Below are positions 1 to 64,000 of a DNA stretch of 64,000 nucleotides, piece after piece (the stretch's first letter is position 1; every line of letters begins with the position of its first letter). The DNA comes from Paracoccus sp. Z118 (GTDB lineage Bacteria; Pseudomonadota; Alphaproteobacteria; Rhodobacterales; Rhodobacteraceae). Made by a program: the position numbers and the translations under genes. The stretch is from positions 1 through 64,000 of the forward strand of contig NZ_JAHQZU010000010.1 of assembly GCF_019061185.1 (NCBI RefSeq), in the 5' to 3' direction. The notes beneath the pieces were generated by a model. It made no database searches. It saw nothing but the letters and a program-made list of their open reading frames with translations, and was not told where the DNA came from.

Positions 1-46
1 CTGAGAAACCGGCTGCCAGCGGATCGCTTCTCGCCCGTCCGACCGA

Positions 47-400
47 TCAAGCCGCCATCTCGGCGCAGCCGAACGCCTTAATCAGACGTTCCTTAGGAGC
101 TTGCGAACAGATTATCAGAAACCCAAGCTGCTTCCCCTTGATGTGTTGTGTAACACTAGGGTGAGCAGCTGCTTGCAACAACTGCTCGCAGGCGTGCTTA
201 ACATTACATCCTTTAAGTTCCACCAGAACCGCCGAATCTTCATTTTAAACAAAGAAATCCGCCCGAATTCCTTCCGTAATCAAACAGTTATCGATGCGCC
301 CGACGCTATGTGGCTGACGCGCGGGATTAGGAAAATTTGCGGACCTACCATGTTCTTTGACAGTTATGTTGCTGCCCTTCCGTATCTCGACACAACTCAT
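47..400 (-). pseudogene. Small ELKG-motif nuclease-like protein, interrupted
   Basis: Too broken to appear as one reading frame. Reading the minus strand from ATG at 400 gives 51 codons, a TAA at 247-245, then 65 more codons in the same frame to TGA at 49-47. The part before the stop holds HGRSANF and GRIDNCLITEGIRADFFV. The part after holds SAVLVELKG and HACEQLLQAAAH. A D...(V)ELK arrangement is the usual look of a PD-(D/E)XK nuclease core, and I recall small ELKG proteins beside AAA ATPases, so a nuclease role is an inference. Its ATG overlaps the TGA of the upstream ATPase fragment (TGATG), which shows an operon with translational coupling. The last residues, after CSQAPK, do not look like the rest and fall in more GC-rich DNA, so the true 3' end may also be lost. 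Confidence 0.6.
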
Positions 401-1715
401 CAAATAGTTTCCTCGACATCCAACAGCCGGCTATATTCCTCAGCCATTATATCAGAAATACCATCCAGATATTCCGAGTCTATCATCCCATCTTCATCGA
501 TAAGAGAGACAAATTCTCCGTCACGGATTGCCCACGCTGCAAGTTGATCACGGCCAATCCAGCAAGCCCGCGGAATAATATCATTTATCTCTTGATTCCT
601 CTTTTTTCTGCGCGCAAGCTGCCCCGCTTTCAAGTACACATTCATTCTTGTCATCACATAAGGGCTGTGAGTGGTAAGAATTAGACGCCTAGATCTTCTC
701 TCATTTAATACTGAGCTGATCAAAAAATCGAGCAGCCGGGCTTGTGCCCTCGGAAAAAGGTGCGCCTCTGGTTCTTCTATGTACACGAGATTAAATCCTG
801 AAACCCGACGAGACCTGGCTCTGCTGTCAGGCCTTAAAGCATCATCCAGCATGATATTGTTCAGGTAGAATCAAATAGGAATAATTTCCTGCTGACCACT
901 TGATAGAAAGGCAAATGGAACCTGCCGCCCATCTTCCATCTCGATCACTTCCGAGTCTCTCTTCGAAGAAATACTTCCTCCAAATAGATCCTTCATCGCT
1001 CGATCTCGTTCGGCATGAAAGCTCTCTCCCAGTCGGTCATAGATAAGCTGTGACCGATCACGCCAGCCTGCACACAGCCGCGCAAATCGGTGTGTAACCG
1101 GATCAAGCGCACTGCCTTGCTCAATTCCTGCCACCAATCTTCCGATGCTGGTAAAGAATGCTCGCCCCGCAGGAATAAAGGTCTGACCAGAGACAAAATC
1201 TCTACCAAGCTCCACTGTCATCTTGTTGCAAATGGTGCTTCCAATTCGCCAACCCACCTCTAACGAGTTAGCCATCCGCAGATCAAGTCCATCCTCCACG
1301 TTTGGGGCTAGCGGCTTGATATTATAAAATACCGAGAGCGCCTCTTCGTACATATCAGTGAACCAAGGAGACGTAGAAAACGAGACTTCGTCACTTAGCT
1401 CACCCGCCTTTACCCTCCTCATCACCCTGAATGTCGCGTCACCCGACCTGAAGGAAATTTGAAATTTATCCCCCCCCACGCCCCCGGCGGAAACCATGTC
1501 GTGAAACGTCTAGCAACTTCCTTTTTGTAATGCTCAAGTGGCGTCTGATCCTCTGCTGCCCGGATAAAGTCAGAAAACAAATCGCCGAAGAAGTAAATTA
1601 ATTTCGTCGTGACACTTTTTCCTGAGCCCTGCTCACCAATTATGATATTGATATCAGCAATCTCCAAGTCAGCCTTTTTTATGCAGGAGAATCTTTGAAT
1701 GGAGATGTACGGCAC
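400..1715 (-). pseudogene. AAA/SMC-like ATPase (OLD/AAA_15 type), frameshifted and nonsense-mutated
   Basis: Three consecutive fragments make one ABC/SMC-type ATPase. Fragment 1 starts at GTG 1715 with FSCIKKADLEIADINIIIG and a Walker A GEQGSGKS. The frame then changes in a G-run (minus strand) near 1475-1490, where fragment 1 reads TTWFPPG and fragment 2 continues GGVGGDKFQISFRSG. Fragment 2 ends at a signature-like SSGQQEIIPI followed by TGA (873-871). The frame stays open beyond it (FYLNNIMLDDA) into fragment 3, which carries Walker B FNLVYIEEPEAHLFP and the H-loop-like TTHSPYV. All motifs of a working ATPase are present, so the decay is recent or partly a sequencing artefact of the homopolymer. 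The total is about 430 codons. The low GC against its neighbours points to horizontal transfer. It overlaps the next, ELKG-motif gene by one base. Confidence 0.75.
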
Positions 1716-2075
1716 GTTTCATAAACCCTTGACTTAGGGCCTGGCTTCTCCAATCATGGAGTGCAGGCATTCGAATTTTAGACTTGCACCAGGAAGGGGT
1801 TACGATCAAGCGCTGTTACGAGCAGCAAGAGCACAGCAAGGTTTACCCTCCAATGGTGAGATTAATTCTCACCCTACCACACCATCGTATCCGCCCGCGC
1901 CGAGCACTTCTCCTCACCCAGCGGCACCCCCAGCTCGTGGCTCCTCAGCCGGGCGGCGTCGTGGCCGAGGTCCTCATATTCTTTCTGCGCCTCGCGTCAG
2001 CGCGGCTTGCGGCGCCCCCGCCCTCGGCTTCGCTTTCCCCTTCCCCGCCCCGGCCCCCCATGCCAGAACGCCCCC
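1716..2075. other. Gene-free boundary between AT-richer island and core genome
   Basis: No convincing complete gene lies in this 360-nt stretch. Composition changes from mixed (up to about 1880) to very GC-rich. An inverted repeat GGTGAG-attaatt-CTCACC lies at 1855-1873. On the minus strand, codons 1996-1877 form a 40-codon open run without a start, ending in TAG at 1876-1874 (it reads [12 protein letters not shown] and later GVPLGEEKCSARAD). It looks protein-like and may be the 3' remnant of a lost gene, but I do not recognise it. No tRNA, integrase or clear attachment repeat is visible. Confidence 0.45.
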
Positions 2076-3143
2076 ATGAACACCGACATCCTCATCATCG
2101 GCGGCGGCATCGCCGGGGTTTCCGCTGCCGCCGAACTGTCCGCTCACGCCTCCGTCGTGCTGCTGGAGGACGAGGAAGGCCTTGCTCATCACGCCTCGTC
2201 CCGCTCGGCGGCGCTTTATGAGCCCTATTACGGCCCGCCGCCGATCGTGGAGCTGTCGCTCGCCTCGCGCGAGGGGCTGGCGGGGGCGGATGTGCTGTCC
2301 CCGCGTGGGATCTTGCTGGTCGCCTCCCCCTCGCAGCAGGGTCTGTTCGCCGCCGAGGCGGACGCCATGCATCTTTCCCCCATCGACGCCGAGGAAGCCG
2401 CGGCGCTGTTCCCGCCTCTCGATCCTGCCAGAGTCGCGGCGGCGGCCAAGGGGGATCATGCCAGCGACATCGACACTGACCGGCTGGTCCAGCACTACGC
2501 CCGCACAGCGCGCGGCAATGGCGCCACGCTGCTGACCCGCGCGCCGGTGACGGCGATCCGGCGTCAGGGCGGTTGGGCGGTCACGACGCCGCAGGGCGAG
2601 TTCACCGCCGCCATGCTGGTCAACGCCGCCGGTCCTTGGGCTGACCGGGTCGCGGCGATGGCGGGGGTGACGCCGCTGGGGCTGCGGCCGCATCGCCGCT
2701 CGATGGCGCGGATACCGGCGCCGGACGGGATGGACCCGGCGGGGTGGCCGATGACGATGGGCGTGGGCGAGGGCTGGTATGCCAAGCCCGACGCGGGCGC
2801 CCTGATCGTCTCGCCGTGCGAGGCCGATCCGATGGACCCGCATGACGCCTGGCCCGACGACATGGTGCTGGCCGAGGGGCTGGCGCGCTACGAGGCGATG
2901 ACCCGCTTTCCGGTCCAGCGGCTGCTGTCGAGCTGGGCCGGGCTGCGGACCTTCGCCCCCGATGGCGACCCGGTCTACGGCGCCGACCCGGACGCGCCGG
3001 ACTTCGTGTGGTTCGCGGGACAGGGCGGCTATGGCTTCCAGTCGGCCCCCGCCGCCGCCCGCTTCATCGCCGACACGGTGCTGCGGCGCGGGACGGACGC
3101 AGCACTGGCGCGGGCGCTCTCGCCGGCGCGGTTCAGGGCCTGA
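2076..3143 (+). CDS. FAD-dependent D-amino-acid dehydrogenase, DauA-like (DAO family)
   Basis: This predicted flavoprotein of 355 residues would oxidise a D-amino acid to the 2-oxo acid. Residues 1-30 form the Rossmann entry with GGGIAGVSAAAELSA. SSRSAA near residue 42, the DIDTDRL segment, the LVNAAGPWAD segment and the C-terminal GQGGYGFQSAPA FAD-closing motif follow the layout I know from Pseudomonas D-arginine dehydrogenase. Glycine/sarcosine oxidase-type relatives (ThiO) are the main alternative and would fit the neighbouring thiamine transporter, but the overall match looks closer to DauA. The start at 2076 places the dinucleotide fold at the N-terminus. The 3' end overlaps the convergent thiQ by 11 nt, so no terminator can separate them. 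Confidence 0.75.
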   Translation: MNTDILIIGGGIAGVSAAAELSAHASVVLLEDEEGLAHHASSRSAALYEPYYGPPPIVELSLASREGLAGADVLSPRGILLVASPSQQGLFAAEADAMHLSPIDAEEAAALFPPLDPARVAAAAKGDHASDIDTDRLVQHYARTARGNGATLLTRAPVTAIRRQGGWAVTTPQGEFTAAMLVNAAGPWADRVAAMAGVTPLGLRPHRRSMARIPAPDGMDPAGWPMTMGVGEGWYAKPDAGALIVSPCEADPMDPHDAWPDDMVLAEGLARYEAMTRFPVQRLLSSWAGLRTFAPDGDPVYGADPDAPDFVWFAGQGGYGFQSAPAAARFIADTVLRRGTDAALARALSPARFRA

Positions 3144-3855
3144 CCGCGCCGAGATAGGCCCGCAGCGCGGGGGGTGGATCGTCCAGCAGCGCCTGCGTGG
3201 GGCGGGGCGGATGCACCACGCCGCCATCGACGAGGATCGTCAGCTCGGCAAAGCCGCGGGCGTCCGCCGGATCATGCGTCACCATCAGCACCGTCGCGCC
3301 GCTGGCCGAGGCGATGCGGGCGACAAGCTCCAGCATCTCGGCCTTAAGCGCCGGGCCGAGGGCGGAGAACGGCTCGTCCAGCAGCAGCATCGGCCGGGCG
3401 CGCAGCAAGGCGCGGGCCAGCGCCACCCGGCCCTGCTGCCCGCCGGACAGCGAACCGGGGCGGCGCGCGCCCATCCCCGCCAGCCCCACCTCGGCCAGCG
3501 CGGTTTCGACCTGCCGGCGCTGCGGGCCGTTCAGCCGCAGGTCCGGGCGCAGGCCCAGCGCGACGTTCTGAAACACCGTCAGATGCGGAAAGAGGTTCTG
3601 GTCCTGGAACAGGACCGACAGCGGGCGGTCGCCCGGCGCCAGCGGGCCGAGGTCGCGCCCGTTCCAGCGGACCTGCCCGGCATCGGGGCGCAGGAACCCC
3701 TCGATCAGCGCCAGAAGCGTGGACTTGCCCGAGCCGGAGGGGCCGATCACCGCGACGCGCGCGCCCTTTGGCACCGTCAGGTCGGCGCTCAGGCTGAAAT
3801 CGTCCTGCGTGAGGCGCAGGCTCCGCAGTTCAAGGCCGTTCTCACCTTCCGACAA
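3133..3855 (-). CDS. thiQ: Thiamine ABC transporter ATP-binding protein ThiQ
   Basis: Cytoplasmic ATPase of the thiamine/TPP importer, 240 residues. The Walker A GPSGSGKS is at residues 38-45, the Q-loop FQDQNLFPHLTVFQN near 83-97, the signature LSGGQQ at 136-141, then Walker B LLLDEPFSALG and switch MVTHDPADA. It is the last gene of thiB-thiP-thiQ. Its start overlaps the end of thiP by 14 nt, which implies coupled translation. The operon lies behind a TPP riboswitch, which supports thiamine over other substrates of this ABC subfamily. It converges with and overlaps the DauA-like gene. Confidence 0.9.
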   Translation of the reverse strand: MSEGENGLELRSLRLTQDDFSLSADLTVPKGARVAVIGPSGSGKSTLLALIEGFLRPDAGQVRWNGRDLGPLAPGDRPLSVLFQDQNLFPHLTVFQNVALGLRPDLRLNGPQRRQVETALAEVGLAGMGARRPGSLSGGQQGRVALARALLRARPMLLLDEPFSALGPALKAEMLELVARIASASGATVLMVTHDPADARGFAELTILVDGGVVHPPRPTQALLDDPPPALRAYLGAVRP

Positions 3856-5404
3856 GCCGCGCCCCCCGGTCGAAGACCCAGAACAGCGCGAAGCTGATCG
3901 CCATCAGCAGCACCGCCGCGCCGGCCGCGTCCTCGATCCGGTAGCGGCCCATGAGTTGCCAGATCAGCATCGGCAGGGTCGTGCGCTGGTCAGCGAACAA
4001 TGTGATCACGCCCAGATCGCCCATCGCCAGCGCCGCCGAAAGACCGCCCGCGAAGCCCAACGGTCGGGCCATGCGCGGCAGGGTCAGCAGCCGCAGCCGG
4101 GCCGCGCCGCGCAGGCCGAGCGAGGCGGCGAGCCGTCCGTAATCCGCCTGAACGGTCCGCGCGGCGGGGATCAGGGCGCGCAACGCGAAGGGCAGCGCCA
4201 TGACGCCGTTGATCAGGACCGTGACCGGCAGCGCGAGCGATTCCGGCCGCGCCCAGTCGCGCAGCAGCAGGTAAAGCCCGGTTCCCAGCACCAGCGGCGA
4301 GGCGACCAGCGGCAGCATCCCCGCCGCCTCGATCCAGCGGCGCGGCCGCTCGGCCAGCGCGAGCGACAGCGCCAGAGCCATCACCAGCGTCAACGCCGCC
4401 GAGGTCAGCGCCATCGACACGGACCGGGCCGTCGCCGCCCAGACCGAGCCGGGCAGACCGGCCAGCGCAGGCAGGCCGGGCAGGATCACGGCTACCATCG
4501 GCGCGATCAGGAAGGCCGCCGCCAGCCCGATCACCGCCGTATCCGCCACCACGCGCCAGCCGCGCGGGCCGGAAAGCTCGGCCGGGCGGTCCAGCCCCGC
4601 GCCGAAGCCCGCAGGCAGGGTGACGCGTGCGGCCATCGCCATCGCGGCAAGGCTGATCGCCACCTGCACCAGCCCGAGGCTCGCCGCGCGGCCCAGATCG
4701 GCGTCGAAGCGGAATGCCTGATAGATCGCCAGCTCGATCGTGGTGGCCTGCGGCCCGCCCCCCAGCGTCAGCGCGACGGCAAAGCTCGTCAAGCAGACGA
4801 GGAACGCGGCCAGCCAGACGCCCGGCAGCACCTCGACCAGCATCGGCCGCTCCAGATGGCGGGCGGTGTCGGCGGGGGCGAAGCCGAGCGAGCGGGCCAG
4901 CCGGAACCGCTCGGCCGGGATCGCCTGCCAGCCATGCAGGATCAGCCGCACCGCCAGTGGCAGGTTGAAGAATACATGGGCGAGGATCACGCCCTGCCAG
5001 CCATAGATCGACATCTGCGGCAATCCCAGCGCGCCAAGGCCCGCGTTCGCCAGCCCGGTGCGGCCGAAGATCGCGATCAGCCCCATGATCGCCACGATCA
5101 CCGGCAGGATGAAGGGCGCGCCCAGCAACAGGATCAGCGCACCGCGTCCGGGGAACGCGCGGCGGGCCAGCGCGCGGGCGACCGGCACCGCCAGCGCCGC
5201 CGCCAGCGTGGCGGAAACCGTGGCCTGCCACAAAGTGAACCAGATCGCCCGCAGGTCCCAGCGGCCGAGGCCGGAAAGCCCCTCGGCCGCCCAGGCCACG
5301 GCGGCGAGCGTTCCCAGCACCAGCAGCGCCAGCCCGCCCGCGACGAGGGCGGCAAGCGCCGTGCCCGGACGCGCGGCCTTCAGCGCCGGAACGCGGTCAG
5401 CCAT
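3842..5404 (-). CDS. thiP: Thiamine ABC transporter permease ThiP
   Basis: Inner-membrane permease of 520 residues, the usual length for ThiP, which is an internally duplicated BPD-type permease with two sets of about six helices. Hydrophobic segments run through the whole protein. Two EAA-type loops can be seen, one in the first half (ERFRLARSLGFAP) and one in the second (DYGRLAASLGLRG). I chose ATG 5404 because it gives [14 protein letters not shown] followed by the first helix. It lies 25 nt inside the 3' end of thiB, so the two are translationally coupled. The longer upstream extension of this frame is only a shadow over thiB. Substrate assignment rests on ThiB and the riboswitch. Confidence 0.88.
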   Translation of the reverse strand: MADRVPALKAARPGTALAALVAGGLALLVLGTLAAVAWAAEGLSGLGRWDLRAIWFTLWQATVSATLAAALAVPVARALARRAFPGRGALILLLGAPFILPVIVAIMGLIAIFGRTGLANAGLGALGLPQMSIYGWQGVILAHVFFNLPLAVRLILHGWQAIPAERFRLARSLGFAPADTARHLERPMLVEVLPGVWLAAFLVCLTSFAVALTLGGGPQATTIELAIYQAFRFDADLGRAASLGLVQVAISLAAMAMAARVTLPAGFGAGLDRPAELSGPRGWRVVADTAVIGLAAAFLIAPMVAVILPGLPALAGLPGSVWAATARSVSMALTSAALTLVMALALSLALAERPRRWIEAAGMLPLVASPLVLGTGLYLLLRDWARPESLALPVTVLINGVMALPFALRALIPAARTVQADYGRLAASLGLRGAARLRLLTLPRMARPLGFAGGLSAALAMGDLGVITLFADQRTTLPMLIWQLMGRYRIEDAAGAAVLLMAISFALFWVFDRGARLVGR

Positions 5405-6381
5405 TCGTCCAGCGCGGGCTGGCGCAGCGCCTCGGCCTCGGCCTCTGAGTAAAGGAACGTCTTGTCCGGCCGGGGCAGGTCGCGGAACGCCTGCGGCAGC
5501 GCCTCGGGCGGCAGCTTCGCGGGCCACGCCCAGTTGGCTTCGGGGATGATCGACTGGAACTCGGGCGTCAGGATGTAGTCCATGAACGCCTGCGCCAGTT
5601 CGGGCTGGTCGCTGCCTTCCAGCTTCGCGGCGAGTTCCACCATCAGGTAATGCCCTTCCGGGAAGATCGCGGCGTGCTTGGTCAGGTCGTCCTCGGCCAT
5701 GATGTGATAGGCGGGCGAGCTGGTGTAGGACAGCACCATGTCCGCCTCTCCGCTCGTGAACAGACCATAGCTTTCCGACCAGCCCGGCGTCACCGTCAGC
5801 ACCTTGGGCGCAAGCTTCGCCCAGGCCTCGCCCGCGCCATCCCCATAGACCGACTTGACCCACAGCAGCAGCGCCAGCCCGCTGGCCGAGGCGCGCGGGT
5901 CCTGGATGACGATCCGCAGATCGTCCGGCGCGTCCAGCAGCGCCGCGAAGCTCTGCGGCGGGCTCGGCAGGCGCGTCTCGTCATAGACGAAGGCGAGTTC
6001 GCTGTAGTTGAAGGGCAGGAAGACATCGTCATCCCACGCGACCGGCATGGTCAGCGCCGACGTGTCCTGCCCGTGCGGCGCGAACAGGCCGGTTTCGCGG
6101 GCCCGCGCGGTCTGGTCGGTGTTGAGCCCGATCACCACGTCGGCGCGGGTGCGCCCCCGCTCGATCAGCAGGCGCGGCAGCACGTCGCCGGTGACGAAGA
6201 CCAGATCGCAGCCGCAGGCCGCCTCGAACCCCTGCTCGATCTTGGGGCCGGGACCCCATTCGCTGGCGAAATAGTCGGGGGCGTAGATGGTAAGTTCGGG
6301 CCGGTCCTGCGCGGCGGCCGGCACGATCAGGAAGGGGGCCGCCAGCAGGGCGGCGGCCATGACAGTCACGGACGCTTTCAT
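5380..6381 (-). CDS. thiB: Thiamine-binding periplasmic protein ThiB
   Basis: Periplasmic solute-binding protein of 333 residues that delivers thiamine or its phosphates to ThiPQ. It starts with a Sec signal peptide ([20 protein letters not shown], cleavage likely after AAAQ). The mature protein opens with [20 protein letters not shown], typical of the iron/thiamine-binding type, and holds GLNTDQ, the GWSESYGLF and [10 protein letters not shown] strands and a [12 protein letters not shown] tail, as in ThiB. The ATG at 6381 is preceded by a strong AAAGGAGG ribosome site that can be masked by an upstream anti-SD. First gene of the operon. Confidence 0.9.
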
Positions 6382-6388
6382 CGCGCTT

Positions 6389-6419
6389 CCTCCTTTGCGG
6401 GTTTCGGAAAGAAAGGAGG
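6389..6419 (-). promoter_or_regulatory. Anti-Shine-Dalgarno hairpin of thiB
   Basis: On the minus-strand RNA the segment from 6419 to 6412 reads CCUCCUUU and can pair perfectly over 8 bp with the thiB ribosome site AAAGGAGG (6396-6389), leaving a loop of 15 nt. The anti-SD starts right at the 3' strand of riboswitch helix P1. This is the layout expected for a TPP switch acting on translation initiation, which is the common mode in Gram-negative bacteria. The pairing is seen directly. The switching is inferred. Confidence 0.6.
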
Positions 6420-6420
6420 C

Positions 6421-6513
6421 GCGACCTTCCCTCCGCCGGTGTTGACCGGATCAGGTTCGACGGGTTCGCGGCTCTCCGCATCTCAGCCCGAAAGGGCACC
6501 CCGAGGTGGCGCG
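6421..6513 (-). promoter_or_regulatory. TPP (THI-box) riboswitch of thiBPQ
   Basis: The minus strand carries the THI-box landmarks in order: GCGCCACC (P1, 5' strand), GGGGUGCCC, GGGCUGAGA, then GAACCUGAUCCGG, and finally GGAGGGAAGG followed by GUCGCGC (P1, 3' strand). P1 can form with one mismatch. These conserved segments bind thiamine pyrophosphate in this family. It lies directly upstream of thiB, so high TPP should shut off thiamine uptake. Confidence 0.93.
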
Positions 6514-6612
6514 AAGCATACGCCGCCCCGCGCCCTTCGCAAGCGCCATCTATTGCCCGGCCCGCCCCCCCGCGCTATCCGCAACCAAAGGGCGGCAACC
6601 GGGACCAGAGAG

Positions 6613-7713
6613 ATGAGCTTCAACACCTTCGGCCGGATGTTCCGCTTCACCTCGTGGGGCGAAAGCCACGGCCCCGCCCTTGGCGCAACGGTCGATGGCT
6701 GCCCGCCCGGCGTCGCGCTGGACGAGGCGTTCATCCAGCGCTTCCTCGACCGCCGCCGTCCCGGCCAGTCGAAGATGACCACCCAGCGGCAGGAAGCCGA
6801 CGCGGTCCGCATCCTCTCGGGCGTGTTCGAGGGGCGGACCACCGGCACCCCGATCCAGCTGATGATCGAGAATACCGACCAGCGCAGCCGCGACTATGGC
6901 GACATCGCGCAGGCCTTCCGGCCCGGTCACGCCGACATCGCCTATCACCTGAAATACGGCACCCGCGACTATCGCGGCGGCGGCCGGTCCAGCGCGCGCG
7001 AGACGGCTGCGCGGGTCGCGGCCGGGGGCGTGGCGCAGGCGGTGCTGCGCGATCTGGCGCCGGACCTGCGGATCACCGGCTACATGGTGCAGATGGGCGA
7101 CCGGCATATCGACCGCGCCCGCATCGACCTGGCCGAGATCGACCGCAACGACTTCTTCTGCCCCGACGCAGGTGCGGTTCAGGAATGGACCGACTACCTG
7201 ACCGCCATCCGCAAGGATCAGGACAGCGTCGGCGCGGTGGTCGAGGTGGTGGTGCAGGGCTGCCCGCCGGGTCTGGGCGCGCCGGTCTATGCCAAGCTCG
7301 ACACCGATCTGGCGGCGGCGATGATGTCGATCAACGCCGTCAAAGCCGTGGAGATCGGCGAGGGCATGGCGGCCGCGGCGCTGAAAGGCACCCAGAACGC
7401 CGACGAGATCCGCATGGGGCCGCACGGGCCGGAGTTCCTGTCGAACCACGCGGGCGGCATCCTCGGCGGGATTTCCACCGGACAGGACATCGTCGTCCGC
7501 TTCGCGGTGAAACCGACAAGCTCGATCCTGACCCCCCGCCGCACCATCAATGCAGCGGGCGAGGAGATCGACCTCATCACCAAGGGCCGGCACGATCCTT
7601 GCGTCGGCATCCGCGCCGTGCCGGTGGCCGAGGCGATGGCGGCCTGCGTGATCCTCGACCATCTGCTGCTGGATCGCGCCCAGACCGGCGGCGTTCGCGG
7701 CAGCATCGGCTGA
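6613..7713 (+). CDS. aroC: Chorismate synthase
   Basis: Converts 5-enolpyruvylshikimate-3-phosphate to chorismate with reduced FMN, the last common step to aromatic amino acids. It has 366 residues, the normal length. The family signature [18 protein letters not shown] is near the N-terminus, [14 protein letters not shown] and [20 protein letters not shown] follow, and the C-terminal signature region [17 protein letters not shown] is present. The start at 6613 gives [12 protein letters not shown], as in homologues. Upstream in-frame sequence belongs to the riboswitch region and is not coding. It is monocistronic, divergent from the thiB leader. Confidence 0.96.
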
Positions 7714-7745
7714 AAGGCTGAAGTCCCCTAACTTGACACGCCCCC

Positions 7746-7759
7746 GGTGCCACGGCACC
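7746..7759. promoter_or_regulatory. Short palindrome upstream of gshA
   Basis: GGTGCC-ac-GGCACC has perfect 6-bp arms. It lies 8 nt after a TTGACA hexamer (7733-7738) and 30 nt before the gshA start. It falls within the spacer expected behind that -35-like hexamer, a common place for an operator. No good -10 element is visible, so the promoter reading is weak. Confidence 0.35.
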
Positions 7760-7789
7760 TGTGGTCGGTCACGATCGAAAGGCCTGTCC

Positions 7790-9160
7790 ATGTCCATTCC
7801 CCAACAGGGCGGCGGCCCGATCGAGCGGCGCGAGCAACTGGCCGAGTATGTCGCCTCGGGCGAGAAGCCCGTGGCCGACTGGCGGATCGGCACCGAGCAC
7901 GAGAAGTTCGGCTTCACCTGGGACGACCTGAAGCCCCTGCCCTATGACGGCCCCCGCTCGATCAACGCGATGCTGGAAGGGCTGCGCGACCGCTTCGGCT
8001 GGCGGCCAGTGCTGGAAGGCGAGCACCTGATCGGCCTGCAGCGGGGCGATGCGAATGTCAGCCTGGAGCCCGGCGGCCAGCTGGAGCTGTCCGGCGCGCC
8101 GCTGGAGACGATCCACCAGACCTGCGACGAGGTGAATGCCCATCTGGCCGAGGTCCGGCAGGTCGCGGACGATATCGGCGCGGGGTTCATCGGCCTTGGC
8201 GCGGCGCCGATCTGGTCGCAGGACCAGATGCCGATGATGCCCAAGGGCCGCTATCGGCTGATGACCGACTACATGGACCGCGTCGGCACCTTGGGAAAGC
8301 AGATGATGTATCGCACCTGCACCGTGCAGGTGAATCTCGACTTCGGGTCTGAGGCGGACATGGTCAAGAAGCTGCGCGTCGGCCTCGCCCTGCAGCCGGT
8401 GGCGACGGCGCTGTTCGCCAACTCGCCCTTCCTCGACGGCAAGCCGAACGGGATGAAGTCGTGGCGCGCCCATATCTGGCAGAACCTCGACGAGGCGCGC
8501 ACCGGGATGCTGCCGTTCGTGTTCCAGGACGGCTTCGGTTACGACGCCTGGGTGGACTATATCCTCGATGTGCCGATGTATTTCGTCTATCGCGACGGCA
8601 AGTATATCGACGCGCTGGGACAGTCGTTCCGCGACTTCCTCAAGGGCCGCCTGCCCGCCCTGCCCGGCGAGGTGCCGACGCTGTCGGACTGGGCGGACCA
8701 CATGACGACGGTGTTCCCGGAAGCGCGGGTCAAGAAATACATCGAGATGCGCGGCGCCGATGGCGGCCCGTGGCGGCGGCTCTGCGCCCTGCCCGCCGTG
8801 TGGGTCGGGCTGCTCTATGACGGCGGCGCTCTGGATGCGGCGTGGGATCTGGTCAAGGGCTGGGACGATGAGACGCGCGAAGGGCTGCGCCGCGCCGCCG
8901 CCCGCGACGGACTGGCCGGAGAGGCGGGGGGCGTTGCCCTGCGCGATCTGTCCCGGCAGGTGCTGGACATCGCCGAGGCCGGGCTGAAGGCCCGTGCCCG
9001 CCCCGGCGCGGGCGGGCTGATCGGGGACGAGACGCATTTCCTCGATGCGCTGCGCGAGACGGTGGAAACCGGCATCACCCCCGCGGACGAGCTTCTGGCG
9101 CGGTATCACGGCGACTGGCAGGGCGATCTGTCCCGCATCTACCGCGATTATTCCTACTGA
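7790..9160 (+). CDS. gshA: Glutamate-cysteine ligase (plant/alphaproteobacterial GCS2 type)
   Basis: Joins glutamate and cysteine with ATP, the first step of glutathione synthesis. It has 456 residues, the length of the alphaproteobacterial and plant type rather than the enterobacterial one. RIGTEHEKFGF near residue 30 carries the metal-binding glutamates, and NVSLEPGGQLELSGAPLETIH is the second conserved block. GRYRLMTDYMDRVG, MMYRTCTVQVNLDF and the GFGYDAWVDYILDVPMYF block continue the family pattern. I chose ATG 7790 because codons upstream of it do not resemble the family. Confidence 0.93.
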   Translation: MSIPQQGGGPIERREQLAEYVASGEKPVADWRIGTEHEKFGFTWDDLKPLPYDGPRSINAMLEGLRDRFGWRPVLEGEHLIGLQRGDANVSLEPGGQLELSGAPLETIHQTCDEVNAHLAEVRQVADDIGAGFIGLGAAPIWSQDQMPMMPKGRYRLMTDYMDRVGTLGKQMMYRTCTVQVNLDFGSEADMVKKLRVGLALQPVATALFANSPFLDGKPNGMKSWRAHIWQNLDEARTGMLPFVFQDGFGYDAWVDYILDVPMYFVYRDGKYIDALGQSFRDFLKGRLPALPGEVPTLSDWADHMTTVFPEARVKKYIEMRGADGGPWRRLCALPAVWVGLLYDGGALDAAWDLVKGWDDETREGLRRAAARDGLAGEAGGVALRDLSRQVLDIAEAGLKARARPGAGGLIGDETHFLDALRETVETGITPADELLARYHGDWQGDLSRIYRDYSY

Positions 9161-9194
9161 CGGAAAAAGGGCCGGGTTTCTCAGGCCCTTTCCG
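9161..9194. terminator. Hairpin between convergent gshA and DUF2852 gene
   Basis: CGGAAA(aa)GGGCC and GGCCCTTTCCG form a stem with two bulged A around a ten-base loop. It starts next to the gshA stop codon and sits between two convergent genes, so it may end transcription from either side. A run of T is only partly present. Confidence 0.55.
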
Positions 9195-9208
9195 CAATCC
9201 GCAATGCG

Positions 9209-9619
9209 TCAGCCCTGCTTGCGCTCTTCCATGAACTGGTCGAACTCGGCCTTGTCGCGGGCCTCGCGGAGCTTCTGAAGGAAGTCCACGAAGGCGCGGT
9301 GCTCGTCCTCCAGCCGCTTCAGCGTCTCGTCCCGGTAAGCGTCGAAGGCCGCGTTGCCGGTGGTTTCCGGCTGGGCGAAACGGGTGCGCCGGTCGTTGAA
9401 GGAACGGGCGCGGGAATGGCAGCCTCCGAACATGCGATTGCTCCAGATCATGTAGCCGAGGATGAACAGGCCGAGCGGCCAGAACAGGACGAACCCGGCG
9501 ATCATCGCCGCGATCCAGGCGAGCCGGCCGTGTTCGTCCAGCCAGTCGCGGGCGCGCAGGACAGCGCGCTTGACCTGCGAGCCGAAGCGGTTGTCGGGAT
9601 AGGCGGGATAGGTGTTCAA
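9209..9619 (-). CDS. DUF2852 family membrane protein
   Basis: Protein of 136 residues. The start is a TTG at 9619, supported by a GGAGG five bases upstream. An ATG further upstream would include non-family sequence. After a short N-terminus (NTYPAYPDNRFG), one hydrophobic hairpin region spans residues 35-60 (WIAAMIAGFVLFWPLGLFILG). It is followed by MIWSNRMFGG and a charged helical C-terminus (DAYRDETLKRLEDEHRAFVDFLQKLREARDKAEFDQFM) that probably forms a coiled coil. This matches DUF2852, whose function is unknown. A perfect palindrome lies just upstream of its start. Confidence 0.8.
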   Translation of the reverse strand: MNTYPAYPDNRFGSQVKRAVLRARDWLDEHGRLAWIAAMIAGFVLFWPLGLFILGYMIWSNRMFGGCHSRARSFNDRRTRFAQPETTGNAAFDAYRDETLKRLEDEHRAFVDFLQKLREARDKAEFDQFMEERKQG

Positions 9620-9654
9620 GGTTGCCTCCGTGCTGGCGGTCTGCTGGATGTAAA

Positions 9655-9671
9655 TGTTAATCACATTAACA
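9655..9671. promoter_or_regulatory. Perfect palindrome TGTTAAT-CAC-ATTAACA
   Basis: Seven-base perfect arms around three bases, 36 nt upstream of the TTG start of the DUF2852 gene and 61 nt beyond the 3' end of the TetR gene. It is AT-rich in a GC-rich genome, so it stands out. This is the expected form of an operator for a dimeric repressor. The neighbouring TetR protein is one candidate binder, but nothing in the sequence proves it. Confidence 0.55.
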
Positions 9672-9731
9672 CAGGTTGGGGCCGGCAGGTCATCCGTCAA
9701 TGCCATGCGACAAATTTTTTTTGGAGCCGGG

Positions 9732-10343
9732 TCAGGAGGGGATGACACCCAGCCCGCGCAGATAGATCAGCACGCCGCTTTCCAGCATATCGGCGGCGGT
9801 CACGGGCACCCTGCTGCCGGGACGGCCGCGGCCGAACAGCTCGACCACGCCATGCGACATCGCCCAGATGTGGTTCGCCACCATGATCGGCGGCGGTCGG
9901 CGATCTGCGGGGATGCGCGCGAACAGCGCCGTCGCGCCGGTCAGCAATGCCTCCTGCGCGCGGTCGGCGGCGGCGGAAAGCTCGGCATTTCCGGCGATCG
10001 ACAGACCGGATTCGAACATCGCGATGTAGAAGCCGGGCTTTTCGCTGGCGAAGGTCAGATAGGCCTGCCCCATCCGCAGGAATGCCGACAGCGCCGAGGG
10101 CCGGCCGCCGCCGAACGCCGCCTCAAGCCGGGCGGCGAAGTCGAGATAGCCCTGCCGCGCCACCTCCTCCAGCAGCTGGTCGCGGCCCTCGAAATGGCGA
10201 TAGGGCGCGGCGGCGCTGACGCCCGCCAGCCGGGCCGCCTCGGCAAGGGTGAAAGCGGCCGGACCCTTCTGCTCGATCAGCCCGACGGTCGCATCGACCA
10301 GCGCCTGCCGCAGATTGCCGTGGTGATAGCTGCCGCGGCTCAA
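9732..10343 (-). CDS. TetR/AcrR family transcriptional regulator
   Basis: Protein of 203 residues. The N-terminal helix-turn-helix (residues 1-60) reads YHHGNLRQALVDATVGLIEQKG, then FTLAEAARLAGVSAAAPYRHF, which fits the TetR pattern closely. The C-terminal ligand and dimerisation domain looks like the WHG type (near ANHIWAMSHGVVELFGRG). The ligand is unknown. It starts 9 nt after the HPr gene and so is probably the last gene of the PTS operon. A striking palindrome lies 61 nt beyond its 3' end. Confidence 0.88.
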   Translation of the reverse strand: MSRGSYHHGNLRQALVDATVGLIEQKGPAAFTLAEAARLAGVSAAAPYRHFEGRDQLLEEVARQGYLDFAARLEAAFGGGRPSALSAFLRMGQAYLTFASEKPGFYIAMFESGLSIAGNAELSAAADRAQEALLTGATALFARIPADRRPPPIMVANHIWAMSHGVVELFGRGRPGSRVPVTAADMLESGVLIYLRGLGVIPS

Positions 10344-10352
10344 TGCGCCGCC

Positions 10353-10652
10353 CTACATGCCTTCGCCGAAGAAATCGGCGACCAGCGCCGACAGCGCCTC
10401 CATCAGTTCGGACGCCTGCGCCCCTTCGGTGGTGACCGAGATGACGCTGCCGCGCGGCGCGGTCAGCATCAGCAGGCCCATGATGGAATCGCCGCCCACC
10501 CGCTCGCCGTCCTTTTCCACCGTGGCGCTGGCGTCGAACCGCTCGACCGTCTCGACGAAGCGGGCCGAGGCGCGGGCGTGAAGCCCCTTCTCGTTGATGA
10601 TCCGCAAGTCTCGGGTGATCGGGCTGGACGCCCCGGCGGGGGCGTCGTTCAC
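10353..10652 (-). CDS. ptsH: HPr phosphocarrier protein
   Basis: Small cytoplasmic phosphocarrier of 99 residues. GLHARAS places the phosphorylated histidine at residue 25. GGDSIMGLLML puts the regulatory serine, the target of HPr kinase, at residue 56. The first 12 residues extend beyond classical HPr. No sugar permease is nearby, so it most likely belongs to a regulatory PTS, with phosphate passing to the EIIA encoded just upstream (4-nt overlap). HprK lies in the same operon. Confidence 0.93.
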   Translation of the reverse strand: MNDAPAGASSPITRDLRIINEKGLHARASARFVETVERFDASATVEKDGERVGGDSIMGLLMLTAPRGSVISVTTEGAQASELMEALSALVADFFGEGM

Positions 10653-11074
10653 CGGACCGCCTGACGAAGATCCTCGGGCTCTTCGTTCAGCGAAAGATCG
10701 TAGCTGTTGATGTATTTGCGGCCCGCGTCGCGGGCCAGCGCCACCGCCTGGGCGATGGGCAGGTGGCGGGACTTTGCCAGCTTGACCAGCATCGGCAGGT
10801 TCACGCCATAAAGGATCATCCCGTGCCGCTGCGCGCAGGCCGGGATCGACAGGTTCGACGGCGAACTGCCGAACAGGTCGGTGACGATCACGACGCCGTT
10901 GCCGTCATCGACGGCGTTGGCGGCATCGCAGATCTCGTTCTGCTTGTCGGCGCGGTCATGGTCCTCCTCCATGGTGATCGCGCGGACAGCGGTCTGCGGG
11001 CCGACCACATGCTCGACCGCAGATAGATATTCCCGCGCCAGCCCCCCATGCGCGACGATGACGATTCCGATCAA
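10649..11074 (-). CDS. PTS mannose-type EIIA protein (ManX-like)
   Basis: EIIA-Man domain protein of 141 residues. IGIVIVAHGGLAREYL places the phosphorylated histidine at residue 9. VVIVTDLFGSSPSN is the second conserved block, and GVNLPMLVKLAK the third. In alphaproteobacteria this lone EIIA takes phosphate from HPr without a matching transporter and acts in regulation. It overlaps ptsH by 4 nt and follows rapZ by 28 nt. Confidence 0.9.
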   Translation of the reverse strand: MIGIVIVAHGGLAREYLSAVEHVVGPQTAVRAITMEEDHDRADKQNEICDAANAVDDGNGVVIVTDLFGSSPSNLSIPACAQRHGMILYGVNLPMLVKLAKSRHLPIAQAVALARDAGRKYINSYDLSLNEEPEDLRQAVR

Positions 11075-11102
11075 AGGTTCCTACCACATGCAGCCGCGAG
11101 CC

Positions 11103-12053
11103 TCATGCCGCGCCCTTCTGGCGGTCGGCTTGGGCCGACATCCACCGGGGCGCCTCGCGGCGTTCCAGTTCCCTATGCCGTTTAGACACTTGCCAGCCTG
11201 ACTGTGCAAGCGCGTCGGCCATGTTTTCCGTCATTGTGACGGAACGGTGTTGCCCTCCGGTGCAGCCGAAGCCGATGGCGAGGTGGGATTTTCCCTCCTC
11301 GACCTGCGCCGGAAGGGCAAAAAGTATGAGATCGCGCACCCGCTCGAAGAATTCGGCATAGCGCGGGTCGGCCATCACGTAGTCGCGCACCGGGCGGTCG
11401 CGGCCGTCCAGGGGGCGCAGCGCATCGACCCAGTGCGGGTTCGCGAGGAAGCGGCAGTCGAACATCATGTCGATGCCGCGCGGCACCCCCCGCTTGTAGC
11501 TGAAGGATTCCACTGACAAGGTCAGCCCGGCGCCGGGCCGCGGATCGTAGAACTGCGCCAGCTCGGCCCGCAGGTCGTGGGGCGTGAGTTCGGTCGTGTC
11601 GATCAGCACGTCCGCGCGGGTGCGGATCTGTTCCAGCAGGTCACGCTCGACCCGAATGGCGGTGTCGGGCGGGCCCTCGTCCGACAGCGGATGGCGGCGG
11701 CGGGTTTCGTTGTAGCGCTGGACCAGCCGGTCCGGGCTGCAATCGATGAACAGCACCTCGCAGGCATAGGCCGGATCGCGGGTCAGCCGGTCGATCAGCT
11801 CCATCACGTTGGCGGCCGAGAAGTCGCGATTGCGCACGTCCAGCCCCAGCGCGACCGGCGTCGCCCGCGTCAGCCCGTCGAGAAGGCGCGGCACCAGCGA
11901 CAGCGGCAGGTTGTCGATCACCTCGAATCCCATATCCTCCAGCGCGCGGATCGCGGTGGAGCGTCCGGCCCCCGAAGGACCGGTGACCAGCACCACCCGC
12001 TGCTGACGCTCGGCGGTGTGGTCCGGGAGATGAGGTTCGGCGTCCTTCCGCAT
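11103..12053 (-). CDS. rapZ: RNase adapter protein / nucleotide-binding protein RapZ
   Basis: P-loop protein of 316 residues. In enterobacteria RapZ binds small RNAs and directs RNase E to the glmS regulator RNA. Its role in this group is less certain. The Walker A region at residues 25-32 reads GPSGAGRS, with Arg in place of the usual Lys. [40 protein letters not shown] and the C-terminal [26 protein letters not shown] and [10 protein letters not shown] blocks are all present. It lies 9 nt after hprK, in the usual linkage. Confidence 0.92.
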
Positions 12054-12062
12054 CGTTCTGTC

Positions 12063-12500
12063 CTAATCGGCGCGTCCGGCCAGCAGATACTGCCGCAACG
12101 CAGCATGAAGATGTGGCCCTGCGGGCCCAAGAACAAGGGGCAGCGTCACCCCCAGCAATTCACGGCTGCGCCATGGCGGCAGCCGCCGGTCCTCGGCCAT
12201 GTCGAGATCGACGATCAGCGCCACCGGCGTCGGCCCCGCGGCGGCTGCGCACAGGAGCCCGACCCCTCGCGCCTCGATCCGCCCATGCAGCGGCGCAGGC
12301 GCATCCGCCAACAGCCTTTTCCCTTCGCCTTCGCCGGCCCGCCACAGCCGCACCCGGTCGTCGGCCACCAGCAGCGCGCCGGACGCCATCAGCGCCAGGC
12401 ACAGCGCCGACTTGCCCGACCCCGACGCCCCCAGCGCGAGCAGCGCCTTCCCGCCAAGCGCGACTGCCGACCCGTGCAGGATGATCGAATCATCGGCCAT
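12063..12500 (-). CDS. hprK: HPr kinase/phosphorylase, short alphaproteobacterial form
   Basis: Phosphorylates the regulatory serine of HPr. At 145 residues it holds only the C-terminal catalytic domain. The N-terminal domain of the Gram-positive enzyme is absent, as is normal for this group. The P-loop GASGSGKS is at residues 24-31. VADDRVRL carries conserved acidic residues, and GRIEARGVGLL is the HPrK signature. It is the first gene of hprK-rapZ-EIIA-ptsH-tetR and is divergent from pckA. The ChvG/ChvI two-component genes often found just upstream in related genomes are not here. Confidence 0.9.
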   Translation of the reverse strand: MADDSIILHGSAVALGGKALLALGASGSGKSALCLALMASGALLVADDRVRLWRAGEGEGKRLLADAPAPLHGRIEARGVGLLCAAAAGPTPVALIVDLDMAEDRRLPPWRSRELLGVTLPLVLGPAGPHLHAALRQYLLAGRAD

Positions 12501-12562
12501 GCCCCAGCTTTACCCCATGATCCTTGCCGATCCATTACCCCCCGCTCGCGTCGGCGAAGATG

Positions 12563-12589
12563 GCGCTAACATTCTCTGGTTGCGCTAAC
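12563..12589. promoter_or_regulatory. Direct repeat GCGCTAAC upstream of pckA
   Basis: GCGCTAAC occurs at 12563-12570 and again at 12582-12589, 19 nt apart, in the 170-nt region between divergent hprK and pckA. CGCTAACAT resembles one half of the LacI/GntR-type operator known from gluconate repressors. In this group LacI-type regulators of central carbon metabolism control pckA. The repeats are seen directly, and the binder is inferred. Confidence 0.45.
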
Positions 12590-12670
12590 TTGAGCTTCGT
12601 GGCGCTTCCTTCATCAAGGTGCCATGTTATAGGCAGGCGCACGGAACCCCGCCGACCAGGAGCAGCACCG

Positions 12671-14266
<1,596 letters not shown>

Positions 14267-14289
14267 CCGGCCTTTGCCGCGCATTATCC

Positions 14290-14317
14290 GGCCGCCCTTC
14301 CGGGGGCGGCCTTTTTT
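14290..14317 (+). terminator. Rho-independent terminator of pckA
   Basis: An 8-bp perfect stem GGCCGCCC / GGGCGGCC with a six-base loop, followed by six T, 23 nt after the pckA stop codon. Confidence 0.9.
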
Positions 14318-14407
14318 GCTCGTCACGCCGCAGTGCAGCGAATTGACGGCGCATCATTGTTGCGGATAGAACGGGACCAAAGGAATAATATTGCGAGACG
14401 GATTCCG

Positions 14408-16366
14408 ATGACCGAACGCGACAAACCCTGGCTTTTCCGCACCTATGCGGGCCATTCGACGGCGAAGAAGTCGAACGAGCTTTACCGCAGCAACCTGTCC
14501 AAGGGGCAGACCGGCCTGTCGGTCGCCTTCGACCTGCCGACCCAGACCGGCTATGACAGCGACCACGTCCTCGCCCGTGGCGAGGTCGGCAAGGTCGGCG
14601 TGCCGGTCGGGCATCTGGGCGATATGCGGGCACTGTTCGACCAGATCCCGCTGGAACAGATGAACACCTCGATGACGATCAACGCGACGGCCCCCTGGCT
14701 GCTGGCGCTGTATGTCGCGGTGGCCGAGGAGCAGGGGGCGGATGTCGCCAGGCTGCAGGGGACGGTGCAGAACGACATCATCAAGGAATACCTCTCGCGC
14801 GGGACGTATATCTGCCCGCCGAAGCCCAGCTTGCGGATGATCACGGATGTTGCGGCCTACACGGCGCGGCACCTGCCGAAATGGAACCCGATGAACGTCT
14901 GCTCCTATCACCTCCAGGAAGCTGGGGCGACGCCGGAGCAGGAACTCGCCTATGCGCTGGCGACAGGGATCGCCGTGCTGGACGACCTCAAGGGCAAGGT
15001 CGCGCCGCAGGATTTCCCGGCGATGGTCGGGCGGATCAGCTTCTTCGTCAACGCTGGCATCCGCTTCGTGACCGAGCTCTGCAAGATGCGCGCCTTCACC
15101 GAGCTCTGGGACGAGATCTGCCGCGACCGCTATGGCATCGAGGAGGAGAAATACCGCCGCTTCCGCTACGGCGTGCAGGTGAACAGCCTTGGGCTGACCG
15201 AACAGCAGCCGGAAAACAACGTCTATCGCATCCTGATCGAGATGCTGGCGGTCACGCTGTCCAAGAACGCCCGCGCCCGCGCCGTGCAGCTGCCGGCGTG
15301 GAACGAGGCGCTGGGACTGCCGCGTCCCTGGGACCAGCAGTGGTCGCTCAGGATGCAGCAGATCATGGCCTATGAGACCGATTTGCTGGAATATGGCGAC
15401 CTGTTCGACGGCAACCCGGCCGTCGCGCGGAAGGTCGAGGAACTGAAGGACGGCGCGCGGGCCGAACTCAAGCTGCTGGACGAGATGGGCGGCGCCATCG
15501 CCGCCATCGACTACATGAAGTCGCGGCTGGTCGAATCGAACGCCGCCCGGCTGAACCGGGTGGAAGCGGGCGAGACGGTCGTCGTCGGGGTGAACCGCTG
15601 GCAGCAGGGCGAACCCTCGCCCCTGACCGCGGGCGACGGCGGGATCATGGTGGTTGATCCTGCGGTCGAGGCCGATCAGGTGGCCCGCCTGAACCAGTGG
15701 CGCGAGGATCGCGACAGCGCGGCGGTCGCAGCGGCGCTGGACCGACTGCGCGAGGACGCGGCCGCCGGGCGCAACATCATGCCCGCTTCCATCACCGCCG
15801 CGAAGGCGGGCGCCACGACCGGCGAATGGGCCGGCGTCATGCGGCAGGTTCATGGCGAATACCGGGGGCCTACGGGGGTTTCGGCCAACCCGTCGAACCG
15901 CACCGAGGGGCTGGAGCCGATCCGCGAGGCGGTCGATGCGGTCAGCGGGCGGCTCGGCCGCCGGATGAAGCTGGTGGTCGGCAAGCCGGGGCTCGACGGC
16001 CATTCCAACGGGGCGGAACAGATCGCCTTCCGCGCCCGCGACTGCGGCATCGACATCACCTATGACGGCATCCGCCTGACGCCCGAGCAGATCGTGACGG
16101 CGGTGCGCGATCAGGATGCGCATGTGGTCGGCCTGTCGATCCTGTCGGGCAGCCACCTGCCGCTGGTGAAGGACGTGATGGAGCGGATGCGCGGCGCGGG
16201 CCTCGGCCACATCCCGGTGATCGTCGGCGGCATCATCCCCGAAGACGACGCCAGACGGCTGGCCGAGATGGGCGTGATCCGCGTCTATACGCCCAAGGAT
16301 TTCGAGCTGAACCGGATCATGATGGACCTCGTGGCGCTGGTCGATCCCGCCGAACAGGCGGCGTAA
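14408..16366 (+). CDS. ecm: Ethylmalonyl-CoA mutase (B12-dependent, MeaA type)
   Basis: Coenzyme-B12 enzyme of 652 residues that rearranges ethylmalonyl-CoA to methylsuccinyl-CoA in the ethylmalonyl-CoA pathway for acetate and C2 assimilation. The N-terminal barrel holds YAGHSTAKKSNELYR, the substrate-binding region AFDLPTQTGYDSDH and NPMNVCSYHLQEAGAT. The C-terminal cobalamin domain has GLDGHSNGAEQIAFRARD (the DxHxxG base-off motif), VGLSILSGSH and VGGIIPEDD. It is one chain with no small subunit, shorter than methylmalonyl-CoA mutase (about 720 residues), which favours Ecm. The ATG 14408 has a weak ribosome site. AAGGA lies nearer an in-frame ATT upstream, so the start is a little uncertain. 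Confidence 0.9.
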   Translation: MTERDKPWLFRTYAGHSTAKKSNELYRSNLSKGQTGLSVAFDLPTQTGYDSDHVLARGEVGKVGVPVGHLGDMRALFDQIPLEQMNTSMTINATAPWLLALYVAVAEEQGADVARLQGTVQNDIIKEYLSRGTYICPPKPSLRMITDVAAYTARHLPKWNPMNVCSYHLQEAGATPEQELAYALATGIAVLDDLKGKVAPQDFPAMVGRISFFVNAGIRFVTELCKMRAFTELWDEICRDRYGIEEEKYRRFRYGVQVNSLGLTEQQPENNVYRILIEMLAVTLSKNARARAVQLPAWNEALGLPRPWDQQWSLRMQQIMAYETDLLEYGDLFDGNPAVARKVEELKDGARAELKLLDEMGGAIAAIDYMKSRLVESNAARLNRVEAGETVVVGVNRWQQGEPSPLTAGDGGIMVVDPAVEADQVARLNQWREDRDSAAVAAALDRLREDAAAGRNIMPASITAAKAGATTGEWAGVMRQVHGEYRGPTGVSANPSNRTEGLEPIREAVDAVSGRLGRRMKLVVGKPGLDGHSNGAEQIAFRARDCGIDITYDGIRLTPEQIVTAVRDQDAHVVGLSILSGSHLPLVKDVMERMRGAGLGHIPVIVGGIIPEDDARRLAEMGVIRVYTPKDFELNRIMMDLVALVDPAEQAA

Positions 16367-16370
16367 GAAC

Positions 16371-16393
16371 GGGGCGCGCGCCAGCCGCGCCCC
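16371..16393 (+). terminator. GC-rich hairpin after ecm
   Basis: An 8-bp stem GGGGCGCG / CGCGCCCC with a seven-base loop, 4 nt after the ecm stop codon. There is no real T-run, so intrinsic termination would be weak. Confidence 0.5.
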
Positions 16394-16453
16394 TGCCTTG
16401 CCCCGCCTCGCCATACCGGGCACGGTGGCGCGACCGTCACAGCCGAGAGCGCC

Positions 16454-17233
16454 ATGCCCGCACCGCACAACCCCTTCAAGTCCCGCCTCGCCGCCGGTGA
16501 GGCGCTCATGGGCGCATGGGTCGGCCTTGCCGATTCCTACGCCGCCGAGATCACCGCCTCCGCCGGGTTCGACTGGCTGCTGATCGACGGCGAGCATGCG
16601 CCGAACGACCTGCGGTCGATCATGGCGCAGCTTCGCGTGGTGCAGGCGTCGGGCAGCCACCCGGTCGTGCGCCTGCCGATGGACGAGACCTGGGCGATCA
16701 AGCAGGTGCTGGATATCGGCGCGCAGTCGATCCTGATCCCGATGGTGGAATCGAGGAGCCAGGCCGAGCGGCTGGTCCGCGCCACCCGCTATGCCCCGCA
16801 GGGCAATCGCGGGGTCGGCGCGGCGCTGGCCCGCGCGTCGGGCTTTGCCGCGGTGACGGACTACATCGCCACGGCGGGCGAGCAGATCTGGCTGGGCGTG
16901 CAGGTGGAAACCCGCGCCGGGCTGGCGGCGCTAGACGACATCCTCGCGGTCGAAGGCGTGGACGGCGTCTTCATCGGCCCCGCCGACCTTGCCGCCGACA
17001 TGGGCTTCGGCGCCGATCTCGGCGCGGCCCCCGTGGTCGAGGCGGTGCTGGACGCCATCCGCCGCATCGCGGCCTCCGGCAAGGCGCCGGGCATCCTCAT
17101 GACCGATCCGGCGCTGGCGCAGCAATGCCTCGATGCGGGGGCCCGGTTCGTGGCGACCTCGATCGACGTGATCACCTATGCGCTGGCGATCCGCGCCGCG
17201 GGCGAGGCGGCGCGGGCGCTGCGGGACGGCTGA
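16454..17233 (+). CDS. HpcH/HpaI family class II aldolase
   Basis: Metal-dependent pyruvate-type aldolase of 259 residues that cleaves 2-oxo-4-hydroxy acids such as 4-hydroxy-2-oxoheptanedioate. DWLLIDGEHAPNDLRS carries the catalytic histidine, PVVRLP the substrate arginine, and QVETRAGL (Glu) with FIGPADLAADMG (Asp) bind the metal. The sequence is of the HpaI/RhmA group. The exact substrate cannot be told, and no catabolic partners are next to it. The gap to ecm is 87 nt with a hairpin, so it may be transcribed separately. It ends one base before the convergent AhpD-like gene. Confidence 0.87.
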   Translation: MPAPHNPFKSRLAAGEALMGAWVGLADSYAAEITASAGFDWLLIDGEHAPNDLRSIMAQLRVVQASGSHPVVRLPMDETWAIKQVLDIGAQSILIPMVESRSQAERLVRATRYAPQGNRGVGAALARASGFAAVTDYIATAGEQIWLGVQVETRAGLAALDDILAVEGVDGVFIGPADLAADMGFGADLGAAPVVEAVLDAIRRIAASGKAPGILMTDPALAQQCLDAGARFVATSIDVITYALAIRAAGEAARALRDG

Positions 17234-17839
17234 TCACGCCTGCCGGGGCAACCGGCCGAGCAGATAGAATTCTTCGTTGGGCGGGATCTCGGCCATGTTC
17301 ACCAGCCGGTTGGACATGCCGAAGAACGCGGCGATGGCGCCGATGTCCCAGATCTCGTCGTCGGTGAAGCCGGCGGCGCGCAGATCCTCGTGGTCCTCGG
17401 GCGTCACGTTCTCGGCGTCCAGCGACACCGCCTCGGCATATTCCAGCATGGCGTATTGCCGCTCGCTGAGCGGCGCCTTGCGCCAGTTGATCGCCACCTG
17501 ATCGGCGATCCGGGGGTTCTTCGCCCGGATCCGCAGGATCGCGCCATGCGCCACCACGCAGTATTGGCAGTGGTTCAGACCCGAGGTGGCGACGACGATC
17601 ATCTCGCGTTCCGCCTTGGTCAGCCCCTCGTCCTTTTCCATCAGCGCGTCGTGATAGGCGAAGAAGGCCCGGAACTCGGCCGGGCGATGGGCGAGCGCCA
17701 GGAAGATGTTGGGGATGAAGCCCGATTTCTCCTGCACCGCCGCCATCATGTCCTGCATGTCCTGCGGCAGCGTGGCGACCTCCGGCACTGAAAAGCGGCT
17801 GATCGCCTGGCCAGTCCTGATTCCCTCCAAGACAGTCAT
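17234..17839 (-). CDS. AhpD-like carboxymuconolactone-decarboxylase-family peroxidase-related protein
   Basis: Protein of 201 residues in the CMD/AhpD fold. The redox motif is C91-x-x-C94 with H98 (NHCQYCVVAH), preceded by the conserved AEREMIVVATSGLNH helix. FIPNIFLALAHRPAEFRAF and the C-terminal FFGMSNRLVNMAEIPPNEEFY block fit the uncharacterised peroxidase-related subfamily. A thiol peroxidase or reductase role is likely from the CxxC, but the partner is unknown. It faces the aldolase end to end with no gap. Confidence 0.85.
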   Translation of the reverse strand: MTVLEGIRTGQAISRFSVPEVATLPQDMQDMMAAVQEKSGFIPNIFLALAHRPAEFRAFFAYHDALMEKDEGLTKAEREMIVVATSGLNHCQYCVVAHGAILRIRAKNPRIADQVAINWRKAPLSERQYAMLEYAEAVSLDAENVTPEDHEDLRAAGFTDDEIWDIGAIAAFFGMSNRLVNMAEIPPNEEFYLLGRLPRQA

Positions 17840-18004
17840 GGTTCCCTCCAGAATATTGACACCTGCGCCGTGCGTGATATTGACCTTCCGATTCCCGGAA
17901 GGCCAGCCTTCCGGTCCCCGGCTGCCGGGGATCGCCCCCCGTCAGCGCGTTGCGCCCACGGGGGCGTCACTTGTTTGCTGCGGCCCAGCGATGGAGGACC
18001 CGCG

Positions 18005-19501
18005 ATGTTCGAGAGCCTTTCCGACCGTCTTGGCGGCGTCTTCGACCGGCTGACCAAGCAGGGCGCGCTGTCACCCGAGGACGTGACCGCCGCCATGCGC
18101 GAGGTCCGGCAGGCGCTGCTGGACGCCGACGTGTCGCTGCCGGTGGTGCGCAACTTCGTCCGTTCGGTCACGTCCAAGGCTACCGGCGCCGCCGTCACCA
18201 AGTCCATCACCCCCGGCCAGCAGGTCGTCAAGATCGTCCATGACGAGCTGATCGCCATGCTGCAGGGCGAGGACGAACCCGACGCGCTGCGCATCGACAG
18301 CCCGCCCGCGCCGATCCTGATGGTCGGGCTTCAGGGCTCGGGGAAAACGACGACCACCGCCAAGATCGCCAAGCGCCTCAAGGACCGCGAGAAGAAGCGC
18401 GTGCTGATGGCCAGCCTCGACACAAACCGCCCGGCGGCGATGGAGCAGCTGGCGATCCTCGGCAGTCAGGTCGGCGTGGACACGCTGCCTATCGTGCCGG
18501 GCGAGAACGCCGTGCAGATCGCCAAGCGCGCGAAGCAGCAGGCGACGCTGGGCGGTTATGACGTCTACATGCTCGACACAGCGGGCCGCCTGCATATCGA
18601 CGAAGTGCTGATGGACGAGGTGCAGGCCGTCCGCGACGTCGCCAACCCGCGCGAGACCCTGCTGGTCGTCGATGGCCTGACCGGACAGGACGCCGTCAAC
18701 GTCGCGACCGAGTTCGACGGCAAGGTCGGCGTGTCCGGCGTGGTGCTGACCCGGATGGACGGCGACGGGCGCGGCGGCGCGGCGCTGTCGATGCGCGCCG
18801 TCACCGGCAAGCCGATCCGCTTCGTCGGCGTCGGCGAAAAGATGGACGCGCTGGAAGGCTTCGATGCCGAGCGCGTCGCGGGCCGCATCCTCGGCATGGG
18901 CGACATCGTCGCGCTGGTCGAGAAGGCGCAGGAAACGCTGGAGATCGAGCAGGCCGAGCGCATGATGAAGCGCTTCGCCAAGGGCCTGTTCAACATGAAC
19001 GACCTGAAAGGCCAGCTTGAGCAGATGCTCAAGATGGGCGGGATGCAGTCGATCATGGGGATGATGCCCGGCATGGGCAAGATGGCCAAGCAGGCCGAGG
19101 CGGCGGGCATGGACGACAGCGCCATCCGCCGGCAGATCGCGCTCATCAACTCGATGACCAAGAAGGAACGGGCCAACCCCGAACTGCTGCAGGCGAGCCG
19201 GAAGAAGCGGATCGCGGCGGGCGCCGGGATGGAGGTGTCGGAGCTGAACAAGCTGCTGAAGATGCAGCGGCAGATGGCCGACACGATGAAGAAGGTCAGC
19301 AAGATGGGCAAGGGCGCGATGCTCAAGCAGGCGATGCGCGCCATGACCGGCAAGGGCGGCGGGCTGCCCGACATGGGCGACGTCGATCCGGCGAAGATGG
19401 CCGAGGCGACGAAGATGCTTCAGGACCCGCGCGGGCTGGGCGGGCAGCTGGGCGGGATGAACCTGCCCGGCGGGCTTTCGGGGCTGTTCGGCAAGAAATG
19501 A
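18005..19501 (+). CDS. ffh: Signal recognition particle protein Ffh
   Basis: SRP54-type GTPase of 498 residues that takes ribosomes making membrane proteins to FtsY. It has an N domain at 1-90, a G domain with GLQGSGKTTTTAK near 104-116, DTNRPAAMEQL, LDTAGRL and the TRMDGDGRGGAAL region, then a methionine-rich M domain (GGMQSIMGMMPGMGKM, MKRFAKGLFN) that binds SRP RNA. Its TGA overlaps the chorismate mutase start as ATGA. First gene of the translation cluster reaching to rpmE. Confidence 0.97.
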   Translation: MFESLSDRLGGVFDRLTKQGALSPEDVTAAMREVRQALLDADVSLPVVRNFVRSVTSKATGAAVTKSITPGQQVVKIVHDELIAMLQGEDEPDALRIDSPPAPILMVGLQGSGKTTTTAKIAKRLKDREKKRVLMASLDTNRPAAMEQLAILGSQVGVDTLPIVPGENAVQIAKRAKQQATLGGYDVYMLDTAGRLHIDEVLMDEVQAVRDVANPRETLLVVDGLTGQDAVNVATEFDGKVGVSGVVLTRMDGDGRGGAALSMRAVTGKPIRFVGVGEKMDALEGFDAERVAGRILGMGDIVALVEKAQETLEIEQAERMMKRFAKGLFNMNDLKGQLEQMLKMGGMQSIMGMMPGMGKMAKQAEAAGMDDSAIRRQIALINSMTKKERANPELLQASRKKRIAAGAGMEVSELNKLLKMQRQMADTMKKVSKMGKGAMLKQAMRAMTGKGGGLPDMGDVDPAKMAEATKMLQDPRGLGGQLGGMNLPGGLSGLFGKK

Positions 19502-19821
19502 ACGCGCCCGTGACCGAAGACATCGTGACCGACGACATCACCCGCGCCGCCAGCCTGCTCAAGGAGCATCGCGCCAGCATCGACCGGCTGGACGCGGTGC
19601 TGGTCTTCACGCTGGCCGAGCGGTTCAAGCACACGCAATCGGTCGGCCGCCTGAAGGCCGAACACGACCTTCCCGCCTCCGACCCGGCGCGTGAAGCCGC
19701 GCAGATCGAGCGGCTGGAACGCCTCGCGCGCGAGGCCGATCTCGACCCGGAATTCGCGCGCAAGTTCCTCAACTTCGTGATCGCCGAGGTCATCCGGCAT
19801 CACGAGCATTTCCAATCCTGA
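19498..19821 (+). CDS. Chorismate mutase (AroQ class)
   Basis: Small helical protein of 107 residues converting chorismate to prephenate. The first helix holds [37 protein letters not shown], with the conserved Arg, Asp and Lys of AroQ, and the last helix has [17 protein letters not shown]. It is monofunctional with no prephenate dehydratase domain. The ATG is set by an ATGA overlap with ffh, so the two are translationally coupled. This linkage is usual in Rhodobacteraceae. Confidence 0.9.
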
Positions 19822-19880
19822 CCTCAATCCTGAACGGCGGGTTTCCCGCCAATCCCGCCATTTCACAAGGAGAACACCGA

Positions 19881-20309
19881 ATGGCAATGAAGATCCGTCT
19901 GGCCCGCGGCGGCAGCAAGAAGCGCCCGCACTACGCCATCGTGGCGACCGACTCGCGCATGCCGCGCGACGGCCGCTTCCTGGAGAAGCTGGGCACCTAC
20001 AACCCCCTGCTGCCCCGCGACAGCGAGGACCGCATCAAGATGGACATGGAGCGGGTGCAGTACTGGCTGGGCCAGGGCGCGCAGCCGACCGACCGCGTGA
20101 CCCGCTTCCTGGAAGCTGCCGGCGTCAAGGAAAAGACCGAGCGCGCGAACCTCAAGAAGGGCGAGCCCGGCAAGAACGCGAAGGACCGCGCCGAGAAGCG
20201 CGCCGCCCGCGAAGCGGCTGCGGCGGAAGCCGCCAACGCTCCGGCCGAGACGACCGACGAGACCGCGCTCGACGCATCCGAAGCGACCAGCGGCACCGAG
20301 TCGCCCTGA
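19881..20309 (+). CDS. rpsP: 30S ribosomal protein S16
   Basis: Structural protein of the small ribosomal subunit. The core (residues 1-85) begins [42 protein letters not shown] in family order. Residues about 86-142 are an Ala/Glu/Lys-rich extension ([22 protein letters not shown]) absent from the 80-90-residue type, but common in alphaproteobacteria. AAGGAG lies 8-9 nt before the ATG. A small hairpin GGCGGG-ttt-CCCGCC lies upstream (near 19840-19854), possibly a processing or attenuation site. Confidence 0.97.
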
Positions 20310-20370
20310 TCGCCACCACCCGGCCGGGCGGCCCCTCGCCCGGCCATCCGCAGCGTGACGGAGGAAGCGC

Positions 20371-20868
20371 ATGACCGACCGCGTCTGTGTGGGCGCCATC
20401 GCCGGCGCCTTCGGGGTGCGCGGCGAGGTGCGGCTGAAAAGCTTCTGCACCCGGGCCGAGGACATCGCGACCTACGGCGCGCTGACCACCGAGGACGGAA
20501 AGCGCAGCTTCACCGTGCGCCTGACCCGGCCCGTCAATGGCGGGCTGGGCGCGCGGCTTTCGGATGTCGAGACGAAGGAGCAGGCGGACGCGCTGAAGGG
20601 CGTGACCCTCTGGGCCGACCGCAGCGCCCTGCCCGCCCTGCCCGACGACGAATTCTACCATGCCGACCTGATCGGGCTGGAAGTCGCGGACCCCGGCGGC
20701 GTGGTGCTGGGCCGCGTGCGGGCGATCCATGACCACGGCGCGGGGGACATCCTCGAAGTGGCGGGGCCGAAGGGTTTGCAGCTGATCCCCTTCACCCGCG
20801 TGGCGGTGCCGACCGTCGATCTGGCCGCGGGCCGGATCGTGGCCGACCCGCCCGCAACCGACGAATAG
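20371..20868 (+). CDS. rimM: Ribosome maturation factor RimM
   Basis: 30S assembly factor of 165 residues that binds S19 and helps 16S maturation. The N-terminal barrel has [22 protein letters not shown], the linker [20 protein letters not shown], and the C-terminal PRC-barrel [19 protein letters not shown]. It has the normal length and follows rpsP as in most bacteria. Its stop is 7 nt before a 30-codon ORF that separates it from trmD. Confidence 0.95.
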
Positions 20869-20875
20869 GGACCGC

Positions 20876-20968
20876 ATGTCCGCGACGTTCAGCCCGGCCC
20901 TGATCCTGCTGACGGTCAGCATCGCAGCCGCCCTGCTCGCCGTGCGGCCCGCCCTCGTGCGCCGATGA
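20876..20968 (+). CDS. Candidate 30-residue hydrophobic small protein between rimM and trmD
   Basis: ATG 20876 opens 30 codons ending in a TGA at 20966-20968 that overlaps the trmD ATG (ATGA). A weak AGGGA lies 5 nt upstream. The peptide has one hydrophobic segment, [17 protein letters not shown], and a basic C-terminus (RPALVRR), as in single-pass small membrane proteins. It fills exactly the gap between rimM and trmD and would couple trmD translation to its own. It may be a real small protein or a translated leader. I do not recognise a family. Confidence 0.5.
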
Positions 20969-21825
20969 CCGACGCGCCGCGCTCTCATGGCCGCCTGCGG
21001 GTCACGCCCAGCCTCAAGCCCCGCGACATGATGGCCGAGCCGCAGGTGGCCGGCGCATGGACCGCGCAGATCATCACCCTGTTCCCCGAGGCGTTCCCCG
21101 GCACGCTGGGCCTGTCGCTGACCGGCCGGGCGCTGGCCGAAGGGCTGTGGAACCTGCGAACGATCCCGCTGCGCGAGTTCGGGGAAGGCCGCCACCGCAA
21201 TGTGGACGACACCCCCACCGGCGGCGGCGCGGGGATGGTGCTGCGACCGGACGTGATGGCGGCGGCCCTGCGCGAGGCGCAGGGCGCGACGCCCGGCCTG
21301 CCGGTGGTCTATCTGTCCCCGCGCGGAAAGCCGCTGACGCAGGCCATCGCTCGCCGCCTCGCCCAGGGCCCCGGCGTCACCCTGATCTGCGGGCGGTTCG
21401 AGGGCGTGGATCAGCGCGTGCTGGATGCCTTCGACGTGACGGAAATCAGCATCGGCGACTATGTCCTGACGGGCGGAGAGATCGCCGCTCAGGTCTTGAT
21501 CGACGCGGCGGTGCGGCTTATACCGCGCGTGCTGGGGAATCAGGATTCGCTGGCCGAGGAATCCTTTTCCCACGGCCTTCTTGAACATCCGCAGTATACG
21601 AAGCCCGCCCTCTGGGAAGGCCGCGCGACGCCCGAGGTTCTTCTTTCGGGCAACCACGCGGCCATTTCGCGGTGGCGGGCCGAGCAGGCCGAAAGCCTGA
21701 CCAAGGAACGCCGCCCCGACCTGTGGCGGGCATATGCCGAAGGGCATGTGGACCCGACAAAGGACCGACAGCTCTCGGGCGCATCAGACCAATCGCGGGA
21801 CCACCGCGAGCATGACAAGGATTGA
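20965..21825 (+). CDS. trmD: tRNA (guanine37-N1)-methyltransferase
   Basis: SPOUT methyltransferase of 286 residues that makes m1G37 in tRNA and prevents frameshifting. The knot motifs are present: [60 protein letters not shown] and [15 protein letters not shown]. Residues 1-33 form an N-terminal extension before the usual start ([14 protein letters not shown]), so translation may also begin internally, for example at MMAEPQ. ATG 20965 is favoured by its ATGA overlap with the small ORF. Confidence 0.94.
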
Positions 21826-21830
21826 TTGCG

Positions 21831-22241
21831 ATGAACCTGATCGCCCAGATCGAAGCCGAGCAGATCGCCGAGCTTGGCAAGACCATCCCCGACTTCAAGG
21901 CCGGCGACACCGTGCGCGTCGGCTACAAAGTGACCGAGGGCACCCGCACCCGCGTCCAGAACTACGAAGGCGTCTGCATCAGCCGCCGGGGCGGCCAGAC
22001 GATCGGCGCGTCGTTCACCGTTCGCAAGATCTCGTTCGGCGAGGGCGTGGAGCGCGTGTTCCCGCTGTATTCGACCAACATCGACTCGATCGAGGTCGTG
22101 CGCCGTGGCCGCGTCCGCCGCGCCAAGCTGTATTACCTCCGCGACCGCCGCGGCAAATCCGCCCGCATCGCCGAAGTCACCAACTACAAGCCGAAGGCCG
22201 ACAAGGCCCCCGATTCGGCCAGTGCCAACCAGAACGCCTGA
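21831..22241 (+). CDS. rplS: 50S ribosomal protein L19
   Basis: Large-subunit protein at the 30S-50S interface, 136 residues. [71 protein letters not shown] and [24 protein letters not shown] follow the family order. The C-terminal 20 residues are a lysine- and alanine-rich tail. The start at 21831 matches homologues. The frame opens three codons earlier, without support. Confidence 0.96.
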
Positions 22242-22249
22242 GGGTCGCC

Positions 22250-22471
22250 ATGAAAGCCGATATCCACCCCGACTATCACCTCATCACCGTCAAGATGACG
22301 GACGGGACGACCTACCAGACCTATTCCACCTGGGGAAAAGAGGGCGAGACCATGACCCTCGACATCGATCCCACCGTGCACCCGGCCTGGACGGGCGGTT
22401 CGTCCAAGCTGATGGACACCGGCGGGCGCGTCTCGAAGTTCAAGAACAAATACGCCGGCCTGGGCTTCTGA
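22250..22471 (+). CDS. rpmE: 50S ribosomal protein L31, cysteine-free type
   Basis: 73 residues: [23 protein letters not shown] at the start and a [16 protein letters not shown] tail. There is no cysteine, so the zinc-ribbon CxxC of the zinc-binding form is missing. Such C-minus L31 needs no zinc and is common in alphaproteobacteria. It is the last gene of the ffh-to-rpmE cluster, 8 nt after rplS, followed by a strong terminator. Confidence 0.96.
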
Positions 22472-22494
22472 TCCCAGCCGACGAGCCGGATACG

Positions 22495-22520
22495 AACGCC
22501 GCCCTTCGGGGCGGCGTTTT
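22495..22520 (+). terminator. Rho-independent terminator of the rplS-rpmE end
   Basis: A 10-bp perfect stem AACGCCGCCC / GGGCGGCGTT closed by a TTCG tetraloop and ending in TTTT, 23 nt after rpmE. The complementary strand also gives a usable hairpin for the convergent metallohydrolase gene. Confidence 0.92.
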
Positions 22521-22524
22521 GCGT

Positions 22525-23406
22525 TCAGGCGGCGGACGGCGCCGGGAACCTGTTGGCCGGGATCTTCAGATAGCAGTTGCCGTCGGATTCCGGTTCCGGC
22601 AGCCGCCCGCCGCGCAGGTTCACCTGAAGGGCGTATAGCATCCGGTCGGGCAGGCTCAGCGTTTTGTCGCGCCCCTCGCGGGTGGCGATGAACTGCTCGC
22701 GCGTGATCCCGTCGCGGACATGGATGTTCGACTCGCGCTGCTCGGCCACCGTGGCCATGAAACCGGGCCCGGCGTCCTTGTCCGGGTAGCTATGGCCGAC
22801 GAACAGCCGCGTCTGCGCCGGCAGGGCGAGGATCGCGCGGATCGATTCCCAAAGCTGCGCCGCGCTGCCGCCGGGAAAATCGGCGCGGCTCGTGCCCGAT
22901 TGCGGCACCATCAGCGTGTCATGCACGAAGGCCGCGTCCCCCGCGACATAGGTGACGGAGGCCAGCGTATGCCCCGGCGACAGCATCACCCGCACCGGGA
23001 TCGAGCCGACCATGAAGCTGTCGCCATCCTCAAACAGCCGATCCCATTGGCTGCCGTCGGTCCTCAGGCCGTCGTGGTAGAGTTCCTTCCACAGCCGCTG
23101 AATCCCGACCACCTTCGCGCCGATCCCGCGCGGAACGCCACCGAGCCGGTCCGACATATAAGCGGCCGCCGTGAAGTGATCCGCATGGGGATGGGTGTCG
23201 AGGACCCACTCGACCGTGATCCCCTTCTCGCGCACGAAGCGCAGAATTTCGTCCGCCGAACGAGTGCTGGTCGCGGCGGCTTTCGGGCAGAAGTTCCAGA
23301 CCGGATCGACGATGGCGCCCTTCATCGTGGCGGGGTCGTGGAAGACATATTGCAGGCTGCCGGTTGCACGGTCGAAAAAATGATCGACGACGGGGCTCGG
23401 GGGCAT
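22525..23406 (-). CDS. MBL-fold metallohydrolase, persulfide-dioxygenase-like (ETHE1/Blh group)
   Basis: Protein of 293 residues. The metal site HxHxDH is at 72-77 (THPHADH). SPGHTLASVTYVAGDAAFVHDTLM gives the next histidine and the bridging aspartate, and LFVGHSYPD the last histidine. PQSGTSRADFPGG resembles the ETHE1 and sulfide-regulated Blh/BigR group, which oxidise persulfides, rather than glyoxalase II. A sulfur-detoxification role is inferred. The gene stands alone, between convergent rpmE and divergent mipZ. Confidence 0.8.
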   Translation of the reverse strand: MPPSPVVDHFFDRATGSLQYVFHDPATMKGAIVDPVWNFCPKAAATSTRSADEILRFVREKGITVEWVLDTHPHADHFTAAAYMSDRLGGVPRGIGAKVVGIQRLWKELYHDGLRTDGSQWDRLFEDGDSFMVGSIPVRVMLSPGHTLASVTYVAGDAAFVHDTLMVPQSGTSRADFPGGSAAQLWESIRAILALPAQTRLFVGHSYPDKDAGPGFMATVAEQRESNIHVRDGITREQFIATREGRDKTLSLPDRMLYALQVNLRGGRLPEPESDGNCYLKIPANRFPAPSAA

Positions 23407-23538
23407 GGCGGCGTCCTCTGCTGCGTGCGGGAAAGCATATCAAGAAGTTGCGGGCCGCGATACTCCCTGTCACGGTCGGCCGCGCCACTTCCAAGCCGGG
23501 GCGGCGGTGGCTAAACACGGGATCGCAAGGGGAATCGC

Positions 23539-24315
23539 GTGGCGCATATCATCGTCGTCGGCAATGAGAAGGGCGGGTCGGGCAAGTCCACGACCTCGAT
23601 GCACGTGGCGACCGCGCTCGCGCGGATGGGCCATCGCGTCGGCGCGCTGGATCTGGACGTGCGCCAGCGCAGCTTCGGCCGCTATCTGGAAAACCGCGCC
23701 GCGTTCCTCGTCCGCGAGGGGATGGACCTGCCCACCCCGCAGCTCGGCGCCCTGCCGCGCGAGGCCGACGGCGATCCGCTGTCCGCCGCCGTCGCCGCGC
23801 TGGACGAGGCCAGCGATTTCGTCGTGATCGACTGCCCCGGCTCGCACACGAAACTCAGCCAGATGGCCCACGCGCTGGCCGACACCCTCATCACGCCGAT
23901 GAACGACAGCTTCATCGACTTCGACCTGCTGGCCCGCATGTCGCCCGAGGGCAAGGTGCTGGGCCCGTCGATCTATGCCGAGATGGTCTGGAACGCCCGT
24001 CAGCTGCGCGGACAGGCCGGCGCGGGGCCGATCGACTGGATCGTGCTGCGCAACCGCCTCGGCACGCAGGAGATGCACAACAAGCGCAAGGTCGGCACGG
24101 CGCTGACCTCGTTGTCCAAGCGCATCGGCTTCCGCGTCGCAGCGGGGTTCGCCGAGCGGGTGATCTTCCGCGAGCTGTTCCCGCGCGGGCTGACGCTGCT
24201 GGACCTGCGCGACATCGGCACGACGCAACTGTCCATGTCGAACATCGCCGCGCGGCAGGAATTGCGCGACCTCATCACCGAACTGCGCCTGCCGGGGGTG
24301 GACGCCAAGTTCTGA
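23539..24315 (+). CDS. mipZ: Division-plane positioning ATPase MipZ
   Basis: ParA/MinD-type ATPase of 258 residues. In Caulobacter and Rhodobacter MipZ forms a gradient from the ParB-bound origin and inhibits FtsZ away from midcell. The deviant Walker A is NEKGGSGKSTT near residues 9-19. ALDLDVRQRSFGRYLENR, VVIDCPGSH and the long ITPMNDSFIDFDLLARMSPEGKVLGPSIYAEMVW block are specific to MipZ. The start is a GTG with AAGGGG upstream. It lies apart from parAB, as usual. Confidence 0.94.
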   Translation: MAHIIVVGNEKGGSGKSTTSMHVATALARMGHRVGALDLDVRQRSFGRYLENRAAFLVREGMDLPTPQLGALPREADGDPLSAAVAALDEASDFVVIDCPGSHTKLSQMAHALADTLITPMNDSFIDFDLLARMSPEGKVLGPSIYAEMVWNARQLRGQAGAGPIDWIVLRNRLGTQEMHNKRKVGTALTSLSKRIGFRVAAGFAERVIFRELFPRGLTLLDLRDIGTTQLSMSNIAARQELRDLITELRLPGVDAKF

Positions 24316-24414
24316 AGCGCCGTCACGTCAGTTTGCGGCAGGCCTCACTGCGCCGGATTGTCGCATCGCGGCCTTGCTGCTAAACAAGATCGTCGATTCA
24401 CGGGCGGTCCAGCA

Positions 24415-25668
24415 ATGCAAGCCTCGATCCGTGTGGCGGCCCTTCTGCTCGGCACGATGCTGCCGGCCCTCGCCACCAGCCTTCCAACCGCCACCCGCGC
24501 CGAGACGGCCTCCCCCGCCCCGACGACCGGCGAAATCGTGCCCACCGTCACCGTCGCCCCGGCGCGGCGCAGCATGGTCCAGCAGCGCGAGCCTGTCTCC
24601 GGCTCGCTGGTCGCCCGGCAGGAGGTGCAGATCTATCCGCAGGTCGCGGGGTTCGAGATCACCGAAATCCTCGCCGAGATCGGCGATCGGGTCGAGGCGG
24701 GCCAACCGCTCGCCCGCCTGTCCGACGCGACGCTGCGCGCGCAACTGGCGCAGGCCGAGGCGGAACACGCACGCGCCGGCGCCAGTATCAGCCAGGCCGA
24801 AAGCCAGATCGAAAGCGCCGAGGCCGCCGCGACGCAGGCAAACTCGGTCCTGACCCGCACCCGCCAGCTGAACCAGAGCGGCAACACCGCGCAGGCCGCG
24901 CTGGACGAGGCGGTGGCCGCGCAGATCGGGGCCGAGGCTGACGCCGCCTCGGCCCGCGACGGGCTGCTGGTGGCGCGGGCGAACCTTGCGCAGGCCGATG
25001 CGGCGCTGGAGATCGCCCGGCTGAACCTCCGCCGCACCACCATCACCGCCCCGCTGGCGGGCATCGTGACCGAACGCAGCGCCGAGCTTGGCGCGCTGTC
25101 GGGCGGCTCGGCCGAGCCGATGTTCCGGGTGATCGCGAATGGCGAGATCGAGCTTCAGGGTCGGATCCTCGAAACCGCCCTGCCGGGGCTGAAAGTCGGC
25201 GATCCGGCCGAGGTCGTGGTCGCCGGGCTGGGCCAGATCGCCGGCAAGGTGCGGCTGATCCCGGCCAGTGTCGATCCGGTCACGCGACTGGGCGACATCC
25301 GCATCTCGCTTCAGCCCCGCGCCGGTCTGCGGCCGGGGCTGTTCGCCAGCGGCTCGGTGATCCTCGACGAGCGCGAGGCGATCACCGTCCCGGCGACCGC
25401 CGTGCTGGCCGATGGCAGCGGCGAGCGGGTGCAGGTGATCCGCGACGGCCGGGTGGAAACCCGGCCCGTGACGGCGGGCGTCCTGTGGGACGGCCAGCGC
25501 GAAATCCTCGACGGTCTGGCGCCGGGCGAGGTCGTGATGCAGCGGGCGGGCGCCTTCTTCCGCGATGGCGATCCGGTGAAGCCGGTGACGGCCTCCGAAG
25601 CGGAGCCGGCGGCCCCCGCCCCGCAGGGCACCGCCGCGCTGGGAACAACCCCGGCCAGCGGGGGATAG
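24415..25668 (+). CDS. RND efflux periplasmic adaptor (membrane fusion protein)
   Basis: Periplasmic adaptor of 417 residues linking an RND pump to an outer-membrane channel. A Sec signal peptide (residues 1-30) is followed by the lipoyl half (VSGSLVARQEVQIYPQVAGFEITEILAEIGDRVEAGQPLARL), a long alpha-hairpin rich in AQAEAE repeats, then the second lipoyl half NLRRTTITAPLAGIVTERSAELG and beta-barrel segments. The first codons have no Cys, so it is not a lipoprotein. It is cotranscribed with the pump gene 12 nt downstream. No regulator or outer-membrane factor is adjacent. Confidence 0.9.
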   Translation: MQASIRVAALLLGTMLPALATSLPTATRAETASPAPTTGEIVPTVTVAPARRSMVQQREPVSGSLVARQEVQIYPQVAGFEITEILAEIGDRVEAGQPLARLSDATLRAQLAQAEAEHARAGASISQAESQIESAEAAATQANSVLTRTRQLNQSGNTAQAALDEAVAAQIGAEADAASARDGLLVARANLAQADAALEIARLNLRRTTITAPLAGIVTERSAELGALSGGSAEPMFRVIANGEIELQGRILETALPGLKVGDPAEVVVAGLGQIAGKVRLIPASVDPVTRLGDIRISLQPRAGLRPGLFASGSVILDEREAITVPATAVLADGSGERVQVIRDGRVETRPVTAGVLWDGQREILDGLAPGEVVMQRAGAFFRDGDPVKPVTASEAEPAAPAPQGTAALGTTPASGG

Positions 25669-25680
25669 GGGAGCGCGACC

Positions 25681-28600
25681 ATGAACCTGTCCACCTGGTC
25701 GATCCGCAATCCCGTTCCCCCCATCGCGATCTTTCTCGTGCTGCTGATCGCCGGGATGGTCAGCTTCGCCCGGCTGCCAGTCACGGCAATGCCGAACATC
25801 GACCTGCCGCTGATCGACGTGTCCATCGCGCAGCAGGGCGCGGGGCCGAGCGAGCTCATCTCGCAGGTCGCCCGCCCGATCGAGGATGCCGTCGCGTCGA
25901 TTGCCGATGTCCGCCACATCACGACGACGGCCACGGACGGCTCGCTCAAGCTGACGGTGGAGTTCGAGCTGGAAACCGACAGCGATCGCGCGCTGAACGA
26001 CGTGCGGGACGCGCTGTCCAGCGTCCGCTCCGACCTGCCGGCGACGATCGAGGAGCCGATCGTCCAGCGCATCGACGTCACCGGCATGCCGATCCTGACC
26101 TATGCGGTGGCCGACCGGACCCGCACAGTCGGCGCGCTGTCGAAGTTCGTGGACGACGTGATCGGGCGCGAGCTGTCCACCGTGGACGGCGTGGCCGAGA
26201 TCGCCCGGATCGGCGGGGCCGATCTGGAAATCACCGTGGAACTCGACCCCGACCGGCTTCTGGCGCTGGGGCTGACGGCGGCCGAAGTCTCGCAGCAGCT
26301 TCGCGCCCGCAATATCGACATGGGCGGCGGGCGCGAGGATGTGTCGGGGCGCGAATACTCCATCCGCGCCCTCGGCTCCGCCGCCGACGTGGCGCAGCTT
26401 GCGGCGACACCGATCAGCCTGACGACCGGCAACACCGTGCGGCTGGACCAGCTCGGCACCGTGACCGAGGCCGCGAGCGAGCAGCGCAGCTTCGCCCTGC
26501 TGGACGGGCGTCCCGTGGTGGCCTTCGGCGTCTATCGGGCGATGGGCGCATCCGACCTGCTGGCGGGCGACGGCACCAAGGAAAAGCTGGCCGAGATCGC
26601 GGCCCGCGACCCGAACGTGCAGATCACGCTGATCGACGACGCCACCACCTACACGCTGCAAAGCTACCATTCCGCGATGGAGACGCTCTACGAAGGGGCC
26701 GCGCTGGCGGTCATCGTCGTGCTGCTGTTCCTGCGCAACTGGCGCGCGACGCTGATCGCCGCGACCGCCCTGCCCCTGTCGGTGATCCCGACCTTCCTCG
26801 TGATGGACCTGCTGGGCTTCTCGCTCAACGGCATCAGCCTGCTGGGGATCACGCTGGTGACGGGCATCCTCGTGGACGACGCCATTGTCGAGATCGAGAA
26901 TATCGTCCGCCATATCCACACGGGCACCAGCGCCTACGAGGCCGCCGAGGAAGCCGCGACCGAGATCGGCACCACGGTCATCGCCATCAGCCTGTCCATC
27001 GTCGCGGTCTTCGCGCCGGTCAGCTTCATGGGCGGGATCGCGGGCGAGTATTTCAAGCAGTTCGGCCTGACGGTCGCCGTGGCGGTGCTGTTCTCGCTGC
27101 TGACCGCCCGCATCATCACCCCGATGCTGGCCGCCTATCTGCTGCGCAGCCGCGGCCATGCCGCCGAGCCGAAGGACGGGCGCGTCATGCGGCTGCTGAT
27201 GACGGTGCTGCGCTGGACGATGCGCCACCGCGTCCTGACGCTGCTGCTGGGGATCGGCGTCTTCGCCGTCTCGATCTACTCGGCCACGCTGCTGCCGACC
27301 GAGTTCATCGCGCCGTCCGATCAGGGCCGCAGCCAGATCAAGATGGAGCTTCCCCCCGGCTCGACCGTCGAGCAGACCGAGGATGCCGGCCGCCGCCTGA
27401 CCGCCCGCATCGAGGAAGTGCCCGAGGTGCAGTCGGTCTTCGTCTATGGCGACGGACAGGACGTGACCGAGGCGCGGGTCATGGTGAACTACGGCAAGAA
27501 GCACACCCGCGAACGCTCGCAGTTCGAGATCGAGGAACAGCTCAAGCACGGGCTGGCCGACGTGCCCGACATGCGGCTGAACTTCCAGAACGAGGAGGGC
27601 GCGAACGATCTGGAGGTCAGCGTGCTGGCCGACACCGAGGAAGCCGCGTCAGTTGGGGCCGACCGGCTGCTGACGGCCCTGCGGGAGCTGGACACGCTGG
27701 AGGGCGTGACCTCATCCTCGGCCATGCGCCGCCCGGAAATCCAGATCCATCCCCGGCCCGAGCTTGCCGCGCAGCTCGGCATCTCGGCCAGCACGATGGC
27801 GCAGACGCTGCTGGTGGCGACGATCGGCGATACCGAGGCGAACCTCGCCAAGTTCAACACGGGCGACGAGCAGATTCCCATCGTGGTGCGGCTGAACGAC
27901 GCCACGCGGCAGGACCTGCAGCAGATCCAGAACCTGCGCGTGCCGTCGGACGCCGGGCCGATCCCGCTGGCGGCGGTGGCCGAGGTGACGCTGTCCGCCG
28001 GGCCGACGCAGATCGAGCGCTACGACCGCCGCTATCGCACCACCGTCTCGGCCAACCTCGCCGATGGCGCGGTGCTGGGCCCGGTCGCGGCGCAGGTGCA
28101 GGGCTTGCAGGGCAGCATCGACCTGCCCCCCGGAACCGAGTTCCAGAACGCCGGCGACGCCGAGATCATGGGCGAGGTGTTTTCCGCCTTCGCCCTGGCG
28201 ATGGGGTCGGGCGTGCTGCTGGTCTATGTCGTGCTGGTGCTGCTGTTCCAGAGCTTCATCACGCCGGTCTCGATCCTGCTGTCGCTGCCGCTGGCGATCG
28301 GCGGCGCTATCCTTGCGCTGTTTTTCACCGGCTTCGCCATCGGGATGCCAGTGGTGATCGGCTTCCTGATGCTGATGGGCATCGTGACCAAGAACGCGAT
28401 CATGCTGGTCGAGTTCGCCAATTCCGCCATGCAGCGCGGCACCCCGAAGCGCGAAGCGATCCTCGACGCCGTCCACAAGCGCGCCCGCCCGATCATCATG
28501 ACCACCATCGCCATGGCGGCGGGGATGCTGCCCTCGGCCCTGTCGCAGGCGGATGGCAGCGAGTTCCGCTCGCCCATGTCGGTCGCGGTGATCGGCGGGC

Positions 28601-28737
28601 TGCTGCTGTCCACCATGCTGTCGATGCTGTTCGTCCCGGCGCTGTTCTCGCTGCTGGACGGGCTGCAGCAATGGCTGGGACGGGTGTTCGCGCGGTGGAT
28701 CGGGCTCAACCGGAAACGCGAAACGCCCGCCGAGTAG
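25681..28737 (+). CDS. RND multidrug efflux permease (HAE-1-like)
   Basis: Inner-membrane proton antiporter of 1018 residues. It has the RND plan: helix 1 near residues 14-30, a large periplasmic loop, helices with LFLRNWRATLIAATALPLS and the proton relay GILVDDAIVEIENIVR, then a second repeat starting at RVLTLLLGIGVFAVS with FQSFITPVSILLSLPLAIGGA and VTKNAIMLVEFAN. The DD pair in the relay helix shows it is a proton-driven pump. Loop features do not fix a substrate. The end of the coding sequence, including the stop codon, is part of a terminator hairpin. Confidence 0.92.
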   Translation: MNLSTWSIRNPVPPIAIFLVLLIAGMVSFARLPVTAMPNIDLPLIDVSIAQQGAGPSELISQVARPIEDAVASIADVRHITTTATDGSLKLTVEFELETDSDRALNDVRDALSSVRSDLPATIEEPIVQRIDVTGMPILTYAVADRTRTVGALSKFVDDVIGRELSTVDGVAEIARIGGADLEITVELDPDRLLALGLTAAEVSQQLRARNIDMGGGREDVSGREYSIRALGSAADVAQLAATPISLTTGNTVRLDQLGTVTEAASEQRSFALLDGRPVVAFGVYRAMGASDLLAGDGTKEKLAEIAARDPNVQITLIDDATTYTLQSYHSAMETLYEGAALAVIVVLLFLRNWRATLIAATALPLSVIPTFLVMDLLGFSLNGISLLGITLVTGILVDDAIVEIENIVRHIHTGTSAYEAAEEAATEIGTTVIAISLSIVAVFAPVSFMGGIAGEYFKQFGLTVAVAVLFSLLTARIITPMLAAYLLRSRGHAAEPKDGRVMRLLMTVLRWTMRHRVLTLLLGIGVFAVSIYSATLLPTEFIAPSDQGRSQIKMELPPGSTVEQTEDAGRRLTARIEEVPEVQSVFVYGDGQDVTEARVMVNYGKKHTRERSQFEIEEQLKHGLADVPDMRLNFQNEEGANDLEVSVLADTEEAASVGADRLLTALRELDTLEGVTSSSAMRRPEIQIHPRPELAAQLGISASTMAQTLLVATIGDTEANLAKFNTGDEQIPIVVRLNDATRQDLQQIQNLRVPSDAGPIPLAAVAEVTLSAGPTQIERYDRRYRTTVSANLADGAVLGPVAAQVQGLQGSIDLPPGTEFQNAGDAEIMGEVFSAFALAMGSGVLLVYVVLVLLFQSFITPVSILLSLPLAIGGAILALFFTGFAIGMPVVIGFLMLMGIVTKNAIMLVEFANSAMQRGTPKREAILDAVHKRARPIIMTTIAMAAGMLPSALSQADGSEFRSPMSVAVIGGLLLSTMLSMLFVPALFSLLDGLQQWLGRVFARWIGLNRKRETPAE

Positions 28738-28747
28738 GCGGGCGTTT
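28721..28747. terminator. Bidirectional hairpin overlapping the RND stop codon
   Basis: An 11-bp perfect stem AAACGCCCGCC / GGCGGGCGTTT with a five-base loop. The TAG stop of the RND gene (28735-28737) lies in the loop and the first stem base. AAA and TTT at the ends suit both directions, and pdhC converges from the right. Confidence 0.8.
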
Positions 28748-28769
28748 GAAAGCGTGGGGTCGGACCGGA

Positions 28770-30095
28770 TCAGGCCAGCATCGCCACCGGATGCTCAAGG
28801 TTCGACACGATGGCGTCCAGCAGCTTCGCCCCCAGAGCGCCGTCGATGACGCGGTGATCGACCGACAGCGTCATCGACATCATGTTGCGGATGACGATCT
28901 CGCCATGCTCGACTACCGGCGTCTCGATCCCCGCGCCCACGGCGAGGATCGCGCCGTGCGGGGGGTTGATGACGGCGTCGAAATTCTCGATCCCGAACAT
29001 GCCGAGGTTGGAGATGGCGAAGCTGCCGCCCTGGTATTCATGCGGGGCGAGCTTCTTCGTCTTGGCGCGGCTGGCAAGGTCCTTCATCTCGGCCGAGAGC
29101 GCCGAGAGCGTCTTCACATGCGCGTCCTTCAGGACCGGCGTGAACAACCCGCCTTCGATCGCCACGGCCACCGCCACGTCCGAGGGCGTGAGCTTGAAGA
29201 TGCGGTCGCCGGCCCAGACGGCGTTCGCGTCGGGCACCTGTTGCAGCGCCACGGCGCAGGCCTTGATGATGAAGTCGTTGATCGACAGTTTCACCCCGCG
29301 CGGCTGCAACTGCTTGTTCAGCGTCGCCCGGAACTCCACCAGCGCATCCAGCTTGGCCGAGCGGCGCAGGTAGAAATGCGGGATGGTCTGCTTGGCTTCG
29401 GACAGCCGCGCGGCGATGGTGCGGCGCATGCCGTCGAGCTGCACCTCCTCGATCTCGCGGCCTTCCAGCATCTTGCGGACCGTGTCGGCCGACATGCCCT
29501 GCGGCGCGGCGGCAGCGGCGGGGGCCGCGGCCTTCGGCGCTTCGGGGGCGGCCTGCGCGGCGGCGGGCTTCGCGGCGCCCGGTTTCGCTGCCTCCACATC
29601 GGCCTTGACGATCCGGCCATTCGGTCCGCTGCCGGTCACGCCGGACAGGTCGATCCCGCGCTCGGCGGCGATCCGGCGGGCGAGCGGCGAGGCGAAGAGG
29701 CGCTTGCCCCTGCCCCCGGACGCCGCCTGAGCCGGTGCGGCCTGCGCAGGCGCAGCGGCATCAGCCTTCGGCTCGTCCGTCTTCGGCTTCTCGGCCTCGG
29801 GCGCCTTCGCCTCGGGCGCGGGGCTCGAAACCTTCGCGTCGTCCGCGCTCTCGCCCTCCTCCAGCAGCAGCGCGACGGGGGTGTTCACCGCCACCCCCTG
29901 CGTGCCCTCGGCGACCATGATCTTGCCGATGGTGCCTTCGTCCACGGCCTCGAACTCCATCGTGGCCTTGTCGGTCTCGATCTCGGCGATCACGTCGCCG
30001 GACTTCACCGTATCGCCTTCCTTGACCAGCCATCTGGCCAGCGTCCCTTCCTCCATCGTGGGGGACAGGGCGGGCATCAGGATTTCCACAGCCAT
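28770..30095 (-). CDS. pdhC: Pyruvate dehydrogenase E2, dihydrolipoamide acetyltransferase
   Basis: E2 core of the PDH complex, 441 residues, moving acetyl from lipoate to CoA. The lipoyl domain (residues 1-80) has the [11 protein letters not shown] lysine site. An Ala/Pro linker is followed by the E1/E3-binding domain ([30 protein letters not shown]), a second linker and the catalytic domain ending in [23 protein letters not shown] with the HRVxDG active site. It is 10 nt after pdhB. The E3 gene is not in the window. Confidence 0.95.
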
Positions 30096-30105
30096 CTTGG
30101 CCCCC

Positions 30106-31521
30106 TTACCGATAGGTCACTTTGCGCACCGCCTCGACCACCTCGTCCGAGGTGATCAGCGCGAGCCGTTCGAGGTTCGCCGCATAGGGCATCGGCACGT
30201 CCTTGCCGGTGCAGTTGATGACGGGGGCGTCCAGCCAGTCGAAGGCGTTTTCCATCAGCCAGGCGCTGATGTGGTTGCCGATCGAAGCGACAGGGAAGCC
30301 TTCTTCCACCGTGATGCAGCGGTTGGTCTTCTGCACGGATTTCAGCACCGTCCCGTAATCCAGCGGGCGCAAGGTGCGCAGGTCGATCACCTCGGCCTCG
30401 ATCCCGTCCGCCGCCAGCTTCTCGGCCGCCTCAAGCGCGTGGGACATGCCGATGCCGAAGCTGACGATGGTCACGTCGCCGCCCTTGCGGGCGATCTTGG
30501 CCTTGCCGAAGGGAATGGTGAAATCGTCGAGCGCCGGCACGTCGAAGGTCCGGCCGTAGAGAATCTCGTTCTCCAGGAAGATCACCGGGTTCGGATCGCG
30601 GATCGCGGTCTTGAGCAGGCCCTTGGCGTCCGCCGCCGAATAGGGCTGCACGACCTTGAGGCCGGGGACATGCGCGAACCAGGCCGCGTAGTCCTGCGAA
30701 TGCTGGGCCGCGACCCGTGCCGCCGCCCCGTTCGGGCCGCGGAACACCATCGGGCAGCCCATCTGCCCACCGGACATGTATAGCGTCTTGGCCGCCGAGT
30801 TGATGATGTGGTCCATCGCCTGCATGGCGAAGTTGAAGGTCATGAACTCGACGATGGGACGCAGCCCGCCGAACGCCGCGCCGACGCCGAGACCGGCAAA
30901 GCCATGCTCGGTGATCGGCGTGTCCACGACGCGCTTGGGGCCGAAGCGGTCCAGCAGCCCCTGGCTGATCTTGTAGGCGCCCTGATACTCGCCCACCTCC
31001 TCGCCCATCAGGAAGACGCGCTCGTCGCGCTCCATCTCCTCGGCCATCGCCTCGCGCAGCGCCTCGCGCACGGTCATCTGGCGCAGTTCGGTGTCTTCGG
31101 GCCAATCGGGGGATTCGTCCGGTTCCGGGGTGCTGACCGCGTCGACCGCCGACTTTGCGGCGGCGGGGGCGCGCTCGGGAGTCTCGCCGGCTTCGTCCTT
31201 GCTGTTCTCGCCGGCACCTTGCTGGGCAGGCTCATCGGCCCGCGGCGCGGCGGCGGCTTCGGCGTCGTCCGCCGTCTCGCCCTCGGCCAGCAGCACGGCG
31301 ATAGGGGCATTCACCGCCACCCCCTGCGTGCCTTCCGCCACCAGCAGCTTGCCGATGGTGCCCTCGTCCACCGCCTCGAACTCCATCGTGGCCTTGTCGG
31401 TCTCGATCTCGGCCAGGATGTCGCCGGATTTCACCGCGTCACCTTCCTTGACCAGCCACTTGGCCAGTGTCCCTTCCTCCATCGTGGGGGACAGGGCGGG
31501 CATCAGGATCTGGATTGCCAT
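30106..31521 (-). CDS. pdhB: Pyruvate dehydrogenase E1 beta subunit with N-terminal lipoyl domain
   Basis: E1-beta, 471 residues. Residues 1-80 are a lipoyl domain ([35 protein letters not shown]). An Ala/Glu linker reaches about residue 140, then comes the transketolase-type domain ([57 protein letters not shown]). A lipoyl domain fused to E1-beta is typical of alphaproteobacteria. Its coding DNA for this domain is almost the same as that of pdhC. ATG 31521 begins the lipoyl domain exactly. Upstream codons overlap pdhA and are not family-like. Confidence 0.95.
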
Positions 31522-31535
31522 GGTCGTCGTCCCCC

Positions 31536-32570
31536 TCAGGCGTTCACGTCTTCGTCGGCGTAGATGTCCGTCCACAGCTCTTCCAGCGGCGGTTCGGAGC
31601 TTTCGCGGGCGAAGTCGGCCGAGTCGTTCACGATGTCCTTGATCTCCTTGTCGATGGACTTGAGATCGTCGTCCGAGGCGTGGCCCCCGGACACCAGAAG
31701 CTGGCGCACATGCTCGATCGCGTCCTTCTCGTCGCGCATCTTCTGCACCTCCTCGCGGGTGCGGTATTTCGCGGGGTCGGACATGGAATGGCCGCGATAG
31801 CGGTAGGTCATCATCTCAAGGATATAGGGCCCCTTCCCCGCGCGGCAGTGCGCGACGGCCTTCTCGCCCGCCGCCTTCACGGCCAGCACATCCATGCCGT
31901 CCACCTGCTCGCCGGGAATGCCGAACGCCTCGCCCCGGCCGTAGAACGTCGTCGATTTGGTCGAGCGCTTGATGCTCGTGCCCATCGCGTAGCCGTTGTT
32001 CTCGATCACGAAGACGACCGGCAGCTGCCACAGCTGAGCCATGTTGTAGGTCTCGTAGATCTGCCCCTGGTTGGCCGCGCCGTCGCCGAAATAGGTGAAG
32101 GTGACGTTGTCGTTGCCCAGATACTTGTCGGCGAAGGCCAGCCCCGCGCCGATCGGCACCTGCGCGCCGACGATCCCGTGGCCGCCGTAGAAATGCTTCT
32201 CGCGGCTGAACATGTGCATCGAGCCGCCCTTGCCCTTGGAATAGCCGTCGATGCGCCCGGTCAGCTCGGCCATGACGCCGCGCGCCTCCATCCCCGAGGC
32301 GAGCATGTGGCCGTGGTCGCGGTAGCTGGTGATGCGCTTGTCGCCTTCCTTGGCGGCGGCTTCCAGCCCGACGACGACCGCTTCCTGCCCGATATACAGA
32401 TGGCAGAAACCGCCGATCAGGCCCATGCCGTAAAGCTGGCCGGCCTTCTCCTCGAATCGGCGAATCAGCAGCATGTCCCGGTAGAGCTTCAGCAGTTCGT
32501 CGCGCGGAATGTTGGGCGAGGCAGCGGATGACGAGGCTTCCGTCGTGTCGGCGGCGGGCTTTCTGGCCAT
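31536..32570 (-). CDS. pdhA: Pyruvate dehydrogenase E1 alpha subunit
   Basis: ThDP-dependent E1-alpha, 344 residues, decarboxylating pyruvate. [33 protein letters not shown] and the thiamine-binding [38 protein letters not shown] are clear, with the phosphorylation-loop-like [19 protein letters not shown]. The N-terminus is a short Ala/Ser/Thr-rich leader. It is first of pdhABC. The 69-nt gap to ftsB holds a 16-bp palindrome also found before maeB. Confidence 0.96.
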
Positions 32571-32592
32571 GCGGGCTCCTCCGGCTGGCGAT

Positions 32593-32608
32593 AGTTCAGC
32601 GTTAAACC
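32593..32608 (-). promoter_or_regulatory. Palindromic element GGTTTAACGCTGAACT upstream of pdhA
   Basis: On the minus strand, 22 nt before the pdhA ATG. It is a near-palindrome centred on AACG(C)T and matches the maeB element (63000-63015) at 14 of 16 positions. The spacer running into the GGAGG ribosome site is also alike. Probably an operator of a regulator of pyruvate metabolism; LacI-type central carbon regulators such as CceR of Rhodobacter are the best guess. Confidence 0.6.
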
Positions 32609-32639
32609 AACGCTAGCGCGAGAGAATGGAGGCCGCAAG

Positions 32640-32936
32640 TCAGCGGATGACGATCTCGTCAGGACGGGCATAACCCAGCACGTCGCGCGCCCGCTCGTCG
32701 AGCAGGTCGAGGTCGAGATAGTCGTCCGAAAGCCGGTGGGTGAGGTTCTTCATCCGGTCCACCTCGGCCTGCAAGCGGTCGCGCTCGGCCAGCAATTCCA
32801 CGGTTTCGGCGTCAAGCTGCACCCGCCGCAGGATGCCCGAGGGGCCCTGAACCGCCGCGATGGCGAAATACAGCCCCGCCAGCACCATCAGCGCAAAGAA
32901 GACCAGCGCGCTGATCGAAAGTCGTGACTGGTTCAT
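32640..32936 (-). CDS. ftsB: FtsB/DivIC-like septum formation initiator
   Basis: Bitopic divisome protein of 98 residues. A short N-terminus and one membrane helix (ISALVFFALMVLAGLYFAIAAV, near residues 8-28) are followed by a periplasmic coiled coil (LDAETVELLAERDRLQAEVDRMKNLTHRL) and a conserved end (DLLDERARDVLGYARPDEIV). It would join FtsL and FtsQ in septum assembly. ATG 32936 leaves the usual 8-residue cytoplasmic tail. The ftsB-pdhABC linkage is common in alphaproteobacteria. Confidence 0.9.
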   Translation of the reverse strand: MNQSRLSISALVFFALMVLAGLYFAIAAVQGPSGILRRVQLDAETVELLAERDRLQAEVDRMKNLTHRLSDDYLDLDLLDERARDVLGYARPDEIVIR

Positions 32937-33190
32937 CGTCGGGTCCGGCGCAGCTGTTGTCGGCGGCCATCTTGCCACGCGGCGGCGGCCAGGGGAATCC
33001 CTGACCTGCCCTTGGGGCGATGGCGGACGGATCGCGGGGGCGGTTCAGGGCCGTCCGGCGGACGTGCTTACGCCGGGTCTATCGCCTGCCGCCATTCCCT
33101 CGAACCCACGTCGGTTCCGCCCGCCCGCTGAATGGCACGCGCGCCGACCCTCTCTGCGGGAAAACGCAGGGCGCGGGCCGCAGCCCCCCC

Positions 33191-33775
33191 TCAGCGTTCG
33201 GCCGGTCCCAGCCGATTGGGCGGATCGCTCTCGGGCGTTGTGGCGCCGCCCAGCGGGCGCGGCATCGCTTCGCCGAAATGGGGGCGGGTGTCGCGTTCGG
33301 GCGCGTCGTCCTGCGCCGCGTCATCGCCCTGATGATCCACCAGCAGGTCGGCGTGGTCATCGTCGGCGCTGACCCGTTCGGGAACATGGGTCCGGTCGGG
33401 AACCGGCTGCCCGGCCGGGGTCTGGTTTCCCGCGGGACCGTCCGGCCAAGTCGGGGGCGGCTCGGGCGCGCGGCTCGGCTCCGCGGGTGCGGCGACCAGC
33501 GCCGCCCCATGATCTGGCGCATATTGCCGGGGGTATTCGCGCGGCAGCGCGCGGCGGAAGACCAGCACGTTGTGATAGACCGTCGTGCGGCTGGTCAGGC
33601 CGCTGCGCTCCTCGCAGGGGAGCGTTTCGGCGCGGATATATTCCCAGCCATCCGCCGCCATCCGGTTCATTTCCAGCAGCAAGGCGTAGGAGAAGCGTTC
33701 CGCCCCGGTCTTCGCGCCCCTGGCCTTCTCGCCGCGGCTCGGGGCGGGGATGACGGTGTATTCGTGGGTCTGCAT
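33191..33775 (-). CDS. DUF4177-domain protein with a long acidic tail
   Basis: Protein of 194 residues. The first 75 hold the DUF4177-like core: YTVIPAPSRGEK, FSYALLLEMNRMAADGWEYIRAETLPCEER, and TVYHNVLVFRRAL. The rest is a Pro/Asp/His-rich, probably unfolded tail (DDDHADLLVDHQGDDAAQDDAPERD) with no known domain. No signal peptide is seen. The function is unknown. The 254 nt before ftsB show only GC-rich DNA. Confidence 0.75.
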   Translation of the reverse strand: MQTHEYTVIPAPSRGEKARGAKTGAERFSYALLLEMNRMAADGWEYIRAETLPCEERSGLTSRTTVYHNVLVFRRALPREYPRQYAPDHGAALVAAPAEPSRAPEPPPTWPDGPAGNQTPAGQPVPDRTHVPERVSADDDHADLLVDHQGDDAAQDDAPERDTRPHFGEAMPRPLGGATTPESDPPNRLGPAER

Positions 33776-33854
33776 GCTGTCCCCTTCGCTCGATATTGTC
33801 AGGCTTGGGGGCGAACGCCGCGGCCCCGGCCATCGTTGCACCGGAATGTGCCGC

Positions 33855-35369
33855 TCACAGCCCCAGCTTCTTCGCCACCATCTCGTTGACCGCCGCCGGG
33901 TTGGCCTTGCCGCCCGTGGCCTTCAGCACCTGCCCGGTGAACCAGCCGGCGAGCTTGGGATTCGCCCTGGCCTTTTCCACCTGCGCGGGGTTCGCGGCGA
34001 TGATCCCGTCCACCGCCGCCTCGATCGCGCCAAGGTCGGTGACCTGCTTCATCCCGCGCGCCTGCGCGATTTCCGCCGGGTCACCGCCTTCGGTCCAGAC
34101 GATCTCGAACAGGTCCTTGGCCATCTTGCCGGAAATCTCGCCCGAGCCGATCAGGTCCAGCACGCCGCCAAGCTGGGCTGCGGAAACCGGGCTGTCGGCA
34201 ATCGTCAGCCCTTCCTTGTTCAGCCGCCCGAACAGTTCGTTGATGACCCAGTTCGCGGCCTGCTTGCCGTCGCGGCCCTCGGCCACGGCCTCGAAGAAAT
34301 CGGCGTTCTCGACCTCGGCCGTCAGCACGCCCGCATCGTATTCCGAGAGGCCGAGTTCCTTGACGAACCGCGCCTTCTTCTCGTCCGGCAGTTCCGGCAT
34401 GGACCCGGCGATGTCGTCCACCCACGCCTGCTCGATCTCCAGCGGCAGCAGGTCGGGATCGGGGAAATAGCGGTAGTCGTGCGCCTCTTCCTTGGACCGC
34501 ATCGAGCGCGTCTCGCCCTTGTCGGGATCGTAGAGGCGGGTTTCCTGCACGATCTTGCCGCCGTCCTCGATGATGGCGATCTGGCGCCGCGCCTCGTATT
34601 CGATAGCCGCCTGGATGAAGCGCATCGAGTTCATGTTCTTGATCTCGCAGCGGGTGCCGAGGACCGAGAAATCGCCCGTCTCGCGGAAGCGCTCGTAATC
34701 GCCCGGTTTGCAGACCGACACGTTCACGTCGGCGCGCAGGTTCCCGTTCTGCATGTTGCCGTCGCAGGTGCCCAGATAGCGCATGATCTGGCGCAGCTTC
34801 GCGACATAGGCCGCCGCCTCCTCGGGGCCGCGGATGTCGGGGCGGCTGACGATCTCCATCAGGGCGACGCCGGTGCGGTTCAGGTCCACGAAGGACAGCG
34901 CCGGGTCCATGTCGTGGATCGACTTGCCGGCGTCCTGCTCCAGATGGATGCGCTCGATCCGAACGCGGCGGGCGACGCCGGGGGCCATGTCCACGAACAC
35001 CTCGCCCTCGCCCACGATGGGGTGGTAGAGCTGGCTGATCTGGTAGCCCTGCGGCAGGTCCGGGTAGAAATAGTTCTTGCGGTCGAAGGCGCTGAACAGG
35101 TTGATGTCGGCCTTCAGCCCCAGCCCGGTGCGGACCGCCTGCTCGACGCAGAATTCGTTGATGACCGGCAGCATCCCCGGCATCGCCGCGTCCACGAAGC
35201 TGACATTGCTGTTCGGCTCGGCCCCGAAGGTCGTTGACGCACCCGAGAACAGCTTGGCGTTCGAGGCGACCTGCGCGTGGACCTCCAGCCCGATGACCAG
35301 TTCCCAGTCGCCCCTGGCCCCGGCGATGACCTTGGGTTCGGGCGCGGTATAGGTGAGGTGGTCCAGCAT
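33855..35369 (-). CDS. gatB: Asp-tRNA(Asn)/Glu-tRNA(Gln) amidotransferase subunit B
   Basis: GatB, 504 residues. It activates the Glu or Asp on misacylated tRNA so that GatA-derived ammonia can make Gln-tRNA or Asn-t[46 protein letters not shown] and [21 protein letters not shown] are the N-terminal cradle signatures. [23 protein letters not shown] and the YqeY-like C-terminal domain follow. The ATG at 35369 has a GGAGG site. GatA and GatC are not in the window. Confidence 0.96.
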
Positions 35370-35513
35370 CTTTGCCTCCGGGGTGGGATCGCGGTTTTCT
35401 ACGGCCCCGCCCCGGTTTGGGCAAGCGGCGAAGGCCGCCTCGCGCAATCGTTGCTTCACCTCGGGCCACGCGGCTTGCTATGTCGAAACCGGGATCGAGG
35501 GAGAATTAGCCAG

Positions 35514-36143
35514 ATGCGCCAGTTGGTTGCCGCCTTTGCCGCCGCCCTGGCGCTGGCTGCCTGCGACACGCCAGCGGTGCGCAGCGCCGTCACCGCACCG
35601 ACGATGGCGCCGCAGGAACGCACCGGCCTCGCCGCGCGCCTGTGGGGTGCCAATGCCCCCGCGATGGCCTGGGACGGGCAGGACCAGTCCGGCGAATGGA
35701 CCGCGGCGCTGCTGGACGCGCTGGAGGCGGAGGGCGTGACGCTGATGTCCGCCATGCCGGCCGACGTGCTGGAATACTGCCCCGCCTATGCCCGCCAGAC
35801 GCCCGAGTCGCGGGCGGCCTTCTGGGCCGGGTTCCTGTCGAAGCTGGCCGGACAGGAAACCGGCAGGAACCCCGGCGCGCGCAAGGGCGATGAGGTCGGG
35901 CTGCTGGCCATCGCCGCCGAGGCCGCGCGTGAGAATGGCTGCGCAGCCGGGCTGCTCGACCCCCGCGCCAACCTGCAATGCGGGGTGCGGATCATGGCCC
36001 GCAGCATCACCCGCGACGGGGCCATCGGGGCCGAAGGACCGCGCGGCTGGCGCGGCGCCGCGCGCGACATGCTGGCGCTGCGCTCGCGCTCGGACCGCAC
36101 GGAACTGGCCGAGTGGACGCGGCGGCAGGATTACTGCCGCTGA
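35514..36143 (+). CDS. Lipoprotein with divergent lytic-transglycosylase-like domain
   Basis: Predicted lipoprotein of 209 residues. The signal peptide ends in a lipobox LAAC with Cys17. The mature part has AFWAGFLSKLAGQETGRNP, then GLLAIAAEAARENGCAAGLLDPRANLQCGVRIM, in the order of small SLT-type transglycosylases: the catalytic-Glu region, then a GLFQIS-like turn, then the cysteine-bridged Asn-Leu-x-Cys region. The Glu is present but the GLFQIS block is changed to GLLAIA, so activity is uncertain. Divergent from gatB. Confidence 0.65.
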   Translation: MRQLVAAFAAALALAACDTPAVRSAVTAPTMAPQERTGLAARLWGANAPAMAWDGQDQSGEWTAALLDALEAEGVTLMSAMPADVLEYCPAYARQTPESRAAFWAGFLSKLAGQETGRNPGARKGDEVGLLAIAAEAARENGCAAGLLDPRANLQCGVRIMARSITRDGAIGAEGPRGWRGAARDMLALRSRSDRTELAEWTRRQDYCR

Positions 36144-36151
36144 GCCTTGGC

Positions 36152-39100
36152 TCAGCGCCCGCCGAGGATCGGCAGGTCATACTGCCGCCCCGCCTTGACG
36201 TAGCTGATCTGCCCCTTGCCGATTGAGTTGATGGTGCCGCCGTCGATCCGGTCGCCAAGCCGGACGGTGACGACCTTGCCGCTGCGCAGGCGGATCAGGC
36301 CGCGGCTGGCCTTGCCTGCCCCGACCACGCCGATCACCTGCGTCTTCGCCATGTCCAGCCCGCCGACCGTGGCGCCTTTCGTCACCGCCGTCGATTGCGG
36401 CGTGCGCGCGGTGGTTGCCGCCTCTGGCTCGTCATCCGCCTCGGGCGGGGTGTAGCGGCCGGTGGCGGCGATGGCGGCGCGCTCCTCGGCCTCGGCCTGG
36501 GCGCGGGCGCGGGCCTCGGCGGCGGCGCGGGCCTGCCGGTCACGCTCGGCGTCGGCAGCGGCCTGGGCGCTGGCGCGGGCCTCGGCCTGCGCCTGAAGCT
36601 GCGCGTCCATCGCCTGCTGCCGGGCAACCGCCGCGGCATCCGGGGCCGGCGCGCTTTGCGGCGCGGCGGCGGGGGCCGCAGCCGGAGCGTCCGGCTGCGT
36701 CGATGAGGACTGCTCAAGCGATTTCGGCCGCGCGCGCGGCGAGGGCGAACTGGCCAGCGCCGCCAGCGTGATCCCCGCTGATGTCGAGGCGGAACCGCTC
36801 GCCACCGCTGCCGCGACGGCACTTTCCACAGCCGCGTTGTCAGAGCTGGAGGGACGGCCCGGCCGCTGCGCGGGACGCCCGTTGAACGCCATCGCCGTCG
36901 AGGCGCTGGCAGACGCCACGGCGGCATCGATCGCGGATCTTGAGGCGGCGGACTTCGACGCGGGCTTGTCGCCCGGCGGCCGGGCCGACGCGGCGCTTGC
37001 CGGGGCAGCCGCCTGCTGCACGGCCGCATCGATCGCGGACCGCGAGGCATCGCCGCGCGTCTCGGGCCGTCGCGCTGGACGCATTTCAGCGTAGCGCGGC
37101 AGGTCCGCGCGGGCGAGGCGTTCGGCCTGCGGCCAATGAGCCGTTGGCAGGCCGGTGTTCGCGGCCAGCCGGATCACCTGCACCCGCGGCACCGCCAGCG
37201 AAGCAGACGGGGGCCTGCGGGCCGGGCGCGAAGAAGCGGCCGGCTCGGCCGTCGGTGCGGCCGTCGGTGCGGCTGGCGCTGCGGCGGGCGCCGTCTCCTG
37301 CCGCGCGGGGGGTCGCGGCGGCGGCGGCGCGCTGGAGCGCTGCGGCGCGGGAGCGGCCGATTCGCGCGGAGCCGGGATGGCCGCGCGGGGTGGCGGCGCG
37401 GGGGCCGGCGACGGGGCGGCCGCACGCGGGGCGGCGCCCGCCTGGCTGGCCGGCGCGGCTGCGGCGGCCGGGGCAGCGCGGCGCGCGGGCCGTGTCGCCG
37501 GCCGGTCGGAGGCACTCGGCGCCGAGCCGCTGGTGGTCGCCGCGCCGGCCGGCGGCGTGTCTGCGGTCGAGGTCGCGGGACGCGCCGGGGCGGGCCGGTC
37601 AGTGGAACTCGCCGCCGGGGCGGGCACCGGTGCGGGCGCCTCGCCCGTGGCTTCGGCAATGGCGGCCTCGATGCCGGAGCGATCGACCGCCGGCGCAGTG
37701 TCGGCGCCCGGCTGCTCGGCGGTGGCGCTCTGCGGCGCGGCTGCGGCAGGCTCCGCTTCCGTCTGCGTCGCCGGCTCGGCCGCGCCGCTGGCCTGCGCGG
37801 CAGCGGTCGGGTCTGCCGGAGCGGTGGACGGCGCTGCAGCCGCGGGTTCTGCTTGGGCGCTCGGCACGGGAGCGGCCTCGGACGGCGCGGCCTGTTCAAG
37901 CGGCGTTTCGGCAGAGGGCGTCTGCAAGGGCACGATCCGGGTCGAGACCGTCGCGGCAGAGGGTGCCTCGACCGGCGCGGCTCCGGGTTCGGGCGTGTCG
38001 GCGCTTGTCGCCGGCGCGGGCTCCGGCACCGGATATTGAGCGGCCGGAGTCGCGGCGGCAGGAAGTTGCGCGGGGCTTACGGTTGCCGGTGCGGGCGTGA
38101 CCGGCAGCGGCGCTGGGGCTTCCGGCGTGGGCACGGCTGGACCCGAGGCAGCCGGCGGAGTTGCCGGGGCAGGCGCGGCGGCAACGGGCGGCGGCGCGGG
38201 AGCGGTGGGCTCCGGCGTGACCGTCTCCGCCGCGGGCGGCGGCGTCGGAGTTTCGGCGAGTTCGGGCGCAGTCTGCACCTGCGGCGGGGCCGAGGTCGAG
38301 AAGCCCCAGATCAGCGCCAGCGCCACGATCAGCGCCCCCAGCATCAAAAGGAGGCCGCCGACGCTCCCCCGCTCGCCCGGCTTGCGGGCGGGAACGGGGC
38401 GCGGATCGTCCGGCCGCTCGGCTCGCGCCTGCGCGGCACGTGCATGGATCGCCTGGGCGCGAACCGGGATCGGCTTGACGGGCCGGGCGGAGGACGGAGC
38501 CGGCGGTGCCGAGGCGGCAGGTGCCGATGCGGCGGGACCCGACGCGGCAGGCCTCGGCGCGGCAGGCGTCATTACCGAAGGCGTCGATGCGGAAGGTATC
38601 GATGCGGAAGGCGGAGAATCCGCAGGCAGGTCGGTCATGGCGTCGTGAGGGTGATCAGAGTCGCCCTCCGCAGCCGGAGGGGTCGGCGCAACATCGGACC
38701 CATCGGCGCTGCGCGGCGCCGCCGGGACCACGCCTGCCGCTGGAGCGGCGGCGGGGGTCGCCCGCTCGGGCGCTGTGGGAGTGACGATCGGCACCGGCGC
38801 TCCGGTCGCCGAGAGCCCGGTCATCATCGCGGTAGCCGCACCTGAAGCAGCGGGAGAGGTGGTGCCGTCCGTGGCGGCGCTGTCATCCGAGGAAGCGTCC
38901 TCGCTCACGTCGGCAAGGTTCTGGCCGCCCTCTGCACCGCTGTCGGGGGATGCGTCCTGAGCCTCGTTTTCAACCGCGCCAGAGTCCTCCGGCGTCTTGT
39001 CGTCCTGCGCGCCGCTTTCCGCCGCAACGCCTTCCATCGCGCCCTCTGCCGCTTCAGGGGCCTCGGGCGTGACGGCCGGCTCCACCGCGTCCGGCGCGGT

Positions 39101-39784
39101 GTTCAGCGGCTCGTCCGCCGTTCGCTCCGCTGCCTTGACCTCCGCCGCGCTATCCGGCGCAAGGGATGGCCCGGCCTGCACGGGGGAGCCACCCGCCTCG
39201 CTGGCAGTCTGCTTCGGATCGGCAACGACGCCAGCGGCCTCCCTCGCCGCGACGGCAGTCTCCGCCCCGCCCTCGCGCATCGCAAAGCGCGGCGCGCCGG
39301 GATAGATGCCGGCGGGCGGGTCGGCCACGAAGCCGCCGGGGGCGAAGCCGTAGCGGCGGGCGAACCCCTCGGCCTCGCGCAGGGTCTGGCGGGCCACGGC
39401 GGCGACGCGCACGCCTTCCGGGCCGTCGCTGCGCCAGTCCCAGGCAAGCTCGTCCACGGCATAGGGCGTCAGCCCGTCCAGCGCCCGTCCCACCGCGCCG
39501 CTGTCATCCGCAAGATCGGTGCCCGAAGCCGCCCCGACGGGCAGCGAGGTATAAAGGATCTGATCGTCCGGGATCACCAGCGCCACGGCCGCGGCCGAAC
39601 CGTCCGGGCGGCGCGCGGCCTCGCGCAGCCGGGCGATCTGCACCCGGAAATCGGCGGCGTCGAAAAGGGCGCGGCCCCGTTCGCGCCAAGGCGCCGAACT
39701 TCCCGCTGGCGCGATGCGTTCCAGCAGGTGAACGGCGTCGGAGCTGAAGGACAGGGCGAACTCGGGCGCTGCTTGCATGGTCAT
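36152..39784 (-). CDS. Very long Ala/Pro-rich bitopic protein with GspL-like N-terminus and PilP/GspC-like C-terminus
   Basis: Protein of 1210 residues. Residues 1-180 are folded (FSSDAVHLLER, DFRVQIARLREAARRPDGSAAAVALVIPDDQILYTSLPVG) and resemble the cytoplasmic part of GspL/PilM-like proteins. About 200-470 is acidic, low complexity. One membrane helix follows (GGLLLMLGALIVALALIWGF, near 465-490). Then come several hundred residues of Ala/Pro/Ser/Arg repeats, including SRSAIDAAVQQA and repeated RSAIDAAVA units. The last 65 residues (QVIGVVGAGKASRGLIRLRSGKVVTVRLGDRIDGGTINSIG) resemble the periplasmic domain of PilP and GspC. No other secretion genes are adjacent. The start is at 39784, or at the second ATG at 39778. 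Confidence 0.7.
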   Translation of the reverse strand: MTMQAAPEFALSFSSDAVHLLERIAPAGSSAPWRERGRALFDAADFRVQIARLREAARRPDGSAAAVALVIPDDQILYTSLPVGAASGTDLADDSGAVGRALDGLTPYAVDELAWDWRSDGPEGVRVAAVARQTLREAEGFARRYGFAPGGFVADPPAGIYPGAPRFAMREGGAETAVAAREAAGVVADPKQTASEAGGSPVQAGPSLAPDSAAEVKAAERTADEPLNTAPDAVEPAVTPEAPEAAEGAMEGVAAESGAQDDKTPEDSGAVENEAQDASPDSGAEGGQNLADVSEDASSDDSAATDGTTSPAASGAATAMMTGLSATGAPVPIVTPTAPERATPAAAPAAGVVPAAPRSADGSDVAPTPPAAEGDSDHPHDAMTDLPADSPPSASIPSASTPSVMTPAAPRPAASGPAASAPAASAPPAPSSARPVKPIPVRAQAIHARAAQARAERPDDPRPVPARKPGERGSVGGLLLMLGALIVALALIWGFSTSAPPQVQTAPELAETPTPPPAAETVTPEPTAPAPPPVAAAPAPATPPAASGPAVPTPEAPAPLPVTPAPATVSPAQLPAAATPAAQYPVPEPAPATSADTPEPGAAPVEAPSAATVSTRIVPLQTPSAETPLEQAAPSEAAPVPSAQAEPAAAAPSTAPADPTAAAQASGAAEPATQTEAEPAAAAPQSATAEQPGADTAPAVDRSGIEAAIAEATGEAPAPVPAPAASSTDRPAPARPATSTADTPPAGAATTSGSAPSASDRPATRPARRAAPAAAAAPASQAGAAPRAAAPSPAPAPPPRAAIPAPRESAAPAPQRSSAPPPPRPPARQETAPAAAPAAPTAAPTAEPAASSRPARRPPSASLAVPRVQVIRLAANTGLPTAHWPQAERLARADLPRYAEMRPARRPETRGDASRSAIDAAVQQAAAPASAASARPPGDKPASKSAASRSAIDAAVASASASTAMAFNGRPAQRPGRPSSSDNAAVESAVAAAVASGSASTSAGITLAALASSPSPRARPKSLEQSSSTQPDAPAAAPAAAPQSAPAPDAAAVARQQAMDAQLQAQAEARASAQAAADAERDRQARAAAEARARAQAEAEERAAIAATGRYTPPEADDEPEAATTARTPQSTAVTKGATVGGLDMAKTQVIGVVGAGKASRGLIRLRSGKVVTVRLGDRIDGGTINSIGKGQISYVKAGRQYDLPILGGR

Positions 39785-39846
39785 GGCCGGTGCTTTTCGT
39801 TATGGCCGCCCGTCATTGTCACGCGGTGCGATCCGTTTGCTGCTCA

Positions 39847-39881
39847 TTTCCACAATTACCGCACATCACGGGCTGTGGAAA
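39847..39881. promoter_or_regulatory. Inverted repeat TTTCCACA ... TGTGGAAA
   Basis: Perfect 8-bp arms separated by 19 nt, in the 194-nt region between the divergent long Ala/Pro-rich gene and the SIMPL gene. It could bind a regulator of both genes or form a hairpin in the leader. No known consensus is recognised. Confidence 0.4.
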
Positions 39882-39978
39882 GCGAAACACCATATCGTGA
39901 GCGGTCCATTCCCCGCTTCCTTGCGTTCTCCGGCAGCGCAATCCTGCCGCCTGACGGAAAAGCAAACTTGAGGTGATC

Positions 39979-40983
39979 ATGCTGCCCCTGCCCCTTCATC
40001 CCCGCCGCGCCGCCGCCCTCAAAGGCGGGCTGCTGCCCCTGATCGCGCTGCTGGCGCTGGCGCCTTTAGCGGCCGAGGCTCATTCCGCCTGCGGGCCGCA
40101 GGGCGCGGCGGCGACGCTGACCACGCAGGGCGAGGGCACCGCCCAGGTGCAGCCCGACATGGCGACGGTCAGCGTCGGGGTGACGGTGCAGGCGCCCACC
40201 GCCGCGCAGGCGATGGCTGACAACGCCACCCGCCAGCAGGCGGTGATCGACGCGCTGCGCTTGCAGGGGGTCGAGGACCGGGACATCCAGACCTCGAACC
40301 TGAACCTGTCGCCGGTGCATGACTATTCGCAGGACGGACGGCCGCCGGTCGTCACCGGCTATCAGGCGCAGAACATCGTGACCGTGACGGTGCGCGACCT
40401 GACCGGCCTCGGCGCGGTGCTGGACCGTCTGGTGAGCGCGGGCGCGAACGAGGTGCAGGGCATCGGCTTCGGCCGGGACGACCTGCAGGGGACCGAGGAC
40501 GAGGCCCGGCGCAAGGCGGTCGAGTCCGCGCGCCATCGCGCCGAGGTGCTGGCCGACGCGGCCGGGCTGCGGCTGGGCAGGCTGGTGTCGCTGAGCGACG
40601 GCGGCGGCCGCTCGGGGCCCGTTCCCGTGATGCGGATGGCGATGCAGGACAGCGCGGCCGCCCCGACCCCCATCGCAGCGGGAGAGTTGAGCGTCACCGC
40701 CCAGGTCGGGACGACCTATGAGCTGGTCGGCGATGCCGCGCCGGGAACGATGGGTCATTGCGGGCACGGTCCGATGCACGGCCACGGCATGCCGGGTCAT
40801 CACGGCGGAATGAGCGACGGCGGGCCATCGCAAGGCGCGGCACCGGCCGCCCCTGCCCCGGCCCCCTCGCCAGCAACTCCGGCCGACGATGCCGCGACCA
40901 CCCCGCCGGCGGCGGACGAGGCGACTGCCGCACCGGCACCCGACGCTCCGGCCGAGGCTACGCCGCCCGCCGCCGCGAACTGA
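39979..40983 (+). CDS. Secreted SIMPL (DUF541) domain protein with His/Met-rich tail
   Basis: Periplasmic protein of about 335 residues. The signal peptide (RRAAALKGGLLPLIALLALAPLAAEA) is followed by the SIMPL domain: TLTTQGEGTAQVQPDMATVSVGV, then NLNLSPVHDYSQDG, and VVTGYQAQNIVTVTVRDL. After this comes a His/Met-rich stretch (MGHCGHGPMHGHGMPGHHGGM) that suggests binding of copper, nickel or another soft metal. The end is an Ala/Pro/Thr tail. The function of the SIMPL domain is poorly known. ATG 39979 has a GAGG site. A GTG two codons earlier is possible. Confidence 0.82.
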   Translation: MLPLPLHPRRAAALKGGLLPLIALLALAPLAAEAHSACGPQGAAATLTTQGEGTAQVQPDMATVSVGVTVQAPTAAQAMADNATRQQAVIDALRLQGVEDRDIQTSNLNLSPVHDYSQDGRPPVVTGYQAQNIVTVTVRDLTGLGAVLDRLVSAGANEVQGIGFGRDDLQGTEDEARRKAVESARHRAEVLADAAGLRLGRLVSLSDGGGRSGPVPVMRMAMQDSAAAPTPIAAGELSVTAQVGTTYELVGDAAPGTMGHCGHGPMHGHGMPGHHGGMSDGGPSQGAAPAAPAPAPSPATPADDAATTPPAADEATAAPAPDAPAEATPPAAAN

Positions 40984-40994
40984 CTGCAACGGAA

Positions 40995-41018
40995 AGGGGC
41001 GCCGCAATCGGCGCCCCT
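40995..41018. terminator. Hairpin between convergent SIMPL gene and metY
   Basis: A 10-bp perfect stem AGGGGCGCCG / CGGCGCCCCT with loop CAAT, 11 nt after the SIMPL gene and 19 nt past the metY stop. Without T-runs it may act only as a processing end. Confidence 0.5.
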
Positions 41019-41037
41019 GACCCTGCGATCCCCCGGA

Positions 41038-42336
41038 TCAACCGGCGGCGGCCAGCGCCTGATCCAGATCCGCGATGATGTCGGCGGCGTCCTCGATCCC
41101 GATCGACAGCCGCACCAGGTCCGGCCCGGCCCCTGCGGCGATCTGCTGCGACTCGCTCAGCTGGCTGTGCGTGGTCGAGGCCGAGTGGATCGCCAGCGAC
41201 CGCGCATCGCCGAGGTTCGCCACATGGCTGAACAGCTTCAGGGCGTTGATGAACCGCACGCAGGCGTCATAGCCGCCCTTCAGCTGGATATTGAACAGCG
41301 CCCCCGCCCCCTTGGGATAGAGCCGCTGCGCCCGCTCGCGCTGCGGGCTGTCCGCGAGGCCAGCATAGCTGACCGAGGCGATGCGGTCGTGCCGCGACAG
41401 ATGCTCGGCCACCGTCTTCGCGTTCTCGACATGGCGCGGCATCCGAAGGCCCAGCGTCTCGATCCCCATCAGCGTGTAATGCGCCGCCTGCGGGTTCAGC
41501 GTCATCCCCAGATCGCGCAGGCCGATGGCGATGCCGAAGAAGGTGAAGGCCGCCGGGCCGAAGGTCTCGTGGAACTTCATGCCGTGATAGGCGGGCTCCG
41601 GCTGCGAGAGCGACGGGAACTTGTCGGACGCCGACCAGTCGAACTTGCCGCTGTCGACCACCACGCCGCCGGTCACGGTCCCGTTGCCGGTCAGGTATTT
41701 CGTCATGCTGTGGACGACCAACGTCGCGCCCTGCTCGATGGGGCGGCACAGATAGGGCGACGCCAGCGTGTTGTCGACGATCAGCGGAATCCCCGCCTCG
41801 TCCGCGATCTTCGCGATCGCCGGGATGTCGGTCAGATAACCGCCGGGGTTCGAGATCGACTCGACGAAGATCGCCCGCGTGTCCTTGTCGATGGCGGCGC
41901 GCAAGGCGGCCTCGTCGTCCAGATCGGCGAACTTGGCGCTCCACCCGAAGCGGCGGATGGTCTGGCTGAACTGCGTGACCGTGCCGCCGTAAAGCCGGGT
42001 CGAGGCGACGATGTTCAGCCCCGGCCCCATCAGCGGCAGCAGCGCGAGGATCTGCGCGGCGTGACCCGACGAGCAGCAGACCGACCCCGCGCCGCCTTCC
42101 AGCGCGGTGATCCGGTCGGCCAGCGCGGAAACCGTGGGGTTGGTCAGGCGGGAATAGATGTAACCCACTTCCTGCAACCCGAACAGCTTGGCCGCGTGTT
42201 CGGCGTCGCGGAACTGGTAGGCGGTGGTCTGATAGATCGGCACCTGCCGCGCGCCCGTTGCCGGGTCCGGTTTGGCCCCGGCATGGACCGCCAGCGTGTC
42301 GAAGCCCTGCTGCGCGGCGTGATCTTGTTCGCTCAT
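41038..42336 (-). CDS. metY: O-acetylhomoserine sulfhydrylase (MetY type)
   Basis: PLP enzyme of 432 residues in the Cys/Met metabolism family that makes homocysteine from O-acetylhomoserine and sulfide. The PLP lysine is in VHSMTKYLTGNGTVTGGVVVDSG. QVPIYQTTAYQFRDAEHAAKLFGLQEVGYIYSRLTNPT and SGHAAQILALLPLMGPG are typical of MetY, and its length (about 430) is greater than that of cystathionine enzymes. No SAM riboswitch could be recognised in the 210 nt upstream. Confidence 0.92.
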   Translation of the reverse strand: MSEQDHAAQQGFDTLAVHAGAKPDPATGARQVPIYQTTAYQFRDAEHAAKLFGLQEVGYIYSRLTNPTVSALADRITALEGGAGSVCCSSGHAAQILALLPLMGPGLNIVASTRLYGGTVTQFSQTIRRFGWSAKFADLDDEAALRAAIDKDTRAIFVESISNPGGYLTDIPAIAKIADEAGIPLIVDNTLASPYLCRPIEQGATLVVHSMTKYLTGNGTVTGGVVVDSGKFDWSASDKFPSLSQPEPAYHGMKFHETFGPAAFTFFGIAIGLRDLGMTLNPQAAHYTLMGIETLGLRMPRHVENAKTVAEHLSRHDRIASVSYAGLADSPQRERAQRLYPKGAGALFNIQLKGGYDACVRFINALKLFSHVANLGDARSLAIHSASTTHSQLSESQQIAAGAGPDLVRLSIGIEDAADIIADLDQALAAAG

Positions 42337-42546
42337 GTCTCATCCCCTTGAATCAGTTGGGCGGGAGGCTAGGGCGGCAACCCGCCGCGCGCAATCGCCG
42401 GGGACGAACCGCCGCCGCCCCGCCGCGACAGCGGAAGATCGTCCGCGCTGGCCGTTTTCGCCAGGGCCGTTTTCCGCCGCCGCCTTGAACAGCCCGGTGC
42501 GAGACGTCAGATGTTGCCCCATATTGCCAGCCGAAAGGAACCGCCG

Positions 42547-44379
42547 ATGAACCGCGAGCCACTCCGCGACGCCGAACGCCCCGCTGCGGGCCATGCCACC
42601 GGAGCCGCGCCGCTCGGCGACCTGCCGGAGTGGAACCTGACCGATCTCTACCCCGCGCCCGACGCCCCGGAATTCGCCCGCGATCTGGCCGATCTGGAAG
42701 CCGGCGCCGCCAGCTTCGCCGCCGATTACGAGGGGCGGCTGGCCGAACTTGCTCCGGCCGAGATGCTGGAAGCGGTCGAGCGTTACCAGAGGCTTGACAT
42801 CATCGGCGGCCGGCTGATGTCCTATGCCGGGCTGCGCTACTACCAGAACACCACGGACGCAGGCCGCGCCAAGGCCCTCGGCGATTTGCAGGCGAAGGTC
42901 ACCGACATCACCACGCCGCTGGTCTTCTTCAGCCTCGAATTCAACCGCATCCCGGATGAGATTTACCAGCGCCAGTTCACCGCCCCGGACGGCCCTGCCC
43001 GCTACAAGCCCGTCTTCGACCGGATACGCGCCCTGCGCCCCTATCAGCTTTCCGACGAGCTGGAGCGGTTCCTGCACGACAACTCGGTCGTCGGCGCCGC
43101 TGCCTGGAACCGGCTGTTCGACGAAACCACCGCCGCCCTGACCTTCGACGTGGACGGCGAGGAACTGGGGCTGGAAGCGACGCTGAACCTGTTGACCGAT
43201 CACGACCGCACGAAGCGCGAGGCCGGGGCGAAGGCGCTGGCGCAGGTGTTCGGCGACAACGTCAAGCTGTTCGCGCGCATCCACAACACCCTCGCCAAGG
43301 AAAAGGCGGTCGAGGACAAGTGGCGCAAGATGCCGACGCCGCAGACCGGGCGGCACCTGTCGAACCATGTCGAGCCCGAGGTCGTGCAGGCCCTGCGCGA
43401 TGCCGTGGTCGCCGCCTATCCGCGCCTCTCGCACCGTTATTACCGGCTCAAGGCGAAGTGGCTCGGGCTCGACAAGCTGCAGGTCTGGGACCGCAACGCG
43501 CCGCTGCCCACCGAAACCCCGCGGACGATCGGCTGGGACGAGGCGAAGGCGATGGTGCTTGACGCCTATGCCGGGTTCGATCCGAAGCTGGCGGAACTGG
43601 CCGAGCCGTTCTTCGACAAGGGCTGGATCGACGCGGGGGTGAAACCGGGCAAGGCGCCGGGCGCGTTTGCGCATCCGACGGTGACGACGGTGCATCCCTA
43701 TGTGATGCTCAACTACCTCGGCAAGCCGCGCGACGTGATGACGCTGGCGCATGAGCTTGGCCACGGCGTCCACCAGTGCCTCGCGGCGGATCAGGGGGAA
43801 CTGCTGGCCTCGACCCCGCTGACGCTGGCGGAAACGGCGAGCGTGTTCGGCGAGATGCTGACCTTCCGCGCGCTGCTGGCGAAGACGGCCGATCCGGCAC
43901 AGCGCAAGGCGCTGCTGGCCGGCAAGGTCGAGGACATGATCAATACCGTTGTCCGGCAGATCGCCTTCTACGACTTCGAATGCCGCCTGCACGCGGCCCG
44001 CGCCGAAGGGGAACTGACCCCCGACGACATCAACGCGATCTGGATGCAGGTCCAGCATGAATCGCTGGGCGACGCCTTCGACTACATGCCCGGCTATGAG
44101 ACCTTCTGGACCTATGTGCCGCATTTCGTGCACTCGCCCTTCTACGTCTATGCCTATGCCTTCGGCGACGGGCTGGTGAACGCGCTCTATGCCGCCTACG
44201 AAGACCAGCCGCAGGGCTTCCAGGAGAAATACTTCGACATGCTCCGCGCCGGCGGCTCGAAACACCATTCGGAACTGCTGGCCCCCTTCGGCCTGAACGC
44301 GGCCGATCCGGCCTTCTGGGACAAGGGCCTGTCGATGATCGAGGGCTTCATCGACGAGCTTGAGCGGATGGAGGGCTGA
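42547..44379 (+). CDS. pepF: Oligoendopeptidase F family (M3B) metallopeptidase
   Basis: Zinc peptidase of 610 residues cutting short peptides in the cytoplasm. LAHELGHGVHQCLA holds HExGH, and the third ligand Glu lies in ETASVFGEMLTF. The N-terminal helical lid begins at WNLTDLYPAPDAPEF. No signal peptide is seen. AAAGGA lies before ATG 42547. Its stop overlaps the next peptidase start as TGATG, so the two peptidases form a translationally coupled pair, probably for peptide use or turnover. Confidence 0.9.
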   Translation: MNREPLRDAERPAAGHATGAAPLGDLPEWNLTDLYPAPDAPEFARDLADLEAGAASFAADYEGRLAELAPAEMLEAVERYQRLDIIGGRLMSYAGLRYYQNTTDAGRAKALGDLQAKVTDITTPLVFFSLEFNRIPDEIYQRQFTAPDGPARYKPVFDRIRALRPYQLSDELERFLHDNSVVGAAAWNRLFDETTAALTFDVDGEELGLEATLNLLTDHDRTKREAGAKALAQVFGDNVKLFARIHNTLAKEKAVEDKWRKMPTPQTGRHLSNHVEPEVVQALRDAVVAAYPRLSHRYYRLKAKWLGLDKLQVWDRNAPLPTETPRTIGWDEAKAMVLDAYAGFDPKLAELAEPFFDKGWIDAGVKPGKAPGAFAHPTVTTVHPYVMLNYLGKPRDVMTLAHELGHGVHQCLAADQGELLASTPLTLAETASVFGEMLTFRALLAKTADPAQRKALLAGKVEDMINTVVRQIAFYDFECRLHAARAEGELTPDDINAIWMQVQHESLGDAFDYMPGYETFWTYVPHFVHSPFYVYAYAFGDGLVNALYAAYEDQPQGFQEKYFDMLRAGGSKHHSELLAPFGLNAADPAFWDKGLSMIEGFIDELERMEG

Positions 44380-45581
44380 TGGCCCGCCGCGACCCGTTCG
44401 GCCGCCGCCGCCCGCGCAGGCTGCGGCGGGCGGTCCTGACGCTGCTGGGGCTGGTCGCTGTGGCCGGGCTCGCGGTGGCGCTGTTCGGGCCGCGGATCGT
44501 CGCGGGACAGCTGAACCCGGTCACGGCCGACGAGCCGTGGCCTGTCTCGGCCGAGGCGCAGGCGCTGCATGACCGGCTGGTGATCGGCGACCTGCATGCC
44601 GACCCGCTGCTGTGGGACCGCGACCTCTCGCGTGAGCGGTCCGAAGGGCATGTGGACCTGCCCCGGCTGGACCGGGGCAATGTCGCCGTGCAGGTCTTCA
44701 CCACGGTCACGAAAAGCCCGAGCGGCCAGAACTACGACGAGAACACTGCCGAAAGCGACAACATCACCCCGCTGGTGATCGGTCAGCTTCGGCCCGTGCA
44801 GACGTGGTTCAGCCTGAAGGAGCGGGCGCTGGATCAGGCCGCCCGCCTGAACAGTCTGGCCGAGGAGAACCCCGAGCAGCTTCGCGTGATCCACGACCGC
44901 GCCGAGCTCGACGCGCTGCTGGACGAGCGGGCGGCGGGCAGCCGCGTGATCGGAGGCATCCTAGGCTTGGAGGGCGCGCATCCGCTGGAAGGCGAGATCG
45001 CCAACCTGACCGTGATGGAGGGCGCGGGATTCCGGTTGATCGGGCTGACGCATTTCTTCGACAACGAACTCGGCGGCTCGCTGCACGGGCAGAGCGGGGC
45101 GGGGCTGACCGGCTTCGGCCGCGAGGTGGTGCAGGAGATGATCGCCCGGAATATGGTGATCGACCTCGCCCATGCGTCGCCGCAGATGGTCACGGACGTG
45201 CTGGCGATCCCCGGCGCGCACCCGCTGCTGAGCCATACCGGCATCCGCAGCACCTGCGACAACCACCGCAACCTGCCCGACGGGCTGTTGCGCCGGATCG
45301 CGGCGCAGGGCGGCATCGTCGGCATCGGCTTCTGGGAGGAAGTCACCTGCGACGACTCCCCCGCAGGCATCGCCCGCACGATCGTGGCGGCGATCGACCT
45401 GCTGGGCGAGGACGCGGTCGCGCTCGGGTCGGACTGGGATGGCTCGGTCGGCACCCCCTTCGACGCGGCGGGTCTGCCGGCGCTGACGCAGGCGCTGATG
45501 GACGAAGGCTTGAGCGAGGAGCAGATCGCCAAGGTCATGGGCGGCAACATGGTGCGCTATCTGCGCGAGGTGCTGGGCTGA
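44379..45581 (+). CDS. Membrane dipeptidase (M19, renal dipeptidase family)
   Basis: Zinc dipeptidase of 400 residues with an N-terminal membrane anchor (residues 16-38, RRAVLTLLGLVAVAGLAVALFG) after an Arg-rich start. The metal ligands are in VIGDLHADPLLW (HxD), GLEGAHPLEG (Glu) and the histidines of LAHASPQMV and LLSHTGI. GSDWDGSVGTPFD and the C-terminal GGNMVRYLREVL are family-typical. It is coupled to pepF by a 1-nt overlap. The active site faces the periplasm if the anchor inserts as predicted. Confidence 0.9.
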   Translation: MARRDPFGRRRPRRLRRAVLTLLGLVAVAGLAVALFGPRIVAGQLNPVTADEPWPVSAEAQALHDRLVIGDLHADPLLWDRDLSRERSEGHVDLPRLDRGNVAVQVFTTVTKSPSGQNYDENTAESDNITPLVIGQLRPVQTWFSLKERALDQAARLNSLAEENPEQLRVIHDRAELDALLDERAAGSRVIGGILGLEGAHPLEGEIANLTVMEGAGFRLIGLTHFFDNELGGSLHGQSGAGLTGFGREVVQEMIARNMVIDLAHASPQMVTDVLAIPGAHPLLSHTGIRSTCDNHRNLPDGLLRRIAAQGGIVGIGFWEEVTCDDSPAGIARTIVAAIDLLGEDAVALGSDWDGSVGTPFDAAGLPALTQALMDEGLSEEQIAKVMGGNMVRYLREVLG

Positions 45582-45620
45582 GCGCTGAAAAGGCAACGCT
45601 TCGCCGGGCTGAACCGCCGT

Positions 45621-45644
45621 ATGGGTATTTGGGCCAGAAAGAAG
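45621..45644. repeat. ATGGGTATTTGGGCCAGAAA-type element after a gene end
   Basis: A 24-nt run starting ATGGGTATTTGG and ending AAAGAAG sits between the convergent M19 peptidase and purK genes. I recall very similar ATGGGTATTTGG...AAG strings beyond gene ends in many Rhodobacteraceae genomes. Only one copy is seen in this window, so the repeat status rests on memory. Confidence 0.35.
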
Positions 45645-45659
45645 CCCTTTGGCCGGATC

Positions 45660-46721
45660 TCAGCGGCGGATGATACGGTTGACGTGGCCCATCTTGCGGC
45701 CCGGCTTCACCTCGGCCTTGCCATAGAGGTGGACCTGCGTGTCGGGCTGCGCGAGCCACTCCGGCAGGCGGTCCATGTCGTCGCCGATCAGGTTCTCCAT
45801 CACCACATCCGCGTAACGCTTGCCGTCGCCCAAGGGCAGGCCGGCGATGGCGCGGACATGCTGCTCGAACTGGTCCACGGCGCAGCCGGCCTGGGTCCAG
45901 TGGCCGGAGTTGTGGACGCGCGGGGCGATCTCGTTCACGATCAGGCCGCGCGGGGTGACGAACAGCTCGACCCCCACTACGCCCACGTAGTCCAGCGCCG
46001 AGACGATGCGCGAGGCGGTCAGCACCGCGTCGGGGATCAGCCGCGACGGCAGGCCGCAGGGGACGGTGGTGTTGCGCAGGATACCGTCGCGGTGGACGTT
46101 CAGGCCGGGGTCGAAGGCGGCGACCGACCCGTCCTGCCCGCGTGCGACAATGACGCTGATTTCGGCGGTGAAATCGACGAAGCCTTCCAGCACCGAGGGC
46201 GCGTTCACCTGCGCCCATGCGGCGGCGGTGTCGTCGCCCGCCGACAGCCGCACCTGTCCCTTGCCGTCATAGCCGAGGCGGCGCGTCTTGAGGATCGCGC
46301 GGTCCTGCCCCTGCATGGCCGCCGCCAGTTCCTCGGCGGAATCGACGCGGGCATAGGGGGCGGTGGTCAGGCCGAGGCCGGTCAGGAAGTCCTTCTCGTC
46401 CAGCCGGTCCTGGCTCACCGCCAGTGCGCGGCGGTTCGGGCGGATCGGGACGATGCTCTCGATCACGTCCAGCGAGGCGGCGGGGACGTTCTCGAATTCG
46501 TAGGTGACGACATCGACAGAGGCGGCGAAGTCGCGGAGCGCGGTCTCGTCCTCATACGGCGCGTTCGTCAGCCGGTGCGCCACGTCGGCGGCGGGGGCGG
46601 CGCCGGGTTCAAAGATGTGGGTGCGGTAGCCCATCCGGCTTGCCGCGACGGACAGCATCCGGCCGAGCTGGCCGCCGCCGAGGATGCCGATGGTGGCGCC
46701 GGGCTTCAGGGGTTCAGTCAT
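45660..46721 (-). CDS. purK: N5-carboxyaminoimidazole ribonucleotide synthase
   Basis: ATP-grasp enzyme of 353 residues converting AIR, bicarbonate and ATP to N5-CAIR in purine synthesis. [22 protein letters not shown] opens the preATP-grasp domain. [27 protein letters not shown] and [18 protein letters not shown] are characteristic. ATG 46721 overlaps the end of purE by 8 nt, so purE-purK are coupled. Confidence 0.96.
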
Positions 46722-47199
46722 CGGAAGGCTCCTCGGGGATGGAGGCGGACAGCGCCGCGCGCCAGTCGTCCAGCCGCCGCGCCAGCGCCGCATCGCTCAG
46801 CGCGAGAATTCCGGCCGCCATCAGCCCGGCATTGGCGGCTCCCGCAGCGCCGATGGCCATCGTGGCGACGGGGTAGCCCTTGGGCATCTGCACGATGGAA
46901 TAGAGCGAATCGACCCCGGACAGCGCCTTGGTCTGGACCGGAACGCCGATCACTGGAATCCGGGTCTTCGACGCCATCATCCCCGGCAGATGCGCCGCCC
47001 CGCCCGCGCCCGCGATGATGACCTGAAGGCCGCGCCCGGCCGCCTCGCGCCCATAGGTCCACAGCCGGTCCGGCGTGCGGTGGGCGCTGACGATCCGCGC
47101 CTCGTGGGCTACGCCAAGCTCGTCCAGAACCTGCGCCGCCTCGCGCATGGTGGCCCAGTCGGACTGGCTGCCCATGATGATGCCGACGGGAACCGTCAT
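46714..47199 (-). CDS. purE: N5-carboxyaminoimidazole ribonucleotide mutase
   Basis: Mutase of 161 residues turning N5-CAIR into CAIR, the product PurK hands over. [14 protein letters not shown] holds the phosphate loop, [11 protein letters not shown] the catalytic histidine, and [16 protein letters not shown] the third block. It is the class I length. The start at 47199 places the first strand at the N-terminus. Confidence 0.96.
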
Positions 47200-47268
47200 C
47201 CCTGCCCCCCGTTGAGGAAAGCCGGCATAATACCGACGCGCGGCGGGCGCGCAATCGGGGCCGCGCAA

Positions 47269-47487
47269 TCACGCGATGATGTCGGGCGTCAGCTCGTCTT
47301 CCAGCCGGGCGATCTGGTCCTTGAGCGCCAGCTTCTGCTTCTTCATCCGGCCCAGCGTCATCTGGCAGACCACCCCATCCGAGGCCATCTTCGCGATCGC
47401 CTCGTCCAGTTCGCGATGCTCGCGCTTGAGGGCGGACAGTCGGGTGCGGAGGATTTCCTCATGCGACATCTCGTAATGCGCGTTCAT
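47269..47487 (-). CDS. YdcH/DUF465 family small protein
   Basis: Small helical protein of 72 residues. SHEEILRTRLSALKREHRELDEAIAKMASD and LGRMKKQKLALKDQIARLEDEL form two coiled-coil helices, as in DUF465. The function is unknown. ATG 47487 gives the usual family start. It lies 69 nt upstream of purE on the same strand, a common neighbourhood in this group. Confidence 0.85.
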   Translation of the reverse strand: MNAHYEMSHEEILRTRLSALKREHRELDEAIAKMASDGVVCQMTLGRMKKQKLALKDQIARLEDELTPDIIA

Positions 47488-47579
47488 CTTGGGTCCGCTG
47501 TTCCTGCCGGGCTGTCGGGTGGGTGGGCGCTCGCATCCTACATCCGCTTTGCGGAAAACGTGAACGAAATCTTGGCTCC

Positions 47580-47608
47580 CTTGCGCCGCGCGCATGGCAA
47601 TCCCATAT
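47580..47608 (+). promoter_or_regulatory. Candidate sigma-32 promoter of hsp20
   Basis: CTTGCGC (47580-47586), a 14-nt spacer and TCCCATAT (47601-47608) fit the heat-shock pattern CTTG...CCCATnT with acceptable spacing. The start of the small heat-shock gene is 70 nt downstream, and the gene for RpoH is in this window. Confidence 0.55.
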
Positions 47609-47678
47609 CGCTGGGACCGGGTCGCCGCAGCTGGGGCCCGGCACGATGAAGTCGCTTCCTGTGCAGAGGGCTTGTCAG

Positions 47679-48104
47679 ATGTCGAAGACGGGACTTGGAA
47701 CTCACCCCTATCTGCTGGGGTTCGACCAGCTGGAACGGCTGGCCGAACGCGCCGCGAAAGGGGCTGAAGGTTATCCGCCCTACAACATCGAGCATCTGGC
47801 CCCCGACCATCTGGGGCCCGACGGGTTCCGCATCACCCTGGCCGTCGCCGGGTTCGCCGAGGCCGATCTGTCGATCACCATCGAGGATCGGCAGCTCGTC
47901 ATCCGCGGCCGGCAGGCCGAGGCGGCGGAGGAGCGGGTATTCCTGCATCGCGGCATCGCCTCGCGCGCCTTCCAGCGCAGCTTCGTGCTGGCGGAGGGGA
48001 TCGAGGTCGAGGGCGCGGCGCTTGAAAACGGCCTGCTGCATGTGGACCTGCGCCGCCGTGCGCCCGACAGCATCGTGAAAACCATACCGATCAGCCGCAA
48101 TTGA
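47679..48104 (+). CDS. Small heat-shock protein, Hsp20 family
   Basis: Alpha-crystallin domain chaperone of 141 residues that holds unfolding proteins. YPPYNIEHLAPDHLGPDGFRITLAVAGFAEADLSI, then VFLHRGIASRAFQRSFVLAEGIEVEGAALENGLLHVDL, match the IbpA-like class in alphaproteobacteria. The start at ATG 47679 follows a GAGGG. An upstream in-frame ATG (47646) lacks support. A heat-shock promoter is visible. It is followed by the DUF1150 gene, a conserved pair. Confidence 0.92.
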   Translation: MSKTGLGTHPYLLGFDQLERLAERAAKGAEGYPPYNIEHLAPDHLGPDGFRITLAVAGFAEADLSITIEDRQLVIRGRQAEAAEERVFLHRGIASRAFQRSFVLAEGIEVEGAALENGLLHVDLRRRAPDSIVKTIPISRN

Positions 48105-48116
48105 AAGGGGATCGCA

Positions 48117-48344
48117 ATGAACATGAAACATGAGTTTCCGCAGATGAGCGACGGCAACATCGTCTATGTGCGCCGCGTCGATCTGGACGAGTTGCCCGAC
48201 GAAGTTCGCGAGCAGGTGCCGGAGCTGGATTCGCTCTATGCCGTGCACGGCGTCGATGGCCAGCGGCTGGCGCTGGTGCGCGACCGCAACCTGGCCTTCG
48301 TGCTGGCGCGGCAGAACGAGTTGGAGCCGGTCAGCGTGCACTGA
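48117..48344 (+). CDS. DUF1150 family protein
   Basis: 75 residues: IVYVRRVDLDELPDEVREQVPELDSLYAVHGVDGQRLALVRDRNLAFVLAR is the whole DUF1150 domain. The function is unknown, but this family is nearly always next to an hsp20 gene in alphaproteobacteria, so a stress role is inferred. A GGGG ribosome site precedes the ATG, 12 nt after hsp20. Its last 14 nt overlap the convergent glycosyltransferase gene. Confidence 0.9.
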   Translation: MNMKHEFPQMSDGNIVYVRRVDLDELPDEVREQVPELDSLYAVHGVDGQRLALVRDRNLAFVLARQNELEPVSVH

Positions 48345-49278
48345 CCTTTGCCTGCGCCTCCAGATAAGGCGCGACGAACCGGCTCTGCATCAATGCCGCG
48401 ACCGCCACCTGGTCGCGGTATTTCTTTCGTCCCATGAGCAGGCCTATCGCCACCCGGCGGTTCCGGTTCAGCGCCGACAACCTCGCTTTCCATGACAGCG
48501 GCGGCAGCGGCGGCATGAAAGCGGCGATGCGGTCCGCATGGAAGCGCCAGATCCCGCCCATGTGGGGCCGCGCCCGCCACGGCTTCTGGTTCACTACGTA
48601 ATGCGCCACAGCCAGCCGCTGCGGGAGCGTCTCTGACGTCCACGCCGCCGGATCGGTGAACACGTTGCAGGCAGGATCAAGCATGAGGATGCGCCCCCGC
48701 GCGACGATGTTCAGCGCCGACTGGTCTTCGTAGAGGAGCGGGCGGGCGGGGTCGGACAGACGCTCGATGCAGGCGACCGCCGTCTGCTCGCGTCGCCACA
48801 GCGGAAGGTTCATCACCAGAAGCCCGGCATTTACGTAGTCGCCGCGAGCGATCCCCGTCGCAGCCAGTTCGCGGGCATCCGGGCTCGGGTCCGCCACGGC
48901 GGCGATGATGTTGTCCCCCAGCGGCATCCCGGCCAGCACGTCCAGCCTGTCCGTCACCGCCATGTCGCAGTCCATATAGACGACGCGGTCCTCGTCCGGC
49001 ATCAGGTCGGGGATCAACAGCCGCAGATAGGTGCTGCGGGTCAGATGCGCCCGCGTCACCGGAATCGAGGCGAAATGGTCCGCTCCGATCTCGATACGGG
49101 CGACCGGCACACCAAGGGCGGGGCCCAGCCCGTCGATCCGCCCTCGATTTCCGGGCGAAATACCCATATCCAGCACGGAAAAACGCGCGCCGGGGTTGTG
49201 CCACGCGGCCGAGGCGATCAGCACCAGCACGCCCGGCGCATAGTTGTCGTCCGCGCCGGTGACGATGTGGAGGGTCAT
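48331..49278 (-). CDS. Glycosyltransferase family 8-like protein
   Basis: GT-A transferase of 315 residues using a nucleotide sugar to extend a surface glycan. IVTGADDNYAPGVLVLIASAAWHN is the family start. STYLRLLIPDLMPDEDRVVYMDCDMAVTDRLD gives the DxD metal site (DCD), and DYVNAGLLVMNLPLWR and YEDQSALNIV are typical of GT8. No signal or membrane segment is seen. Its start overlaps the end of the next upstream gene by 4 nt (ATGA). Confidence 0.85.
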   Translation of the reverse strand: MTLHIVTGADDNYAPGVLVLIASAAWHNPGARFSVLDMGISPGNRGRIDGLGPALGVPVARIEIGADHFASIPVTRAHLTRSTYLRLLIPDLMPDEDRVVYMDCDMAVTDRLDVLAGMPLGDNIIAAVADPSPDARELAATGIARGDYVNAGLLVMNLPLWRREQTAVACIERLSDPARPLLYEDQSALNIVARGRILMLDPACNVFTDPAAWTSETLPQRLAVAHYVVNQKPWRARPHMGGIWRFHADRIAAFMPPLPPLSWKARLSALNRNRRVAIGLLMGRKKYRDQVAVAALMQSRFVAPYLEAQAKVSAR

Positions 49279-50057
49279 GGTCGGCCCTCCCATGCGGCTT
49301 TCAGCCAGCCGATATCGCCAACGCGCCGATACCAGCGCCCCCCTTTTCCGGCCAGCACGTCCGCCATCTTCGGACTGCCCGCAAACAGGACGATTCGCGC
49401 ATCCGGGGGACAGGCGGGGTCGCGCAGGTAGCTGGCGAGGCCGCGCCCCACGCAATCATTCTTGAAGCTGACGCACCAGCCGGGCGGCCAGTAGCTCAGC
49501 GACCCCTGTGCGTTCAGGATATCGCTGACCATCTGCTGCTCATGCTCATACCGTTCCGCCGCGCCCTTGGGATCGGCAAGGTAACGCTCCAGCACCTCGG
49601 GATGACTGCCGATGCGGAGGCGGAAGACCGACGTGTTCCCGACCATGTGCAGGAAGCGGTCACGCTTTGGATTGATGCGGCGCAGGGGCTTGGGGCGGAA
49701 CAGATCGTCGTCACGGATGATGCAGACATCGCCCGGATGATCGAAGAAGGCGTCCAGACCGCCTGTGATCACAAGGTCGAGGTCGAGAAACAGCGCAGTG
49801 CCGGACAGCCCACCCAGATCGGCGCGGAACAGCGCGAGCTTGCGCCAGCGCGTGTCGCCACTGCCCGGCGGCAGGCCGAGTTCGGGCAGCGGCAGCGCCT
49901 CTATCTCGGGGTCCAGCCCGGAGGAACCATCCGTGAAGCAGATGAAGCGATGCGGCCGCTTCAGATGCCGCCGTACGCCGCGCGCGAGGTTGTTCACGTC
50001 CCGCGCCCCATAAAGCGTGCCCCACTTCATCGTGAGGATCAGGACGGGGTCGGTCAT
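49275..50057 (-). CDS. Putative glycosyltransferase (GT-A fold, DLD motif)
   Basis: Protein of 260 residues. VLILTMKWGTLYGARDVNNLARGVRRHL opens it, RFICFTDGSSGLDPEIEALPLP follows, and WRKLALFRADLGGLSGTALFLDLDLVI carries a DxD-like metal site. WCVSFKNDCVG and CPPDARIVLFAGSPKM are further conserved-looking blocks. It resembles a group of uncharacterised glycosyltransferases paired with GT8-like genes. The acceptor is unknown. First gene of a two-gene unit. Confidence 0.7.
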   Translation of the reverse strand: MTDPVLILTMKWGTLYGARDVNNLARGVRRHLKRPHRFICFTDGSSGLDPEIEALPLPELGLPPGSGDTRWRKLALFRADLGGLSGTALFLDLDLVITGGLDAFFDHPGDVCIIRDDDLFRPKPLRRINPKRDRFLHMVGNTSVFRLRIGSHPEVLERYLADPKGAAERYEHEQQMVSDILNAQGSLSYWPPGWCVSFKNDCVGRGLASYLRDPACPPDARIVLFAGSPKMADVLAGKGGRWYRRVGDIGWLKAAWEGRP

Positions 50058-50076
50058 GGGCAGCCCTGGAATGAAA

Positions 50077-50103
50077 GCGTCCCCCGGTTTGTCCGGGGGA
50101 CGC
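50077..50103 (-). terminator. Hairpin after the sat-cysC fusion gene
   Basis: An 11-bp perfect stem GCGTCCCCCGG / CCGGGGGACGC with a five-base loop, between the ATP sulfurylase gene and the glycosyltransferase unit, all on the minus strand. There is no T-run. Confidence 0.6.
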
Positions 50104-50130
50104 GGCGGTGTCAACGGGGGACGGCGGGGC

Positions 50131-51840
50131 TCACTTCAGCCCGACGAGCCCCATCTGCTCCAGCTTCAGCAGCACCTGATGGGCGGCATTGTCCACGTCG
50201 ATGTCGCTGGTATCGACGCGAAGCTCGGGCGCCTGCGGCTCCTCGTAGGGGTCCGAGATGCCGGTGAACTCCTTGATCTTGCCCTCGCGCGCCAGCTTGT
50301 AGAGGCCCTTGCGGTCGCGGCGCTCGCATTCCTCCAGCGGGGTCGCGACGTGGACCTCGCAGAAGGCGCCGTATTGCTCGACCATCTCGCGCACGGCGCG
50401 GCGGGTGGCCGTATAGGGCGCGATCGGGGCGCAGATGGCGATGCCGCCGTTCTTGGTGATCTCGGACGCGACATAGCCGATGCGCTTGATGTTGATGTCG
50501 CGGTGCTCCTTGCTGAAGCCGAGCTCGGACGACAGGTGCTTGCGGACCACGTCGCCGTCGAGCAGCGTGACCGGGCGGCCGCCCATCTCCATCAGCTTGA
50601 CCATCAGCGCGTTGCCGACGGTGGACTTGCCCGAGCCGGACAGCCCGGTGAAGAACACCGTGAAGCCCTGCTTGTCGCGGGGCGGCGAGGTGCGGCGAAG
50701 CTGCTTGACCACCTCGGGGAAGCTGAACCACTCGGGGATCTCCAGCCCTTCGCGCAGGCGGCGGCGCAGTTCGGTGCCCGAGATGTCGAGGATCGTCACG
50801 CCTTCCTCGACCTCGTCGCGCGGCTCGTATTGCGCGCGTTCCTGCACATAGACCATCTGCTTGAAATCGACCATTTCCACGCCGATCTCGTCCTGATGCT
50901 TGCGGAACAGCTCCTGCGCGTCATAGGGGCCGTAGAAATCCTTGCCCTGGCTGTTCTTGCCCGGACCGGCATGGTCGCGGCCGACGATCATGTGGGTCAG
51001 CCCGTGGTTGCGGCGGATGATGCCGTGCCACACCGCCTCGCGCGGGCCGCCCATGCGCATGGCGAGGTTCAGCAGCGACAGATGCGTGGTCGCGGCCGGA
51101 TACTTGTCCAGCACCGCCTCGTAGCAGCGCACGCGGGTGAAATGGTCCACGTCGCCCGGCTTGGTCATGCCGACGACCGGGTGGATCAGCAGGTTGGCCT
51201 GCGCCTCGCGCGCAGCGCGGAAGGTCAGTTCCTGATGGGCCCGGTGCAGCGGGTTGCGGGTCTGGAACGCCACGATGCGGCGCCAGCCGAGCTTGCGGAA
51301 ATGGGCGCGCAGTTCGTTGGGCGTGTCGCGGCGGCCCTTGAAGTCGTAATGCGTGGGGGCTTGGATGCCGGTGATCGGACCGCCCAGATAGACGGGACCG
51401 GCGACGTTGTGCAGATAGTTCACCGCCGGATGCGCCACGTCATCGGCGCCGAACACCCCTTCGGCCTCGCGGCTCTTGTTCGGGGTCCATTTGTCGGTGA
51501 CGGACATGATCGCGAGGATCACCCCTTCCTGGTCGCGCAGCGCGATGTCGGTGCCGGGCTCGATCCCGTCCGCGAATGCCTCGCTGACATCCAGCGTCAC
51601 CGGCATCGGCCACAGATCGCCCGAGGTCGTGTGCATGTTGTCCACGACGCTGTCGTAGTCGGCCTCGGTCAGGAAGCCCTTCAGCGGATGGAAGCCGCCG
51701 TTCATCAGCAGTTCCAGATCGCAGGTCTGGCGCTGGGTCAGGTCCCAGGACGGCATGTCGCCGGCCGCCACCTTCAGCTTCTGCGCCGAATCGGCGTTGA
51801 CGTAGAGTTCCGGGATCGGGGCAAGGTTCGACTGCGGCAT
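50131..51840 (-). CDS. Bifunctional sulfate adenylyltransferase / adenylylsulfate kinase
   Basis: Fused enzyme of 569 residues making APS from sulfate and ATP, then PAPS. The N-terminal ATP sulfurylase has VAFQTRNPLHRAHQELTFRAA (HxxH), VVGMTKPGDVDHFTRVRCYE and MIVGRDHAGPGKNS. The APS kinase domain, from about residue 390, has the P-loop FFTGLSGSGKSTVGNAL and LLDGDVVRKHLSSELGFS. It is a single-chain (not CysDN) type. It serves sulfate assimilation or sulfate-group transfer. It is alone on the minus strand, 150 nt from trxB. Confidence 0.93.
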   Translation of the reverse strand: MPQSNLAPIPELYVNADSAQKLKVAAGDMPSWDLTQRQTCDLELLMNGGFHPLKGFLTEADYDSVVDNMHTTSGDLWPMPVTLDVSEAFADGIEPGTDIALRDQEGVILAIMSVTDKWTPNKSREAEGVFGADDVAHPAVNYLHNVAGPVYLGGPITGIQAPTHYDFKGRRDTPNELRAHFRKLGWRRIVAFQTRNPLHRAHQELTFRAAREAQANLLIHPVVGMTKPGDVDHFTRVRCYEAVLDKYPAATTHLSLLNLAMRMGGPREAVWHGIIRRNHGLTHMIVGRDHAGPGKNSQGKDFYGPYDAQELFRKHQDEIGVEMVDFKQMVYVQERAQYEPRDEVEEGVTILDISGTELRRRLREGLEIPEWFSFPEVVKQLRRTSPPRDKQGFTVFFTGLSGSGKSTVGNALMVKLMEMGGRPVTLLDGDVVRKHLSSELGFSKEHRDINIKRIGYVASEITKNGGIAICAPIAPYTATRRAVREMVEQYGAFCEVHVATPLEECERRDRKGLYKLAREGKIKEFTGISDPYEEPQAPELRVDTSDIDVDNAAHQVLLKLEQMGLVGLK

Positions 51841-51990
51841 CTGTTGCACTTCACTCGCTATGGGTGGCGCCTTCCGGGGGATGGTCGCGCAGGGTGCCCG
51901 CCCCTTACGCCCCGAGGCTGGGGGGCGCAACCTCACCGGGAATATCCGCCAGCCTTGCGGCGAAGGTGTGGCGCAAGGGCGCCAGCGGCG

Positions 51991-52989
51991 TCAGCCCGCC
52001 ACGATCTCGGCCATGCTCGGCGCGTCGGGGCCGGCCTGGGCCTCGCCCTGCGACGCGAGCCATTGCTCGGCGTCCAGCGCCGCCATGCAGCCCATCCCGG
52101 CGCTGGTGACCGCCTGGCGATAGACGTCGTCGGTCAGATCGCCCGCCGCGAAGACGCCCGGAATGGCGGTGCGGGTGGTGCCCGGCTCGACCTGCACATA
52201 GCCGCCATCGCGCAGCGGCAACTGCCCCTTGACCAGTTCCGAGGCGGGGCTGTGGCCGATGGCGATGAAGACGCCGTCGGCTTTCAACTCGCGCAAGCTT
52301 CCGTCAACGGTCGAGCGCAGCCGCGCCCCGGTCACGCCCAGCGGCGTGTCGCTGCCCAGCACCTCGTCGATCTCGTGGTTCCAGACGACCTCGATCCGGG
52401 GGTTCTTGAACAGGCGGTCCTGCATGATCCGCTCGGCCCGCAGGCTGTCGCGGCGGTGGACCAGCGTGACCTTGGTGGCGAAGTTGGTAAGGAACAGCGC
52501 CTCTTCCACGGCGGTGTTACCGCCGCCGACGACGATCACCTCGCGGCCGCGATAGAAGAACCCGTCGCAAGTCGCGCAGGCGCTGACGCCGAAGCCCTGG
52601 AACCGCTCCTCGCTCGGCAGACCCAGCCAGCGGGCCTGCGCGCCGGTGGCCAGGATCACCGCCTCGGCCGTCCAGCGCGCGCCGCTGTCGCATTCGGCGG
52701 TGAACGGGCGTTGCTGCAGGTCGAGCTTCGTCACGATGTCGGTGACGATCTCGGTTCCCATCTCGCGGGCGTGATCCTCCATCCGCTGCATCAGGGCCGG
52801 GCCGCCGACGGCGGTGTCGCCGGGCCAGTTCTCGATGTCCGAGGTGATGGTCAGCTGCCCGCCCGGCTGCATCCCCTGGATCAGCACCGGCTGCAGCATC
52901 GCCCGCGCGCCATAGACGGCGGCAGTATAGCCTGCCGGCCCCGAGCCAATGATGAGCAGGCGGACATGACGGGGTGCGGGATCGGACAT
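51991..52989 (-). CDS. trxB: Thioredoxin reductase
   Basis: NADPH flavoenzyme of 332 residues that keeps thioredoxin reduced. FAD loop [17 protein letters not shown] at the N-terminus, redox centre [13 protein letters not shown] (CxxC near residues 145-148), NADPH loop [16 protein letters not shown] and the C-terminal [29 protein letters not shown] are complete. It is divergent from an Lrp-type regulator, a conserved layout in this group. Confidence 0.96.
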
Positions 52990-53066
52990 CGGCGGCCTCT
53001 TGCGTCGGATGGGTGTTCTGCGTCAGGTATGCGCCCCGGCCGCCGCGCGCAATGCAGCGCCCACCT

Positions 53067-53085
53067 GCGAAATATTATTGCGCAT
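53067..53085. promoter_or_regulatory. 19-bp near-palindrome TGCGAAATATTATTGCGCA, probable Lrp-type operator
   Basis: Sixteen of 19 bases are symmetric, with an AT-rich centre in GC-rich DNA. It lies between divergent trxB and the lrp-like gene, 50 nt before the latter's ATG. Lrp/AsnC proteins often bind AT-rich palindromes upstream of their own gene, so autoregulation and control of trxB are reasonable inferences. Confidence 0.55.
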
Positions 53086-53135
53086 TCGATGCGCGGCGGG
53101 TAGCTTCCGGCAAGTTTTGAACGGCCGGAGGACAT

Positions 53136-53636
53136 ATGGCGGGTGCCAAGCTGGATGAGATCGACCGGAAGATCCTGGCCGAACTGCAAGCCGACGGCCG
53201 GATGACGAATGTCGAACTGGCGCGGCGGGTCGGCATCTCGGCCCCGCCCTGCCTGCGCCGCGTCCGCACGCTGGAGGAGCACGGCTACATCCGCGGCTAT
53301 TACGCCGACATCGACCCCCGCACGCTGGGATTCGAGGTGCAGGTCTTCGCGATGGTGCGCCTGCACAGCCAGTCCGAGCGGGACCTGTCGGCCTTCGAGA
53401 ACAAGGCCCGCAGCTGGCCGCTGGTCCGCGAATGCCACATGCTGAACGGCGAGGTGGATTTCATGCTGAAATGCGTCTCGCCCGACCTCTCGACCTTCCA
53501 GAAATTCCTGACCGAGGAACTGACCGCCGCCCCCAACGTCGCCAGCGTCAAGACCAGCCTCGTGATCCGGGGCGCCAAGGACGAGCCGGGGGTGCCGTTC
53601 GACATCGTCGAGGCGCGGGCGAAGGCCAGCGCCTGA
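53136..53636 (+). CDS. Lrp/AsnC family transcriptional regulator
   Basis: Regulator of 166 residues. The helix-turn-helix is at residues 5-60 (LDEIDRKILAELQADGRMTNVELARRVGISAPPCLRRVRTLEEHGYI). The AsnC/RAM domain follows (VQVFAMVRLHSQSERDLSAFENKARSWPLVRECHMLNGEVDFML). A GGAGG lies 4-5 nt before ATG 53136. The ligand is unknown, probably an amino acid. Confidence 0.93.
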   Translation: MAGAKLDEIDRKILAELQADGRMTNVELARRVGISAPPCLRRVRTLEEHGYIRGYYADIDPRTLGFEVQVFAMVRLHSQSERDLSAFENKARSWPLVRECHMLNGEVDFMLKCVSPDLSTFQKFLTEELTAAPNVASVKTSLVIRGAKDEPGVPFDIVEARAKASA

Positions 53637-53639
53637 TGG

Positions 53640-54404
53640 CTAAAGCGCGATGGCCGAGATCAGGCGGCCGTAATCCACCTCGCGCAGATGGGTGCTGCGG
53701 CGATAGCTGAAGAAGCGGTCCGGGTCGGAATAGGTGCAGTGCCCCGACCACTCCGCCTCGACCCCCAGATCGCGCAGCCGCGCGAGGCCGAAGCCCGGCA
53801 GGTCGAACATCGGCCGCCCGTTCGGCCCGCCCGAGAAGAAGCGGCCATAGGCCGGGTCCTCGATCAGGAAGCGGTCCATGAAATCCTCGCCGACCTCATA
53901 GGCGCGCTGGCTGATCGTCGGGCCGATCACGGCGGTGATCTCTCTGGCGCCAAGCGCCCGCATCGCATCGACGGTGGCGTCGAGGATGCCGTCCAGCGCC
54001 CCCTTCCATCCCGCGTGGGCCGCGCCGATGACGCCGGCCTGCGGGTCGGCCAGCAGCACCGGCTGGCAGTCGGCGGTCAGCACCGCAAGCGCGATGCCCG
54101 GCATCGCCGTGACCAGCGCGTCGGCGCGGGTCGCGGCGAGCGCCTCGGGCGTGTCGGCGTCCGTCACTGTCGCCACATCGGCGGAATGGACCTGATGAAC
54201 GGTCGCGAGCCGGCCGGCCGGAACCCCCATCGCCTCGGCGACGCGGGCGCGGTTGACGTTCACCGCGTCCTGCTGGTCCGACGAGCCCCGCCCGCAGTTC
54301 AGCCCCGCGAACAGCCCCGAGGACGCCCCGCCCTTGCGGGTGAAGAAGCCGTGGCGCACCGCGCCCAGCGCAGGATGGGTCAGGATTTCAAGCGTCGTGT
54401 GCAT
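53640..54404 (-). CDS. pgeF: Peptidoglycan editing factor PgeF (multicopper-type YfiH/laccase domain)
   Basis: Protein of 254 residues. HGFFTRKGGASSGLFAGLNCG, VHQVHSADVATV, VLTADCQPVLLADPQ and the GAAHAGWKGALDGILD motif form the zinc site. PgeF removes wrongly placed L-Ser from peptidoglycan precursors in E. coli. The older name polyphenol oxidase is probably wrong. It is last in lgt-midA-pgeF and its start overlaps midA by 17 nt. Confidence 0.9.
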   Translation of the reverse strand: MHTTLEILTHPALGAVRHGFFTRKGGASSGLFAGLNCGRGSSDQQDAVNVNRARVAEAMGVPAGRLATVHQVHSADVATVTDADTPEALAATRADALVTAMPGIALAVLTADCQPVLLADPQAGVIGAAHAGWKGALDGILDATVDAMRALGAREITAVIGPTISQRAYEVGEDFMDRFLIEDPAYGRFFSGGPNGRPMFDLPGFGLARLRDLGVEAEWSGHCTYSDPDRFFSYRRSTHLREVDYGRLISAIAL

Positions 54405-55461
54405 GATTCCTCGGTGCAACATCCCTCAGGGGCGCGAAGCCCGGCGGCGGCGGGGCTTGGCGCGGCCAGATCGCCATCGCCTTGAACAACTGTCCCATTG
54501 CGGCCGGGTCGGTCAAGCGGTGAAGCGCCGCCGCCGCGCCCGCGTCCCCCGCCGCTGCCAGCCGCTCGGCCCGCGCCGCGATCCCCAGCGAAAGCAGCCA
54601 GTCCCCCTGCGGCACGGGGGCGGACACCGCCGCCCCTTCGGCCAGCGCCGCCGCCGCGAGCGGGGCGAAATCGACATGCGAGGTCAGGTCCGCCTCGCCC
54701 GGATGGGCCAGCGGGTTGTCGTATTCATGCCCGCGCAGCGCCTGCAGGCTGTCGCCGCGCCCCTCCCATGTGCCGTAATCGATGGAGATCGCAACGCCGC
54801 CATGCGCCACGATACGCCGCGCCACCTGCGCCGCGACGGCGGGCGCGGCGGGGCGATCCTCGAACACTTCGCCCAATGCGCCCTGCCGGGGAAGCGGCAT
54901 CGGCGGGGCCAGCGCGAAGGACAGCACGCCATCCGCCTGCGTCACCATCCGCTCGGCCCAGCCGCCCTCGACGCGCAGGAACTGACGGATCGGCAGGGCG
55001 TCGAAGAACTCGTTCGCGATCAGGAACAGCGGCGCTTCTGGCAAATCGTCCGCGCGGTCCAGATGGGTGACGGCGCCAAGTTTCTCGGTCTGCACCTGCC
55101 GCAGATGGGGCGAGGCCTCGACCAGCGCCACCTGCGCTGCATCGCCCATGCCGGGCACCACCCGCATCGCGCGGCGCATGTCGGCCATCAGCGTGCCCCG
55201 GCCCGGCCCGATCTCTGCCAGCGTGAAGGGCGCGGGGCTGCCCTGATCCATCCACGCCTGCGCCAGCGCGAGGCCCGCAAGCTCGCCGAACATCTGGCTG
55301 ATTTCCGGCGCGGTGGTGAAGTCCCCCGCCGCGCCGAAGGGATCGCGGGTGGCGTAATAGCCGTGCTGCGGATGCAGCAGGCAGGTCTGCATGTAGTCGT
55401 CCAGCCGCATCGGCCCCTCGCGCGCGATCCGCGCGGCGATCAGGCGGCCGAGCGGGGTCAT
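54388..55461 (-). CDS. SAM-dependent methyltransferase, MidA/NDUFAF7 family
   Basis: Protein of 357 residues. [51 protein letters not shown] is the family hallmark. The SAM loop is [30 protein letters not shown] and [21 protein letters not shown] continue it. Eukaryotic NDUFAF7 methylates an Arg of a complex I subunit. The bacterial substrate is inferred to be the same. It is linked to lgt by a 4-nt overlap. Confidence 0.9.
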
Positions 55462-56342
55462 GGCAGCGGCCCCTCGGGTCGGCGGCGGGCGCGGATGATA
55501 AAGGCCAGCCCGATCAGCACCATCGGCAGCGACAGAAGCTGGCCCATCGTCACGCCAAGGACCGGCCCGCCCAGCACATGGCCCAGCGGGTTGTCGGGGG
55601 TGATGAAGCGGGCGTCGGCCTGGCGGAAGAACTCGACGATGAAGCGGGCGAGGCCGTATCCCGCGACGAACACGCCGAGCGCCAGCCCCGGCCGCCGCAG
55701 CCCGCCCCGTCGGACCAGCCAGAACAGCACCAGCGCCAGCAGCACGCCTTCCAGCGCGGCCTCGTAAAGCTGGCTCGGGTGGCGGGCGCAGGGCATGGCG
55801 GCGGTGGCGCAGGCCTGCGCGGCCTCGCCCGGGAAGATCACGCCCCACGGCAGGTCGGTCGGGCGGCCCCACAGCTCGGCGTTGATGAAATTGGCGATGC
55901 GTCCCAGCCCCAGCCCGATCGGCGTCGCCACAGCCAGCGCGTCCGCCAGCCGCAGCGGCGGAATGCCGTTCCGGCGGGCGAAAATCCACGCCGCCAGCAC
56001 CACGCCCAGAAAGCCGCCGTGAAACGACATGCCGCCCTGCCAGACGCGGATGATCTCGGTCGGGTTGGCGAGGTAGTAGGCGGGCTCGTAGAACAGCACG
56101 AAGCCCAGCCGCCCGCCCAGCACGACGCCGACCACGATCCAGGTCAGCAGCTCCTCGACCTGTCCGGGGTGCATCGGCGCGGCGCCGCCCCACAACGCGG
56201 GGCGCTTCATCAGCCGCATCATGATCCACCAGCCCAGCAGCAGCCCGACCAGATAGGCCAGCGCATACCAGCGCAGCGCGAAGTCGCGCCCGGCGATGGT
56301 GATGGAAAAGACGTCGGGCGAGATGTCGGGGAACGGGATCAT
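55458..56342 (-). CDS. lgt: Prolipoprotein diacylglyceryl transferase
   Basis: Inner-membrane enzyme of 294 residues that attaches diacylglycerol to the lipobox cysteine, the first step of lipoprotein maturation. About seven membrane helices. [17 protein letters not shown] holds the essential HGG, and [27 protein letters not shown] is the Lgt signature. [13 protein letters not shown] is the third. First gene of lgt-midA-pgeF. Confidence 0.96.
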
Positions 56343-56481
56343 GCTTGCCCTGAGCTATTGCGGCGCGGCCACGCTTGGACGGGCGGGCTGGCCAAGTCAA
56401 CCGCGCCGCGCCTCACGCCTCATTGAAGCCGCGCCCTGCGCTTGCCATATAAGCGGCAAACGCTAGTCCCAAGGAACTCCG

Positions 56482-56748
56482 ATGACGCAGTCCAACCGCA
56501 TGTTCGACGACCTCTCGCGCCTGATGACCAACGCGGTCGGAGTGGCGCAGGGTGCCCGCGACGAGGCCGAAACCGCCCTCAAGGGCTGGGTGGACCGCTG
56601 GCTCGCCGACCGCGACTTCGTCACCCGCGAGGAGTTCGAGGCGGTGCGCGAGATGGCCATCAAGGCCCGGACCGAGAATGCAGAGCTGCGCGCGATGATC
56701 GAGGAACTGCGGGCCGGGAAGACCGCAGACGACACCACGGTCGGCTGA
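56482..56748 (+). CDS. UbiK/BMFP-type accessory factor
   Basis: Small protein of 88 residues. FDDLSRLMTNAVGVAQGARDEAETALKGWVDRWL is an amphipathic membrane-active helix. FVTREEFEAVREMAIKARTENAELRAMIEEL is a trimeric coiled coil. It matches UbiK (YqiC), an accessory factor for ubiquinone synthesis in enterobacteria. An alphaproteobacterial role is inferred. Divergent from lgt. Confidence 0.85.
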   Translation: MTQSNRMFDDLSRLMTNAVGVAQGARDEAETALKGWVDRWLADRDFVTREEFEAVREMAIKARTENAELRAMIEELRAGKTADDTTVG

Positions 56749-56751
56749 GGG

Positions 56752-57057
56752 CTACTCCGCCGGCACCTGCCGGTGCAGCGAGCCGTCGCGCGCAAACAGC
56801 AGGATCTCGCCCGCTTCCGTGACCACCACCGTCCAGTCGCGGGCGAAGGTCACCGCGGCGGGCGCCGCCCCCTCCGGCAGCGCGAGGTTCGCGGGCAGCG
56901 CCGGCAGCGGCGGCACCGACAGCCGCAGCCACAGGATCGCCGTCACGGCGATGATCCCCAGCACCATCGTCCCCGCCAGCACCGTCACCAGCATCTGCAG
57001 CCAGCGCAGTTCCGGCACTTTCGCCAGCTCGTCGTTCGGCCTATCGTCCTGCCCCAT
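56752..57057 (-). CDS. DUF6476 family membrane protein
   Basis: Protein of 101 residues. After a 17-residue hydrophilic start, one membrane helix (WLQMLVTVLAGTMVLGIIAVTAILWLRLS, residues 19-47), then LPANLALPEGAAPAAVTFARDWTVVVTEAGEILLF, a small periplasmic beta domain. It fits the Rhodobacteraceae DUF6476 family; function unknown. The ATG at 57057-57055 shares two bases with the ATG of the divergent rluD. Confidence 0.78.
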   Translation of the reverse strand: MGQDDRPNDELAKVPELRWLQMLVTVLAGTMVLGIIAVTAILWLRLSVPPLPALPANLALPEGAAPAAVTFARDWTVVVTEAGEILLFARDGSLHRQVPAE

Positions 57058-58090
57058 GCCCGACCTGTTCCTGACCATTCCCGAAAACCCGCCCGAGCGC
57101 GTTGATAAGGCGCTGGCGACGGCTGCGCCAGACGATGCGGCGCTGTCGCGCTCGCGCCTTGCCAAGCTGATCGCGGAAGGCGCCGTGCATGGCCCGTCCG
57201 GCCCGGTCCGCGACGGCAAGGCGAAGGTCAGCGCGGGCGAGACCTACCGCATCGAGCTGGGCGAGCCCACCCCCGTCGAAACGCTGCCCGAAAAGATCCC
57301 GCTGAACGTCGTCTATGAAGATGGCGAGATCATCGTCATCGACAAGCCCGCCGGCATGGTCGTCCACCCTGCCCCCGGCAGCCCGTCCGGCACGCTGGTC
57401 AACGCGCTGCTGGCCCATTGCGCCGGTAGCCTGTCGGGGATCGGCGGCGAGGCGCGGCCGGGGATCGTGCACCGGATCGACAAGGACACCTCGGGCCTGC
57501 TGGTCGCGGCGAAATCCGACCGCGCGCATCAGGCCCTCGCCCGCCAGTTCGAGGATCACAGCGCCGCCCGCCGCTATCTCGCGCTGGCTTACGGCACCAT
57601 CGACCCGGCCGATCCGCGCCTGCGCGGCCTGCCCGGCGTCGCGTTCGAGCCGGGCGGCCTGCTGCGCATCACCACCAGGCTGGGCCGCCATCCGACCGAC
57701 CGGCAGCGGCAGGCGATCAGCTTCGATCGCGGCCGCCACGCCGTCACCCGCGCCCGGATGCTGGAACGCTTCGGCACGCCGCCCGCCGCGATGCTGGTCG
57801 AATGCCGGCTGGAAACCGGCCGCACCCACCAGATCCGCGTGCATCTGAGCCATTGCGGGCTGGGCCTGATCGGCGATCCCGTCTATGGCGGCGCCCGCCG
57901 CGCCTCGGCCCGTGCGCTGGGGCCGGCGGCGGCGCAGGCGGCCCTCGCCTTTCCCCGGCAGGCGCTTCACGCGGCATTCCTGGGCTTTTCGCACCCGGTC
58001 ACGGGCATTTGGCTGGACTTTGAAAGCCCCCTGCCCGATGACATGACCGCCCTGCTGGAGGAGCTGCGCGCCGGAACCCCCGTTCCCTGA
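57056..58090 (+). CDS. 23S rRNA pseudouridine synthase RluD family
   Basis: RluA/RluD-type synthase of 344 residues. The S4-like N-terminal domain (ERVDKALA...SRSRLAKLIAEGAVHG) is followed by VVYEDGEIIVIDKPAGMVVHPAPG, the catalytic GIVHRIDKDTSGLLVAAK and LETGRTHQIRVHLSH. It likely modifies 23S rRNA helix 69. The ATG starts directly at the family N-terminus with no Shine-Dalgarno, and overlaps the start of the divergent DUF6476 gene, so it may be translated from a leaderless or short-leader mRNA. Confidence 0.9.
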   Translation: MPDLFLTIPENPPERVDKALATAAPDDAALSRSRLAKLIAEGAVHGPSGPVRDGKAKVSAGETYRIELGEPTPVETLPEKIPLNVVYEDGEIIVIDKPAGMVVHPAPGSPSGTLVNALLAHCAGSLSGIGGEARPGIVHRIDKDTSGLLVAAKSDRAHQALARQFEDHSAARRYLALAYGTIDPADPRLRGLPGVAFEPGGLLRITTRLGRHPTDRQRQAISFDRGRHAVTRARMLERFGTPPAAMLVECRLETGRTHQIRVHLSHCGLGLIGDPVYGGARRASARALGPAAAQAALAFPRQALHAAFLGFSHPVTGIWLDFESPLPDDMTALLEELRAGTPVP

Positions 58091-58151
58091 TCCGCGTTCG
58101 TTTCCTTCCAGCGACACGGATATCATCGGCCCCGAGGCCCCAAGGACCACA

Positions 58152-59057
58152 ATGGCAAACTTCACCGGCCTTCCCGCGCCAAGCCCCGAACAGGGGCTGA
58201 ACCGCTACCTGCAGGAGATCCGCAAGTTTCCCCTGCTGGAACCGGAAGAGGAATACATGCTGGCCAAGGCCTGGGTGGACCATCAGGACGCCGAGGCCGC
58301 GCACCGGCTGGTCACGTCGCATCTGCGGCTCGCGGCCAAGATCGCCATGGGCTATCGCGGCTACGGCCTGCCGCTGGGCGAAGTGGTGTCCGAGGCGAAT
58401 GTCGGCCTGATGCAGGCGGTCAAGCGCTTCGACCCGGAAAAGGGCTTCCGCCTGTCCACCTATGCGATGTGGTGGATCCGCGCCTCGATCCAGGAATACA
58501 TCCTGCGCTCGTGGAGCCTGGTGAAGATGGGCACCACCTCGGCGCAGAAGAAGCTGTTCTTCAACCTCCGCAAGGCCAAGGCCAAGCTGGGCGCGCTGGA
58601 GGAAGGCGATCTGCGCCCCGAAAACGTCGCCCAGATCGCCAATGACCTCAGCGTGACCGAGCGCGAAGTGATCGAGATGAACCGCCGCCTGTCGGGGGGC
58701 GACGCGTCGCTGAACGCGACGGTCGGCTCGGCGGACGGCGATTCGACGGCGCAGTGGCAGGACTGGCTGGAAGACGAGAGCGCCGATCAGGCGGGCGATT
58801 ACGCCGAAGCCGACGAGCTGGAGACCCGCCGCTCGATGCTGACGGCGGCGATGGACGTGCTGAACGACCGCGAGCGCGACATCCTGATGGAGCGGCGCCT
58901 GCGCGACGATCCCCTGACGCTGGAGGAGTTGTCGGGCCGCTACGAGGTCTCGCGAGAGCGCATCCGCCAGATCGAGGTCCGCGCATTCGAGAAGCTGCAG
59001 GAGCGGATGCGGAACCTGGCGAAGGATCGGGGGATGCCCGTCGCCGAGGAGGAGTGA
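58152..59057 (+). CDS. rpoH: RNA polymerase heat-shock sigma factor RpoH
   Basis: Sigma-32-type factor of 301 residues. Region 2 (EEEYMLAKAWVDH, LRLAAKIAMGYRGYGLPLGEVVSEANVGLMQAVKRFDPEKGFRLSTYAMWWIRASIQEYILRSWSLVK) is followed by the RpoH box region KKLFFNLRKAK and region 4 (LNDRERDILMERRLRDDPLTLEELSGRYEVSRERIRQIEVRAFEKLQ). It follows rluD by 61 nt, the conserved arrangement. A candidate target promoter is seen before hsp20. Confidence 0.95.
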   Translation: MANFTGLPAPSPEQGLNRYLQEIRKFPLLEPEEEYMLAKAWVDHQDAEAAHRLVTSHLRLAAKIAMGYRGYGLPLGEVVSEANVGLMQAVKRFDPEKGFRLSTYAMWWIRASIQEYILRSWSLVKMGTTSAQKKLFFNLRKAKAKLGALEEGDLRPENVAQIANDLSVTEREVIEMNRRLSGGDASLNATVGSADGDSTAQWQDWLEDESADQAGDYAEADELETRRSMLTAAMDVLNDRERDILMERRLRDDPLTLEELSGRYEVSRERIRQIEVRAFEKLQERMRNLAKDRGMPVAEEE

Positions 59058-59576
59058 CCGGCGAAGGCGCGGCAAGGTCGCGCCGCGCCTGCCATCCGGC
59101 CTCCGGCTCGGCTGCCACGCATCCCAATGGCGCAGAACGCGCCATTCACCATCTTTGCGGCGACCGAAGTGCTGAAAATCCGCCCTCGGCACGAAGCTGA
59201 CCCGCCTCACACCGGCCTCGACACGCTGCTGCGCCATTGCGGGTCCGCCATCCGCCGCCCTATCCTGCGGGCAACGAAGGCGGCGCGGCAGGAGGCGAGA
59301 CACGAGGATGACGGCGGAAGACGAGGCGGGTGGAAGCGCCGGGCTGGCTGACCGGACGCGCCGTAACTTGCGCGGCCGTCGCGCGCCGGGACGGACCGGC
59401 GTTTGCGCCGGAAAGCCAAGCGTTGGTGCCTCGCTGGCGGCCGGGTCCGCCCGTGCTTTCAGCGGCACCGCTGCAAGCCCGCCTCCGACGCGCGGATGCG
59501 TCGCAATCGCTCGCCCCGGAACGGTCTTTCCTGCCCGACTCGCCGGCGGCAGACCGACGACATGGAGCGGAGACCG
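59058..59576. other. 519-nt region with no recognised gene
   Basis: GC-rich DNA between rpoH and the next membrane protein. It contains a perfect 8-bp hairpin (59126-59146). Open frames across it have no recognisable domain, and none agrees with a ribosome site; one starting near 59308 begins MTAEDEAGGSAG and is low in credibility. No tRNA or repeat is seen. Confidence 0.5.
59126..59146 (+). terminator. Hairpin after rpoH
   Basis: An 8-bp perfect stem AATGGCGC / GCGCCATT with loop AGAAC, 68 nt beyond the rpoH stop. It is followed by TTCACC rather than a clean T-run, so it may be a weak terminator or RNA-stability element. Confidence 0.5.
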
Positions 59577-60611
59577 GTGACGGCGCTCAGCGCGTTCCAG
59601 CGGCTCGAAGCGCCGGGCGTGTGGCGCGAGGGGCCGGAGGCGCGGCTGCGCGATGTCGTCATTTCCGTGGGCGACGCGACGCTGATCCTCAGCGATCCGT
59701 TGTCCGAGCAGCCGCTGTCGCACTGGTCGCTGCCGGCGGTCACGCGGCTGAATCCCGGCCAGCTTCCGGCGATCTACGCCCCCGGCGCGCCCGAGAACGA
59801 CGAGATCCTGGAAATCGACGACGAGCTGATGATCTCGGCCATCGAGAAGGTGCATCTGGCGATCCGCGCGAGCCGTCCGCATCCCGGCCGCCTGCGCGGC
59901 GGGCTGGTGGCGGCGGCGGTCGCGCTGGTCGTTCTGGCGGGCATGGCATGGATACCGGGCGCCGTGGTGCGTCACGCCGCGCTGATCGCGCCGCCGGCGC
60001 AGCGCGAGGCGGTCGGGCGGCAGATCCTGGCGCAGCTTTCGGCCTCGACGGGCACCCCCTGTGCGCGCGCTGCCGGATCGGCGGTGCTGGACCGGCTTCC
60101 GCAGCGGATCACGGGGCTGGACAGCCGGGTGATCGTCCTGCCCACGACGCTGCGCGGGGCGCGGGCGCTGCCGGGCAAGCTGATCGTGATCGGCAACGAT
60201 CTCGTCGCCGGGCAGGACACGCCGGACGTCGCGGCCGGCCATATCCTTGCCGCCGAACTGACCGCGCGGGATGCGGACCCGATGGCAGAGGCGCTCGACT
60301 ACGCGGGTTTTCGCGCGGCGGTCACGCTGCTGACCAGAGGCGCGCTGCCGGATGGCGCGCTGCTGGGCTATGGCGAGACGCTGCTGTCCCATCCCCCGCC
60401 CCGCCCCGCCGACGACATCCTGCTGGCCCGGTTCGAGGAGGCGGGCGTCGCGAGCACGCCCTATGCCCGCTCGCTCGATCCCACGGGCGAGTCCGTGCTG
60501 GGTCTGATCGAGGCCGACCCGTTCCGCGTCCGGAACCCCGGCGAGCCGGTGCTGAGCGACGGCGAATGGGTGCAGTTGCAACGGATCTGCGACGGCGGAG
60601 CGCCAGCATAA
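59577..60611 (+). CDS. Unknown bitopic protein with a middle membrane helix
   Basis: Protein of 344 residues that I do not recognise. GTG 59577 has GGAGA just upstream. An ATG 15 nt earlier lacks a site. Residues 1-95 form a cytoplasmic domain beginning TALSAFQRLEAPGVWREG with DVVISVGDATLILSDPLSEQPLSHWSLPAVTRLNPG. One membrane helix (GGLVAAAVALVVLAGMAWI) lies near 103-125. The outer part has QITG-like turns and GKLIVIGNDLVAGQDTPDVAAGHILAAELTARD, which recalls a metalloprotease-like region, though no HExxH is present. Confidence 0.6.
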   Translation: MTALSAFQRLEAPGVWREGPEARLRDVVISVGDATLILSDPLSEQPLSHWSLPAVTRLNPGQLPAIYAPGAPENDEILEIDDELMISAIEKVHLAIRASRPHPGRLRGGLVAAAVALVVLAGMAWIPGAVVRHAALIAPPAQREAVGRQILAQLSASTGTPCARAAGSAVLDRLPQRITGLDSRVIVLPTTLRGARALPGKLIVIGNDLVAGQDTPDVAAGHILAAELTARDADPMAEALDYAGFRAAVTLLTRGALPDGALLGYGETLLSHPPPRPADDILLARFEEAGVASTPYARSLDPTGESVLGLIEADPFRVRNPGEPVLSDGEWVQLQRICDGGAPA

Positions 60612-60717
60612 GCTTGAGGTCCGACCGGCAAGCTGGGCGAATCGATCCGCCCGGCGAGTAGCGGCAAACGCTGCCGTGGCGATCCGGCTGGTCCGGTCGG
60701 CGCGGCCATAGGCAACT

Positions 60718-61770
60718 TCACCGCGGATAGGCATTCGGGAATCCGCCGCCGCGAACCTTGTGCAGGGCTCGCACCAGCTTCTCGCGGCTGTCGAACGGAC
60801 CGGCCAGCACCCTCACCAGCCGCTCGCCTTCCAGCGCCGCCTCGGCGCGGGCGACGGGCAGGCCAAGCGTGGCAAGTCTGCGCGCGGTGCGCTGCACGCT
60901 GGCTTCATCGCGAAACATGCCGACCTGAACGAATCGGGCGCCGGGCGGGATCATGCCGGCGCGACCCTCGCTCTCGGGTTCTCGCCGCGCTTTCGCGGAC
61001 GCGCGCTGCGTCTCGGCAGGTGTCCTTGCGGCAACCGGTGCTGCCTTCTGCGCCGGGGCCGGCGCTGTTGCTTGGGCGTCCTGGGGTTTACGGGCAGGCG
61101 CGGCGGAAGCGGAGGCGACCGATGCAGCCCGCCTCGGCAGGTCCACCGCGGTCATCGCACCGCAGAGGCCGAGCGCGTCCTGCCCGCCGGGGCCGCCGCC
61201 GCCGAAGGGCTCGGCACCCAGAAGGCGGCAAAGCTGCGCGGTGTGGTTTCCCGCGCTGGCCCGCGCCATCCCGGCGCGAATCTCCGGGACTGCGGCGATC
61301 ATGCGCGGCAGCGATGCGGATTCGTCCGCGTCCGGCTGGCTGGCCGCAGACCCCGCCGCTTCGGCGCCGACCTCGCCCGCGCCAGAAAGTTCGCCCGTCT
61401 GCAGCCCCGCCATGACCGTTTCGGTCAGCTCACGCGAAATGCGAACGGCGTCATCCTCGGCCGGGCCGGGGAACAGCGGCGCCAAGTCGGCGGGCGCGGT
61501 CCGGCGGGCCGAGAGAGTCGGCGGATAGCCGCAGATCGGCGCGCCGTTCCGGTCCTGCCGGGGGCTCCAGCCGCTCCCCTCCCGCACGAAGACGCAGCCG
61601 GCGCTGTCGATATACTGCGCCGCTCGGAAATCGGCGGGGGGCAGCTCCGCCGGGCGCTGCGCGGCGGGTGGCGTCGAACCCTCCGATCCGCTCGCGACCT
61701 GCCAGGACAGCAGCAATGCCCAGATCGCCGCCGACACAAACATCAGCGCGGAAAAACCGTTCACCTTCAT
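60718..61770 (-). CDS. SPOR-domain protein
   Basis: Bitopic protein of 350 residues. A membrane helix at residues 5-25 (GFSALMFVSAAIWALLLSWQVA) is followed by a disulfide-like domain (YIDSAGCVFVREGSGWSPRQDRNGAPICGYPPTL), an Ala/Pro/Lys-rich linker and a C-terminal SPOR domain (GARFVQVGMFRDEASVQRTARRLATLGLPV, LVRVLAGPFDSREKLVRALHKVR). The SPOR domain binds denuded glycan strands at the division site. A family role in cell division or septal peptidoglycan is likely. Confidence 0.88.
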   Translation of the reverse strand: MKVNGFSALMFVSAAIWALLLSWQVASGSEGSTPPAAQRPAELPPADFRAAQYIDSAGCVFVREGSGWSPRQDRNGAPICGYPPTLSARRTAPADLAPLFPGPAEDDAVRISRELTETVMAGLQTGELSGAGEVGAEAAGSAASQPDADESASLPRMIAAVPEIRAGMARASAGNHTAQLCRLLGAEPFGGGGPGGQDALGLCGAMTAVDLPRRAASVASASAAPARKPQDAQATAPAPAQKAAPVAARTPAETQRASAKARREPESEGRAGMIPPGARFVQVGMFRDEASVQRTARRLATLGLPVARAEAALEGERLVRVLAGPFDSREKLVRALHKVRGGGFPNAYPR

Positions 61771-61838
61771 GCTGCATTCCCGATTCGTGCCGTCAGGCCC
61801 GAGCGTTACGGGAAAACATCTAAGCGCCCGTTAATCGG

Positions 61839-62477
61839 CTACTTGGTCCCGAACATCCGATCGCCCGCATCCCCGAGTCCGGGCCAGATATAGCCGTGCT
61901 CGTCCAGCCGCTCGTCCAGCGCGGCGGTGAAGATCGGCACGTCGGGATGCGCCTCCTGCATCCGCTTCACGCCCTCGGGCGCGGCCAGCAGGCACAGGAA
62001 ACGCAGGTTGCGCGCGCCCGCCTTCTTCAGCATGTCGATGGCCGCGACCGAACTGTTCCCCGTCGCCAGCATCGGGTCCACGACGATCACCATGCGCAGG
62101 TCCAGATTGGCCGGAACCTTGCTGTAATATTCCACCGGTTGCAGCGTCTCGGGGTCGCGGTAGAGGCCGAGGAAGCCCACCCGCGCCGCCGGGATCAGCT
62201 CCAGAATCCCGTCCAGCAGCCCGTTCCCCGCCCGCAGGATGGAGATGAGGGCAAGCTTCTTCCCCTCCAGCACCGGGGCCTCCATCGGGCAAAGGGGCGT
62301 TTCGATCAGCGTCGTGGTCAGATCCAGCTCGCGCGTGACCTCATAGGCCAGCAGCAAGCTGATTTCCCGCAGGAGCTTGCGGAAACCTCCGGTCGATGTG
62401 GTCTTGTCGCGCATGATCGTCAGCTTGTGCTGGATCAGCGGGTGATCGACGATGGTCAGATGGGGCGTGGCTGGCAT
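61839..62477 (-). CDS. upp: Uracil phosphoribosyltransferase
   Basis: Salvages uracil to UMP with PRPP. It has 212 residues. [34 protein letters not shown] opens the protein, [23 protein letters not shown] holds the PRPP site and [17 protein letters not shown] is the C-terminal hallmark. It is 73 nt after cdd on the same strand, so cytidine deamination and uracil salvage may be one unit. Confidence 0.96.
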
Positions 62478-62549
62478 GCGGGAACCTTCAGGAAGCGGCG
62501 GTCGCGATCATGCGCGAAGCCGCGGCCGAGCGCCACCGCGAAGCGCCGG

Positions 62550-62954
62550 TCAGGGGGCGGCATTCGCCATGTGGCCGGTGCCGAAGCGGCCCGGCAGCAG
62601 GGCGCCGATGGTCGTCTCCAGCACCTGCCCCGATGTCGTGGCCAGCAGCACCGGCACGTCCGGGCCGCCGAACTCGGCCAGCTTCTGCCGGCAGCCGCCG
62701 CAGGGCGGAACGGGGCTGGGGCTGTCGGCGATCACGCAGATCGCGGCCAACGCCGTATCGCCGCCCGCCACCATCGCCGCGATGGCTCCCGCCTCGGCGC
62801 AGGTGCCCTCGGGGAAAGCGACATTCTCGACGTTGCAGCCGCGATAGATGCGGCCCGACGCGGCCCGGATCGCGGCCCCTACCCTGAACCCCGAATAAGG
62901 CGCATAAGCGGTTTCCCGCACCTCGCGGGCGGCGTCGATCAGCGCGTCGGGCAT
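62550..62954 (-). CDS. cdd: Cytidine deaminase
   Basis: Zinc enzyme of 134 residues turning cytidine into uridine. YAPYSGFRVGAAIRAASG opens, the active site is TCAEAGAIAAMVAGG (CAE), and the zinc cysteines are in PCGGCRQKL. The homotetrameric length is normal. ATG 62954 has an AAGGA 6-7 nt upstream, so I prefer it to the ATG seven codons earlier. Confidence 0.94.
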   Translation of the reverse strand: MPDALIDAAREVRETAYAPYSGFRVGAAIRAASGRIYRGCNVENVAFPEGTCAEAGAIAAMVAGGDTALAAICVIADSPSPVPPCGGCRQKLAEFGGPDVPVLLATTSGQVLETTIGALLPGRFGTGHMANAAP

Positions 62955-62999
62955 CGGGCTTCCTTTCTCGCGCATCGGCCTTGGAGTGGCTGAAAAAGC

Positions 63000-63015
63000 G
63001 GTTTAACGTTGAACC
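63000..63015 (+). promoter_or_regulatory. Palindromic element GGTTTAACGTTGAACC upstream of maeB
   Basis: It is a near-palindrome, 14 of 16 bases symmetric, 23 nt before the maeB ATG in the 84-nt gap to divergent cdd. Its twin lies before pdhA, with the same placement and a related spacer into GGAGG. An operator shared by pyruvate-node genes is likely. Confidence 0.6.
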
Positions 63016-63038
63016 ATTACCGGCTGGAGGGCTTTCGA

Positions 63039-64000
63039 ATGGACGATCGGCGGCAGGACACGGCGCGGCAGGCGGCGCTGGATTATCACGAATTTCCCAA
63101 GCCCGGTAAGCTGGAAATTCGCGCCACCAAGCCGCTCGCGAACGGGCGCGATCTCAGCCGCGCCTATTCGCCGGGTGTTGCCGAAGCCTGCCTGGAAATC
63201 CAGGCCGATCCGGCCAATGCCGCCCGCTTCACCTCGCGCGGGAACCTCGTCGCGGTCATCAGCAACGGCACGGCGGTGCTGGGGCTGGGGAATATCGGCG
63301 CGCTCGCCTCGAAGCCGGTGATGGAAGGCAAGGCGGTCCTCTTCAAGAAATTCGCCAATATCGACTGCTTCGACCTAGAGGTTAACGAAACCGACCCCGA
63401 AAAGCTGGCCGCCATCGTCCGCGCGCTGGAGCCGAGCTTCGGGGCCGTGAACCTCGAAGACATCAAGGCGCCCGAATGTTTCGTGGTCGAGAAGCTGTGC
63501 CGCGAATCGATGAACATCCCGGTTTTCCACGACGACCAGCACGGCACCGCCATCGTCGTCGGCGCGGCGGCGACCAACGCGCTGCGCGTCGCCGGCAAGC
63601 GGTTCGAGGATATCAAGGTCGTCTCGACCGGTGGCGGCGCGGCGGGCATCGCCTGCCTCAACATGCTGCTGAAGCTGGGTGTCAGGCGCGAGAACATCTG
63701 GCTCTGCGACATCCACGGCCTCGTTTACGAAGGCCGCGAGATCGACATGAACCCGCAGAAATCCGAGTTCGCGCAGGCCACCTACCTGCGCGTGCTGGCC
63801 GACGTGATCGGCGGCGCCGACCTGTTCCTCGGGCTCTCGGGTCCGGGCGTGCTGACGCAGGACATGGTCAGGCGGATGGCCGATCCGCCGATCATCTTCG
63901 CGCTCGCCAACCCCCGGCCCGAGATCATGCCCGAGGATGCCAAGGCCGTCAGCCCCAACGCCATCATCGCCACGGGGCGCAGCGACTATCCGAACCAGGT
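63039..64000 (+). CDS. maeB: NADP-dependent malic enzyme (partial, runs off the window)
   Basis: Decarboxylates malate to pyruvate with NADP. The visible 320 residues hold [68 protein letters not shown], the malic-enzyme signature [15 protein letters not shown] and [16 protein letters not shown] (NADP loop). The MaeB family usually continues with a phosphotransacetylase-like domain (about 750 residues). That part is outside the window. The ATG has GGAGG 9 nt upstream. Confidence 0.93.

Follow-up and report, generated by a model that had tools for sequence, protein, structure and literature searches.

A conserved palindrome before pdhA, lpdA and maeB in Paracoccus as the predicted operator of a MarR-family protein

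Background

Why should two genes for enzymes that make or use pyruvate, lying about 30 kb apart, carry nearly the same leader? The question is raised by the window studied here, the whole stretch of 64,000 nucleotides of Paracoccus sp. Z118 DNA that was analysed. One of the genes, pdhA (31536-32570, minus strand; TIGR03182 above cut-off), encodes pyruvate dehydrogenase E1 alpha and is the first gene of the pdh cluster. The other, maeB (63039-64000, plus strand), runs off the window, which holds its start only; its product is a malic enzyme with malic and Malic_M domains, the best NCBIfam match being the NADP-dependent malic enzyme PRK12861 (509 bits, under the full-length cut-off, with 320 residues searched). 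A first-pass annotation had described a 31-nt leader common to both genes, reaching from a palindrome to the ribosome-binding site, and had proposed as its cause either a regulator acting on both or an RNA structure that both share at the ribosome site. The answer is of some general interest, as control of pyruvate dehydrogenase (PDH) sets the carbon flow into acetyl-CoA, and the Rhodobacteraceae are abundant in sea and soil.

The shared leader and its conserved core

The resemblance between the two leaders is as described. The pdhA leader (32608-32578, minus strand) and the maeB leader (63000-63030, plus strand) have 25/31 bases in common, each of the six differences is a transition, and the 16-mer GGTTTAACGYTGAACY found in both ends 22 and 23 nt ahead of the respective start codons. 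Exactly two exact copies of this 16-mer occur in the window, where 0.02 matches would be expected with up to two mismatches, and exactly two in the 3.6-Mb host genome. When two mismatches are allowed, the host genome yields three extra rows (two further places and the maeB site read in reverse), against two matches for the reversed control pattern. A relaxed form of the palindrome, TNGTTYARNNYTRAACNA, allowing at most one mismatch, matches the host genome only at pdhA and maeB, with no control matches. No crowd of random matches thus emerges from the genome-wide motif search, and conservation before both genes in relatives is strong across 37 same-genus genomes; the first-pass annotation had named a crowd of the first kind and an absence of the second as what would speak against its claim.

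What is conserved is shorter than the 31-nt leader originally proposed. The match over 31 nt is real, but the conserved unit is only a 20-bp palindrome, located at 32591-32610 (minus strand, TTGGTTTAACGCTGAACTAT) before pdhA and at 62998-63017 (plus strand, GCGGTTTAACGTTGAACCAT) before maeB. By eye, the stretch between the palindrome and the ribosome-binding site shows no resemblance between pdhA and maeB in relatives. The remainder of the match in the window is therefore attributed to chance together with the GGAGG motif, read from the sequence as the ribosome-binding site of both pdhA (32578-32582, minus strand) and maeB (63026-63030, plus strand).

Distribution of the palindrome in Paracoccus

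Across the genus, the conserved unit is the 20-bp palindrome ATRGTTTAACGCTGAACYAT, at least one strong copy of which is present in 35/37 genomes. A pattern allowing one mismatch was used to pick out places, which were then scored; since only places passing that pattern entered, the resulting counts are lower bounds. The 85 sites with a score of at least 20 (a count that includes the pdhA site G029:C6) all lie at one of three genes: pdhA (34 sites, counterparts of the window site being present in 34/37 genomes), lpdA (29 sites) or maeB (22 sites, in 22/37 genomes). The other 15 places fetched score at most 19.8. Within the genus, and for the pattern searched, the palindrome is thus restricted to these three genes.

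The distance between the downstream edge of the palindrome and the start codon is short: 18-35 nt at pdhA (33 measured), 19-32 nt at lpdA (29 measured) and 18-23 nt at maeB in 17/21 cases measured, the others being 36, 51, 87 and 88 nt. The host differs from most of its relatives in having no palindrome at its lpdA gene (L201 1200-1560, G000:C69), and the lpdA gene of one sampled relative, G083, has none either. Two genomes of the genus, G007 (100% complete) and G033 (81% complete), have no palindrome site at all, and no ortholog of the candidate regulator introduced below was found in them, the search for that regulator within the genus having covered four genomes (G000, which is the host, G083, G007 and G033).

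The strongest genus site away from the three genes (L044, G008:C1:2753651; score 19.8) reads TGGGTTTAACGATAAACCAA and lies between divergent open frames.

Overlap with predicted promoters

When the pdhA sites are aligned on the palindrome, a TTG is found 28 bp upstream in 23/33 of them and a TA 5 bp upstream in 27/33. The lpdA sites, aligned in the same way, have a TTG 17 bp upstream in 29/29 and a TA at position +6, which in this register is itself part of the palindrome. These are two registers of a predicted promoter with 17-bp spacing, its -10 element either touching the palindrome or lying within it; part of the lpdA signal may reflect coding constraint of the preceding gene. Within the window, the promoter predicted for pdhA reads TTGCGG-17-TAGCGT (-35 at 32633-32638 and -10 at 32610-32615, minus strand), with the -10 touching the palindrome and with both elements at the offsets just given for the pdhA sites of the genus. 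The predicted maeB promoter reads TTGGAG-17-TAACGT (-35 at 62981-62986 and -10 at 63004-63009, plus strand), with the -10 within the palindrome. Its -35 is weak, as TTG is found at any one offset in at most 3/22 of the relatives' maeB genes; the TA of its -10 is found in 22/22 maeB sites, where these are also palindrome bases. The palindrome is imperfect and keeps one orientation at its target genes across the genus, which overlap with the predicted -10 would explain.

A candidate regulator of the MarR family

A candidate for the protein reading the palindrome comes from two distant alphaproteobacteria (G039 and G045), in which tandem copies of a palindrome of the pdhA type precede an operon made up of an oxidoreductase gene (Acg family in G039) and a MarR-family gene. 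The host relative of this MarR protein, 42% identical over 137 residues, is encoded at G000:C139:115949-116395, and the host has a single match at 1e-10. Seven of 25 MarR_2 matches in the host are above cut-off, and of three host MarR proteins viewed (L081-L083) only L083 resembled, by eye, the MarR protein found by the palindrome in G039 and G045. Another of the three (L081, G000:C33:44764) is followed by a response-regulator-like frame, an arrangement recalling petP-petR of Rhodobacter.

The candidate carries a MarR domain, not a GntR domain (PF12802, 40.6 bits for a cut-off of 27; PF01047, 31.6 bits for a cut-off of 24.6), and its predicted fold is that of MarR (pLDDT 95.4). In a Foldseek search with this model, the nearest structures are MftR with DNA, Rv0880 and MarR with DNA, the top matches being MarR-family proteins, several of them with operator DNA. 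None of the NCBIfam equivalog models reaches its cut-off for this protein, and the only names given to its relatives, among the best 120 listed, are MarR family protein or helix-turn-helix protein. There is no cysteine in its sequence, which makes a thiol switch unlikely. In the host draft assembly its gene is on a contig other than that of pdhA and maeB. Adjoining a target, or being autoregulated along with it, is common in the MarR family though not required; here no palindrome was found upstream of the gene in any of 30 orthologs, the best scores there being negative. Orthologs are present in 263/296 of the Rhodobacteraceae genomes sampled, which nearly all represent one genus each.

The paralogous group through which the candidate was found, hereafter the sister MarR, adjoins the oxidoreductase gene in 20/20 loci (L342-L361). 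Upstream of 16/19 of these loci (L344 being left out because its contig ends there) is a palindrome agreeing with TRGTNCGATATCGNACYA at 15/18 positions or better, a count that is descriptive only, since this consensus was read from the same loci. Two or more copies matching at 14/18 or better are found in 15/19, a level that shuffles of the upstream regions reach in at most 5%. The sister palindromes have the same length as the pdhA palindrome and share its TRGT...ACYA ends, with inner bases that are usually CGATATCG. Palindromes of the pdhA type are seen at the sister loci of G039, G045 and G068, and a site of the strict pdhA type (16/18) near the sister MarR in 1/20 loci, that of G068. The common length and outer bases tie this MarR clade, by position, to this class of palindrome.

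Co-occurrence of MarR and palindrome in the Rhodobacteraceae

Over the whole family the palindrome takes the form ATAGTTTAANNTTAAACTAT, and it co-occurs with the candidate MarR. With a site defined by a score of at least 12 (a cut-off chosen after the scores had been seen, on a matrix trained on Paracoccus sites), pdhA has the palindrome in 21/22 MarR-bearing genomes versus 2/17 MarR-less ones (Fisher 8e-8). A likelihood test of correlated evolution between MarR and the pdhA palindrome on a PdhA-PdhB tree gives p about 5e-6, computed on a single tree in which many branches are weak, and with one fitted rate at its bound. A contrast test confined to well-supported branches has four independent pairs, which are never opposed, and is too small to be significant.

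"Without MarR" means here that no match at 1e-32 or better was found; G368, G327 and G143 have weaker, paralog-like matches. The 17 MarR-less genomes are all at least 96% complete with a readable pdhA, and the absence of the ortholog was rechecked in all 17. Left out of them were five MarR-less genomes less than 84% complete (G068, G093, G128, G138 and G156) as well as G145 (94%, with pdhA at a contig end) and G162 (a 39% paralog only). Four of the five incomplete genomes (G093, G128, G138 and G156) have a pdhA site, as would be expected if MarR were merely missing from the assembly.

The other two genes show the same pattern in the first 30 genomes. The lpdA palindrome is found in 7/10 MarR-bearing versus 0/8 MarR-less genomes (Fisher 0.004) and the maeB palindrome in 7/10 versus 0/15 (Fisher 0.0002), with one paralog-only row on each side of this comparison; three of the ten MarR-bearing genomes thus have no lpdA site, and three no maeB site. 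The alpha-type pdhA gene itself is missing from 15/33 MarR-less genomes versus 0/22 with MarR (Fisher 1e-4), the MarR-less status of three of these 15 (G262, G356 and G364) being taken from numbering gaps, outside a recheck that covered 9/12 such handles. Genomes with neither alpha-type pdhA nor MarR include G077, G107, G114, G126, G131, G154, G183, G185, G212, G219, G240, G262, G356 and G364; in the first six pdhA-less, MarR-less genomes, four have no lpdA-like match and two have only a 42-43% match.

Individual genomes depart from the pattern in both directions. G327 (99% complete, 360 contigs; L327, L308) has a perfect pdhA palindrome, and no MarR ortholog was found in it, only a partial MarR-like match with an internal stop. 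MarR is likewise absent from G216, which has a degraded pdhA site (score 17.3), and from G307, which has a weaker one (9.9, under the cut of 12, a score that shuffles never reached). Conversely, the MarR of G161 (L325) is diverged (47%) and sits among the same neighbours, next to what appears by eye to be the carbon-nitrogen hydrolase gene found there in the host, and the pdhA of this genome is without a comparable palindrome (8.0, 154 nt upstream).

Who reads the palindrome

We think it very probable that the palindrome is an operator read by one MarR-family protein, which blocks pdhA and maeB (and lpdA in most of the genus) and is released by a molecule of the pyruvate node. The palindrome ATAGTTTAANNTTAAACTAT would act as an operator lying over the -10/start region of these genes, and a winged-helix dimer of MarR (in the host, the product of G000:C139:115949-116395) would bind it. 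Judging from the position of the palindrome, the bound dimer would most likely block RNA polymerase until released by a small pyruvate-node molecule, for which pyruvate is a first guess. Under such a block and release, the route from malate to pyruvate to acetyl-CoA would rise and fall together. The proposal of a common regulator for pdhA and maeB is in this respect strongly supported, and it was right as far as it went; lpdA as a third target, the overlap with the promoter and the likely MarR protein had all been missed.

The direction of control could be the reverse, as MarR-family proteins can act as activators or anti-activators. This reading keeps the same protein and site, and its odds overlap with those of repression; we nevertheless consider it unlikely, as the palindrome overlaps the -10/start region instead of lying upstream of the -35. 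The reader could also be a different regulator that disappeared from the same lineages as this MarR or, in part, a MarR paralog. The co-occurrence comparison did cover MarR alone, G327 has the site with only a partial MarR-like match in place of an ortholog, and the paralog group uses related palindromes. Such a reader would, however, call for a second gene with the same pattern of loss, and one would have to put down to coincidence that the sister MarR is independently associated with palindromes alike in their outer bases; we judge such a reader distinctly unlikely.

A LacI-family reader of the palindrome, be it CceR (GapR) or a protein resembling PckR, we rate as very unlikely. LacI operators need a central CG, and the Paracoccus sites have one; in several other genera, however, the centre is AC, AT or AG. 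Three proteins of the host genome do exceed the cut-off of Peripla_BP_3, typical of LacI regulators, but a motif at two genes only in the host is unlike a global regulon, and the distribution of MarR accounts for the sites in a comparison that took in MarR alone. In P. denitrificans, MaeB is less abundant when cceR is missing (PMC11323563), but the regulons of GapR and PckR are given as glycolytic, gluconeogenic and TCA genes, and the main text of that report names neither pdhA nor maeB (PMC4052901). The other cause proposed at the outset was an RNA structure shared by both leaders at the ribosome site, which would act on translation; the fixed orientation in the genus and the short distance to the start codon would agree with it. 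This proposal found no support and we regard it as highly improbable: each leader folds in its own way and neither more favourably than its shuffled versions (z 0.66 and 0.10), with no stable shared fold; in relatives, conservation between the genes does not extend to the part beside the ribosome site; transcription is predicted to begin at the palindrome or beyond it; and the orientation is explained by the -10 overlap.

The proposed reading by MarR can be put to the test, since it names one protein, one site and three genes, and the MarR-less genomes provide natural controls. On a wider scale, we judge it on balance probable that the Rhodobacteraceae own a dedicated MarR-family regulator of PDH, found in 263/296 genomes, in which one palindrome would couple malic enzyme, PDH E1 and E3. 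This regulator would sense a metabolite of the pyruvate node, stand in for PdhR and tend to be absent where there is no alpha/beta-type PDH.

Comparison with known systems

MarR-family regulators use palindromic operators, and their usual targets are efflux or degradation genes. The modelled host protein resembles MarR, MftR and Rv0880 in its winged-helix fold and in size, and would differ from them in its predicted targets, which are core pyruvate enzymes. The sister MarR next to the Acg-family FMN oxidoreductase is related in sequence and site (the 42% identity and similar palindromes described above); it differs in being linked to its presumed target, in having at least two operators in 15/19 loci and in the inner bases of its palindromes.

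CceR/GapR is similar in exerting central carbon control in the same lineage, and it affects MaeB in P. denitrificans (PMC11323563). It differs in belonging to the LacI family and in having a global regulon, for which the main text of PMC4052901 names neither gene. A functional parallel is PdhR of the gammaproteobacteria, a GntR-family regulator described as dedicated to pyruvate dehydrogenase genes including lpdA (aceEF-lpdA; PMC5343134). As with PdhR, the predicted targets here are PDH genes including lpdA; unlike PdhR, the candidate belongs to another protein family, its predicted targets include an E1-alpha-type PDH and malic enzyme, and its gene in the host lies off the contig of the pdh genes. 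A search of largely open-access literature gave no MarR protein tied to pdhA, lpdA or maeB in Rhodobacteraceae among the matches listed. Dedicated PDH regulators are already known, and what would be new here, within the literature matches listed, is a predicted MarR regulon with this operator on PDH.
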